Assembly (NCBI RefSeq): GCF_001540865.1
Contig: NC_033638.1
Location: 6,205,474-6,269,473, forward strand
Length of the DNA stretch: 64,000 nt
From: Ananas comosus
Taxonomy: Eukaryota > Streptophyta > Magnoliopsida > Poales > Bromeliaceae
Reading direction: 5' to 3'
Below the pieces are notes generated by a model. The model worked only from the letters and a program-made list of their open reading frames with translations, ran no database searches and was not told the origin of the DNA. Shown in pieces: positions 1 through 64,000 of the stretch (the first letter of the stretch is position 1; every line of letters begins with the position of its first letter). The translations under genes were made by a program, and so were the position numbers.

Positions 1-1010
1 CGGATCCCCTTGGCTTACTCCTCTTTTCGTTTTGATCCAATTGGTCGGCACTCCATTTACTAATATAGCTACTTTGGCGTTGCAAATACATTGCTCGATC
101 CAACCACACCACTTCGCATCGAAACCCCACCATCGAAGAATACTGAAAAGGAAGGGCCAATGGATCTTATCGTAAGCCTTTTCAAAGTCCACTTTAATGC
201 CGACCCCCTCGATACCCTTCTTACAGCTCCATCCAATTAGCTCAGAAACCGTGACAAACGCATCCGTGATGTTCCTCCCTTTCAGAAAAGCTGATTGGGC
301 GGGTGAAATTAACTCATTAACTCATTCATCACTGCTGCAATACGGTTTGCCAGTACCTTTGAGATGATCTTCTGGATACCGTTAATAAGGCAGATAGGTC
401 GAAAGTCATTAGCTGACGTCGCCCCTTCCTTCTTGGATACTAGGCAGATAAAGGAGTAATCGAAGGGGGCAGTGGACAGCCTACTCTCGTGTAATTCCTG
501 GAACACGCTGAGTAGATTATCCTTGATAGTCTCCCAGAAAGTCTGGTAAAACCTTAATGGGAACCCATCAGGACCCGGCGCTTTATCACTACCCAGGTTG
601 AATACCGCTTCCTTTATCTCCTCTATGGTGAAACCCTTCGTAAGTCGCCTCAGCATCGAACCCGAGAGCCGTTTCGTGGTAAAGAGCCCACTCCAATCCC
701 CGAAGGAGGGAGGTGCCGTAGCATCAGCTGTGAAGATCTCTTTAAACTTGCGAAAGAAATAACCCTTCTTATCCTCCTCAGAGTTGTAAACTCGATCGTT
801 ATCAGTAACTACACCAATCCCATTGGCCCTTCTTCTCCCATTAGCTATACTATGGAAGTACTTAGTGTTACTGTCACCCTCGCGTAACCAGTGTTGATTA
901 GCCCTGGTTCTCCACATGGAAGCTTCGTCATTTAGAACTCTCATTAATTTAACTTTTAAATCCTCTCTTTTCTCAGCTCCCTCTTCCGACAAAACACCCT
1001 GCTCCTCCAA
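1..1010 (-). pseudogene. LINE reverse transcriptase fragment, frameshifted and cut by the window edge
   Basis: The minus strand encodes the amino half of a plant non-LTR reverse transcriptase. Visible motifs include WLREGDSNTKYFH, SDKAPGPDGFP, NDFRPICLING and, in 1-300, SAFLKGRNITDAF, VDFEKAYDKIHW (motif A with the first catalytic Asp) and KRGVSQGDP. The frame breaks near 310-325, where an 8-bp tandem duplication (GTTAATGA twice) shifts the frame and creates a stop just before the SPAQSAF segment. The catalytic FxDD box would lie beyond base 1. It is therefore a dead L1-type copy. The 5' side ends at a TA microsatellite and an N at 1054. Confidence 0.92.
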
Positions 1011-1020
1011 TATATCAAAC

Positions 1021-1054
1021 TGATGGATTTCCCCCTGTAATTGATCCTTTAACN

Positions 1055-1082
<28 letters not shown>
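1021..1082. repeat. TA microsatellite with an unresolved base
   Basis: A TA run follows an N at 1054, exactly between the two LINE fragments. The N suggests a gap closure or low-quality join. Confidence 0.85.
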
Positions 1083-1085
<3 letters not shown>

Positions 1086-1196
1086 TTAAAGCAGATCTTT
1101 CCACGAAGATATCATGATCTTGAGCCGACATACTGCTAAAATAGGGTCGAAAAGTTGCTGACGAAAGATAAGATTGTTCCTGGCCTTCCAAATTGT

Positions 1197-1770
1197 CTAC
1201 CAGCTTGCGATCAATTCGGTAAATCTATTACTCGTACCACGCACCGCAGTCTTTCTCATCCACTTATCCCAAACTATCAATACATCATCGCCCAGTTCCT
1301 CTGCGTGGACATCCTCAAGTCCCATCACCATGATGTACCTGAGAAAGACGCATTGAGTGAATAGATGGTCCACAGTCTCGTCGTGGTCTTTGCACAACAC
1401 ACAAGCTATTTCTCCAGTCCACTCTCTCTTAACAAGGTTATCAGTTGTAAGCGGTCTTTTCTTAAGCACGAGCCAGCAGAACACCTTGACCTTGAGTGGT
1501 ATACGGAGTCTCCAGATCTTGCTAGTGCGTCCATCTCTTGTTCCTCCATCGTTCAACATCCTATAGGCCGATTTGACTGAGAATATACCGCTGCTACACC
1601 ATCTCCATACTATCACGTCCATATGTTGGCCTACCTTAAAGCTGCTAACCCTATCTTTGAGCGCAGAAATGTTGGGTCCAAATCCAGTCAAGAGGGTCGC
1701 GTCATCTGTAACATACCGGACTTCTAAAGTTATGAAGTCATGGTGTAGGTTGGGCTGGAAAACTATTTGA
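1197..1770 (-). pseudogene. LINE C-terminal zinc-binding (zf-RVT) fragment
   Basis: The minus-strand open frame (longest from 1691 to 1197, with in-frame sequence upstream, VTDDATLL) contains SGIFSVKSAYRML, KIWRLRIPLKVKVFCWLV and a CVLCKDHDETVDHLFTQC cysteine/histidine motif. This is the zf-RVT domain found after the reverse transcriptase in plant LINEs. Here it lies on the 5' side of the RT fragment at 1-1010, opposite to the normal order. The two pieces are therefore separate or rearranged copies, joined near the N and TA tract at 1054-1080. Confidence 0.88.
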
Positions 1771-2450
1771 ATGGTTCCGGTGAGGTTCGGTGAAGTTCGG
1801 AAGCCTTCGGGCGTTTCGGTGCCCGTAGGCGCGAAAACGGAACCCGAAAGGCTATGTTGGGCCGTGAGCTAAGTTCGGCATTAGCGTGGATGAAAAGATG
1901 ATGGAGACATGCTCGAAAACATATTTGGAGAATGTAACATATTGGAACCCAGAAGGAATTATCGAACTTTAGCCAAGTTGGCTAAAGCATGCGAATAAGA
2001 TGAATGGACGAGTTCCAGTTAACGTTCCATCAAGGTTGGAAGGGTTAAGATGAGTTCTAAAAGAGTTATAAAGGTTTTAGCGTTGTCCGGCACGAAATAG
2101 AGTCGAAAACAAGCTAAAAACCAAGTCTGGAGCATTGTGTACCGGTACAAGTTGATGGTTGTACCGGTACAACAAGCGACCCGAAGAATGGCAACTCTCG
2201 GGTTTGAGTGAAAAAGGCTGTTAAACCGGTGACACTGTACCGGTACACTTTGGCAGAATGGCAAAGATTTGGTCTGCTGCAATTATAATTGATTGGAGGG
2301 GTTTATTTGCAATTGTTACCTAATGTAATAGCCCTAAACCCCTCTCCCTCACAGTAGATCTCTCTCCCTCTCTCCCTCTCGTGTCTCTCCCTCTCCCTCT
2401 CAACCTGTTGCAAGAAAAGAAGAAGGAAAAGAAGAAAAGAGAAGNTGTTT
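1771..2450. repeat. Repeat-derived DNA with palindromic TACCGGTACA motifs
   Basis: TACCGGTACA occurs at 2140, 2162 and 2238. The text before it has TTCGG-rich tandem wording (GGTTCCGGTGAGGTTCGG) like that seen in plant LTR retrotransposon ends. No ORF is supported. A CT-rich stretch (2341-2400) and an N at 2445 follow. Confidence 0.4.
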
Positions 2451-2869
2451 CTATCCGCAGTGAGCAAAATAGGACAGTGATCTGACGTGGCTCGGGGAAG
2501 GGCTACAATTTCTTTGATGTTGAAATATTTTCATACGTTACTTATTCTTCATTTATACGTTTTTTTAGAACTTGCGTCTAAATTTTATGGAGATTGCGAA
2601 TTATCACCATCCTGTGTAAATCACCGGCTATAGCTTTTGATTGCTTGCTGGCATACTAGTTAGAAGTATAATCAATACAAAAAAATTTAAATAGAAAAAT
2701 TCGTCTAACATCGTTATAAAAAAAAAATAACACAAAAATTAATTAACTAAAATTTTTTGAAAAAAGTTATAAAACTAAAAATTTAGAGATTAAATATTAT
2801 CCTGAGATTGAGAGATTATATTGAGAGATTATAAATAGATTTTATAAGAAAAGTTGTTGAAATATTATG
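2451..2869. other. AT-rich intergenic DNA, nothing recognised
   Basis: I see no ORF or repeat with clear ends here. Confidence 0.5.
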
Positions 2870-3728
2870 ATCCTTTGGGCTGGACCTTGCCAATCGCGGG
2901 TCTACCCTTTGCCAACCGTGGGCCTTCCGGCCCGGAATGATATTAGGCCGGGCCGAGGCACGGCACGAGTACTCTAACACTCTTGCCCAGCACGACACTG
3001 GCATGGGCCGTACCGGGCCTGAGGGTAGGCGCCGGTCCGACATGGCATAGCCCATATGGGCCGTGCCGGCCCGGCTCCCGAGGCCTCCCATTGGGAGTTG
3101 GGAGCGGCCTGGGTGCCTCCCAAGGGTCTGCTATGGCAGACCCTTTTGGGAGTTGGGTTTTGGTCCTCTTTGGACCAAAATACCCTCCCCAATTGACTGT
3201 TGGAACTTGGAAAGGGTATTTTGGTCCAAAAAATTTTTAAATTTTTAAATAATTTTAAAATTTAATTATTTTTATAAATATATTTTGAAATTCAAAATTT
3301 TTTACTCATATATTATTTTAAAATAATAGTATTTTAATTTTGTATTTTTTAAAAAATTTATATATTTTTAAATAAAATTAAAAAAATAAAAAAATTGCTG
3401 GCCAGAAGTCCGGCGCGGCGCGGCACCGCCCGTGATATCCAGGCTGGGGGGCTGTGCTGGCCGGGAGTCCAAGTACTACGGCCCGGCATGGTCCAATCCG
3501 ACTTGGGGTCGGGCCATGCCAGGTTGGCCTCCGGCCTGTTTCAGCCCGACTTAATATGGGCCGTTCCGGCCCGGTACGGCCCACATTACACCCCGAGGCG
3601 CATCTCAGTCGAGCTGTGCCAAGCTGACAAGCCTTGGTGGGTAGGCCTAGCATCGAAGGTCTGAAGAGTATGGCTGGGCCGGCTTGGCACGGGCGCAATA
3701 GTACCCATGCCAGGCCATTGCCTGGCCT
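2870..3728. repeat. GGCC/CGGCCC-rich repeat flanking an AT-rich core
   Basis: Two GC-rich arms with many GGCCGGGCC and GGCACGGCAC phrases (about 2875-3160 and 3400-3728) enclose an AT-rich core. The arms are roughly complementary in wording, as in non-autonomous DNA transposons. Open frames over the arms are composition artefacts. Confidence 0.45.
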
Positions 3729-4218
3729 TAGAGATGTCAACGGGTCGGATTCGGGGTGGATTTTTAAAAACCTAAACCCGAACCCGACTCCAAACCCGAG
3801 ACCCGAACCCGAACCCGAACCCGACGGATTTTAAAAATCCATATCCAAACCCGAACCTGACAAAAAATCCGAAACCCGAATCCGAATCCGAACCCGAACC
3901 CGAAAATTTGAACCCGAAACAATTATTTCTTTTTTCAATATTTCAAAATATATTATATTAAATCTAAATTTTTAAAATACAATTNTTCAAATATAACATC
4001 AAATTAATATATATATATATATACATATAATACAAAATAAATTCGGGTTCGGGTCGGGTTCGGGTTCGGGTCGGATACAATCAAAATCCATATTCGAATT
4101 CATATCCGTCGGGTTTCTATTTTTGATATCCATATCCAAATCCATATCCATATCCATCGGATATATCCGTTTCATTCGGATTCGAGTTCGGATAAAATTT
4201 CGGGTATCCATACCCATT
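3729..4218. mobile_element. hAT-like non-autonomous element (CCCGAA-rich)
   Basis: Begins TAGAGATGTCAACGGGTCGG and ends with GGGTATCCATACCCATT, as in the better preserved copy at 10527-10994. The words CCTGGCCT (3721-3728 and about 4219-4226) flank it and fit an 8-bp target-site duplication. Internal CCCGAACCCGAA repeats and their complement form the arms. Confidence 0.6.
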
Positions 4219-4259
4219 GCCTGGCCTAGGGTCGTGTCGGCTTCGGCGGCCCCGTATTA

Positions 4260-5111
4260 CATCCCTACTAACCTCCACCGCAGTAGTGGAGGAGACAACC
4301 TATTCGACAATAACAACAGCTATTAAGTTGCACTGTTTTCTACTAAGTTACACATTTGAGGCTAATCATGAGGTTAAGTTATATCATTTAAAATTATTTG
4401 AGACTAGATTTTACCATAAAAAAAATGTTGCACTATTTGAGAACTTAATGTCAAACAGTACAACTTAGTCAGAAATAATACAACTTCTTCTTTTTCTTCT
4501 TCTTCTTCTTTTTTTGTTTTTACCTTTTGGTCTTCCCTAAAGTGCTATGTTGCATGGTGACCTTCCCAGGAAAAGAAAAATACATTTTTTTTTTCTTATC
4601 TTTCTTTTTTTTTACGTTTTCTTTTACCCTCCGCATTCTCTCTTGCTATGATGTCTACTCACTCGCCCTCTGCCTTTTCCATTGCATGCTCCATAAGTCG
4701 TTGCCCCAGCCCTAATGTGCTCTCCGTCCCCACTATCATCAAATCCTGCAGTGCCCCGCCATCACTACCACGCCCTTCACCACATCCTCATCGTCAAGCT
4801 CTTTGTCCATACCAGCCTCGTTGCTACCGACAATGACAAGGTAGCTAGGTGGATAGAAGCGCGGTGGCAGCGGTGGAGACATGGGCGAGGCAGGCGAGAA
4901 GAAGCACGATGATGTGAGAACAGTGGACAAGGAAGAGGACGAAGAGGAGAGAGATGAAAAAGAGAAAAATGTAAGAAAGAAAAGAGAGAAAGAGGGATCA
5001 GAATAATTTGATCATTTTTTAAAAAACGAACTCAAATTTATAAAATTTTAAAAAGACGACGTGATTTTACAAATTTATCTAAAAGCTTTTCTTTTTTTTT
5101 GGGTTAAACTT
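4260..5111. other. Intergenic DNA, no gene supported
   Basis: Contains direct echoes such as GTTGCACTGTTT/GTTGCACTATTT and TTCTT runs (4485-4512). The open frames here are low-complexity and not credible. Confidence 0.5.
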
Positions 5112-5520
5112 AGGGATGTAAAACGGGCCGGGGGGCCCGTGGGTCGTCTAGCCCGGCACGACTGCGGGCCGGGTTGTGGCCTGGCACTGTTACTGTAGCA
5201 TTCATGCCGGGCCGGCCCAGTACTCCGGGTCGTGCCGGGTTGAGTTTTGCGGCCCGTAGGCCCGGCCCGTGTCAGGCCTGGGCTGTGCCGGGCCGGCATG
5301 ACCCGCTCTAGCATTTAAATTGCTAGGTCTTGGCCTCTCGGGATCTAGAGCCTACATGTAGGCTGCTGTAGCCTGTAAGACCTTGATTGGCTTGATCTCT
5401 GATGATGGGCCCAACGGCATTTAAGTCGTTGGGTCCCTTCATTTTTTAAAATACATTTTTATTTTTATTATTTCAAAAAGGGTCAAAAAAATTAAAAAAA
5501 TATTTTTTAATCAAAATGAC
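5112..5520. repeat. Second GGCC-rich repeat starting TAGGGATGTAAAACGGGCCG
   Basis: The first bases resemble the TAGGGATGT ends of the hAT-like copies, followed by GGGCCGG and GGCACGAC wording as at 2870-3728. The right end was not found. AT-rich DNA without genes follows to about 6050, then another GGCCC-rich stretch at 6060-6245 just before the gene. Confidence 0.45.
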
Positions 5521-6332
5521 CACAATGCCCTCACTAACCTTTAAAATTTTGATTGTTAGAGGGGGCATTTTGGTCAAAAATTAATTTTTTTTATATTATT
5601 TAAGAAATTAAATTATTTTACATCTATAAAGTTTTTTTAGAATATCAATCTCACTTCAAACCTATAAAGGTTTTTTAGAATATCAAAGATCATGAAAAGA
5701 AAGCAATATTAATTTTATATTAAAGTTGGTTATTGGATCAAACATATGTAAATTAAAACATTTATATAAAAAATCTATAAAACTGAAAGTGAAAATTATT
5801 TATCTCTAAGCTTTAAATTTTATATAATATTAATTAACAATATTAAAAAATTAAATTTATTCTTAGTGTTTAATTTTCTTAAAAATTTTAAAAGAATTTT
5901 AAAAAAGTTGGATATAATTGTGTAAATTAAAAATTATAAATCAAAACTTTGTAATTTAAAAACTACTTATCTCTTTCTGTTCAAAAAAATAACTTTTTTA
6001 AAAAATACAAAAAGGACAATTAGGAAAAAAAGGGGATTTTTCTCTATTACTGAGCTGGCACGAAGCGGGGCCCGGCCCGGCCCGGCCCGGCCTGGGGTTG
6101 GCGGGCCTGGGCCCGGGCCGGGCTCCTGTAAATAAACACCGGCACTGCCCGGCGCGCGGATTCGTAACCAGGCCGGGCCGGGTCGCCCCCTCGGCACGAA
6201 TCGGCCCGGTATGTGGGCCGTTCCAGCCCATGGGCCGACCAATATCCTCCGCTGCTCCGCCCATAACCCGCACCGCGCAGCGCCGGAGAGAGAGAGAGAG
6301 AGAGCGCGAGCGCGAGCCCTAGCCCGGCAGTA

Positions 6333-6512
6333 ATGGCGAAGGCGGCTTCGGTCCTCCCCTCACAAACCCCCGCCGCCGCCACCGCCGCCGCCGCCACTCC
6401 GAGTGGATCCCCCCCTTATGGGCCGTGCGGAGGAAGCCCTCCACCTCTCCGCCGCGCTCCTCCTCCTCCTCCTCCGCCGCCCCCGTCGCCTCCGCCTCCG
6501 CCGCAGCGTCGA
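6333..6512 (+). other. Alternative or upstream reading frame in exon 1 of the pseudouridine synthase gene
   Basis: ATG 6333 opens a 60-codon frame (MAKAASVLPSQTPAAA, then a Pro-rich tail) over the same DNA as the likely exon 1, but one base out of phase with the next exon if the donor at 6512 is used. It may be an overlapping upstream ORF, or the true start with a different donor. GCC and CCT microsatellite tracts here make small indels likely. Confidence 0.5.
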
Positions 6513-9500
6513 GTAACGGGTGTGTTGTTTAGTGGTTGCTAATTTTTTCCTTCTTTTTTCCTTGGGGCTGGAACTGGTTTTTGCTGTTGATGATTTGATG
6601 ATTGCTCATGAGGTGTTTGTATTTGGTTTTGTCTGTGAGATTGATGCTTTCTTCTTTTTTTTGTGTGGTGATTTTAGAATTTGTTTATTTGTAATGGTAA
6701 TTTTCTGAACACATTGATTCATTTTTGGCCAGAATTTATCCTGTAAAGATGAAAACTTTTGGTGTTTACTGATGCTAATAGAATGGTTCATGAGGATGAA
6801 GCTTCAGAGTTTTAGTAGCGTTGAGAGAAGAAAAAAAGTATAGGGTGATGCTTATTAAAGTTGAAGAGTGAAGTGAAGATAAAATGAATCCATGAAACGT
6901 CGGTATGGTTGGTTATACTGTCGAGTGAGTTAAATGTGAGCGCGAAATAGTTGTTACAAGTGTTCATGATGTGAAGTAGGGGGAATAGCTCCAGAACCAC
7001 CTGAATTTCGGCCTGATTGTGGACGTTTAAAGAGTTTAAATTTATCACCTCATCAATCCGTTCGTTGCAATTAACCATCAAAGTTCATTCAAATTTCTGA
7101 AATAGCTTTAGAAAATTATTGCCATCTGAAAACCACCTGAAGTTCAGTTTAGTTTTTTTTAAAAAAGAACTTGAAAAAAAAAATACTTTTTATGTCACAC
7201 GACAGTCACAAGTTGGCGACAAATTGGTGTGAAAAATTGGTGGAAAGAAGGTGGGTGGTCAACAAATTGATTGTTCAGGTTGTAACTACAACCTTTATTA
7301 AACTTTGGCCGATGAAAATTGCAAATAGGCCAAAGTTCAGGTGGTTCTAGGACTTCTTTTCCTTTGAAATATTAAGCTATATATTTTATTTCACTGGAAA
7401 GGATGAATATATGCCAATATTTAGATTTGAAATCTTTGTTCTTTTGTACCCGATGGGTTTTGTTTTCCTTCAAAGTAAGGCATTATTAATATTCCTCGGA
7501 GTTAACCTAATATAAAAAAAATAAAAGATGATCTTATTCATATGTGAATTCTATTAAATTTTTATGTAAAAACGTATAAAACTTACCTGACCTATTGACA
7601 ATTTTGATTTAGCGACCTAACCTTTCAAAATTTTGATTTTACTATCCAACCTTTCAATCTGTTTGATTTGACTCAGTCAACGACACTTTGACTTCAAAAT
7701 TTAAATGCGACGTTTATTTTTACAGGTTTAGTTAGTATATTTCATGCAATTCTCGGTATTATAAATTAGTTAAAGCCAGTAATTAGCTTAAATTTTAAAA
7801 TCAAAGTGCCGTTGACTAACTCAAATCAACCAGATTGAAAGGTTGGGTAACCAATTCTAAATGGCCCATAGTTTAGGTCAGTTTTGTACGCTTTTACCAA
7901 ATTTTTATTTAGCTTTTGAATTATTACTCTCTATTGGAATGTGATAGTTTATATCTATTACTACAGGCCATTGATTTTATTAATCTAATAGCTTGTTCAT
8001 ATATGTGCAGTCACCCGGAGTACGATCGGTTGCTTCCATGCCCATTGCAAAGTAGCCCACCTAGGGTTGAACATCTTGTAGTTTCAGAAGGGTGCAATGT
8101 TCTTGACTATATTAGTAGAGCTTTGCACCTTCCTCCACTGTAAGTATGTTTTTTTAGTTCTTGATTATGTCCTATTTGAGAATTAGTCTAGACCTATTGC
8201 TTAAAGACCTGTTACTATGGAACATTTCGAATAGGCCCTCCAACTTTTTCTTCCTTGGGTGATTGACACTCCCTCCACTTTTAATTGTTTTGATTTGGGT
8301 TATGTTCCTAAACTTCACTGGGAATTAGTTAACGACTTTGTTAGCTATCAACCTTTAAGGATTAACAAAATTTGCAGTTTTGTAGCTGAATAAGCATTTA
8401 GGGCAATTGAATTTAACAAATTCACTGTTAGATCAAACAAAATCCCAATTAAATGATGAAAATAACTTAAATCAACAAAATCAAAAGTTGGAGGGGAGTC
8501 AATTAAAAGAAAAATACTTCAATTAAAAGTTGGAGGGGAGTCTATTTTAAAATGGCTTATATTTGAATAGGTCCCCGTTCATTTTTACTGAAAGAAAAGT
8601 ATTTTCTTTAGTAAAAGGTTTTGATTTTTAGAAAGTTACAGGTGGTTGTTAGACATGTATAGAAGTGAGAATAAGTGGATCATTCTATATTTGAAGGTTT
8701 GTTGCAGATCTTATTCACTTTGGGGCTGTGCATTTTGCATTAGTGTGCCCAGAGCCTCCTCCAACAGCAACTCCGGAACAATTTCAGATCTTTAAAGAAG
8801 TAACAGAACCATCGGTCCTGCAGAAGAGGCCGTCCATTAAAGGGAAGACGGTCAGAGAAGCCCAGAAAACATTTCGGATAACAGATCCTAATCAATTCGT
8901 CGAAGCTGGTAGTTACCTACGTGTGCATGTTCACCCGAAAAGATTCCCGAGGTACACATTAGCTTAATCACTATGGGAAGTTTTTATTCTTTTGTCAACA
9001 TACACTTTATCAATATTTTTTACAATGAGATGCCCTATGTTAACGACTTAATGCACTTGTTTGGCCGGTCTTGTGCAAAAGTGCTTCTTGAGTGACCTCC
9101 AAGTCCCTGTTTGGCTTTCAGCTGTAGTCATCTATAGTGGCTTTTGGCAGATAGAAGAGTTGAAAAGCTAATATGAGACTTTGAGCACTAATAGCAAAAC
9201 CTTCAACTTGGATATTCCACTTCTGCTGTAAAGAGAAACTGTCGTGGGAAATTTTAGTATAGTGCTTCACCTAGCAGCACTACTCAAACAACAGCTTCAT
9301 CGAACTGAGCTACCCCTTAAAGCAGGGCCAAACAATACCTAATAGCCTAACTTTTCTTCCTGCTGCAGAAGCAGAAATACCACTTGGAGCTTCTGCTTTT
9401 TAGGCCCAAAAGATCTTTTTAGCTTCTTGCTAGAGCTAAATCTATAAAAGATTTATTTACCAATCGCTGGTTTTTGGAAGCTTTTACTTTTCGGGGTTAG

Positions 9501-12500
9501 AGAAGCTGTTCCAGATGCAAGGCCAAACAGGCACTGCATCCTGTTCACTACTTTGTAGAGTCTTAGATGTAGGTGAGATTGGATGTTTCTGCTGATTGCC
9601 AGGAATGCAGGATCTGCTTACATTTGAGGTTTAATCATGCTTACCATTTTTACTGATCTCAGATTATAACCAGGTGCTATGAAATTGACTGGAGGTCTAG
9701 AATAATAGCAGTCACTGATTCGTATGTGGTCCTTGACAAACCTGCTGCAACCTCAGTATGTATTTTCTATCCAGTACTATTCTCAACTCTTATGTCCTTT
9801 ACTGGAAAGCATAGCACAATCTGTACAGGGTGTTATCCTTTGTTAAACTACTTAGTGACTAAAATATAAGGTTTTCATCCTATATTCTACAGTGACTATA
9901 ATGAACCAGAGATATTTAATAAGCAACAGTTAATAAATAGAGAAATATAGTGAGCGCCAAGTCAAATAAATAAAGCTTATTACATAGGTCTAAATAATAT
10001 TTATGTTTTTAGTAGTAGTTTGATAAAACATCTAATGCATTTCATATAAAGCCTGTAGTAACATAGAATCCTCCTCACTAACCTGTTTGGCTTGCGCTAT
10101 CCTGCTAGGATTACTGGGAATCTTGTAAGAATTTTCTATTTTTTAGATTACTGTATTTAGTTTATCCCGCATGTAATCCTGTCAGTGATGCAGGATTACT
10201 AACAAGTAACAATGCAGGATTACTCCAAAAATATTACATGGGAGGGGGGTAGGTGTCATGTCACGCAATATTGGTTGTGGGTTTATACTTCAATTTTTGA
10301 AGTATTATAAAGTTAACCCTCCCCACCTATGAACCTCTTCTCACCTCTTTATTTCAATAATAGAGAGCTCTATCCTGCTCTCCACCTCTCCATTCTAGGT
10401 TTTTGAGGTACTTCCTCTATCTCCCTTTCTTTCTCTCTCTATTCCAAAGGCAAGATAACTAAAATTTATAGGACAAACTAGACACGGTAATCTTATATGC
10501 GTAGTAATCTGACATTACATTATTGCTAGGGATGTTAATGGGTCGGATTAAGGGCGGGTTTTGAAAAACCTAAACTTGAACCCAACCCGAACCTGACTAC
10601 CGAAACCGAAATCCAAACCCGATTCTATCCGGTCTTGAAAATTCATAACCAAAACCGAACTCGACAAAAAAAAGGGGAAAATCGAAATCGAACCCGAAAA
10701 CCCGAACCAAAACCAATTATTTCTCTTTTACCAAATTTTAATACATATCATACACAAATCTATAAAGTACAAATTTAAATTTCTATATATTATAAAATAT
10801 CAAATCGGTTCGGGTTCAGATTCATTGGGGTTTATTAGGTACAGATAAAAACCACACCCGAACCCGAATCCATCGGTTTTTCTTTTTTTTCATACCCATA
10901 AATGAAACCATAGTTGTTTAGCATCGGTAAAACACACCCAATTCGGGTTCAGGTACAGTAAAATCTTGGGTATCTGCACACATTGACATCCCTAATTACT
11001 GCCCCGAACCAAATGCAGTAATGCAACATTTTTAGTAATCTAATTCTTAGAATTTAGATTTTTGGTTATGTTGAGATAACCAGGAATGCTGCATAGTACG
11101 AACCAAACGGCCTAAAGGTTCTTTTGACTCATTTGATATCCTTGTCTGGTCTACTACATGTTGTGCCTGTCTCTGGCCACCCAAGCCCATGAAGACCACA
11201 AGTTGAAGCCTATGTTTATTATTTAGTTCGCTATGTACGCACATTCACAAACAAGATCACCTGAGTATTTGGAATTGTTCTGTTAGTTTGCTATTCTGAG
11301 ATACAGCTTAGCTTTGTACATTGTAAAACTTGTTAAATGTTGATGGCTTTGTTTGAAATTCTTAACTTGGCTACTTGTTGGAAAATAAAATGATTGTTGG
11401 TGATTCATAGTTTTACAGCAATGATGGCAACTTAATGAACAAGAAGCATCTTTAGGACTTGGCATCTGTGCATTCTCCAACCATCTAGATTTTCATTTGC
11501 AACACAATTTAACATATTTTCTCTTTTTTTTTTATTTAGGCTCAAATTTCAGTCCATTTTAGTAATTTCTGAACTTTGTAAAGTAAATGGTAATTGGTGA
11601 CTTTTTTAGGTAGGAGGAACAACAGATAACATAGAGGAATGCTGTGTGACATTTGCTTCTCATGCCTTGGGATTGGAAACCCCTTTGAGAACCACCCATC
11701 AGCTCGATAACTGTACTGAAGGCTGGTGCGTTTCTCTTGTATTTTCCAACTGAGTCATTAAAACATAAATGATTAACCGCACTTATATTTTTTGGCTTAC
11801 AGTGTTGTACTGGCTAGAACAAAAGAATTTTGCTCTGTTTTCCATGGAAAGATTCGGGTAAGTTGGCAAGTAGCCGTGTTGTTCGTGGTGTTGACAAGTT
11901 ACACCAATTGTTAGCTTATTGGAAATTTGATTGTGGTGATCATGCTTCAGTTTTGGTGCATCTGAGACGCGCTAATTTTAAATGTTTTCCCCAAATTAGG
12001 TCACTTGGTTTCCATTATTTTACCTAAAGGGGGGATTATGTAGCATCTAATTTAGTTGCCAAATCTGCTTCGAAAAATAATGTGTCAATGGCGTGGCAGC
12101 TGTTCAATGAAGCTGGCACACCATCTCATGACTATTGTGAATCTACTGCCACATCGACTCTTAAAGATAATGTGGCGGATGATGTGTCAGACATTTATAG
12201 GATGTGGCAACTAAATCAGCTGCCTGGTCTCCCTGCTTAAGGGTAATTCTACTTTGTAGAGTGACCTGATTGAAACCAAAATGAACTGCAGTGCATCGTT
12301 TGTAACACTTTGAAGTTTGATGGCCTTTGCTAAGTTTTGTGAAAACTTCTCATATAAAATTGTTTACTAGGGGTCTGTGGTATGGGCCATTGCTTTGTGA
12401 TGGTTTCACCAAACTGGAGTCCTTGGAAAGAGATTTTGGATACAATTTAATTTTCTATAAACGACTTGTTCTTGAGGCTCAAAACTGCAAGCATGCATTT

Positions 12501-14966
12501 GCAAGGCAAAGGATTTATTACCATACAAAGTGATGGGCCCTAATTGCTTACTGGAATATACTTTTTTAATTTGTAAAATTGTAAATGATATGTTTGGATG
12601 TGATAACTTTAATTTCTGTTGTCAGGAAAAACAAGTTAAGAAGCTTTATCTAGCGCTTGCTGCTACACCTGTGACAGCTGGAGTTATTTCGCATTATATG
12701 CGTCCAGTTAACATTGCTCCTAGATTAGTTTCAGAAGGTAAAGTAAGAGGGTTGGCTGTGTTTTTTTTTTTAGTTTTAATTAGTTTCTCAAGTTGTAATT
12801 TGAATTACATGGAATCTTTAACTTATGACATGAGAAAACTTATTCTTATCATCACCTCGTGTGCTTAGATTCACATATCTTGCATTTTCTATTCTATAAC
12901 ATTTACCAATGCTAGATTCCTTGAAAGATCGGCCGTGATATTTGTCTTAGAATATGTACAAGTATAAAACATAAGCATGTATTTGTAGGTACAATGAATG
13001 TAGTGGCTTTACAATTTCTTGTCGAACTACAATTTTTCCTTTGTTGTGTTCAGCCCTTCTTAACAAGTCCATGGCGTTCTAATGCATCATCAAGAGTCAT
13101 GTTGTTCTGTTCACAGACGGTAGTTGGGTGAATATACCAATAAGTATGCGGCTATATTCTGTAATGAGAATTGGTAAGTTTTCACGTGATAGATAGGAAA
13201 GCAGCAACTAAAATAATAGAGTGGAAAGAAAGAGTTACTCGTATTCATTAAGGAACTCTAGTAAGAAGTGGAATGAACACTTAAAAGATGTCGACTGTTG
13301 GATAGAAAGCAAAACAGCAATCTGCTGTGACCGCAATCTCATAGAAGCACTATAAACAATCTACATGTGTAGAACAATTAAATGCCTCATGATTACCAGA
13401 AAAGAAGCATAATTTTATTTCCATAGAGTAAAGCTTTTGGACATTCTATACTTGATCATGCATTATATGTGAATCATCTCACATTTCATGCAAAATAAAG
13501 AAAAAAATGTATTGAGTTGTCCGTATCTTTGTATAGGAGCTTTGACTAGGGGCATTTTTATCTCGTGTCTTGTGTGTTGGGTGCTTCAGGACATGCATAA
13601 TTGCATACACAGGCTCAAATCCCAAAATCCTATCTTTTGACTCGTATTAATACTTATGCCATTGCTTAGCATATAAATAAAGTTGCTTGTATGACTTGAT
13701 TTGGTTTATCACGAATACCAACCAATTTGGAGTTTTCCATAACTAAACGCTACTAAATATTTGTTATCTATTTATAGCTAATTTATCTGCAATATACCTT
13801 TTGTATTTACTTACATCAACATATCTGATAGAGGAAATGAAGCTCCTGTACTGTATAGTTTTAATCTTTTCTTCTCCATGTTTATGATTGATTTTTTTTA
13901 AAATTTTTTTTTTCTGTTATTTAAGTAGATTCTATTGGAAGATGGCACCTCTGCCAACTAGAGGTGTTGGAGTGCAACGAGGTGCCTTGGCCAAATTCTC
14001 ATATCAGGAAAATCCACAACATTGAAGATTGTGGGTGGCCGTCACAGGAATCTGCCTATGAGTGCAAAATTAATCTTGTGACTGGAAAAACTCACCAGGT
14101 TATTTACTCTCATCCTTAGTATACTTCGCATTTCCTTTTCTACTTGTACATCAAAATTAAGAAATATGTAGGCTTAGTTCCACTCAGTCCTGTACTACTG
14201 CCCTTAGGGAGTATTTAAAACTAGGTTTCTACAATTTTGTTCCTTAAGTTTGACTCTGATTTCAATTGGATGTCTTATAACTTTAACAATTTCATTCAAG
14301 CTTGTCCCATGTAGCTATTAAGTTCTTCAATTAGCCTTCCATTTGAGAATGGATGCTCGACATGATTGTCAGATTCTGCTGATGTGGCAGTTTTTTGTAA
14401 GATTTCAATTTTGATGATGATGCTGTTGTGGCATTTCTTTTAGAGGGCAGACAAATAGGACTTAGTTGTTACACTGTAACAAAACATCAGGGGCTAAACA
14501 TAGAAAATCTGAGGGCATAATTCTAACCAAGACCAGACTTCAGGAAGTAAATCTTTACTAATCCTTGAAATAATTTAAGGCTGATATATTTTCCCTTCTA
14601 ACATGATAAAGTCTTTGAGTTTGTCATAGTTTTATTTAGTTGTGTGTAGCTAGTAGTGAATAATTAGAACAAATGGTGCAGGTTAGGGCACAGTTGGCTG
14701 CAATTGGTGCGCCTATAGTCGGAGACTCAATGTACATGCCTGCTGCGCTGGCAGAAATGGCCAATCCAGGAATCAATCCATTTGGTAGAGGGAGAAAGGA
14801 CTACACAAGTGAAGACAAAAGAATAGCAGCTACTGAAGCCTGGATTGCTCAACACGGTAAAGAACCAAATGCAGCAATTGGCCTTCAAGCATCCCATATT
14901 TCCTGGGATGATGGTGAGTGCTCTTATGAGGCTGGGGTTCCGTGGTGGCGACGAGAAACAGCTTAA
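6418..14966 (+). CDS. RNA pseudouridine synthase, RluA family (plant organellar PUS6 type)
   Basis: Isomerises specific uridines in RNA to pseudouridine, probably in the chloroplast by homology to Arabidopsis RNA pseudouridine synthase 6 (At4g21770). Exons are 6418-6512, 8011-8139, 8697-8951, 9674-9755, 11610-11725, 11803-11857, 12626-12737, 13929-14098 and 14682-14966: 1,299 nt, 432 residues, all introns GT-AG. An S4-like RNA-binding stretch (AGSYLRVHVHPKRF) ends exon 3. Exon 4 carries DSYVVLDKPA. The catalytic motif HQLDNCTEG is in exon 5, with the nucleophilic Asp at about residue 220. GKTHQVRAQL spans exons 8-9, followed by GAPIVGDSMYM. The C-terminus ends WWRRETA, as in plant relatives. 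The start is uncertain. ATG 6418 is in frame with exon 2 through the good donor at 6512 and gives a Leu/Arg-rich leader. ATG 6333 has better context (TAATGGCG) but would need a weak donor near 6523. Introns 1-4 carry small transposons. Confidence 0.93.
7557..7908. mobile_element. Inverted-repeat transposon (MITE) in intron 1
   Basis: About 100-bp imperfect inverted arms: the left AACGTATAAAACTTACCTGACC pairs with the reverse complement of the right GGTCAGTTTTGTACGCTTTT, and the inner CCAACCTTTCAATCTG pairs with CAGATTGAAAGGTTGG. It ends about 100 bp before exon 2. Confidence 0.75.
8225..8575. mobile_element. Inverted-repeat transposon (MITE) in intron 2
   Basis: The left arm has GAATAGGCCCTCCAACTTTT and CACTCCCTCCACTTTTAATTG. 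The right arm has the complementary CAATTAAAAGTTGGAGGGGAGT twice, and GAATAGGTCC. It has no coding capacity. Confidence 0.65.
9054..9533. mobile_element. MITE with TTTGGCC ends in intron 3
   Basis: Left GCACTTGTTTGGCCGG and right GGCCAAACAGGCACTGC are near inverted. Inside are CTTCTGCTTTT-type phrases in both orientations, typical of plant hAT or PIF MITEs. Confidence 0.65.
10527..10994. mobile_element. hAT-like MITE in intron 4 with 8-bp target-site duplication
   Basis: Starts TAGGGATGTTAATGGGTCGG and ends CATTGACATCCCTA, an imperfect inverted pair. The flanking octamers ATTATTGC (10519-10526) and ATTACTGC (10995-11002) match at 7 of 8 bases. Interior arms are rich in CCCGAACC and its complement. 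It has no ORF. Confidence 0.85.
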
Positions 14967-15710
14967 TTTTGTCCATACTAGACGGTGTATGGACGGTTCC
15001 TTCATTCCATGTTTACACGCCAGCCTTTCGTGATGTCCAGGCATTTCACTCCGGGTTAATTTGCCCCCAGGGGCCTCAAATTTTTAGGTTAGTTTTAGTT
15101 TCTCCTCTGGCCTTTCATCCGGTATTGGGTCCATAACCTTCGTTTTGTTGCAATCTTATCATTTGACTATTTTCCTGCATCTAACTGCCATGTTGGTGAC
15201 TTTGTGCCTCTCATATAGAGATTTCACAGTTTCATCCAATGTAACTGAGGAATTAATAAAAGGGTAAGATTGCAACAAAATGCAAAAGCTAGTAATCCTA
15301 CTAAAACAATCAAAAGGTTGCGGACCAAGTGGAAACCTCATAAAATGTCGGGAATCCATGGTCTGCATTTTACAACTTCTGTGCAGTTTCTGATGTTAGG
15401 AAAGTTGGAGAAGGATTTCTACAAGGCATCGACTCCCAACAGTTATAAGAACGAAGAATTATAGACGTTGAAATTGTGCAACGTTTTTCTTCATCTGCGA
15501 CAGTTGAGCTGGCTGCATTTGATAGAAGTTAATGCACTTCAGAGCACAACAGAGAGGAGCTCAATATAAGGTTTGACGTCTCTACCGCATCTTTCCGGAT
15601 TCCTATTTATACATTTGAGTAATGGCTGGTCAAAATTTGTACTTCAAGAATGTTGTAATTGCTCTTTTTCTTGTATAATGTTTCCTCAATTATTTTTATG
15701 TCGATAATAT
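14967..15710 (+). other. Probable 3' UTR and end of the pseudouridine synthase gene
   Basis: No coding exon is seen after the stop at 14966. The stretch is T-rich. AATAAA-like words occur at about 15,256, and a TGTATAATGT/TTTATGTCG region around 15,670-15,705 suits a plant poly(A) site. I cannot place the cleavage site. Confidence 0.45.
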
Positions 15711-16309
15711 TCTATTACTGAGTTGCACTGAATTTCTCTTGCTGATTATATTTTTTGGTTCATGAGAGCTGAATGTGCTTGCAAATTGCTGCACAATAAG
15801 GAATCAACCTTAATGTATTAATTACTGCATTATCAGCAATTACCAGGGGCATCGAATTGTTGATTTTCTCTTACTAGGGCCATCAAATTTGGCTAATTTG
15901 ATCTAGTTATTACGCCAAATCAGATAAGATATCCTCTTTATGTAAACACCCAACAAACCCAACTATTGTTTGCTAACAAAAATTTATCTCATCTCACTTG
16001 CCAAATTCAAAATTATGCAGGCACCCACTGTTCCTGGCTGTGATAACAAGAAGCAAAGATTTAATGAGTAGGAGATGAACTCATCATGAATATTTCAATT
16101 AAACAGCTTTAGGCACCTTTTCTTTTCTTTCCATTATTGTCAGTAGTGTCTGCTGGATGAAGTTTCTACGGTCCGTAGTCACACAGTTTTTGTCTTTCTC
16201 CTGTTTTACTCATGAATAGTCTATGTTTGTCTAAAGATTTTACAGAATCAATGCAAAATAGGAATGAGTTTGTAGAGAGACTCTTTCATTTCAAATTGAA
16301 TTTGTATAT

Positions 16310-16875
16310 GTGACACCTCAATAGTCCCACATCGGATAGGAACGGGCTGTGATTGAGTATATTCGAGACTATAGATCTTAATAATAATAACCTGGGTTTA
16401 AACATTTCTGGTGGTAATTTGAACCCAATGAGTTATTATTGTTGCTGGGTTGGATCGTTACATTTGGTATTAGAATAAATCACTAGTCAGAAGTGTAAGA
16501 TGAATTTCGGCCGAGCCGAATGACAGGTTACGTCAGGATTTGAATGATAAGGTGAGTGAAACAAGTCTCACATCATCTGGTGATTTTGGGCTGTGTGTGT
16601 GGTTGGACTGACGAGGACGTCAGGGCCTAAGCCGGGGGGGGGTTCTAAGACATCCTGGTGGTCCCAAATTGAATAGGAACAGAGTTATGGTTAGGTATAT
16701 ATGAGATCATGGATCTTAATAATAATAATATTTGGGTTTAAGAATTTTGTGAGGTGGTTTGGAACTAACAGATTATTATTGCCAGTGGGTCGGATCGTTA
16801 CAGTATATACTACTCACAAGATGTATGTTTAATTTACCTTGCAATGATGATGTATGTTTAATTTACCTTGCAATG
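16310..16875. repeat. Direct repeat pair and a short tandem duplication
   Basis: The segment from ATAGGAACGGGCTGTGATTG through TTGGATCGTTAC (about 16337-16463) recurs diverged at about 16672-16801, including TAATAATAATA, GGGTTTAA and GGATCGTTAC. Immediately after, a 26-bp phrase starting GATGTATGTTTAATTTACC is duplicated (16820 and 16849). Confidence 0.7.
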
Positions 16876-18298
16876 ATTGGCATTAGTGAGTGTTAATTCA
16901 ATGTTTATGCTTTATTTATACTAATACTGTACATGAGTTAGTTACTCAGTAGGAGAACTACCATGAACTATTTGTGAATCATTTCCTATTCTTTCTTTCC
17001 TCGATATTCGTATTGAATTATTTCTGGGGGTGTATGTTCCTTCATATGTTAAATAATTTTAGTATGGTAAAGGGGTTAATAGTTAGTTTCAACTGTTCAA
17101 TCCAATATAATTTGTGAAGCTTGTCACTGTGGTAAATGTAATCTATACCAATTATCTTGTAAACAGTGGGTCCTATGAGAGTTATTTTTTCCATAATTGG
17201 TGCATCAAATGAAACTAATTGTACGAGTAGGGCTAGTGTGTTATTAAGAGCACAACAACCATTGTGTTTCTAAGTTTCTAGCCATAGAGAGAAGAAATTG
17301 GAGAGATATTCAAAGAGAAGAGAAATTGAAAATTTTAATTTCTCTCTAATATCTCCTCTCTAATATCTCCTCTCTCTCATCTTAACTATTTATTAAAATT
17401 GATGGATGGTTAGAAATTTAGGAGCACAATGGCTGCTGTGCTCCTAATAGCACAGTAAAATTTTATTAAAACAGAATTGATATAACACATTATTTCACAT
17501 ATTAACATTTATTTAATTTGTAACTCAAAATATATAAGAAATTTGAATAAAAAATCTCTCATTTTATTAATACTATTAAAATTGATAGTTTATTGAGTAA
17601 TTTTATTTAATTTATATGATTTTATTATATTATTTAGAAGTGACTTCATACAAATTTACTTTTATAAAATTTTATAGTTGAATTCAACAATCATTCCAAA
17701 TAATTAGAACTATTTAAAATAGTAGTAAAGTATAATGGATGATTGATGCAATTTTTAGTACAGGAAAATTAGAGAAAAAGTGCAAGGGGCTTTTTATACC
17801 TTAACCTTTTTTCTTTTTTTTCTTTTTTTTTTTTTTAAATTCCTTGAAAACTGGGATGAGCTTTTGTTTGTACCAGGCGTTTGGACAGGAAAAAAACTTC
17901 AATGGAAACCTCCTCAACGACGCATCATTAAGGAGCTTTAATTTGTTACTATATGTCACTTTTATCTCTATCCAAAGGTTATAATTCTTTCTTCTAAAAT
18001 TTATTTTGTTTGGATTTTTAAATTAAAAACTACCCGACGAACCACTGGATGAGGTGAAATTAATATGTGGGAGCAGATCAGTAACTCCTCGATAAGGTGC
18101 ATCGTGGAGTTTTCTACTGAAATTTTATTTGTTTGCGCAAGTACTTAGATATTTGGTAAGGGAAATTTTTTTTTTAAGACTCTCTTTTGGCATTAAATCA
18201 AAATGAAACTTTTGTGGCTCAAAAAGTAGAGTTCAACTCTGCAGTAGTAAACCATTTGATTTGTTTTATAATAATAATAATAATAATAATAATAAGGA
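16876..18298. other. Intergenic DNA, no gene supported
   Basis: AT-rich, with a CTCTCTAATATCTCCTC tandem at about 17,340-17,375 and a TAA microsatellite at 18270-18295. Confidence 0.5.
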
Positions 18299-18655
18299 AT
18301 AATTGCCTAGCTATATACCCTCCTCATACGTTTGAAAATATTCGATTTACTCTTTATTTTTTTTCCTTTTTAAAATATTCCTTATATGTTCCATTGTTAT
18401 TGCAAAATACTTTCGCAGTTATCTCCTGTTAAGTTAATTTGGGTTAAACGTCAGTTAAATATCTACCACAGTTAAAAAAAATTAAAATACCAGTTTTGTC
18501 CTTAACTTAAGGGTAAATAAGAAATATTGGTGACGGTAGAGGGGTATATTGAATATTAGAAATAGGTTGGAACGTAGAAAAGTATTTTCAATATTAACCT
18601 TCTAAAAGGGGTAAATCGGAAAGTTGGAAACTTTTCAGGGATATAAGCAATTGCC
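18299..18655. mobile_element. MITE with GGCAATTGC-type ends
   Basis: Left AATTGCCTAGCTATATACCC pairs imperfectly with right GGGATATAAGCAATTGCCC. A TAA microsatellite abuts each side (18270-18295 and 18659-18680), suggesting insertion into a TAA tract. Confidence 0.65.
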
Positions 18656-18849
18656 CTTAATAATAATAATAATAATAATAAATTTTCCTGAAAGTTCCAG
18701 CCGGGCCTTAGCAGTCCCTTTCCATTCCAGGTGATTGACTATTCCTTGACTAGCTAAACATTTTGATCTTTATAATTCATTTTGATATATTATGTTATCA
18801 AAAATATTAAATTAATAGAAAATACTTCTGAGATAGTCAATCTTACTAA

Positions 18850-19529
18850 ATTACATAAAACTCTCCTGTTAATACTCGTCTTTTTACTCCTCCACCCCGA
18901 CTTTTAAAAACCTATATTTTACCCCCATTAAAAAAAAAAAGAAATGTTCATAGAATGGTACGGTATTAACTGTGATGACAAAATGATCAAATCGGCCTCC
19001 CTCTCTTCTTCTCCTCCTCAATTCCTCCTTCATCCGTAGCTCTCCTCCTCCTCCGTCCTTCGTGCCTCCGTTGATTCTAGCTTCGACTCCGCTTGCTCCA
19101 CTTGCTCTCTTTGCTCCTCTTGCACTTTCGCTGCCCTTCCATTCGGCGACAGTGGGGATGGGGTCGGGGTGGGCATTGACAGAGGGCTGGCAAGGGTGAG
19201 ACAACGGAGGAGGGCAAGGGCATGGGTATGGGCGCGGATGGAGGGATGAGCGAGCGCGAGGGCGAGGCGGTGGAGGGAGGCGAGGCAGCACGGCTGACGA
19301 TGTCGTCGGCGAGGAGGGAGACAGCCCTACTGAGAGGAGGGGTGCAAGGGTATTTTGAGTGTAAAAGAATATATAATAATTAGATATAGATGGAATCCTA
19401 ATGAAATACGGATGACGACGAGATCCGAAGTGAATATTTTTTATTTTTTAAAGAGGTAAAATATAGATTTTTAAAAATCTGAAAGAAAAAGTAAAAAGAC
19501 AAGTATTAACAGAAAAATTTTCTGTAATT
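18850..19529. mobile_element. Inverted-repeat element related to the copy at 21,795
   Basis: Left AATTACATAAAACTCTCCTG and right AGAAAAATTTTCTGTAATT are the ends. Both arms carry GTTAATACTCGTCTTTTTAC-like wording and an AAAAACCTATATTTTACC-like block. The GC-rich middle (18990-19350) is Arg/Ser-codon-rich, but no protein is recognised. Confidence 0.7.
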
Positions 19530-19637
19530 TAACCATTTCAGTAATATGCATTGGATGCATGCATAGATATCCAATATATATGACCTGTTCCTGAATGATT
19601 AGACAATGCAATCACTCTCAACCATTCTAAAATTGGT

Positions 19638-20112
19638 AAATTGTAGCCCTAGTCCTCGAACTTTTAGGTAGAGGAGCCCCCTCCCTAGCTATCTCTTATT
19701 AAGTTTTATTTTAGTCCATATGCATATTTACTATCGAGGATAAACTATTGTCCACACCAATTGCATCTGTTTATTTATATACTATGCATTTTTTAATTCT
19801 TTATTTTTATTGTATGTATTATTCAAATTTACTATTCAATGAGTAACAATCTTTAGGATTTGGACCGTCAAATTGAAAGTATACTTGGACAAAGAATCGG
19901 CGAAATTTGTAATGTACAAATGTAAGATGAACTAGTTGTATGCAATAACTTTTAGTCTAAGGACTAACATAAAACATTATAGAAATTAAAGTTTGGATGC
20001 TAAAATAAAATCTTGTTGAAAATTCAGGGTTTTTGCATGCCAAATTCAAAAGTCTAAGGACCAAAATGAAACTTGAGTTAAAAAGTTCAGGGACTGGTAG
20101 TGCAATTTATCC
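19638..20112. mobile_element. Inverted-repeat element with GTCC(C/T)CGAACTTTT ends
   Basis: Left AAATTGTAGCCCTAGTCCTC pairs with right GGACTGGTAGTGCAATTTA, and CGAACTTTTAGG pairs with AAAAAGTTCAGG. A common plant MITE pattern, with no ORF. Confidence 0.7.
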
Positions 20113-20228
20113 ATTCTCAAAAACTAAACTGAAAATTCAATTCTCCACATTTTGATTGCAAAGATTTAGGCTCTAGCTCTTCAGATGTTGGAATAAGATA
20201 TTTTATGGTAACTTAATCGGCACGAAGC

Positions 20229-20260
<32 letters not shown>

Positions 20261-20879
20261 TGGTGTGTGTGTGTGTGTGGTTTTTTAAATATATAGATTT
20301 TTAATTATTATTTCTTAAAAGATATTGGCATATATGATTTGGTAGGAATGTAGGATGATATATATCATCTAAAGAGATAATTTATTTTATTGTGAGAAAA
20401 GTAACTGAAAAGGCTCAATTTGGTGTTCATATATATTATATATATTTGACTACGCTCGACTGTTCTATATAATTATTTTGAGCATACTTATAATAAAATA
20501 AAATATTATATATATTTTGAATAATTTATAAAATATACTGAATAAAATATTTATGCGTTGAAACAAGAAATGATGGCACCTTTAATAGCTCATAAAAAAT
20601 TGAAGTTGAAATATGTAAATTGAAAAGACTGGACAAGCCCATTCATTCATTCCCATTTGCTTTTTGGAGTCTTTTGGTCCCACACAACTCATTAATTCAG
20701 CACAAATTTTGTTATGTTCCCTTAGTGCTACTAGTTGACCCTTTTATTTTTTTATTTTTTATTTTTTTATCCTTCCAATTTATCAATCATTGTGCATCAA
20801 GATTCCCACCATCTTTTAGTAGTGGGATAAGCTGTCCATGTAAATAAACTCAGTGAGCATGTAATCATTTGAGCACAAC

Positions 20880-20916
<37 letters not shown>

Positions 20917-21794
20917 GAGCAAACGTTTATATCTTTAAAAAGTTTTAGACTTTTTTATTTATCTGGTTTTATAAGTTCTTTCAAATATATCTTTAGGAAA
21001 TAATTTGTTAGGAACAGCTATTATTTCTATAAAATTATTATTTTGTCTTTTCAAATATACTTTTCTATTATCACTATTTTTTCTTATTTGCCCTTAAGTT
21101 AGGAATATAAGAGGTATTTTGACAAATATATCTTTCTATTGTCATCAACTTTTCTTATTTGCACTTACGTACGTTAGGGATAAGAAAAAATATTTTGACT
21201 TTTTTTTTTTTTTAAAAAAAAACTCTGGTACGTAGAAATTTAACTCGGACATAACTTGAGATGATTTAACGAATACTAACGATGTAGTTATTTTTTAATA
21301 ATGAAAAAAAATATATGAGAGTATATTTGAAACAAAAGAATATAAGGATATATAAGATATTTCAAAAGTTTTGAAGGGTATATATATATAGGTAATTACT
21401 CAATAATAACAATAATAATAATAATCATATAACATGAATAAGAAACTATTTATGCTTTGGTGTACAAGGTAATATTTTTTTTTACATTTCATTAAAAAAT
21501 AATAAACTATTTTCTTTTTAGCAGTGTTATCAAAGATGAAACTAGTTGGAACAGGATCGCAAGGGAGATGTGAGCTAATTAAGTTCTGATATTATATGAA
21601 AATGCACAAATTCAATCCTCAAGTTTAAGTAATTTTACAAGTTTTAGACCACACACGCACACACCAAAAAAAAAAAGAAGAAGAAAGAATATCCTTTTTT
21701 GCAGATGAAAATAAAGCATTAAAGCTTCAAGAGATTACACGCAAAATACATGTCGAGAACAAGTGTTTTATTAGTACATTTATCTAAATGGCTA
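20113..21794. other. Intergenic DNA with simple repeats
   Basis: Poly-T with GT run at 20236-20279, and (TAA)n at 20882-20917 and about 21402-21424. The parts at 20925-21390 resemble a decayed inverted-repeat element (TTTAAAAAGTTTTAGAC and AAGTTTTGAAGGGTATA). No gene. Confidence 0.5.
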
Positions 21795-22146
21795 AATTAT
21801 AGAAAACCTTCTATTATTTTTCTTTTTCGACTTTCAAAAATTTATAATTTATCCTCTTAAAATTTCAAAATATTTTCAGGGAGGTATAACGTTAATGGAT
21901 AGGGTAAAATGACTAGATTGTCATTAATTACTTCTTGTAAAAAAAAATAATTTTTTAATATATTTTTGTCATTTTGAAAGGTATTTTCGATATAAATTAT
22001 ATGAAATGGACGGAATAGTAATGGAATCTTGACGGAGGAAGGCTAAATGCAATAACTTGAAATGTTGAAAGTATAAAATATAGATTTTTGAAAAGTTAGA
22101 AAGGGGAAGTGAAAAAGTGGGTATTTAAGGGGAGTTTTCTGTAATT
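21795..22146. mobile_element. Short copy of the 18,850-type inverted-repeat element
   Basis: Left AATTATAGAAAACCTTCTA and right GGAGTTTTCTGTAATTA are inverted, and the blocks TTATAATTTATCC/GTATAAAATATAG echo the larger copy. It lacks the GC-rich middle. Confidence 0.65.
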
Positions 22147-22787
22147 AAATATTCGATAATACGTGGGGGATTTAGTTTGAAATTTTGAAACTTTTGAAGG
22201 ACATTTGCCACAGCTCTAAAAGTTTAGGGGTATTGCACATTTTATCCTTTAATTTCTTGTTTAATGTGGGCAAATTTTATCAAATTTTAATTTGATCCTG
22301 CTTTTGTACATTCAGATGTTAAGCCAAACTAAATTGTTCTTAATAACTATTTGATTAATCATATCTTTTAAATTTAGTTATGAGCTCAATTTGTTTAAAA
22401 AATAGGTTTTTTGATTATCCTTATTAGCCCTTTAATTAATGCATGTAGACTTAAGTAAGTTTTTTGATCAATCATTTGGTAATCGGTAACGTTCGAAATT
22501 GTTGTAATTAATTATCTAAACTTCTTAATTATTTGAAAATACGCACGCTAATGATATTGACGAACCTTTTGGATGTCAAAAACACCTTCGAATTCGATGG
22601 TAAAATTTCGCAATTTATTGTTATGTGATTTTTATATTTCAAGAATGTTTATTAATAAGGATTAGTAAAAACGTTAATGCATGCATTTTTTTCTATACGT
22701 ATGAAGAGACTCCATGCACGTATAACGTACGTAACGTTGTTTTCGGAGATCAATCCATGCATGCATGTTAACATAACACGTAACATT

Positions 22788-23891
22788 CACTACTACAGAT
22801 GCAAGATTTGGTGGCGACAAATGTCGCCACCAAAGCCAAAATTGTCGCCACCAAAACTGTTTTGGCGGCGACAATTTGTCGCCGCATGCCGCCGCCTATA
22901 ACCCCGTCGGTAAAAGTATTTGGTGGCGACAAAATGTCGCCGCTAAAAGTTAGATAATTAGCGGCGACAACCTGTCGCCGCGAAAATTAGAGAATTAGTG
23001 GCGACATCATGTCGCCGCTAAAAGTTTGAAAAACTTAGATAATTAATGGCGACAATTTGTCGCCACTAAAAGTTAAATAATTAGCTACTTTTTTTCTGAT
23101 GAAAAATTACTTNCGTAGGGGTGCTAGAGCCGCAGGCGGTGGAGGCGCGGGGCTCGCTTCCGATGAAGATGGAGGCGCGGGGCTTGGCGAAGGCGCGGGT
23201 GGCGGAGGCGGAGGGGACGAAGAGCTAGGGAAAGATAGAGAGAAAGAGAAGTGAACGAGATAGGTTTGAGATGGGTTTAGCTTCAAGGTTAAAATTTTTT
23301 ACTATTTTTATATGTAAAAAGACAATAAAGCCCCCACTATTTTATATAATGTATAGAGTAACTGAGGGTAAATTGGTCTTTTTGCATAGAGTAGGTGAGT
23401 GCTGAAAAAATAGGAGGGAAAATGTGGCGCGGTAAATAAAGAGATAACATGGCGACAAATTATCGCCACGAATACTCTATTTTTCAGCGGCGACACTTAT
23501 ACGTCGCCGCAAAAGAATCCCTATCGGTGGCGACTCTTGATTGTCGCCGCCAAAGAATCCACTATTTAAGGCGCGGTAAATAAAGAGATAACGTGGCGAC
23601 AAATTATCGCCACGAATACTCCATTTTTCGGCGATGACACTTATACGTCGCCGCCAAAGAATCCCTATTGGTGGCGACTCTTGATTGTCGCCGCCAAAGA
23701 ATACCTATCGGCGGCGACACTTATATGTCGCCGCTAAAGAATCCCGTATCGGTGGCGACTCTTATACGTCGCCACCATTTTCTATGAATTGGCGGCGACA
23801 AAAAAATGTCGCCACCATATGTAATATATTGGTGGCGACAATGCTTGTCGCCACCAAAAAGTCGCCACTGAAAAGCATTTTTGTTGTAGTG
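22788..23891. mobile_element. Non-autonomous CACTA element with GGCGAC palindrome arrays
   Basis: Begins CACTACTACAGATGCAAG and ends AAGCATTTTTGTTGTAGTG, with the 3-bp duplication ATT on each side (22785-22787 and 23892-23894). Both subterminal regions carry many short palindromes of the form GGCGACAAATGTCGCC spaced 40-60 bp apart, as expected for CACTA transposase-binding regions. No transposase is present. The middle holds a GC-rich Ala/Gly-type stretch and an N at 23113. Confidence 0.93.
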
Positions 23892-24009
23892 ATTTATATT
23901 TATTCTCCAAACCTTTAATAAAAGAATATTAATTTGTTGGTTGGCTTAATACGACTGCTAAAATTAATAAAAACAAAGAAAAATATTAAAGAATATATAT
24001 TAAGGGGGA

Positions 24010-24826
24010 GTTGAGCTAGAATACTATCGGTAGCAAACTGATTCCGTTGCCACCTATTTGTTTTTAATGATGAAGCCTCTAAATCGACTATCTGTACTGT
24101 TGAACATGATCTATACTACTTGAATCATCTAAAACCTAAATTTTATGCTCTTTCGATCTTTTTTTTTTTTTTGAGAGAAAGGTAGCACGTCACCCGCTTC
24201 ATTCATTCAGCAAATAAAATTAGCTACAAAGGGTGAGGCAGCTAAGGCCTCAAAAAGGCGCGAAGAACAGAAAAAGAAAGAGGGTAGCAAAAGGGAAAAA
24301 AGAAAAAGAGAAAAATCCACGACCACAGGCGACAAAAACACTATACAGCCCAACAAGTAAAACGTCACCCAGCTCGACTGAAGTCAGCCCACTCTTTTGC
24401 CAACACTCCAATGCTTTTTCGATATTGTTCTCTTGTTTATCAAGTGGACACAAAAATAAACTGCTGAAAATGAATATCTTCTGAAAAGTGATGATAGGAG
24501 TTTTGTAATCAAGATCGAGAGTATATATAGATCTTGTTCTAAATAGTTTAAAAAATTTTCTAACTAAAATTTAATTGATTTGGATATCTTTACACCGTTA
24601 AACGAGAAAACGCCTCATATCGACCATTAAAATTATAAAATTTGAATTATCACTTTGATCATTAGGTCAATAATGTCGAAAAGATTTAAAATTTAATTTT
24701 TAAATTTTTTAAGTGGTATATATAGATCATATTCAACAACACCGATTATTAATTTGGAGGCTTCATTATAAAAAATAAATAATTAATAACGAAGTTCGTT
24801 TGCTATCGATAATATTCTAACTCAAC
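24010..24826. mobile_element. Inverted-repeat element (GTTGAG ends) containing a SINE-like insert
   Basis: Left GTTGAGCTAGAATACTATCG and right GCTATCGATAATATTCTAAC plus CTCAAC are inverted. Related left ends occur at about 42,960, 27,220 and 63,722. A poly-T-headed insert starts at 24158. Confidence 0.75.
24158..24440 (-). mobile_element. SINE-like insert, diverged, poly-T head on the plus strand
   Basis: T-run, then GAGAGAAAGGTAGCACGTCA and CCCGCTTCATTCATTCAG, resembling the 3' tail of the SINEs at 52-62 kb read on the minus strand. The body beyond about 24,230 is not clearly alignable, so the right edge is a guess. Confidence 0.45.
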
Positions 24827-25289
24827 TTGTATCAAAGGATAGGGGAAAACTTGTTATATATTGTACGTACTCTGGAACTAGGGGTCAGAGTTAATGTCTA
24901 CGTACGTACAAGCTCAAACCACATGCAACAATAATAGCATATAAAGAAGAACGTACATAAGACACTGTGTTTAATTATACGATAGGAATAGGAACTAAAA
25001 TAAATAGATAGATACGTTGCAACTCCACCGTACGTACGCAGCTGCTTTGATAGATTACACCATTTGTCACAGCGCGTACGTAAAGCTCTTCTTTATGACA
25101 GTAGCTTTCAATACTTCCCCATCTTTTTCTCCATCTCTGGTTGAAAATTGATTATGCACAAAAATAAAAATAATAAATAATAAATAAAATGAATACAGAA
25201 AAAAGATAAAAATTTATGTGATTCCACAATTCTCTATATATGTTTACGAAAGGAGCTAAAGAGGTATCTATCTGTCTATCTATCTATTA

Positions 25290-26370
25290 ATTTATATGAA
25301 TCTTCAATATTTTTTACCACGTGATAAATTTTTCTTCACCCTCGATTACCAGCGTGATTCTTTTCTTTTTCTTCATCAAATTTTTAATATGTATCTAAAC
25401 AGTCCCACTACCAAACTTTTAATTAGTGCATTTAAAGTTCTGTTACAATCTACAATTTTAACCTTAATTTCTATCTCCAATTATTCATCATGGCCTTTTC
25501 TTTTTTCTCTACCAGACTTTCAATTAATGCATTCATACAATCTGCTGCCATCTACCATCCTCACTTTCTTATCTCCAATTAATTCATCAATTCTTTATCT
25601 CTCATATTTTTCTATACACTGTCGCTTTCTTTCCTCCCTTCCTCTCACTAGTGCGCGCTCACTTTCCCTCTCCATTACGGTCGGAGGGATCGTTGTCGCT
25701 GTCATTATCACCGTCCCTGGAGAAGGCATCGTCGGGCGCCAACGGTCACTACAACAAAAACGGTGTATAGCAATACTTTTAAATATTGGTACATGTAAAA
25801 AAAAGTGCTGCTGACTAAATTATCCACACTTTTTAAAAGTGTTGCTATATGTGGGGTCGTTATAGGTAGGGCCGCCTTGATATTTGGCACCCACTACTCC
25901 AGCGACCTGTGGCGAGGGATACGTGGCGATCGTAACCCTCTACGGTCCCTACGAGATCCTCATGGCCAAATTCCAGTTGCCGGAACTCTACCACGTTGAC
26001 TGCGGCGGCGGAGGAAGAGAAGGAGAGATGGTGATCATTTTTTTTCCCTTCCTTTTTTATTTGTAATCGGGCCGAGTGGGTTTGGTGTGGTTGGTTGAGT
26101 AGAGAAACTTTTTATTGTTGATTGGATTGGGGCTTTATATTTAGGCCTTAATAAATTTTTTTTTTAAAATTTTTGCATAAATATGACACTTCTATAAAAG
26201 TGTCCCAAAAATGTGTCTCTATAACCTAATTCTGTTATAGTGAGTAGGAAATCTCTGATAGCTGTAGCAAGTGAGATACACAAGAGGATATGATGTTTGA
26301 TATAGTTTCATTATTAATTATTGCTACAGTTTCTATTCGCTGCGAAGTGCGAACCCCTTCACTAGTATTT
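25290..26370. repeat. Dispersed repeat split by a CACTA-type MITE; related copy at 53,100-53,760
   Basis: The phrases ATTCATCAATTCTTTATCTC, GGAGGGATCGTTGTCGCTG and CTCTCCATTACGGTC recur as reverse complement at 53,260-53,700. ATTAATTATTGCTACAGTTTC (about 26,310) matches 53,165-53,200 the same way. The middle is interrupted by the element at 25747-26242. No protein is recognised, although one frame stays open for 170 codons. Confidence 0.7.
25747..26242. mobile_element. Short CACTA-type MITE (inverted relative to the copies at 55.9 and 59.6 kb)
   Basis: Starts CACTACAACAAAAACGGTG and ends CCTAATTCTGTTATAGTG. Inside are TTTTAAAAGTGTTGCTATAT and GGGTCGTTATAGGTAG, shared with the other copies in reverse complement. 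The interior also carries a short GC-rich piece. Flanks (GGT/AGT) are not identical. Confidence 0.85.
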
Positions 26371-27174
26371 TATATATTATAGGAAGAAACAAAACTAAGC
26401 TTCAAACTTATTCTTCTCTTGTTTTAACCCAAAAAAAAAAAAAACAAGAAAGAACCTTTTCAAAGGATTTTAATAAGAGAAAAAAATCTAGAAAATAAAT
26501 AAATAAATAATTTACTGCAGCGAAAATCGTTATTTTCTGTTTGAATGTCGAATGCAAATTAAGCACTTAATTACTCTCCGCTGCTGTACGTGTTTAATTA
26601 ATTAATTGGCCACACCTTCCAGAATGCGTACCCACACACTAATTACAAAAGGTTGAAAACGGTCAATTTTTGAAAAAAATATATTGGCATTCATATTTTT
26701 ATCAGACACAAATTCTAATGCGAATATGCGTTGGATGTTAAATTTTTGTTACCATATTCGTCAAAAATGAATTCAGATTCAGCTATGAGTCGGATTTATA
26801 TATAAATATGAATTAAAATTGGTGTGAATAAAACACATAGTGCAATTAAAGGTTCACACTCGTGTTCAAAGGTAGTATACCTGTATTAATTAGTCAATAA
26901 AACTTAATATTTTAACAAATATTAATACAATTTTAATATAAAATTTATAGTAAAATAAATGAGGAATATAATAGAAAACCGTTTTATCCTTCTACAATAT
27001 ATATTAACATTTCTCTTATCTTTTAGGAGTGAAAATGGTTGAATATGGTTAGATTTTTTAAGAAATCATATTCGCATTCATATATACATATTTTTTTGGA
27101 TGTGAATTCGGATACGAATATATGTCGAAGAGTTTTTCTAACCACTTTCACCTCTATACACGCGCACACACATA

Positions 27175-27216
<42 letters not shown>

Positions 27217-27694
27217 CTAGGTTGGTATACTATCGGTAGTACGAAGGCCTCCGTGCTACCAAGTTGTTTTTAATGATGCGGATTCCAAATCGGCGATCAG
27301 CTCCATTAGACTTAATCTACACTATNAGGATCCTTTTCACGATTAGGAAAAATCCTAAAACTCTCAAAATTTGATTCTAATAAAAAAACCCCCCCCACCC
27401 CTCATTACAAAACATACAAATATACGACCAGTTATTATATATCGAGTAAACTCTTCGGTTTCGTGACCACTTCTCCTACAATTAATTGAATACGGGAGGT
27501 AAAAAGTAGATGTATGTAATGTATATATGTGGCCCATGTACCTTAAATACTTTTAAAATTTTAAGGTAAAGATGATCACCTAAGGTTGTCCTAAGTCTGA
27601 TACCAACCAACGGTTCCCTATGAGGATTTATATTTAAACTGAATCTTATTTTCATTATATTCCGAAATATATATATATATATATATATATATCA
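26371..27694. other. Intergenic AT-rich DNA with TA microsatellite
   Basis: TA run 27180-27214, directly followed by a fragment related to the 24,010 element (GGTTGGTATACTATCGGTAG). N at 27326. No gene. Confidence 0.5.
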
Positions 27695-27917
27695 GGCCGA
27701 CCCTATGATAGCTATCGTACTTTATAAACCACGATAGTTCAAAAGATGGCTATCTAAATGAAGAAAATAGTAAAAGTAGGCAAGCTTATATGATAAGTTG
27801 GTTGGTGAGTGAGTTGAGATTCCCCAGGTGTAGTAGGATTGGCGTGTAGAAAATTAGATTCCTGTCTTTTGAATTATCGTGGTTCAGTAACCACGATAAT
27901 TATCATAAGGTCGGATC
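27695..27917. mobile_element. MITE inserted inside a TA microsatellite
   Basis: Left CCGACCCTATGATAGCTATC and right GATAATTATCATAAGGTCGG are inverted, as are ACCACGATAGTTCAAAAG and CTTTTGAATTATCGTGG. ATATATAT runs flank both sides, and a CT run follows at 27943-27981. Confidence 0.85.
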
Positions 27918-27939
27918 AAGATATATATATATATATATA

Positions 27940-27942
<3 letters not shown>

Positions 27943-27986
<44 letters not shown>

Positions 27987-28909
27987 CTGGATCCCATGTC
28001 CATCTTCGTGGTGGTTGAACCACGATCTCCAAGCTTGGAAGCTTAGGTGAGGTATTCGTGGTTATACTGAACCTAGTTTGTGATAAGGTTGATGGATGTT
28101 TTATGGTGGTAGTAGCGTTGGAGTGCTATAGTGGTCGGTTCCCTATTTTTGATATTTCTTGGTGTTTGAACTACGAAAAGCCTCATAATTTTGATGTGAT
28201 ATATTTATATATCTAGTAGTCTTTATATTTTTATATATATTTATAAATTATATACATTTTTTTATATATCTTATAATGTTTATAAAAGATTATTTTATAT
28301 TGTATACTTAAATATTTAATATTTAAAAATTTATTTATATTACACGTTTAAATATTACTAAATTTTATTTAATTTTATTAAAAATGCACGTAAACGTGCA
28401 TGTGAGTTGATCATATATATATATACCTATTTGAAGTTTATAGTGAATACACCAAAGCATGAAAAAATAAAATCATAAGATACTAAATTTTATATATGAA
28501 ATCAAAAGATAAAGCAGTTCCGGAGGCAATTTAAAAACAATTTAATATATATTTTTTTTTGAAACCTATAAGGTGGATACTAAATAGCTTATAAGTAAAA
28601 TTTTTAGACACTCAAATGGCTTAAAAATAAAATCATAAGACACTAAATAGAGAGAGTAACCAAATTGCTTTTTAAATTATTTCTATTTCTTTTCTTTTTT
28701 TATTTTAGATACTATATAAAATTTCATATTTCATAATTTAACTCTTTCGCTCTTTAATGCTCCCACTATAAATTTCAAAAGGTATATATATATATATATA
28801 TTACCTGCCGAAGAGGGAGGGGGCAGGAAAGAGAAACCTGAGGTGGAGAAAGGGGACTCGAACCTCTGAGGTACCTCTCTGATGCTTTCGCGAGGGTTAT
28901 TAATTTTTT
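27943..28909. other. CT microsatellite, then AT-rich intergenic DNA up to the mirror block
   Basis: (TC)n at 27943-27981. A short GC-rich stretch near 28,800-28,890 includes GGGGACTCGAACC, a B-box-like word. No gene. Confidence 0.5.
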
Positions 28910-29690
28910 TTTTTTTCTTCTCTTGGGATTCCTCAGAGGAGAAGAAGTAGAGTGTTTAAAGTGCCACTCGAGCAAGCTCTTTTAAAACATTGAAAAAAAA
29001 AAAAGTTAAACCCCCATTTAAAAGTTCTAAACAACGGTTTTTGGTAACTCGTTCCTTACATCCTCCTTTTTATTTTTATTTTTCCACGCCCTAGAGAAGA
29101 AAACAGGGCACAAACGAAAGATTAAAGCTATAAGCTTAGTATAAAACAACAGCAATAATATCGTCTCTCATCCACAAGACAAAAGAACAAAGCCTAAACA
29201 CGTAAATGAACGAATAAACAAATGCGTAGTAAATAAAAAATGACAAAGTAACTAAGCACCATAATACGACGGTGATAGTTGATATTAAAAAAAAAAAAAA
29301 AAAAGACATCATACTCGTTAATTAGTAGTAAGGTGATTTTACAGCTGATCACTTTAAGCGTTTGTTTTGGTATTGAATAAAGAGTTTTAATAGACAGCAT
29401 TAACACGAAAAGGTATCTCCGAATTTTAACTGCGACTATAGTACAATGGGCAGTTTAGCTAGACTTTCTTTTGCTACGTCCTTATCAGAGCTTGATTGCG
29501 GCTCAGGATCCTATCACAAAACTCAAACAGGAACAGTTCGCTTAAACGTACTATCAGGATCTTACTACAAATCTAACATGAAGCGTTCAAGGACGTACAA
29601 AGCATCTCTGTGACTTTATAAACCAGAAAGGTCCTCTTCGTATTAACGTGTAAAGTCATGACCACTCATTCTTCTTGTTATCGACGTCAA

Positions 29691-32600
29691 TACGTTCTTA
29701 GGTTTTACTTTAGAAGCTTCCACTCGAAGAACAACGAAGTTAGGGCATCAAATTGTATAAAAACTACACACCACACATACTCTACGACAGCTGTCTTGTG
29801 AACCACGTACGTATTTACGAGCTAATATATGCATCTGCAGGTGGCGTAAGAGTTTGTACAAATATACTCTATATATACGAAGGCACAATCACATGTTAAA
29901 TCAATCTACGTTCGTTCATGGAGGTTAAATATACTATCTGCGCCTGTTTCACAACCGGTATCACGAACTAACGACGTGGTTGACGGGTTCATTAACATTA
30001 ACACTCAGTAGTTTACCATAAATCGAGTGATCCTCAACGACTTCTTCGTCTTGGATTAAATATCACGAACGTCTCTAAGTAGAATGTACTTGCTCCGAAT
30101 AAGGTCTCAAAATGGTTTTACTTTATTGAGTTTTTTTATCTTATTTAAGACATTACACTCTGTTAGACTTTAAAACGACCTTAGTACTTATCGCGAAGGA
30201 AAACGTCCTGTGAGCTTCGTGGCGTCTTCACGTTGGTGGACATGTTCAATACGTGCTGAATGTTTCATTGGCCGTTTTAGTTGATCGGCTACTCCGAGGA
30301 CCTTGCCTAAGATCAAGCTATGGTCGATGTTGACCACTATTATCTTTCCAAAGAGTACTTCTGTAACTTGAGCATTCTACTAGTCTAACCTAAACTTTAT
30401 AAAGCTGATATTAATACACCTTTATAAAAAAAGATATTAACTTTACGTTAAGCTCGAGAATAGAATGTAACAATGGCATTTTGAACGACAACGTCCAGGT
30501 CTTAAACTATCTCGCAACAGATGTTGACATATACTTATTCCGCCTTCACCAATCCTGAGAAAGATGAGCACGATCTTATCTTGGACCAAAATGATGTGAT
30601 CCACCCATATATGGTTTTCTGTGTAAATATCATCATGGCAAACTGTAATTACTTAATCATAAGTATATAACCACGTAGTAATTTCACCGTTCAGTATAAA
30701 AACATTCGACAAATATACGACATATGTACCGTTTTGTGACTCCCCAGATCAACAGGAAGTTATAGAAGGAAAAGGTAAAAATTCACGAAGTACGTGCGAT
30801 ATTATCAATTATTCTTACTCATTATTGTACGCGAGAGGGCATAACACACCATGACGTTTGGTAACTTTGGGCAGTTTGTTATCATGGGTCTAACAAACTA
30901 ACGTTTGTGGGTAAAGGGCTCGTCATGAACAGACTATGAAGAAATTAATACAAAATAAACTTAGTAAGTAATTATACGACTATTAAAAATAGAAACCTAA
31001 TCATACCGTCTTTGACCTTCTTCTTTTAAGACTCAAGAAGTCCCGAATGATGTAGTCCGACTTTAACTTTTTTGTCTAGTAGAATAAGTTAGTCAATAAC
31101 CTCGTGGTCATGGTAGAGTACTTCATGGGTCGAGGTGGATTCCAAGGTGATTGAGGATATGTTTTACCCTAAGTAGTATACGGACCATTAAAGAGGAAGA
31201 TCTAAGAAGGAACATAGAATCTGAAAAGATTTGTCTTTGAGAAAAGAGATTCGAGATCGTTTAATCGTAGACTAAAATTATAAACATGAACCAAAATAGT
31301 AAGAAGTCTTCTGAACTTTAACCGTTTCTTAAAGAAGATACTATACATTCTTGATGTGTAGATGTATGAATGTCGACGTGCTCACATAAAAGAATATATA
31401 AAGACTACGTGGATGGTAGACAAAGTTAACTCCTCTCAATTTTTCTTTTACTCTTTAATCAAACTATCTGATTTTTGAATAATAGCAAGGTTAATCTCCT
31501 TTTCAACGATACAACGTAACCAAGTTTTCTTTTAGTCGTAAATATGATACGTAAGACGGGGGTGTTAGTAGTAAGAATACATATGGTTGGACGAACGTCA
31601 CGTCAATTATTAAATGGGTACCCTATGGGTCAAGAAGTCGTCGGGGGTTACGGTTGTGGTCCAGTTGGAGTAGAGTTAAGATACCCAACGCCTGGTAGGT
31701 CGACAGTACATCACTTGCCTTAAGGACGGGGTCCGTTAAAAGTGGGTTAAACATACTTAAGGCCGTTACTCATTCTGGTACAAAAAGTAAAACGAGAATA
31801 TACAAAAAGGAAATGACTTTACTCCTAGTAGACTAATTACTTCGCTGTCACAACAAAAATCAACTGGTATAGTAAGGAAAGGAATAATTCGTAGACCTTT
31901 ATTTCCCTAGCTCACTCTTGTCTTGAATCCCTTTACTTACCGGGTTGTGCAATGAACTATGAAAAGAACAACTAATCATAAGACCCGGACATTTTTCGTA
32001 TCTAGTATAAAAGAACAATAAGTCTGGAGACATAATTATAGAAATTAGTTTTAATACACAACTTTGTAACATTATTGTCAAAGGCCATATTTCTTCCGTG
32101 GCTTGTGAAAAATCGTTGTGTTTGTCGAACGATGTCTCTATCGCGTGAAGTGACTGTTACACTCATCTTTTTTATTTAATCAACACGGAAAGGATCTGTA
32201 GACATATACGGAGACTTGGTGGTTGATTGTTCATCCTCTAAACCGTCCATTAAATGAAACAATACCGCCCATTCAATGAAATCGTGGGCTTATCCGAGAG
32301 TTAGAAGTCCCATGAACCGGTGTAACAACTATGAGTTATAGACGACAAGTTTAGAAAGAGATTAAAGTTGACGACACTGCCGATCATTATGTAAAAAGGA
32401 AGATAACGTTAACCCAAATATTTACGAATTATAGGGAAATTTAGCCAACTTCGTAACACTACCTGTTACCGTGTGGACTTCGAAGACGAGCACCACGGAG
32501 AAGTACGTTGTTGTTACGGTACCGGTACTCAGGGCGTAGTCCCCGTAGCTCGTTGTTGGTAAAGGGAAAGTGAGGTAGCCTCTATAGCCCCTACCGGTAC

Positions 32601-33178
32601 CTACGCAGTAAGCGAAGACTTTACCCCTCACTTCCGTGGAACGTTGATCCCGTGTTACCCCCTCAGCTTGTCAGATCGTTGAGCTAGTCTAGGCATCTTC
32701 TTAAAACCTTGAAGTTAGTAAGCCTGAATTGCCGTCTGAACTGATTAAACCTTCCATACAATATACAACCAACTGTGTCTTTTTGATAGTCAATATAACG
32801 AAGAAAACGACGATTATATAAACAGAATCGCGTTTTTAAACCAAGGATAGTCTGGAACCTCTGAACCTCTTGATGTGACCGAGAGACAAGAATGGTAGCC
32901 TGAGCCTGTAGAATGAGCCGAGAGGTCTGGTCCTACTATATCCATTGCACAATGGTGAGTGAAACAAAGAGAAGAAAAAGATGAATATTGTAGTCCTCAC
33001 GTACCAAGTCCCTGGTTTAAACACTAATTGGTATAAAGGATGATCGTTTTAGCCGTAAAGCTACCTCTTGGGACTAGAACTGTGAAACATACAAACGATA
33101 CTAGCGACACAAGGTCAGCTTCTCATGAAACGCCTACAGTAGTGGTCGGGAACAAGGGTTGGTCTACTTCTCTTTATC
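29691..33178. CDS. Plant-specific TIGR01589/A_thal_3526 domain protein, complete, readable only in mirror text
   Basis: Read left to right as the plain complement. Exons are 29691-29720, 30208-30372, 30496-30601, 31003-31185, 31605-31770, 32453-32754, 32853-32942 and 33117-33178: 1,104 nt, 367 residues plus TAG. All introns are GT-AG and all phases fit. The domain lies at about residues 60-130. It has the hallmark segments VQNLIERCLQLYMNK (66-80) and VWQKLEEENSEFF (101-113), followed by RAYYIRLKLKKQI. A Pro/Gln/Met-rich middle (VNNLPMGYPVLQQPPM), a TPSEISGM segment and an acidic tail ending PCSQPDEEK also match plant relatives as I know them. The function is unknown; the family is plant-only and probably nuclear or regulatory by composition, which is inference. 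The first, 10-codon exon is the least certain: an alternative start is the Met in VMHDL of exon 2. The gene is tail to tail with the phosphatase gene, with about 0.9 kb between the stop codons. Confidence 0.92.
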
Positions 33179-33370
33179 ATCTCTTCTATATAAATAGAAG
33201 ACGGTAGTTTGAAACGGCTGAAGTTGAAGATCTAATCCAAGATGTTTAAGTTCCGATGGTAGAAAAGGCAAACACAACAGGAATGTAACTGCCAATTAGT
33301 ACATTAGTAATAAGCAGATAAAAATGGTAAGACTCTTGAAACTTGGAACATAGCTGGGGTCTAAGAAGTT

Positions 33371-33492
33371 CTTTAACGTCTCTTTAATGAGGGTCACTCT
33401 GGTTGAAAGTTACTCACTTTCCTGCCTTCCTCTTTAACGTCTCTTTAATGAGGGTCATTCTAGTTAAAAGTTACTCACTTTCCTGCCTTCAT
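33371..33492. repeat. Two-copy 61-bp tandem repeat between the two mirrored genes
   Basis: The unit beginning CTTTAACGTCTCTTTAATGA occurs at 33371 and again at 33432, with a few mismatches. It lies inside the mirror block, in the short intergenic space between the two stop codons. In the correct reading it contains the phrase GAGAAATTACTCCCAGT. No function is evident. Confidence 0.85.
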
Positions 33493-34094
33493 CTAAAAGC
33501 GTGGGCGGCTATTTGGTTGGAAAAACCCACGTTTCATACTCTGTTATTATTTCCTAATTTAATAGGCCAGCACAGATGAAAAGTGCCTACTTGTCTTAAA
33601 ATTACACTCAAGCTCGAATAATAAATATACGTTAGAGTATGTACATCACTCAAAAACCCTGTTTAAGTTCACCAAGAATTTTGACGTTCGAACACTTTTA
33701 ATACACCTTTGCGAAGAGTTTCATACGGCTAAACTAAATGACAGGGAGTATAGGGCACGAACTTAAAATGTTTGCGAAGTGTCGAGTGTGTTTGGTAGAA
33801 ATTGTTGCTTTACCTTGTGTGAATTATAATGTGCACTTCCGTTATGAACATAAATGACGTGTATGACTAATTCTTGCACTTTTGACGAAATTAACGAACC
33901 TGTCTTCATCCTTTGATGGAGCTCACCGCTGTTGTGGTCGAGAAAACCTCCTTTTTTTTTTTTCTTCGTTGGAATAAATTCTTTTGTAGGTTTTTTGTGT
34001 CTAAGCAATAGAGTTTTTGGTAGTTCAGAGTCACTAGGTAAGTCTTATACCAGGTTCATCGCTTCCTGCTCTTCTTACTTTTTTGAGAAATTAT

Positions 34095-37000
34095 AGTTAA
34101 GAGTGGTCTTTCTCCTCCTAGTAGATATAGGTAGCACAGCACCACCTTAGAGTGGTGTTACGTCCACTACAACAGGCGTGACGGGGCTCTCTTTCGGCAG
34201 AGGCAATCGAAGGCCCGCCGCCGGAGACCATGAAGAAGTCGAGAACGCTCCCTTTAACGTAGGAACACCTACTATTCTTACGTTGTATTGTCATGTTCAG
34301 TCATTACTGATGACTCTCCCTTTGTTTTTCATACTTAAGATAAACTAGATTCATCCACGTAGAGCTGCTGCGGGGTTTAAACGACATCACTTTACGTCGT
34401 TAGTCCCACTCGTTAAAATCAGGGTTAAAGAGGATAGGCGGGTTTAGAGTTTTCCTTTTTTCACTACGGGTTTAATCCATATCCACTTCACGTTATCAAC
34501 CCAACCGGTTAAGGTGTAACGTCAATTAAAGTGGATGAGAAAAATTGAGAGTTTAACTTTTTTCCCTTATTTACGGGGCGTTACTCTTATTAGTGTGGTG
34601 GTCATGTATTTCATTGTTTTAAACGCCTACATTGAAGGTCCCCGTACGTTGGTGCATTTTTATCATGTGAGAGTTGTCGTTCATCAGTTTATTCCATGCA
34701 CGCCCACATTCACACGTTGATAACATACAGATTGATGTATAGGTTACTGTGCCATATATGTTAATGGAGGATCATTTGTCGAGGATTCGTGGTCCTGGAA
34801 TCTAAGTATGTTGACACCATATTGTTATTAAGTTTACGATTCTTAGTGTTTATTTATCAACTCTAGTTTCGAGCCCTTACATTGTCGACTCTAGTATCGT
34901 TCATATTGTCTAACACAAACACACTTTTGTTTTTTTCTTTATTGTGTAAAGAATGCTATTCGAATCTTAATACTTTAATCACATTATATTGTAAGTACGT
35001 ACCTTCCACGTTCCGGTCTCGGTTGTTAGTCTATCACTTTCTTTCATCGTTGAATGGAGCAAACGATGATGTAGGGTATTAGGTAGTCAACGTTCATGGT
35101 TATTGAGGTTAAATAGTAGTTAGGAAAGAAGGACGTCTCTCCTTGAGATACCGAATTCTCATGTAACGGTTCCATTTACAGTACTGAAGGATTCGTAGAC
35201 TATATTGTAAATTTTCTATCGTGCATCCTCATTTAGAAGACACGGGTTACCGGGTTAGAAGTATCGATACGTGCATCTGGTATAAATACAGTTGTTCTAA
35301 AAGTTTCTAAGGCCGAACTATTCTTATATGGTAAGGAACAAAAGGACTTATAAGGTAAACAGATTTATCATGATGTTAATAGAATGAAGGTATTTCAGTT
35401 TATAATTGTGTTTCTTCAGAGAATAAACGGAACCGATTTTGTCATTGTGATTATAGTAGAATTTCGACTGTACATGTAATCTTTATAACAGTGTGTATAT
35501 CATGTCGAATAGGCAACTCGAAGTAAAAGTTGTCTAACGTGTTTAGTATCATTATACCGTGTTTCGTTCGTGCAAAGTCAGTTCGTTAATAAAAAAAAAG
35601 GAGTGTCAAACAGGATTACGTTGTATATTGTTGGATGTCAGGGATTAATTTATTAGGTTAAAATATACACCAGAACCAGTAGTACATCTCGTTAATAGTA
35701 CGTGATTCCTCTCTACGAGGACTCTTTACTCCATTTTTTCCGGTAGTGAATTTATATTAAAAATCAATGTAGTCTTAGTAGATTTTAAATTTTTTGATTG
35801 AAACTCCGTCTCAAGGTTTATTTCAATCTATGGACTTAGAGTCCCAGACGGTGTTGTTTAACGAAGTTTAACGCTAATGGTTTGCGTGCACTGTATCGGT
35901 TATGTGGAGGATGGGAGGTTCATGGACGTCATAATCATTATGTTGCTTATTGTTGGGTTGAAGTATTTAATTATAGATTGGGCTCGAACTCTTCATACTT
36001 TGTTTTCGTATACTGAGTTAGTATAAACCAGTGTGTTTTCCTATAAGATTTTAGTGAAACTTTGATATCGTTCATGGAAATAAAATGTCCAAGCAAGTAT
36101 ACGAACTCTACTAAACTCCGATAAAATTACGTAATTCACGAATTGTTTGTCACGAACGAAAGTTCGATTTCCATTTTCGTTATGTGTAAGGTGTTTATAA
36201 TCGTACTTTAATTTGATTCATCTCTTTTGTTAAAAATGACCTGTCAGCTTCTGAATGGTCGGGTGTATTATTGTGGAGGTCGTAAGAGTTAAGAGAACGC
36301 GAGTAGTGGAGACAAACCGAACACCAGGAGTCTCTCGCCCTACCGATTTTCCTTTATTCCCTTTTAATTCTTTGACGTTCTGATGACCGCCATCCTCTTT
36401 TAGATCTTTTAAGTTTTACTTATACGTATCTTCCCAATTCTTTTGTCGTCAGATGTTTACGCTCATGTTCCTTTACGTACATTGTGTATCGACGTTAATA
36501 TCACATATTGTATGACGTAACACCTTAAGAATTTTACAATTCATCCTTCCGTGTTTTCATTCGACAAACGACTCAAATTTTTCGTATGTGTGTTACTGTT
36601 GAAGGTAAATAGCAATGCCACGAAGTTAAACCCTTGTTAATACATTCTTTCACGGTTAGAAGTCGTTTGTCTTTACGGTGTTTGGTATTACATGTATATG
36701 ATGGAAACGGACGGAAACTATACTGTCGTGCACTTAGAGGTTGTAAACGATGTATGTCTATTAATGGGTGGTTTTGACGTCACCTTCGACATCTTGGTAG
36801 TAGGGACTTTCATGACCTGAGTCGTAGATTCTTCAGACTTAGTCAAAAGACTATACAAAGTCGACGTAAAACGGTCTTCTATCTTTGTTTCTTTAACTCA
36901 TTTCTGTAATAAGTAGTTTAGACTTTGTTTTGCTTTTAATAAGTGTCGTGGAGTTAGTAGCACAGTCGGGTACGTGACGAGTCACTGAACGAGAGGTAGT

Positions 37001-38368
37001 GTAGAGTACGTAAGTTTAGGTTGGTAGGTTTTCTTTTCTTAAAAGTTTAGTTTTCTTCCGGTAATGAGTGAGTTACTAACCACTAACTTCATACTCTTCC
37101 CTACCTTCCGTCTAGCCACCCGTGGTGTACCAACCGTATCACGCGGTCCCTCTTTTACTATTAAAGAAAGTTGTTTCTTAACCTTGATTGTTTCTTACTT
37201 AGTAGTGTATTTTACCTTTTCCGTTCGTATGAATATCGGTTGAAGCACAGACAGTACTTGACACCTACAAAGTATTCCAAAAGCTTATTTACGAGGAATT
37301 CTATGAGCCGACGAGCACTTGGAGGTACTGGACACCATGATTAAAGTGTTAATTTCCTCGTTTTTAACTTTTTCTTTTTTTTATTCGAGTATCTCTTCCT
37401 ACTAGGATGGTAGTTTATGGGGTTTTTCTGACTGACAAACAGGTAGTTAAAAACTATAAAAATGCAGTTTTTTCAGGAGGTACGAGCGAGAAAAGGGAGA
37501 TTTTGAGCTCATAGGTGTTGAGTTAAAAGGTAGGAGTGACTTTAGTCGTTTTGTTGTAACGTCTTTATTAAACTCCACGAAATTATTAAATACCATCGCG
37601 TAACGTTAAATGATGAGGAACCAAAGTTCATTTCTTCCAGGACACTAAAGATAAAATCAAAAGGCATTCCTTGACGGTAGTCTTCCACTGTTTTACGTTT
37701 ATTGTCCCGTCATTCACGATGTACAATGGTGGGTTACCAAATATTTTATTTTACGTCGTGAAACAATGGGTGAAGTGGTCGTAAATGATTGTCTTTTGGT
37801 TTTACTTTTGGCGTACCCTCGTTTTACCATGTAAAACTTGGTGTACCAAAACGGTTGTGATAAAGGAAACGTAAATTGTAGTGATCAGTAATGGTTTGTT
37901 CATGTGTTCGTAAACTACGCTCTTTCTGTGATTGTTTTCACCGTAGTGTTCAACGAAAGTACTTTTACATAGATCGAGACCATGACTACTGATTCAACTA
38001 ATGTTCTTTGTTGTGTTGTAATTAACGCAGCTTTACTGAATCTATATATAGTTTTCATGATCGCTGTAAAGTTTGTAAGAGCTTAGGATGGAAAAGGTTG
38101 GAGGTGATCGCATCGAGGGTAGTAGGAGGGCTAGGAAGAGGGAGTTCTGTAAGCGGCGCCCGGCGCCGAGGTTGCCGACTCTGCTAGGCCTCAGCTCGTA
38201 GTAGGAGTGCCAACGGGATTTGGACGCGGCCGAGACTCCTTTCATTTTGGATCCGGTGTGTAGGTCTAGGGCGGGTGTTTGGGATTTCACGGGGTTAAAC
38301 GAGCTGCTCTTGGGGGAGTCCGAGCAGCACGCGTGCTACTTTAGGAAATACGATCGCTACGTATGGTA
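34095..38368. CDS. Protein phosphatase 2C (PPM family), complete, readable only in mirror text
   Basis: Read from high to low coordinates without complementing. Exons are 38368-38091, 37537-37410, 37330-37232, 36862-36704, 36344-36258, 35924-35833, 35131-35057 and 34262-34095: 1,086 nt, 361 residues plus TGA. Every intron starts GT and ends AG in that reading. An in-frame TAG lies directly before the ATG. PPM motifs in order are SMEDFFD (111-117, metal-binding E/D), DGHGG (135-139), DDGSTAST (189-196), GDSRAV (210-215), SEDHKPNR (226-233), GGVLAMSRAFGN (256-267), TDGLWDVV (296-303) and RGSADNIT (332-339). These place the Mg/Mn-dependent Ser/Thr phosphatase fold at about 94-346. The first 90 residues are rich in Ser and Arg and could be an organelle-targeting leader, but this is not certain. 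The best match from family knowledge is the plant group containing Arabidopsis WIN2 (At4g31750). All catalytic residues look intact. Confidence 0.95.
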
Positions 38369-38761
38369 GATTTAGCCGTCTAGGACCGGACTGTTACGGT
38401 CAGGTGTCGTGGAGCTAGCTTTACAAGCACTTGTGTTTAGAAAAAAAAAAGAAGTTTTTTTCTTTCTTGCATAGTGTTTTTAGGCTAAAAAGAAAAAGGG
38501 TGGCTTATGCGTTGATTTCGAGGTTTTCCTGTGAGAAATAATCGCAAAACCCTAGTTTTAAAGTAGTGTTTTTGCTTTACCGATGCTTTTCTTTGATTCG
38601 AAATGTCGGGGTTTTTTCGCTAGAAAAACAATAGTGGCTTTGGGAGAACTTTTGTCTAGTTTTCGATGCCACGTATTTCTCTAGAGTGCTCTAGCCTTAG
38701 CTCCCTGAGTCGTGGGATGTTCTACAATTTTTGTTGCGTTAGGGAAGGAGAAGGTGTGCGG

Positions 38762-38771
<10 letters not shown>

Positions 38772-38812
<41 letters not shown>
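38772..38812. repeat. GA microsatellite inside or near the mirror block edge
   Basis: A GA run preceded by GT repeats; a shorter GA run lies at 38994-39014. Dinucleotide runs look the same reversed, so they hide a breakpoint. Confidence 0.9.
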
Positions 38813-38815
<3 letters not shown>

Positions 38816-39020
38816 GTATGTATACTCCTAGCTTTCCCTCTCATATTCTCTTTAATCCCAAAGCCAACCCTCTCCTCTCTCGCGCGCACCCCTCTCTGCT
38901 ATTTCCGGCACCACCTCGCCTCACACTCCTCTTCTCTTTCCCTCCTCCGTCCTTTACAAATTCACGTCACTTGCTGTGACACACCTGTGGAGGAGAGAGA
39001 GAGAGAGAGAGAGAAAACAT

Positions 39021-39707
39021 AAGATGCAAGAGCCCTAAGATTGGCACACTAGATACTGGCATGTCCAAATAACGTATTATCACAATAATGGATCATTTTT
39101 ATATTTTTCATACAAATCAAAAGATATTAGACCACATATACATATATATAAAAAAGGTTTCCTTTTATCACGCGGGAAACAAAGTAAGTAATTTTAATAA
39201 TGATTTGAATTGATGTTTTAATTAATTTTATTATGCTGGAGTCTCTTTTCCTTTTCTTTATTTATTATATTTTTCACCACGTTTCACGGAACGTCTATAT
39301 TATTATTTTCATCTTTCCTTATGTGCGAATCGGTAAGCTTAATACTCTCCAAAATTTTGTGTGCTAAGGTTAAAGATTTATCAAATGTATAGTGTCAAAG
39401 GCATACTAAATAAACGCTCTTTTTTTTTTCGAATAAATTGTTTAAAACCCTCTCAAAAACTCTCATCCTACGTGGAGTTGCGAAGACTTTCTTCCTTTTT
39501 TGTGTTATCGATAAAACTAATGTTTATAAACTTAAGACGCGCTTAACTCTCTTTTATTATCTTTAATGCTAATTTGATGAGAAATACGAAATTAAGGTAA
39601 ATTCTTTACAATATTTAGATGAGAAATAGCATAAGATAATAATGGAATAATTAAGAAGTGTACTTGATTATGAGTTAGAAATTTGGTTTCTATATGTAGT
39701 AACAATT
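39021..39707. other. Normal-orientation intergenic DNA right of the mirror block
   Basis: Reads as ordinary AT-rich plant DNA; no gene or clear repeat is seen. Confidence 0.45.
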
Positions 39708-40122
39708 AGAGCTTGTTTGGTTCACCTATTTTGAAATTTGGAATCAAGATGAGGTTCACTCGTTTTTATAGCTGTTATTTATTTTATAAGAATTAGATTT
39801 CGATTCCCATTTCACCCTGGAATGAGAATTATCAAATCCGTTTATGATTTAATACGATTTTGAATTCTAAATTGACAAATTTCAGCGTAAGTCGATCACT
39901 CAATGCTCTTTCTCACAAATACTTCTGTCTTCGGAGTATTTATCACTTTTCCCTTGTTTAGCCAAAATACTCTCTTGAAATTCTAAGTGTTTCAATTGAC
40001 CATTCCGATTTTTATTCCAATATTGAACCAAACAATTTTGGATAATTCATCTTTTTATTTTCTACTCCAATACAATCCAATTTTATTTTCATTCTCCTTC
40101 GAAACATGAACCAAACATGCCC
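39708..40122. mobile_element. MITE with TGTTTGGTTCA ends
   Basis: Left AGAGCTTGTTTGGTTCA and right TGAACCAAACATGCCC are near inverted, with paired internal ATTTTGAATTC-type words. Confidence 0.65.
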
Positions 40123-40589
40123 TTAAAGTTGAATAAACCACCTCTAAATTTTCTCGATAATATAGTAATTTTCAAACTTTATGGATAAAAATTGATCATA
40201 CCCATTACCATCAAAACTTGCTTAATGATAACTTGCTATCAAACAAGAAACTAATACTTTTCCAAGTTCTTTGATCATTAGGTTCAATAGAAAGTCCATT
40301 AGCTTTCTTTTGTTTCATGTGCATTTTTGTACTATTTCCAATATTTAATGCACTATGATCCATACTATGCATGCAAGTTTAATTTTTAGAGATTTAGCAG
40401 AATATAAGAGATTCTGTCAAGTACACAAAACTAAATAAAAGAAGAGATATTTCATGTACTATTTTTAGAATCGTAAGTGCTTTAGAACTTCAATCAACTC
40501 TTTAATTAATTTAGTACTGGAAGTTCTATTTAATTATGTGCCAAACATTCCTACTTGTTTTATATACTAATTAATTTGAATTGATTCAT

Positions 40590-41070
40590 ATGCAACTGAG
40601 AGGTCATCCATTTTAAAACTACTCTAGTTCTGACATGCTTAACCCTTTTAGTCGCTTAGTTTTAGTTGCTGCTCAAAAATTCATAGCTGGATTAAGAAAC
40701 TCATAAGCATCAGATAATGTAAGAATTGTCTTGCTAATCTCAATCGACCTTGTATATAGTCATGCTCCACCCACAATGGTCGTCAGACAAGGAGCCACAC
40801 TCTTCCCGCTATATAATTCTGGCTGAGCGGAGACTCATTTCACACTTTCTGTCAGTGATTGATATTAATACCAATTGCATGTGACGCCTTGCTTGCTAGG
40901 GAGTCATCCATCCTACTGTAGTTCTAACATGTTTAACTTTCTTAATTTCTTGACTCAAGCCACTGCCAAACATATTATAGCTGAGTTAATAAACTCACAA
41001 ATTAACACCCGATCATGATGTGAAACTCGTCTCACTATCTTCAACCGACCTTTTGGGAATTATGTACCAA
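40590..41070. repeat. Diverged direct repeat (retrotransposon-like wording)
   Basis: GGTCATCCATTTTAAAACTA...CTCATAAGCATCAGATAATG (about 40,600-40,720) recurs as GTCATCCATCCTACTGTAG...GATCATGATGTGAAACTCG (about 40,905-41,025), and again near 44,140-44,300. This phrasing is common in decayed plant LTR elements. No ORF. Confidence 0.55.
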
Positions 41071-41897
41071 ACATTCGTACTTTATATGTTAATTTGAATT
41101 GATTCGCATGCAACATAATCGATCATTCATAAGGTTAGTAAAACAGTACGTTGGACTGTGCCATTCAATTTAGGGTTCATAACATATAGTTCAAATATCA
41201 TACACTCAATTAAATCTTTCGCCATTATCACTTTCACTGACAATAATACCCTCTTCTACGAACGTTACGCATCTTGTACATAAATTGTGCTCAGCGAGGA
41301 GGATGAAAAATGTAATACCTACAAACAGTTTTACAAATAAGTACCACGAATAAACCAAAAATCCCTAAATATGTGGGATCCATGCCCTCATAGATAATTT
41401 GTGTAAATTTTTCTCAAGGTGATTAATTCCAATTATTAGAGTTCATGGCTTCATGTGGTGGGGCATAGAATTGTGTAGTAGTGATATATGTTTGGAAAAA
41501 GCACTGTTTGAGGAAGCACAAAGCACTGTTTGAGGAAGCACAAAGTCTTACTCTCTTTATTGCCATATAGCCAGGTGACAGCTATGCACAAAAATTCTTT
41601 GTCTCCACATATAGAAGCCCAAGAACCTAAAAAAAAAAAAAAAAAAAAAGTTTGCATTTTCACCTTAGCTTAATTATATTTCAGTGATACTTATTTTTTT
41701 CTATAATTAAAACTGTATCATTTTTTTAGGGTTAATTTCATAAGTGTTCATCCGCCGATCCGTAATTCTATAAAAACCATTCGAAAGCTGTCGGTACAAA
41801 AAAAATGCCTCTAAAATTTAGTAAAATCAACAAACCTATCTATATTACTAATATTTCATTCAAAATATAGTTCAAATGCCAACTTTACCTTCCTTAT

Positions 41898-42310
41898 CAC
41901 TAAAAGAAAAGGTAGTTGTGGAAGCGGCTATTAGTTATTATAGAACCGCCTCTACGATTTTCAGAGGCGATTCCTATAATCGCCTTTAGACCGCTGGTAT
42001 AAACAGCGCCTCTATAATGTAAATACAGTTTGAGCGACCACTGGGGGTGCTTAGAGGCGGTATATAGAGGCGGTTTCGCCCGCCTCAATATTTCTCCTTA
42101 ATTTTGTTTTTAATATTTTTTATTTTTAATCTAGTGATAATATAAAGACGATCGAAATCACCTCTACAAATTTTAACCTACATAAGCAGTTTAAACCGTC
42201 TTTATAAATTTTAACATGTAGAGACGGTTTGAACCACCCCTTAAGATATTATTATTTAGAGACAATATATATGTTGAGACGGTCGGTAATTGTCTCTATC
42301 TTACAAATAG
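41898..42310. mobile_element. Probable CACTA-type fragment with GAGGCG inverted motifs
   Basis: Starts CACTAAAAGAAAAGGTAG. Subterminal AGAGGCG and CGCCTCT words alternate through 42,090, followed by GAGACGG/CCGTCTT words. A matching right end was not found. Confidence 0.5.
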
Positions 42311-43639
42311 AGTAAAAAACTATATTAAACAAATAGAGTAAAAAACTATATTAATATTTATTTTGATCTGCTTTATAAACAGAAAATTATAAATTTATTA
42401 TGTATACATGCTTCAGTGCTTCGTGCTGAGATTTCCCTATACACACAATCATATTATCTTAAATTTTAACAAAAATCAAATATTATATTTCTTACCAATA
42501 AATAAAATAATAATAAACATAATTTAATATTTAATTAAAACGATATACTAACAACATAAAAATTAAAATAATTTTCAACAAGAAACAAACTAATTCTTTA
42601 ACACGTGGTCCAAATTAAGTAAAATCTCACTTAATATATATCTTCTCAATAGTTGTAATATATGTTAAAGTAGCAATTTATTGTTCAACCGATTTTGATT
42701 TTTTTACACCGATACACTAGTAAGTATACCATATCGGCAGTTAAAAATTATCAATTTTGAGATCTTTTCATCGTAAGATAAGTGATGTCCAAAAATTACA
42801 AAATTTATTTTCCAAAAGTTTCAAATACTTTAGATAATGTTTAACGCTACGGATCGTTGTCGAAAGTTCTATTATAAAAAATGACTTATAAGCTATGAAG
42901 ACGATTGTACTCATAAAAGTATAGTAGCCGGACTCCATCTATATATAGAGAGAAAGAGAGTTGAGTTAGAATATTATCAGTAGTAAATGGACTCTGTTAC
43001 TATCGATTTGTTTTCAATAATACAGCTTCCAAATTGACGATTGATATCGTGGATTGTGATCTAGACTATTTAAAATATCTAAAAAATGAAATTTTAAGAA
43101 CTAGTTCAGAAATAACGGTCATATAACTTTTTCACCTTAACAATGATATATGGGTGGACCGCAAAACTGGAGCAATAAGCTATTAACAGTTAATTAGTCT
43201 AGTTTTATTCACTACAAAATAGTTTAAACTTTAATTTGGTCGCATTATCGATCAATACGATAATTTCTTTTTTTTCAAAAAGAAGAAAATAGTTCAGTAG
43301 AGGGCGATTTCAGAATGTGGTATGCTCTGATGGTCTTCTTAATGCATTTGTTTTCAATGGCTATTTCAGGATGGATAGAATCCATCCTGAAAACTTAATT
43401 ACTTTTTGGAGGAAGGAAGGTTGTGTGGAAGCATGCAAGCAGCAGAAAAAAGGTTTCCGGAATAGGAAAGCTTGTGAATAGTTTTATGAAACATGTCGGA
43501 GACATGGCGGGCAGGCATTTCCATGTTAGAAAATCCAAGTCCATTTCTAGGCATTTCTTTTTTATCATTTCTTTCTTTATTTGTTTATTCATATTGGGGG
43601 TTACAAACGTTAGCATTCTATTCTATAACGGAAGACCAT
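42311..43639. other. Intergenic DNA, no gene
   Basis: Holds a left-end fragment of the 24,010-type element (GAGTTGAGTTAGAATATTAT at about 42,960) and ordinary AT-rich DNA. Confidence 0.45.
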
Positions 43640-44095
43640 GTTGGACAAATCATATTCGAAATGGCGTGAGGCTGGATTGCATGTTCAAAATGGCGTGAGG
43701 CTGGTTGCGCCGAGTCACAATCAAGATCCGCGGCACTGTTTCTATACGTTTTAAGTGAATTGATTGCATATTTTTAACTATTCGTATTTTTGGAATTAAT
43801 GATTAGTACCAACGATCCGACATTCCAGTCTGTGGCGGGAGGCCAGATTGGATCGAATCATGTTTGAAGTGGCGTAAGGCTGATTTGGCCGAATCACAAT
43901 CGAGACGATCCGACATCCCATTTGGTGGCGAGAGGCCAGATTGGGTCGAGTCATGTTTGAAGTTGCGTGAGGCTGGTTGGGCCGAGTCACAATCGAGATC
44001 CGCGGGGACCGTGTCTGTACGCTTTAAGTGAATTAGTTGCATATTTCTAACTGTTTGAGTTTTAGAATTAATGGTTAACATCAACGATCTAACAA
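43640..44095. repeat. Tandem repeat of about 95 bp, retrotransposon-like; related copy at 46,885-47,085
   Basis: The sequence GGCGTGAGGCTGG...GAGTCACAATC followed by CGATCCGACAT...GGCGGGAGGCCAGATTGG repeats three times with variation (43,660, 43,815 and 43,910). The block ends with a stretch (TTTAAGTGAATT...GTTAACATCAACGATC) shared with 46,990-47,080. The wording resembles an LTR/leader of a decayed retrotransposon, but this is not proven. Confidence 0.6.
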
Positions 44096-44772
44096 TTCAG
44101 ACCATTCTTTTTAAGTATTGACGTCTTCGTCAGACTCATGGAAAATCATAAGCATCAGACGATATGAAACTTATATCATACTTTCAACTAGTGATTGGCT
44201 AACTATGACGTTTCCTTCTAAGGAAGATCACCCATCCTAGAACTACTAAATTTAATCATAGCAAGTTTAATCCTCTTAATCTATTGGGTTTATTCATTAT
44301 CCAAAATATTATAACTGGGTAAATGATTTAACCCTATTGTATTTTATATATAAAACTATTCTAAAATTTAAGGTGTCATAACAAATACCAAAGAAAATGT
44401 ACGACCACCGAAACTTTAGCTCTTTTCTAAATATATATGTATCCAAATTTTAGTTTTCGTAATTTAATAGGCTAAATTTTATCAAATAGTTTAATTTCCT
44501 CGATAAAAGTTATTAATTACATAACTATGTTGATCGGATGCCATACACGTTACTCTTGTAAGGCTTTAAAATATTAAAAAAATCTTATCTTTTAATTTTA
44601 ATAATTAATTATGAGTTTGGAAGAATAGGATGAACATAATTTTGATTTTCTGTTTCCCCTTTTGATATTTTAGAATAAAAAATATTTATTTTTTGTGTTT
44701 TAAAGCTTTGTAAAATTGTATGCTAAAAATATTATTTTTTATGTTTTAAAGCTTTGTAAAATTATATATTAA

Positions 44773-45107
44773 GGGGCTGTTTGGTTTCTCAAAAAGGCGT
44801 AGAAAATTTTTTTTTGAGAAAAAAGTTTTCAGTAGAAAACCTCTGTTTTAGTTTTTCGTCTGTTTTTCTCAAAGAAAATTAACTTTTTTAGTTTTTCAAA
44901 TTTTATAAAAAATTAGCATTATCACTTTCCTTAAAAAAAATTGGAAAACAAAAGTATTAATTTGCTATTAAATTTGAAAAACAATTTTTTTAAAAAGCTA
45001 GTTTTTTATGAATTCAAACAGACGACAAACTGAAAAGGAAGTTTTTCATGAAAAAAAATTTTTCTCGAAAATTTTTTTCGATACTTTTCAGACGAACCAA
45101 ACACCCC
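44773..45107. mobile_element. MITE with GGGG(C)TGTTTGGTT ends
   Basis: Left GGGGCTGTTTGGTTTCTC and right GACGAACCAAACACCCC are inverted, and the interior is a long AT-rich imperfect palindrome (GAAAAACTTC and AAAAGTTTTC words). Confidence 0.75.
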
Positions 45108-46249
45108 ATAATTATACAATCAAAATAGTTGTATAATTAGTAACTTCAATTATAGAGAAGATCCAATTTAACTACTTTTATAAATTTAATTATCCAATTT
45201 AACTAAAAGTTTAGAAACCCGTTAGCGAAATAGCTAAAGGTTAGGGGGGTTTTGTAATATTTCACCCAAAAAAACTTTTTCCACCCATAATTTTTATAAC
45301 TTTTTATCTATGTTGACATAACGTTATCTTATTAGATTTTTTGGGCTATTCTAATTATCTTTCTATTCAAGAATTAAGTAATCTTATTTGTAAATCGTAA
45401 CAATTGTAAAATTAATTTTGATTTGAAAAATTAATTTTTTAAAAAAACTTTACAGCATTTGGTTGAGTTTAGATAGAAAGCAATTTTTCTAATGTGATTT
45501 TATAAAGCTGTTTGGCAAAAATTTTTATTGGTTGCAAATAATAATCTTTTTTACTGAATTTTATTTTAAAATAATTTAAAAGTTGAATTTAAATTTAAAT
45601 TTTAAATTTGCATAAAAATTTATAATTTAAGCCTAAAATTAGAATCAGTTGCTAAGAAGTAGGTTTTAACTCCTTCTGATTTTTAATAACTACTTCTAAT
45701 TTTCGGTATCAAAAATTAAAAAACTGATTCTAAAAATTAAAATTAAAATTAAATTTTAAAAATGAGGTTGTCAAATATTCTATTGAGCCAAAAATCGCTT
45801 TTAAATCTAAAATCACTTTTCAAATGTTAGGCTCAATAATAGGCATTAGTGATTGGTTGGAGGAATTTATCATTTTCATTCTAAAGCGGAATATTGGATA
45901 TTCCATTTGAGTACGTGTCCTTTTATTAGCGTCTCCCCAACCAATAATAGCATGGTGACGGTTACATTTAAACAATAAAAATACTATTCTTTCTTAATTT
46001 AAAAGTTTGAAAAACAACAGTTATTTTATATAGTTTAATATAATATCATAACAGAAGATTAAGTTTGTGTTCCATGGGGCTTCTAACATCATTCAATTAC
46101 CTCCAATTTAATATATTCAAGCCTACATTTCTGGCCTTTCAAAATATTTTGAGTCTAAACTCTAAATCATAAACCCTAAACCCTAAACTCTAGACTTACT
46201 TCTCTTTCTCTAACCTTCTCCTCTCACCTCATTTTCCCTTTTTGGCCTT

Positions 46250-46375
46250 TTGTCTGTTATTTTTATATTTTCGAAGGCCTAAGCTGCTTCCATCTCTGTA
46301 CGCTCAGTTCATTTTACTTAATGAATGAAGCTGGTAGCTTGCTATCTTATTTCGCCAAAAAAAAAAAAAAAAAAA
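46250..46375 (+). mobile_element. SINE-like 3' end with poly-A tail
   Basis: AATGAATGAAGCTGGTAGCT followed by TTGCTATCTTATTTCGCC and an A-run of about 19 bases. This is the tail of the SINE-like group also seen on the minus strand at 24,158. Confidence 0.5.
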
Positions 46376-46884
46376 TTTTGAGTCTAAACATATAGTCTAA
46401 ATATTAAAATGTTAAATGAACTATCCCTCAAATTTATTTCTAAACCTCAAGTCAAACTATGCCATGATTGAAAATGGACAGCATATTTACAACTTGCATG
46501 ATTCATATAGAGAAGTTATCCAGTGCACAAACAAATTGTACACCTATCCAAATATGGAGGTATAACTCCACTGATCGCTTGATGTGACTAATAAAATGCA
46601 TCCTATCTCAAGCTAGATATAGTGTAAGATGTATCTATTTTTCTTTTGGAATGTATAGATAGTATTGCTCTTCGCTTGATCGTTTGATTACTATCTTTTA
46701 TGAAGATCTTTCTCGCCTTTTTGAATGGACAGCTTGGACCCCAATACACACCCAATTAAGTTGCTAAGAATTTTTTCCTTATTTGAAATTAATGTTGCAT
46801 AATAACAAACAATCATTGGATTATTGTCTTTCTTAAGAGATTTTTTTTTTTTAATGCCTGTTTGGCAGTCTTGATTGTTGGTTT

Positions 46885-47085
46885 AAATGGGCCAGCATCC
46901 TGCCCTGTGGTGGGAGGCCATGTGTGGGCTAAGTCATATTCGAAATGGCATGAGACTGGTTGAGCCGAGTCACAATCGAGACTCGTGGGTGCTGTATTTA
47001 TACGTTTTAAGTGAATTGGTTGCGTATTTCTATCAGCTCGAGCTTTTGGGATTAATGGTTAGCGCCAACGATCCGACATTGATTT
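46885..47085. repeat. Single copy of the 43,640-type repeat
   Basis: Shares GGTGGGAGGCCATG, GAGTCACAATCGAGACTCG, TTTAAGTGAATTGGTTGCG and GCCAACGATCCGACATT with the tandem block at 43.6-44.1 kb. Confidence 0.6.
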
Positions 47086-48289
47086 CTAACATTTCATTTC
47101 AATTAATAAGAGTTTATTTTAATTCATTTCAAATGAATTCATTTGTTTGGGACAAAATAGAACTAAAATGAATAGCACCTATTTATATTGTTTTGGAGAA
47201 AAACTCAAGATTCATTCAATTTGTTTATTTTCATATTTTACCTTTGAATAAATAATCACAAAGATAAAATAAGTATTTTTTATTGTTGGAACCTTAATTT
47301 GTCATTCTACATGTGCTACCAACATAGATGGAAATTAAAAAAAGAAAAAGGCAAATGATAAAAGAAATAAATACAAACAGAAAATATCGATATTTACGTG
47401 ATTTGGCAATTGCCTACATCTGTAGAGAGAGTGAGAGAGATGTATGCCAGTATATATAAAGAAACAAAAGTATGGTTTTACATCTTATGTCTTCTCCAAA
47501 CTAAAAATCGAAAGCTTTGTGATAAAACCCAATCTACTCTTCTTCCAACAAGAAACTCCAAAAAAATAATTGGAAAGAGTTTTTTGAAAAACCTTAATTG
47601 GAGAAGATGAATTAGAGAAATATTCCTGACCAAAACCTTTATGTTGTTGCCTTGAATAAAACTGAACCGCTCAAGCAGTTGATCGAGAAGTGCCGCCCTG
47701 CTGCTTAGCTACTTGTAACTTGTCATGCCTCGAAACCACCCTAATTGAGCCTGCTTGGTCACGTGCACAAATCCGCCAAATGGATAAGACCTCCCCAACT
47801 CGAACGAAATGGTAACATACATCAATCTGTATATTCATTCCTGATATGTGTATGAGATATATCGGATCAGTACAATTATTCAAGCATTGATCAACTAAAT
47901 GAAGTTTTTAAGTTTTATATTATTTGGTTTTCGAAATGTTACAACATTTTGTTTTTCCACATAAAATGGATACATTTAGACCTTGCTAGGTGCTCTACTC
48001 CGCAACACCCTTGCTGCAGTTACGTGCCTCGCTGGCGACAGTAAGATCTGAAAAAGGGATAAATCACAGGGAGTGTGAACTACTAAAAATTCTCAATGGG
48101 TACAACTACCAAGAATGATGCTGCATACTCGCTCGGTCATCCGAAGGAGACATTAGTAGGAGGATAATTAATGACAACAATTATTTCTATGCTAGAAATG
48201 CGGTAAATGAATTTTACTATTACAACGCCTCAGTTACATCAAAGTCACTATGCCACTTGTTTTAGGTTTGCCCGAACTAGCTTATATCT
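47086..48289. other. Intergenic or retrotransposon-derived DNA, no gene
   Basis: Includes a moderately GC-rich stretch at 47,640-47,880 with no recognised protein. Confidence 0.45.
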
Positions 48290-48510
48290 CTAACCATCTA
48301 ATAATTAAATTGGTTATATCTCACATAACCTCATAGAGGGACTAGGAATATCGTACTACTCTCTAATGGTTTGATACATACTTCATGGAAAGCTGATGAA
48401 GATCGTACTACTCTCTAAACGGTTGATGCATTGCCTTATGGAGAGACGAGAGAGATTGAACTACTCTCCAATCGATTGACACATATGCTTTATGAAAGGT
48501 TGAGGGAGAT
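48290..48510. repeat. Left half of a split tandem array (unit about 55 bp)
   Basis: Units of the form GGAGATCGTACTACTCTCCA, then ATCG(G)TTGACACATATGC and CTCATAGAGAG occur three to four times. The array is interrupted by the solo LTR and resumes at 51229. Confidence 0.75.
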
Positions 48511-48593
48511 CCTACTGTTGGAAAAACCCAAAATTTTTTAATTATTTATTTATTCATATTTATTTATTATATAAATATTTTATTTAATTTTAT

Positions 48594-50724
48594 GGCCAAT
48601 TTGCATAAAAAATTCACTTATTTTGGACTTTTGCAAAACTGGGCCACCTTTTTCGTTTTTGCAGATTCGGTCCACTTTTTTAGCAAACTGACCAAAATAC
48701 CCTTATTACTTTTTCTCTTTCCTCTTTCTCTCTCTTCTTTGTTTCTCTCGTTCTTTTTTTTTTTTCTCGCCGGCAGAGCGGAGGCGGAGTGGAGGCGGAA
48801 ACGGTCCGTCTCGCTTCTCACCCTCATGCTTTCGCCCTCGCCCTTGCCCTCGTCCATGCACCCCTCATCTTCCTCACCTCCGACCCCGCCAAGGCCGCGC
48901 CGCGACTTTTTTTTTTTGTTTTTTTCTTTTCTTTTCTTCTCCGACTCTTCTCCACCGTCTCCGACGACGACGCCTCTCGCCCTTCCCCACCCTTCTCATC
49001 TCTCCCTCTCCCTCATTTTCTGCCGCCTCCGACGACGATTTATCTTCACCGGCGTCGACGTCGACACCGTAGAGGTCACTGTAGCGCTACAGCCTCGGAG
49101 CGGGGGTTCTTAGCGGCGTCGTCACCGGCGCCGTAGCTGTTGGCAAAGAAGGTGACAAAAAAAATTATGGAAAAAACAGAAAAAAAAATAAAGATAAAAA
49201 ATTATATAAAAAGAAGGATGAAGATGAAATTGCATTTTTAATTACAAAAAAAATTATAAGTTGCACTATTTAAGATGTAAACTGTTGCTTTAAGATAAAA
49301 ATTATACTCTTTGAACGAAAATTATACTATTTTTTATCTTAAACTGCATCCTTTTAAGCGATATTTATACTGTTTCTCCTCTTGTTTACACAGAAATGGT
49401 GCAACAAGAGGAGAAACAGTGCAACAAGAGGAGAAACAGTATAAATATCTCTTAAAAGGGTGCAGTTTCTCCTCTTATTGCATTGTTTCTCCTCTTGTTA
49501 TTTACACTATTTCTTCTATTGTTTACACAGAAATGGTACAACAGAGAAGAAACAGTGCAATAAGAGAAGAAACAGTAGATATATCTTTAAATAGTGTAGT
49601 TTCTCCATCTTGTTGTTACTATTTCTCCTCTTGTTTACACAAAAATGGTTGCAACAAGAGGAGAAACAGTATATATATATATATATCTTAAAACAGTACA
49701 GTTCTTCCTTGTTGCACTGTTTCTCTCTTGTTACACTATTTTTTCTTTTGTTATACAAAAATGGTGCAACAAGAGGAGAAACAGCTGCAACAAGAGGAGA
49801 AACAGTATAAATATCTCTTAAAGGGTGCAGTTTTAAAATAAAAAACAGTGTAACAAGAGGAGAAATGGTGCAACAAGAGGAGAAACAGTGCAACTTTTGT
49901 TTAAAGAGTGTAACTTTCATCTTAATAGATGCAGTTTACATCTGAAAGAGTGTAATAAGAAGAGAAACAGTGTAAATATCTCTCAAGAGTGTAATTTTCG
50001 TTTAAAGAGTGTAGTTTTCATCTTAAAGCTGCAGTTTACATCTTAAGTAGTGCAACTTATAATTTTTTTTACAAGTTAACGATGCAATTTCATGTTCATC
50101 GTTCTTTTTATATAATTTTTTATCTTTATTTTTTTTCTGTTTTTTCTATAATTTTTTTTGTCGCCCTCTCTGCAACAGTCACGGTGCGGCGACGACGCCG
50201 CTAAGGACCCCCGCTCTGAGTCTGTAGCGCCGCAATGACCTCCATGGTGTCGACGTCGGCGGCCGGCGAAGATGCATCGTCGTCGGATGCGACAAGAATG
50301 AGGGAGAGGGAGGAGATGAGAAGGGCGAGGAAGGACGAGAGAGGCGTCGTCGTCGGAGACGGTGGAGAAGAGTCGGAGAAGAAAAGAAAAGAAAAAAGCT
50401 TAAAAAAAAAAAAAAAAAGTCGCGGCGCGGCTTTGGCGGGGTTGGAGGCGAGGAAGGTGGGGGGTGCGTGGACGAGGGCAAGGGCGAGGGCGAGGGCGAG
50501 AGAATGAGGGTGAGAGGCGAGACGGACCGTTTCCGTCTTCGCTCTGCCGGCGAGAAAAAAATAAAAACGAAAGAAACGAAGAGGAGAGAGAAAGAGGAAA
50601 GAGAAAAAGTAAAAATGGTATTTTGGTCAGTTTGCTGAAAAAGCGGACCAAATCTGCAAAAACGAAAAAGGTGGCCCGGTTTTGCAAAAGCCCAAAATAA
50701 GTGAATTTTTTATGCAAATTGGCC
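48594..50724. mobile_element. Mutator-like element with long terminal inverted repeats, no transposase
   Basis: Starts GGCCAATTTGCATAAAAAAT and ends with its inverse, AAATTGGCC. The terminal inverted repeats run for several hundred bases on each side (about 48,594-49,140 and 50,170-50,724). The 9-bp duplication TAATTTTAT flanks it (48585-48593 and 50725-50733), the size typical of Mutator. The arms hold CT-rich and GC-rich DNA that gives long but low-complexity open frames. The core is described separately. Confidence 0.92.
49250..50090. repeat. Core of the Mutator-like element: interspersed forward and inverted 22-bp modules
   Basis: The module GTGCAACAAGAGGAGAAACAGT appears forward at about 49397, 49419, 49649, 49762 and 49868 (some copies with changes). 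Its complement, ACTGTTTCTCCTCTTGTT, appears at about 49370, 49485 and 49615. A second module (TATAAATATCTCTTAAAAGG) and a third (GTGTAGTTTTCATCTTAAA) alternate with it. The arrangement would fold into many alternative hairpins. Confidence 0.85.
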
Positions 50725-51228
50725 TAATTTTATTAATTCTTTACAGCTGTTCGGAGTGGAGCCCGTGAATGGCGCGGACGTTACGAGCCCATAGTGTACT
50801 CCTATATGGATATTTATATAGTCCTTTACCTGTTCATTGAGATTATGAACACTACCAAGGAGAACACAGAGAAAAGAGATAATTTCGAGAGTTCTCTTTT
50901 AATTTTTAAGCTTAATTCACTTTATTTGGTCTTTTATCATTGGGTGTTGAAAGAAGCTCCGTCAACCTCTTCCGCGTTCGTGTCCGTAGGAAGAGGAGTT
51001 CCGGTTGTATCTTGGGGCGATGTTTCCGGTTAATCCCACACGAAGAACGGGAATACGTCTTAGGACAGTGTCTCGCACGCTTCTGGATTAATATTGTGAT
51101 ACTTTTTTTTCCACAGTTTTGAAATTTAGCGATTATCGGTTAAATTGATTTTGTTAATTTCATCACAAAATTAGTTAGATTTTATCACAATTGGATTATT
51201 TGTTGCGGGTTTTTTCACCAACACCTAC

Positions 51229-51520
51229 CACTCTCCAATCAGTTGACATATGTGCCTCATAGAGGATTGAAGGAGATCGTACTACTTTCCAATCGGTTGA
51301 CACATATGCCTCATAGAGAGTCGAGGGAGATCGTACTAAGTCTCCAATCAATTGACACATACACCTCATAGATAGTCGATTGCTCGCACACCTTATTCAT
51401 TCGTTTGACGTATACATCTCAAGGAGAGTCTATTGCTCGCACACCCCAACCGTTCAATTGACCTTTACACCTTATGTAGAGTCAATTGCTGGCATACCTC
51501 ATCAATTGCTCGCGCACATC
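51229..51520. repeat. Right half of the split tandem array
   Basis: Continues the unit seen at 48290-48510: CACTCTCCAATCAGTTGACA, GGAGATCGTACTACTTTCCA, then decayed units with GATTGCTCGCACACC. Joining the halves across the CCTAC duplication restores one array. Confidence 0.75.
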
Positions 51521-52144
51521 TCTTTTCACTTGACACTTAAACCATAAGTTCCCGGCTTCTAGGGTCTGATACTTATGGTCAAATAAATACGACTTTTTCT
51601 CTACTCCTTATTTCACCTAGAGTTCACGTGACCGTAAATCTCACCTTAGGTTTTGACCTAAGTTTAGATGTCACACATATTTAACCCTAATTTTTCTAAA
51701 TTTCATTTATCATAAATGTCATTATTCAATTTTTTCATTCTCATATAAAAGAGATTAAAACTTGATTTTTATCTAGCATGCAACTAAATCATATGTAGAG
51801 CAATATTTACTAATTTAGTATGCAAATTAAGCAAGAATTAATGGACAAGCAAAGAAATCACCCATTTTTGTGGCATTTTCCACATGTGTAGTAGAATACT
51901 AATTAAATTAGAATAAATATTTAAATATTATTTAAAATAAATTAACTTGAATTTAGATATTAAATAGAATAGAATTTCTAATTATATTGGGGTTTTGTCA
52001 TAATGGTGATGCGTACAGCCAAGCCATGGTGTGCCGTACGAGAGAAATACTTAGCCGCTTCTAGTGCATGTGTGCGTGGAGAAAATTTATTTTTTAAGGT
52101 TTATAAAAGAAAGAAAAGATTGAGAAATTAAAAAAAAGGGCTCG
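51521..52144. other. Intergenic AT-rich DNA, no gene
   Basis: No supported feature was found. Confidence 0.45.
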
Positions 52145-52155
52145 GACTTTGATTG

Positions 52156-52305
52156 TTTTTTTTGAGAGATAGGTAGCACGCTACCCGCTTCGTTTATTTT
52201 ATTTAGAAATAAACTTAGCTAGAAATGTGAATCACCTAGGATTCGAACTTGGGTCTCGGATATCAACCACCAAGTCCTTTGCCACTTGTTCTAGGGACGG
52301 TCGGT
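52156..52305 (-). mobile_element. tRNA-derived SINE, minus strand
   Basis: On the plus strand: T-run, GAGAGATAGGTAGCACGCTA, CCCGCTTCGTTTATTTT, then GGATTCGAACTTGGG (the complement of a pol III B box) and GGGACGGTCGGT. The duplication GACTTTGATTGTTTTT flanks it (52145 and 52310). Family of about 150 bp. Confidence 0.88.
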
Positions 52306-53099
52306 CTCAGACTTTGATTGTTTTTCTCTCTTTCGTAGTTGTACTAGCTTTTTACTAAGAAGGCGAGTTTATGATAAATATTCGATTTGATGCTTCTATA
52401 TAAAATCTAAACATGTCGATATCGAAGCGAGTACCGGATCAACAGTTGATATCAGAGCGAATTGCAAATTCTCAAAATCTTATATCAAAATGAGTATAAG
52501 ATTTCCAACAAACTAATTAAGCAATTGACAATCAAATTGACTATGTTTGGCTCGGTTGAACCAATTGATTACGCAAACTATTGGAAATGACTGCCACCTT
52601 AATTTCTAAGTAAAATAAAATAATTAATGTCATTTTGTTTTTAAAAAAGCAGAAAACATCTAGTTAATTAACAACCTAGTATTTCAATGTTATGATTAAA
52701 AGTATACACATTTTCCTTTAAAAAAAAAAAAAGGTTCATATATACTCTCATATTTGGATATATACGTACGTGTACATCTATACAATATATAAAAAAGCAA
52801 ATTAATATATTTTTTGGATCTGTCATTTTTCTTTCCCAGAATACTTCTAATTAACTATTTTTATTTTTAAAACAATTGTAGTTAATATTTTTTTAACCCT
52901 TTACACGACTCTACAGCTCACGTGGCTCCGGTAATATTTTTAATTTAATTTTAGTTCTTAAAACTAATTTAATTTAGTAAACCAAATTTAAGAAATTAAT
53001 TTAGTATAATCCTTTCTATATTTTAATTAAATTAGGCAATTATAAGCAAATATAAGTTTTAACGACAAAAAAGTTTTATAATCTACTTACATTTAATAG

Positions 53100-53760
53100 A
53101 TAGATCTAATTTAATTAAATCTACTATCCTCATTCCGATGGTATGCCAAATTAGCGTTTTGCAGCGGATAGAAACCGTAACAGTAATTAATAATATAAAA
53201 ATATTAAACATTTTCTTGTATTTCTCAATTGGTACATCCACTAAAGGCCTCTCACTATTGGCGGGGATATGAGCCCGATGATGCTTTCTCCGGCGATGGT
53301 GATAGTGACGGCGACAACGATCCCTCCAACCGTGGCGGAAGGGAAAAGTGGGTTCGTGTGAGAGAGAGAGGGAGCGAGGGAAGGAGGCGATGATGTATAG
53401 CAAAATATGAGAGATACAGAATTGATGAATAGATTGAAGATAAAAAATTAAAGGTCCGGTGGAAGAAAGGAAAAAAAAGATGATGAATAATTAGAGATAG
53501 AGAGGTTAGGATTGTAGATGGGAATGAGACCATTTAAATATACTAATTAAAATTTTGGTAGTGGAACCGTTTGCATTAATTAAAAATATAATGGAGGGAA
53601 GGGAAGTGGTCATGTTGAATAACTGTAGATAGAAACGATACAATTGTAAATGGTAGTAGGACCATTTAAATACACTAATTGAAAGTTTGGTTAGTGAGAC
53701 CGTTAAAATGCATATTGAAAATTTGGTGTAGGGAAGAAGAAGAGTCACATATTAGTGAGG
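53100..53760. repeat. Dispersed repeat, reverse-complement copy of 25,290-26,370
   Basis: Carries GACAACGATCCCTCCAACCG, ATTGATGAATAG and the repeated phrase GGGACCATTTAAATACACTAATTG in tandem-like form (53,530-53,710). No interruption by a CACTA MITE is present here. No protein recognised. Confidence 0.7.
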
Positions 53761-54623
53761 GGGAAGGAGAACTTGCCCCGTGGCAATAAACATTAGGAAT
53801 TCATTTAGATTATTATTATTATTATTAATAGATTTATAGATAATTAAATAATATATATTATATATAAAATTAAATTTTACAAAATAGATAAATACATTTA
53901 TTTTATATATTTATGTTTTTTAAGCAAAGCACGCGTTGCGCGAGCACTTTGACTACTATATGCAAGAAATTATATATAACATAATTTCAATTAATTCGGT
54001 TATTTTCAATTAGATTTGATTGAAAAAGCATTGAAAAATAAAACTAAAACCAAGAAACCTGAATTTAGTTAAATCGAAAATAGAACCAAAGAAAAAATCT
54101 ATTAAATTGAACCGAAATTCATAATTAGTATTTGTTTGGTTTAATTTTCAGTTTGTAATTAAACTATGAACACTCTTAACAAATTACAGCTCATTTTACA
54201 GTTTGTAATATTTCAAAAAGTCTTCTATATCTGTTATTCTTATTCAAATTATCGCCGTGCAAATTAAGTCGAAGAGTTGTAAGAGGTGTGGGCGAAGTTA
54301 TGGAATCATCGTAAATTTCTAACTAGGCATGTTATAGTACTTTGTCGCTTAGTAGGAGTTTTCGTTCCCACATATATGTAAATACTTGATAGGATTCATA
54401 ATCAATCAATGCGTTAACAAGAAAATATAGGATGATAGTAACCCCTAAATCGAAATGGCATGATTAATTGGTAGTAAATTTGTGAGCACGAAATGGCATG
54501 ATTAATTTCAAATGCTCTAAATTATATTTAACGATATCGATCATTAATTCAAAAGCTCAATCATGAAAAATGTCTTATGTCTCTATACTCATAAGAGTAT
54601 ATATAATAACTCTACTATCATGG
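53761..54623. other. Intergenic DNA, no gene
   Basis: AT-rich with an ATT run at 53,812-53,826. Nothing else is supported. Confidence 0.45.
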
Positions 54624-54951
54624 ATTTAAGTGCCGTGGCACAGAATCGCGCCGGAAATTTACCGGCATGATGCGTGCCGGATTGTACCGATACGTGCCGA
54701 TCATAAAAAGTACATGTGTGCCGACACATAATGGCATGAAATATTTGTTTTCTTTAGCAACAAAGTGTTATAGAGGTTTATTATGTATCATTATCAAATA
54801 TTTTGAACTTTATTGAAAAAATTAATCACTTACTAATTTGAAGAATAGAAGGTTTTGAACTTTGCCATCGGTACGGGGGCTGTATCGTTCCGATATCTTG
54901 TTAACACGATATGAAGTGGTAGATACGGTATGTGCCGATGGGCACTTAAAT
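54624..54951. mobile_element. MITE with perfect ATTTAAGTGCC ends
   Basis: Left ATTTAAGTGCCGTGGCAC and right GCCGATGGGCACTTAAAT share an exact 11-bp inverted end. Interior words GTGCCGA/GTACCGATACG recur in both directions. No ORF. Confidence 0.8.
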
Positions 54952-55439
54952 TTTTGCCTACTATATATACATATAGAGAGAGAGAGAGAGAGTAGGGTTA
55001 CTATATTCTTACGAGTATAGAGTCCTTCGTACTCATAAATTATTTTTGATGTTGGGGCTTCTGAATCAACAATCCACTCCGTTAATTAAATATAATCTAG
55101 GGTACTTAAAACTTCTGAAAAATAAATTTTGTAATTTTTTAAAATCATAATAAAGTCCAAGTCATTGGTACTATTGCGCCAACTCATTAGTACTGTTAAG
55201 TTTTTAACCCTTGGATGAAGGTATGTTTATCATCTTCTTAGGGTTGAGTGAGTGATTGGTTAAATAATATAATCTAACAGATAGAAATGGTCAAAGACGT
55301 AAATCTAATGGTGAAAATTTGGTAGTATCAAAAATTTGGTACTATCTAACGGATATAACTGGTCAAAGACGTATATCTAACTATGAAAAATTTGATAGCA
55401 AAGAAACTTGGTGCTATTAAAAACATCTAATCGGACTCT

Positions 55440-55691
55440 CACTCTCTCTCTCTCTCTCTCAATATATATATATATATATATAACACATCTGAAATGCTAT
55501 AAACATGTGAAAAAGAACGATTCCTAACGTAAAGCCTAATAATTTATGTAGGTAATTAACTAAGGAGAAGCCTAGGTTGGGTGCAATGTCCTTATATAAT
55601 GGCGTGTTGGGCCCTAAGCTGCTTCCGTTACGTTGCAGTTATGCGACATTAATCATTTCTCGAATTTGTCCCCTCATTTATGATTTCTCTT

Positions 55692-55728
<37 letters not shown>

Positions 55729-55729
55729 N

Positions 55730-55789
<60 letters not shown>
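55440..55789. repeat. CT, AC and TA microsatellites
   Basis: (CT)n at about 55440-55460, TA at 55465-55482, then (AC)n at 55693-55708 running into a long TA run to 55788 with an N at 55730. Open frames over it are artefacts. Confidence 0.95.
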
Positions 55790-55791
<2 letters not shown>

Positions 55792-55864
55792 GGTGGTTCC
55801 CACCCCTAAAATCCGGGACCCCAGATCACGTCTTTTTTTTGCCAAAAAGAAATATAACAGGAGA

Positions 55865-56387
55865 CACTACAACAGAATTAGATTATAGAGACACATATTT
55901 AAAACATTTTGTATAAGTGTCATATTTATGCCAAAATTAAAAAAAAAACGTACTAATACTTAAATATAAAGTCCAATCAAATCAAAAATAAAAGGATACT
56001 CTACTCAATCCACCCCATCCAGCCTATTCGGCCCGATTATAAACAAAAAAGAAAAAGAAAAAAAAAAGAAAAGAAAAATCGATTATTATTTCTCCTTCTC
56101 CCCTCATTCAATCGACTGAAATCCTAAACGAAGATCCCCTCATCTCGTCCTCCTCCGTCACCGCAGCCAACGGGATAGAGTTCCGACGGTTGCTAGATGC
56201 TTAAATAAATACTGATAAATTAGCAGCACTCTTTTAGATTATAGTAACACTCTTAACTGTCACTATATACCTAGCGACCCCACATATAGCAACACTTTTT
56301 AAAAGTGTCGGTAATTTAACCGGCAGCACTTTTTTTGACTTATACCGATATTTAAAAGTGTCGCTATAGACCGTTTTTGTTGTAGTG
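55865..56387. mobile_element. Short CACTA-type MITE
   Basis: Starts CACTACAACAGAATTAG and ends CCGTTTTTGTTGTAGTG. The AGA duplication is on both sides (55862-55864 and 56388-56390). Internal GACACATATTTAAAACA, CCCGATTATAAACA and TAGCAACACTTTTTAAAAG are shared with 59578-60093. Confidence 0.93.
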
Positions 56388-57081
56388 AGATATAATACGC
56401 AATTAATAAGATTAGATATTTTTCTGCCTAATTGCTGGATCTAATACCTTGTTCCCACCGAATGATATTTCCATGATTTTTTTTTTTTCTTAAAAGGGAA
56501 TTGTGTGGGAGGCTTTTGATTACCTTACAATGCGCTCCAAAATACCACATAGATTCATCAACATATTTAGAATATATGAAAACATTGTATTGTGAAAATT
56601 TTTTGGTAACACTCATTTATCTATTGTTTGAAACCGTGCCCCAAATTAATATTACACAATCATTCTCTCGACTTCAGAGACAAATTGGTTGCATTCAGTT
56701 ACAATTATACTATAATTGTAACTATGTACAAATACAAATTTAGTATTTAATTACATGTATTTAACTTCAACTGTTATAATAGGATCTGCAAGAAAAAGCC
56801 CAACTGTAGCAGTTGGAACTACACTCAAATTCACAGCAGTTCCAACTGCAGCAGTCGGAGAGAGTAATTTTAAGCAAAAATTAAGCTTACCTCCCTAATT
56901 ATCTTTTAAACAAAAAATATTTTTCATTTTTTACAATGGAGATAATTGTACAATCATATATATATAATAATAAAATTTAAAAAATCATTTCTCAACTGCA
57001 AATAACCAAACAAATTATTTATAATTGCAGCGCTTTCTACTATATCCAACCAAACAAAATACATGTAGTTATAATTACTAT

Positions 57082-57240
57082 CTTTTCTTTTTTGAGAGAT
57101 AGATAGTACGTTACCTGTTTCGTTTATTTTATTTAGAAATAAACTTAGCTGGAAATGTGAATCAACTAGGATTCGAACTTGGGACATCGGATATCAACCA
57201 TCAAATTCTTTGCCACTTAATTGCTCTAGAAACGATCGGT
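57082..57240 (-). mobile_element. tRNA-derived SINE, minus strand
   Basis: Same family as 52156-52305 (GAGAGATAGATAGTACGTTA, GGATTCGAACTTGGG, AACGATCGGT). Duplication TATAATTACT on each side (57070-57079 and 57242-57251). Confidence 0.88.
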
Positions 57241-57863
57241 ATATAATTACTGTATATTCAATCGTATATATTTTCAACTGCACTGTATTTATAATTATAT
57301 CTAATCAAATCAATACTGCCTCTGATAAATGATAAAATGGAATGTAGAAAATATTAGAAGAAAAAAAAAAAGAAAAGAAAAAAAAGAGAGGGGGGTAGAC
57401 GACAAATTGTCCTCTATCATGAGCACAGTGGTTAAGTTGGAAGTTTCAAAGAGTTTTGAAGTGGCACTTTCTCATTCATTCTAGATTAACGTACAAAAAG
57501 AGGCAAATTAATTTAATTTTAATTGGAACCTTCGAGCGGGACGCGCGCATCCACCAATCGCATTAATGCGCAGAACATCGATCTCTGGTTAGGTTAGGTT
57601 CGCGGGGCCAGGCGTGATGTGGACCGTTCGATACGGGGAAGCTCCACCGTCTCTATCTTACGCAGGGGGTTCTAAAAGTCCGACTTCACGGCCACCAATA
57701 CAGCATGGGTTTGTTTGGTTTTGCTCAAACTTTTATTTTTATTTTTATTATCATTTTTGTTTGGGTTTCTATTTTTTTGTTTAAGTTGTGTAAGACTTCG
57801 TTTAAAATTGTAGACAAAATGTACAGACTTGCGATGGGAAAGTACGGGAAAAAATGTTAGAGT
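57241..57863. other. Intergenic DNA with a small GC-rich island
   Basis: 57,530-57,710 is richer in CG than its surroundings (GGGACGCGCGCATCC, GGTTCGCGGGGCCAGGCG). No ORF or domain is visible; it could be a decayed repeat or a promoter piece. Confidence 0.4.
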
Positions 57864-58023
57864 TTTTTTTTTTTTTTTTTTGAGAGATAGGTAGCACGCT
57901 ACCCGCTTCGTTTATTTCATTTAGAAATAAACTTAACTGGAAATGTGAATCAACTATGATTCAAACTTAAGACTCGAGTGCCAACCACCAAGTCCTTTGC
58001 CACTTGCTCTAGGGGTGGTCGGT
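57864..58023 (-). mobile_element. tRNA-derived SINE, minus strand
   Basis: T-run of 18, GAGAGATAGGTAGCACGCTA, GATTCAAACTTAAGACTCG (decayed B box) and GGGGTGGTCGGT. Flanks ATGTTAGAGTT/ATGTAAGAGTT are a near-perfect duplication. Confidence 0.88.
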
Positions 58024-58902
58024 AATATGTAAGAGTTAATTGTACACAGATCATGAATTATAAATATATTTTTACAAAATTCAACTTTCATATATTATTC
58101 TTGTAAAGTCCTAATACTTTCAAATATGTCCCTGTCGTTAGAATTCGTTAGAAAATTTTAGTTAACCATATGTTAAATACTTAATTCCGATTAGTTTATG
58201 AGATAACTTGATATTTTTATCCATCTTATATGAAAATATAAACGGTTCTCTAACGGTAACAAACCAGAGGAAAATATTTGAAAATATTAGAACTTTTATA
58301 AAAATAATATATAAAAGTTGAATTTTGTAGAAATATATTTGCAGGGACCTACCTCTATGCAATTAACCCAATATATTATGAGCGGTGAAATAGTGTCATA
58401 AAAAGGTATTACTTTTATTTTTAAAAGTGGTAACATGTTAGTATACCCAATGTCCCAACTACTAAGTTTGAAGGATAGTTGTTTCATATTTCCAGCTAAT
58501 AAAATTCTAGCTATATCATATTTTCAGCTAAATTTATTTTTAAAATGATGAATGACACATGTAGCATGCTACCTTTCTCCCAAAAAATAAAAGTGATACA
58601 TTTCAAACCGATAGAACTAATTCCGCTCAATTATAATTCTTGCAGTCTCACAGAAGAACATAGAATTGTATATGTTTTTGCATGCTAATTGGATACACGG
58701 TGCATATTGAATTATGAAATGAGATGGGGGCAACTGAAGGCACAGTGCATAGGCGTACGTATGAATCCATTAGGTATCAACGAAACTTTTCGAAAGTATT
58801 ATCAAATGATTAAATTTGAAAAATTAAAAGATTAAATAGTAAAAATATTTGTAAATTAGATTGCTGACTCTAAATAACTCAAAATAGATGTTAGTTCTGA
58901 AC

Positions 58903-59018
58903 TTTTTTTTTTTTTTTTGAAACAGATAGATAGCACGCTACCCGCTTCGTTTATTTCATTTAGAAATAAACTTAGCTGAAAATGTGAATCAACTAGAATT
59001 CGAATTTGGGTCTCGGGG
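58903..59018 (-). mobile_element. tRNA-derived SINE, 5'-truncated
   Basis: Poly-T, GATAGATAGCACGCTACCCG and GAATTCGAATTTGGGTCTCG, then the family sequence stops at about 59018. A duplicated phrase (CTTATTAGTGCACTTGCATTT, 20+ bp, twice) follows at once. Confidence 0.8.
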
Positions 59019-59577
59019 TACCCCCTTATTAGTGCACTTGCATTTCTTATTAGTGCACTTGCATTTGTTTCAATGAAGCAACTCATATATATTGTCCTTA
59101 ATTCTATATATGCTGTTAGCTTAAGTGAATGCAATGTACCTCCTTGTCATATCAATATTTAAATATGTTTTGTAGTATATAACAACCTATTCAACAAGAA
59201 TTACTCAATATGGAAATGAATGTTTTTTGTTACAGATATATGAGCATGAAGTAGATGAAGAAATTGTTGCGTGCAACGAGCGTACATATCTGTACAACTT
59301 ACACACTGTATTCATAAATAGTTGACGACGCAAATCTAAATTCTACAGATGTAACATAGAATATCTAAAAGTTCTATATATGTATAAATATTATAAGTTT
59401 TGAGAAACTATTAGTTTCAATGCAATAATTCTCGCTCAAAAAAGAAAAAAATCAATGCAACAATTAATACAGAAGAGAACATTGTTTTTATCACAACAAT
59501 AGGTATTCAAAATTTATATTTTTTGATATAAGGGCATAGAACACATCCAACGATTAAATTCAAATTCTAAACTCTTT

Positions 59578-60093
59578 CACTACAACAGAATTAGGTTATA
59601 GGGACACATGTTTGGGACACTTTTGAGTAAGTGTCCCATTTATGCTAAAACTTAAAAAAAACATCTACTAATGCCTAAATAAAAAGCCCAATCCAACCAA
59701 AAATAAAAGATTACTCTACTCAACCCACCACACCCAGTCCATTTGGCCCGATTACAAACAGAAAAGAAAAAAAAAAAGAAAAATTAATTACCATCTTTTC
59801 TTCTCTCTTTACTCAATCCACTGAAATTCTAGACGAAGAGCCTTTCCTGTCGTTCTCCTCCGCCAGCGCAGCCAACGAGATAGAGTTTCGACAGTTGCTA
59901 AATGTTTAAATAAGTGTTGGTAAATTAGTAGCACTCTTTTAGGTTATAGCGACACTTTTTAACTGTCACTATATACCTAGCGACCCCACATATAGCAACA
60001 CTTTTTAAAAGTATCAGTAATTTTAGCTAGCAGCACTTTTTTGACATGTACCTACATTTAAAAGTGTCGCTATAGACCGTTTTTGTTGTAGTG
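59578..60093. mobile_element. Short CACTA-type MITE
   Basis: Starts CACTACAACAGAATTAGG and ends GTTTTTGTTGTAGTG, with the TTT duplication on both sides (59575-59577 and 60094-60096). Clearly a sibling of 55865-56387 in the same orientation. Confidence 0.93.
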
Positions 60094-61071
60094 TTTATAG
60101 TAATTAATAGGGGATTTGAAATGCAATGTGATGTATTAAATATGAAAATATAAAAATACCGTTCTCTACTAATTTATGCTTTTTGAAAATAATAGCTATT
60201 CCATAAAAATGCCGTTCTCTACTTTATGCTTTTGGAAAATAATAGCTTTTGGAATATATATTATTAACATAGTACGGGGACATGAGTCATGAGTTCAAAT
60301 CTCACGAGGATCCTAGCGTTATTTAATTTCTTCTTATTTAATTACACTCACATCTCGAGCCTATTAAAATATCTCGAGTTCAGAAGTATTAAATATGAAG
60401 ATATAAAAATACTATTCTCTAATGGCTCAAGTTTTTAAAAAATAATAATTATTTTATATTATTTAATATAATGTGTATGCTACGTGCAAGAATGTCTCCT
60501 CCAATAGTCAGCATGGTTTATATTAACTTCTATCCTGATAGATTTATTGAATAAATGAAGCTAGTGTTTTTGTTTTTTTTTCTCCTTTGTGTGTTTGTTG
60601 TGATTGTTGTTTGTTGAGAGATAGGTACGTCCTTATTGTTACCTAAATATAAGCTTCTTAAGCCCTAATAATAGACCTAATTGTCAAAATACCTACACAA
60701 CTTTTTTCAGAGAGACAGTTAAATCAACCATATATTACTATTTTAAAATTTGTGCATTGATATGATAGGCGAGTGTGATTGGACCATCTTAATTTCCACG
60801 GAAATGCTCTCTATATAACTCTTGTTTTTTTCTTTTTTTCTTTTTTTCTTTTTTTGGCCATGCTAACATGCTATATCATGCTACAAAGTATAGACCTAGC
60901 AATTAGAAAATGAACATTGCTACCTCTCCAACCAAAATTGGATCATAAATATCACACTATAATGCAATTAGGTACGTAGGGGTTGAAAGTAGTTAGGATA
61001 AACTCCAATCCATACTACACCGAATTAGATAGAATTAATGTGAATATAATTGTCAAAATTTAGCATTTGAT
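60094..61071. other. Intergenic DNA with a short direct repeat
   Basis: AAAATACCGTTCTCTACT recurs at about 60,155, 60,205 and, diverged, at 60,405. A SINE-like tail (GAATAAATGAAGCTAGTG then T-run) lies near 60,550. No gene. Confidence 0.5.
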
Positions 61072-61450
61072 CATTACAAAAAAATTTTCAATATAAAAAG
61101 ATGCTTTTTATACATATTCAAGCATTCCTACAATATAGCAAATACTAACGCTTCAAAAAGTGTCATTATAGGCCTCTTTGTGTCAAATCAATTTGTTAAA
61201 TGATAAATTTTGCTATTATTTTTAATTTTTCGGTGTTTTAAAGTGTCAGAGTTTTAAAAATCTTGACACTTTAAAGCGTCGAAATAGATTTTATCGACGG
61301 TTGGCATAAGCGTCGGTATATATGTGACGACTCTTCATTTGCTGATGCTTTAATCAATGCTTTCAAATATAACCTTAGACTATATTGGGACACTTTTAAA
61401 CATTGTTAAATAAAAAAAAATATTCTTAAATGCTAATTTTTTTTGTAGTG
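61072..61450. mobile_element. CACTA-type MITE, different subfamily
   Basis: Begins CATTACAAAAAAATTTTC and ends TTTTTTTTGTAGTG. GAT duplication on both sides (61069-61071 and 61451-61453). Inside: AAAGTGTCA, GACACTTT and CGTCGG words in both orientations. Confidence 0.8.
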
Positions 61451-62103
61451 GATATATATTCGTATTCGAATTCGTACTTGAAAAGAAATTAAAAAACAAT
61501 AAATGCGAATATGATTTTTTTAAAAATTCCGACCATACTCTGATTGTTTTCACCCGTGAAATCAGGTCATAAATATCACACTAGTCTAATCATTTTTCTT
61601 AAATACCAAAAATCTTAAAAAAAAAAACAAAGTTGAGTATTATAATCCCAAAATGAAGGGTTGCATAGATCACAATCAAAATTGAATTGCAGATTTAGCA
61701 TTTACCGTAAGAAACTCCGCACAAGTACATGTGGATATAATTAATTATTGCATATTTTATTTTTAATATTGATATGTAGCTTGGTAATGTGACTCACTTT
61801 CCTCTCTATTTGAAAGTTAATGGAATCAAATAGTCCAAAATAGAAACAAATCTATATCAATCATCAATCATGAATCATCAATACATTAATTTATGAGTTG
61901 TTCCTCACATTCTTACAACATGCAATCAAATCTGGCCAAGTGTATAGTAACTAAAGTCATGATTTGAGGTTCAACCAAAACACCTATATTAAAATCAAAA
62001 TGTTTATTTAATCATTGTTTGGCATCTTTGTTGAAAATTCTAAACAATTGAATACACCGTGGATGAATTTTTCTATTGTTATAATGAATAATTAATTAGA
62101 TTC
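61451..62103. other. Intergenic AT-rich DNA, no gene
   Basis: Nothing further is supported. Confidence 0.45.
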
Positions 62104-62114
62104 GGAATATACCA

Positions 62115-62274
62115 TTTTTTTTTTTTTTTGAGAGAGATAGGTAGCACGCTACCCGCTTCGTTTATTTCATTTAGAAATAAACTTAGCTGTAAATGTGAAT
62201 CAACTAGGATTCGAACTTGGGATCTCGGATACCAACCATCAAGTCCTTTGCCACTTGCGGCAGGGACGATCGGT
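62115..62274 (-). mobile_element. tRNA-derived SINE, minus strand, intact duplication
   Basis: Poly-T, GAGAGAGATAGGTAGCACGC, AGGATTCGAACTTGGG and GGGACGATCGGT. Exact 11-bp duplication GGAATATACCA at 62104-62114 and 62275-62285, suggesting one of the younger copies. Confidence 0.92.
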
Positions 62275-62285
62275 GGAATATACCA

Positions 62286-63132
62286 CTGTTGGATCCTCAA
62301 TATAATAAAGTTAAAAGAAATTACTTCGAAGTTTTTTATTTTTTGTTATCAAATAAATTACGTTGGATACACAAAATGACATACAATTCACCATCCACTC
62401 TTTTGTATAGAGATTTTATTTTAAAAAAATAAAACAAGAGACAACAATGTCAAACAAGACCTTAGATTTTTATTTTGATTATGTATGGAGATTCTAACCT
62501 AATTTTGTTAAACAATTGAAACAATAAACACTTACCTCCAGTTTGAGATTGATGACTTATCTTTATCTCAAACTAATCGAGGACCTATTTGGCACTGCTG
62601 TAAATTAAGTTCAGTGTTTTCATACTAGTATTTTCATAAAAAGAGAAAACACTGAAAGATTTTTCAAAGCAGAACTAACTGTACTTTTAGATCTTAGAAT
62701 TTTATTTTTGTTACCCACTACAGCATAAGTACCAAACTTTTCTACTTGCCAATTTTACATGTCTGAGACTAGCATACAAGTCAATTTTGACTAATTTTTT
62801 TTGGGTTAATAATTTGATAATTTGATTTCTGTGGTATAGATGAGACCAGATGATGAACAGTTGGATTGTCAACAGATATATATATATAATTAACAAGAGT
62901 ATAAAACATTGCTTCTGTTTATTAAATGTTGACAAATTGAGTGCTGTGCATGTCTTCTTAATCTTTTCTTTATTTGGGAACTCCATACTAAGCATGCAAT
63001 AATGTCAGAGGAGGCAGCAGTTTAATCACTTCAGAAGGTTTTAGAAGCATTAATTATTAGCATATCATTATGGAAGAGTGTCACTCTAATTTTTTTGACT
63101 TGTCAACTAGGGCTAAACTACACACACACACA

Positions 63133-63189
<57 letters not shown>

Positions 63190-64000
63190 AAGTAGGGGAC
63201 AAAAAAATCAATTTACTCTATTATTCCTATATTTTTTCCTTAAATGTTATAGTTTCCAAACTTCAATAAATTATAGTAAAAAAATTAACCTTTTTTTATT
63301 ATGAAATGATAATTTCATCACCATCTACAAAATAAATCAATTATTTCAACTGAGGGTTTTTTTTTTTTTTTTTTTTGCCTGATTTGTTTTGTTGGAAAAC
63401 TAGCCCTTAGGCATTTACTACAACTGAATTAAAAGGATCGTTTTACAACACAATGCTCATACGTATCTTTGCAACTGTTAGGCACTTGTAAAGTGCAAAA
63501 GATGACCTATTTCTGGGAAAAAAACATTTGTCAAAAGTTATGGGACCAACATAAATATGTAATATCAGGATACAGGGACTCTCCATTCACTTTACCCACA
63601 TATATGTATCACCTCCTTTTTTGTCTTTTTTCTTTTTTTTTTCTCATCTCCTATATTTCTTCTCCCTTTAATATATCTCCTCCAACTTTTGTTTTAATAT
63701 ATATATATATATATATATATAGAGTTGTACTGGGCTACTATTAGTAGCAAAATTCCATTGTTGCTACCAGTTTTTTAGCCTTTGGATCAACTCTTTTCAT
63801 TATTTCTAACCATTGGATTAAATACTATAACCCAGTGGGGACCACTGAACCCTAGGGGGACCACCCAACTCTAACCGACTAATATCATCCTGACCCTACA
63901 ATTTTGCATCCAAGGGTTAAAAACTTGATAGCAAAAAAGCGTTTTACTATTAATAGTATTCCAGCTTAATTCTATATATATATATAGTATAGAATTTTTC
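62286..64000. other. Intergenic DNA with CA/CT and TA microsatellites
   Basis: (CA)n then (CT)n at 63121-63185, poly-T at about 63358-63376 and TA at 63697-63720. Just after the last, GAGTTGTACTGGGCTACTAT begins another fragment resembling the 24,010-type element end. No gene. Confidence 0.55.

Follow-up and report, generated by a model that had tools for sequence, protein, structure and literature searches.

A mirror-written 12.2-kb segment in the pineapple reference genome, likely introduced by gap filling

Mirror repeats and H-DNA are short natural sequences. They share mirror symmetry in name with the sequence described here, in which the mirroring affects the text of a locus that carries genes. 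An ordinary inversion or orientation error, in which a contig is reverse-complemented, likewise turns part of a scaffold the wrong way round, but such a segment stays readable on the opposite strand, whereas here neither strand is readable. Haplotig false duplication also resembles our case in giving a second, allele-like copy (here of a locus on chromosome C5) at a distance close to published heterozygosity, but our copy lies on another chromosome, C18, and is mirror-written. A procedural parallel is the extension of flanks into gaps described for PBJelly, in which new sequence is joined directly to a contig end and a gap remains on the other side (PMC3504050). Overfilled gaps are named in that description as a frequent fault, and in one data set the majority had no explanation; the sections consulted contain no reversed, uncomplemented sequence (PMC3504050). 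Among titles, openings of abstracts and parts of PMC8774480, with the F153 genome paper outside the search, we found no report of mirror-written assembly sequence.

The window, by which we mean the whole 64,000-nucleotide stretch of C18 analysed, contains two complete, convergent plant genes once part of it is read in mirror order: a PP2C phosphatase (PF00481) and a PF09713 protein. Their exon models are as follows.

34095..38368, read in reverse from the higher coordinate to the lower: gene 1, PP2C, 361 aa, 8 exons
38368-38091 (from the start codon), 37537-37410, 37330-37232, 36862-36704: gene 1, exons 1-4
36344-36258, 35924-35833, 35131-35057, 34262-34095 (the last including the stop): gene 1, exons 5-8
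29691..33178, plain complement of the text, low to high coordinates: gene 2, PF09713, 367 aa, 8 exons
29691-29720 (from the start codon), 30208-30372, 30496-30601, 31003-31185: gene 2, exons 1-4
31605-31770, 32453-32754, 32853-32942, 33117-33178 (the last including the stop): gene 2, exons 5-8

All 14 introns are GT-AG and keep the frame. Gene 1 matches Pfam PF00481 (PP2C) with an E value of 1.1e-63 and 215.8 bits (curated cut-off, 20.3), and gene 2 matches PF09713 (A_thal_3526 / plant protein 1589) with 7.2e-26 and 90.7 bits (cut-off, 27.8). The exon models and Pfam matches thereby bear out the original prediction of two complete multi-exon genes in the mirror reading. The protein search of the reversed text that it had proposed agrees: each of five plant homologues gave 5-8 tblastn HSPs covering 335-361 residues. 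The same five gave no tblastn HSP in the text as given at 28,900-39,020, in line with the claim that the conventional strands yield nothing, so this text can be read after reversal and on neither of its given strands. Scanning the window for Rfam families and tRNAs returned no matches. One match of the protein query P0001 to the given text at 26,044-26,286 was set aside as chance (weak, 29% identity, one stop).

The extent of the mirrored text was settled from repeat polarity and from alignment to a C5 locus, rather than from composition, and the features that define it are these.

27178..27325, no strand assigned: dispersed repeat in normal polarity (repeat matches)
27326, no strand assigned: single N, where normal text stops and mirrored text is taken to start
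27327..39566, no strand assigned: mirror-written segment, reversed but not complemented (repeat polarity and C5 alignment)
27671..27942, no strand assigned: MITE-like repeat, microsatellite-flanked, mirror-written (repeat matches)
39186..39390, no strand assigned: ~205 bp in the window copy, missing from C5 (C5 alignment)
39679..40140, no strand assigned: dispersed repeat with as-given matches on many chromosomes, where normal text resumes

On the left, four as-given repeat matches in four loci stop exactly at 27,325, and between 27,625 and 28,789 repeats matched the mirrored text only, apart from one 38-bp microsatellite match (E <= 1e-4 in both cases). Once mirrored, 27,421-39,566 aligned to C5, and we infer that 27,327-27,420 also belongs to the segment, giving 12.2 kb. 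On the right, the C5 match runs up to 39,566 and no match of the as-given repeat starts before 39,679 (most start at 39,700-39,714), which places the end of mirrored text between 39,566 and 39,679. The segment has an N at its left side and none at its right. The borders first proposed, 28,910 and 39,010, were therefore too narrow by ~1.6 kb and ~0.55 kb, respectively. A reversal-sensitive dinucleotide index was negative in 10/10 1-kb tiles inside the stretch as first delimited versus 9/52 outside it; one of the nine (27,001-28,000) lies mostly in mirrored text and the other eight do not. Borders from composition alone were dropped: k-mer segmentation gave ~26,845-38,410 (k of 3 or 4) or ~26,845-39,567 (k of 5).

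Searching the assembly (G000) with P0001 returned a single near-identical locus in normal polarity, on C5. Read from 39,566 to 27,421, the mirrored window aligned in five pieces, each 93-98% identical, to normal-polarity sequence at G000:C5:2,710,427-2,723,783. Across C5 2,710,400-2,721,651, 10,791 of 10,952 aligned columns were identical (98.53%; mismatch, 1.47%), a figure that leaves out the final 2.1 kb of the match, at 95.2% identity. The mirrored text thus has a normal-polarity counterpart in the same assembly, and the alignment establishes that the window segment is a copy of the C5 locus resembling an allele. Since this divergence fits the published SNP heterozygosity of F153, 1.54% (PMC6139296), the copy in the window probably represents the other allele, and the agreement of the two figures is that expected of a haplotype false duplication. 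An element of ~211 bp specific to C5 is flanked by repeated GGTGCATC, which the window copy has once; this is an allelic presence/absence difference. The C5 copy encodes a PP2C protein identical to the mirror-read one, and the mirror-read protein equals an Ananas comosus protein record, located on a 363,399-bp contig, at 360/361 residues. The expectation that both genes would be lost from annotation consequently fails for PP2C, which is present on C5; for gene 2 it may be partly true, because the C5 allele carries a 27-bp duplication with an in-frame stop. The proposed view of the reversal as a textual artefact, absent from the real DNA, is upheld by the normal-polarity copy and the 360/361 protein match.

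We then looked beyond the window, where the supposition that the error is local did not survive. Eleven further loci were picked because they carry a mirror-written repeat, the successful part of the probe being the MITE-like repeat at 27671..27942, and all 11 contain mirrored stretches. In eight, as in the window, one edge carries Ns (runs of 1, 13, 24 or 25), and in six of these eight (L025, L026, L029, L031, L033 and L034) the other side passes into normal text without N; the remaining three (L024, L027 and L030) showed no N within the 6 kb read at each. The stretches in L025 (260 bp, with a 6-mer score that stays positive along its length) and L026 (641 bp, with a dinucleotide index of +0.053) were called from repeat alignment alone, and the extents in L029, L033 and L034 are partly composition-based, with mirrored repeat matches ending up to ~2 kb before one border. 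Because L024 and L030 have fewer ORFs of at least 60 aa in the mirrored than in the given reading, their polarity rests on repeats and composition. An ORF from mirrored L027 matched an Ensete protein (47% over 85%, E 1.2e-25) and no Pfam family. Another, from mirrored L032, looked Copia-like by eye, and a Pfam search gave no confirmation.

Across the whole assembly, 27 of 965 copies of the MITE end (2.8%), spread over 20 contigs, and 82 of 5,479 copies of a tRNA-like repeat (1.5%) were mirror-written, against a chance expectation of 0.01-0.03. Extrapolated from these two families, the mirrored share of the assembly would be ~1.5-3%, or roughly 6-11 Mb. The mirrored MITE-like element has inverted ends and is flanked by (AT)n; by these features it is a candidate for Ac-mMITE, a short microsatellite-associated MITE of pineapple with terminal inverted repeats and (TA)n flanks (PMC8449440).

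Neighbouring control loci gave mirror matches in 7 of 20, in nine intervals, all of them 80-94% A+T and none with a negative dinucleotide index. A second search covered eight of these intervals, from six loci (a 33-bp interval in L016 was left out). Five of them (two in L002 and one each in L009, L010 and L019) gave ~64-81% in the mirrored reading versus 65-86% as given; L019 2070-2222 and L017 9781-9931 had few short matches in both readings, and L005 5463-5771 had no match on this second search. We take the control matches to be low-complexity symmetry. The interval L002 2033-2333, which adjoins an N at its end, had 11 mirrored versus 6 given matches and is a possible short mirrored stretch. 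Separately, a 500-bp tile at C18:6,185,001, next to an N and GC-rich by eye, scored -48.

The mirror-written text is thus a confirmed observation, far beyond chance. We consider it likely that the text at ~27,327-39,566 was reversed without complementing in a gap-filling (contig-end extension) step of assembly, because the window has an N on one side only and the fault is N-adjacent at most other loci. Such a step would extend a contig end, or fill a gap, with minus-strand sequence that was reversed but not complemented on insertion; the inserted piece would stem from the other C5 haplotype, and its placement on C18 would be wrong. The F153 assembly used PacBio reads (PMC6022998). Speaking against gap filling, a correct gap filler would not choose a C5 segment for C18, and three of the 11 loci (L024, L027 and L030) show no N in 6 kb. 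Mirrored stretches of several kb without inner N (the 12.2 kb of the window, L024, L027 and L030) would also suit the writing of whole minus-strand contigs in reverse instead of reverse complement at scaffolding. We find this unlikely: a scaffolded contig should carry N on both sides, whereas the window, L025, L026, L029, L031, L033 and L034 join normal text without N on one side, and three such N-less joins flank mirrored stretches of only ~0.3-0.6 kb.

It is very improbable that the public record is normal and the copy examined was altered after publication, by file handling or as a planted test, because mirrored sites of one probe fall at 27 places on 20 contigs, with a hybrid structure at gaps. 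A chromosome that truly carries the reversed base order on the same strand has nothing in its favour beyond the text itself, and we regard it as hardly credible. An allele-like copy exists in normal polarity, and mirrored text often adjoins assembly gaps. Strand polarity and the chemistry of repair and transposition permit inversion only with complementing. Chance resemblance, dismissed from the outset in the original prediction, is negligible and already refuted by the two Pfam E values, the near-identical C5 locus, and the 27 and 82 mirrored copies where 0.01-0.03 were expected.

The best reading is that the mirror-written stretches are a large fault in the reference genome, an assembly artefact and not biology. 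It is an even call whether a strand-handling bug in a single assembly step reversed ~1.5-3% of the reference (roughly 6-11 Mb), made part of the cultivar-specific sequence unreadable, and left mirrored DNA invisible to alignment in other published drafts as well. For any assembly, a comparison of its k-mers with those of the same text reversed is a cheap screen that could be made part of routine quality control, and a reverse-without-complement fault can be looked for in gap-filling tools. Because standard tools cannot align, annotate or map such text, it is taken for "specific" or "unknown" DNA. A comparison with two other pineapple genomes described 15,973 F153-specific regions (24.18 Mb) absent from both (PMC8824783); some of this sequence may be mirrored text, with the proviso that the study may have used another F153 version. 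A mirrored share of 1.5-3%, if correct, would bias the gene counts, repeat content and presence/absence comparisons that build on this reference.

The original prediction held that 28,910-39,010 gives two multi-exon plant genes solely when read in mirror, that is, reversed without complementing, and both genes were recovered with Pfam support. The mirror reading contains a PP2C phosphatase gene (gene 1; 361 aa, eight coding exons; PF00481, E = 1.1e-63) and a gene for a PF09713 protein (gene 2; 367 aa, eight coding exons; E = 7.2e-26). Gene 2 lies on the opposite strand of the mirrored text, which is the window's plain complement, and the two genes are convergent. All introns (seven in each gene) start with GT, end with AG and preserve the frame. 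By tblastn, five homologues gave no matches to the region as given. Among the best 120 matches listed for each protein, the source organisms, where named, were plants. The closest PP2C relative listed was an Ananas comosus protein encoded on a 363,399-bp contig, and it agreed with the mirror-read protein at 360/361 residues, including an N-terminal part absent from the query. The top match listed for gene 2 was an A. comosus var. bracteatus protein (89%).

Querying the assembly, which we take to be that of pineapple F153, with the pineapple PP2C located its exons in order and in normal polarity on contig C5. Once mirrored, window 39,566 to 27,421 aligned with C5 2,710,427-2,723,783 in five pieces at 93-98% identity. 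Over C5 2,710,400-2,721,651, 10,791 of 10,952 aligned columns were identical, with 22 gaps, and the last 2.1 kb, past an N at C5:2,721,652, showed 95.2% identity. The mismatch of 1.47% is compatible with the 1.54% SNP heterozygosity given for F153 in PMC6139296. The PP2C encoded on C5 is identical to the mirror-read one. C5 carries an element of ~211 bp between repeated GGTGCATC copies, a site that occurs a single time in the window copy, and ~205 bp of the window copy are absent from C5. These differences are allele-like, and the second haplotype of C5 is the probable source of the window copy, which would then be misplaced on contig C18, where the window covers 6,205,474-6,269,473. In exon 6 of gene 2 (loci L022-L023, covering the C5 counterpart), a 27-bp duplication carrying an in-frame stop is present on C5 and absent from the mirrored copy, and reflects either an allele or an assembly error. 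The N at C5:2,721,652 (L023) stands between two contig ends that overlap but are unmerged. Window 28,357-29,578, once mirrored, matches C5 twice around it, and this double representation indicates that single Ns in the assembly can mark unmerged joins.

To the left of the segment, the given text is matched up to 27,325 by repeats drawn from the window flanks and 200 kb of neighboring sequence; four matches stop exactly there, and a single N follows at 27,326. From 27,625 to 28,789, these repeats match in the mirrored text alone, one 38-bp microsatellite match excepted. To the right, the mirrored text is alignable to C5 as far as 39,566. Beyond this, a dispersed repeat is matched in normal polarity, with most matches beginning at 39,700-39,714 and none before 39,679. 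Repeat polarity and the C5 alignment therefore place the segment at ~12.2 kb, for which the predicted borders of 28,910 and 39,010 are too narrow. A dinucleotide index whose sign flips on reversal, taken in 1-kb tiles, was negative in 10/10 tiles inside the region and 9/52 outside; as eight of the nine negative outside tiles lie in text without grounds for calling it mirrored, the index of a single tile is not decisive. The zf-RVT domain of a LINE-like remnant (1,197-1,691, minus strand) is in normal polarity, which shows the left flank to be readable without mirroring. Elsewhere in the window, 48,594-49,331 and 49,985-50,724 are the ~740-bp arms (87% identity) of a large inverted-repeat element, with more repeats between the arms.

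The anomaly had been described as a local artefact; it is an artefact, but not a local one, as all 11 further loci read contain mirrored stretches. When 27,327-28,900, which holds the mirrored repeat, was searched in its written form against the whole assembly, many strong matches were returned. Forty of 342 candidates were scored and 11 loci (L024-L034) were chosen from the top of the list, with 6 kb read in L024, L027 and L030. In each of the 11, other repeats also match mirrored text. An N run of 1, 13, 24 or 25 stood at one edge in eight loci, and in seven of these the mirrored repeat matches ended 0-29 bases from the N; in L034, the stretch reaches N by composition rather than by repeat matches. 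No N occurred within the 6 kb read in L024, L027 or L030. Seven long mirrored stretches, the window's among them, comprised 76 tiles of 500 bp, of which 69 scored as reversed, versus 23 of 393 control tiles, an optimistic control figure because those tiles doubled as the training set. Repeat alignment alone identified 260 bp in L025 (6-mer score positive) and 641 bp in L026 (dinucleotide index +0.053) as mirrored. Mirror matches appeared in 7 of 20 neighboring control loci, every one within stretches of 80-94% A+T. One AT-rich control stretch (L002 2,033-2,333, C18 near 6,107,200) ends at a single N, with 11 mirrored repeat matches versus 6 as given, and could be one more short mirrored segment. 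In L027, on the 24,379-base contig C654, mirrored text makes up most of the 6 kb read. A 223-aa mirrored ORF of L027 resembles an Ensete protein (47% across 85% of a 161-aa portion), and on this similarity is probably further coding sequence readable in mirror.

The amount of mirrored text was estimated over 381,958,007 bases in 3,128 contigs from a conserved 20-base MITE end (up to one mismatch) and a 20-base piece of a second repeat:

62,115-62,281: very abundant tRNA-like repeat, B-box-bearing by eye; four related copies lie at 52-59 kb

The MITE end was counted 938 times in the normal reading and 27 times mirrored (2.8%, 95% interval 1.9-4.0), the mirrored copies lying on 20 contigs and including the window's, and the 20-base piece of the tRNA-like repeat 5,397 and 82 times (1.5%, 1.2-1.9). 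An order-2 Markov model predicts 0.01-0.03 mirrored copies by chance. On the assumption that these repeats are an even sample of the assembly, mirror-written text would amount to 6-11 Mb, the lower figure being safer because MITEs may be commoner near gaps.

Flipping of whole contigs at scaffolding predicts gaps at both ends, whereas the window's mirrored stretch, like those of six of the 11 loci, is bounded by N on one side and joins normal text N-free on the other, in both orders. This anatomy suits contig-end extension into gaps as the likely origin: contig ends would have been extended into a gap by added mirrored sequence, with N remaining on one side. PBJelly, described in PMC3504050 as adding contig-end extensions and leaving a reduced gap, is on anatomy a candidate example of such a step, and the F153 data included PacBio and Moleculo (PMC6022998). 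The accuracy of the fill (intact genes, 360/361 residues) suggests accurate reads or contigs as its source rather than raw long reads. N-free joins lie in or beside (AT)n runs in L026, L031 and probably L029, where a wrong overlap may have been allowed because (AT)n reads identically when mirrored; the joins in L033 and the window have no (AT)n run.

The literature searched, which misses most subscription journals, yielded no report of mirror-written assembly sequence as an error class. The mirrored segment is not a biological feature; mirror-written text may plausibly have consequences for pan-genome comparisons.
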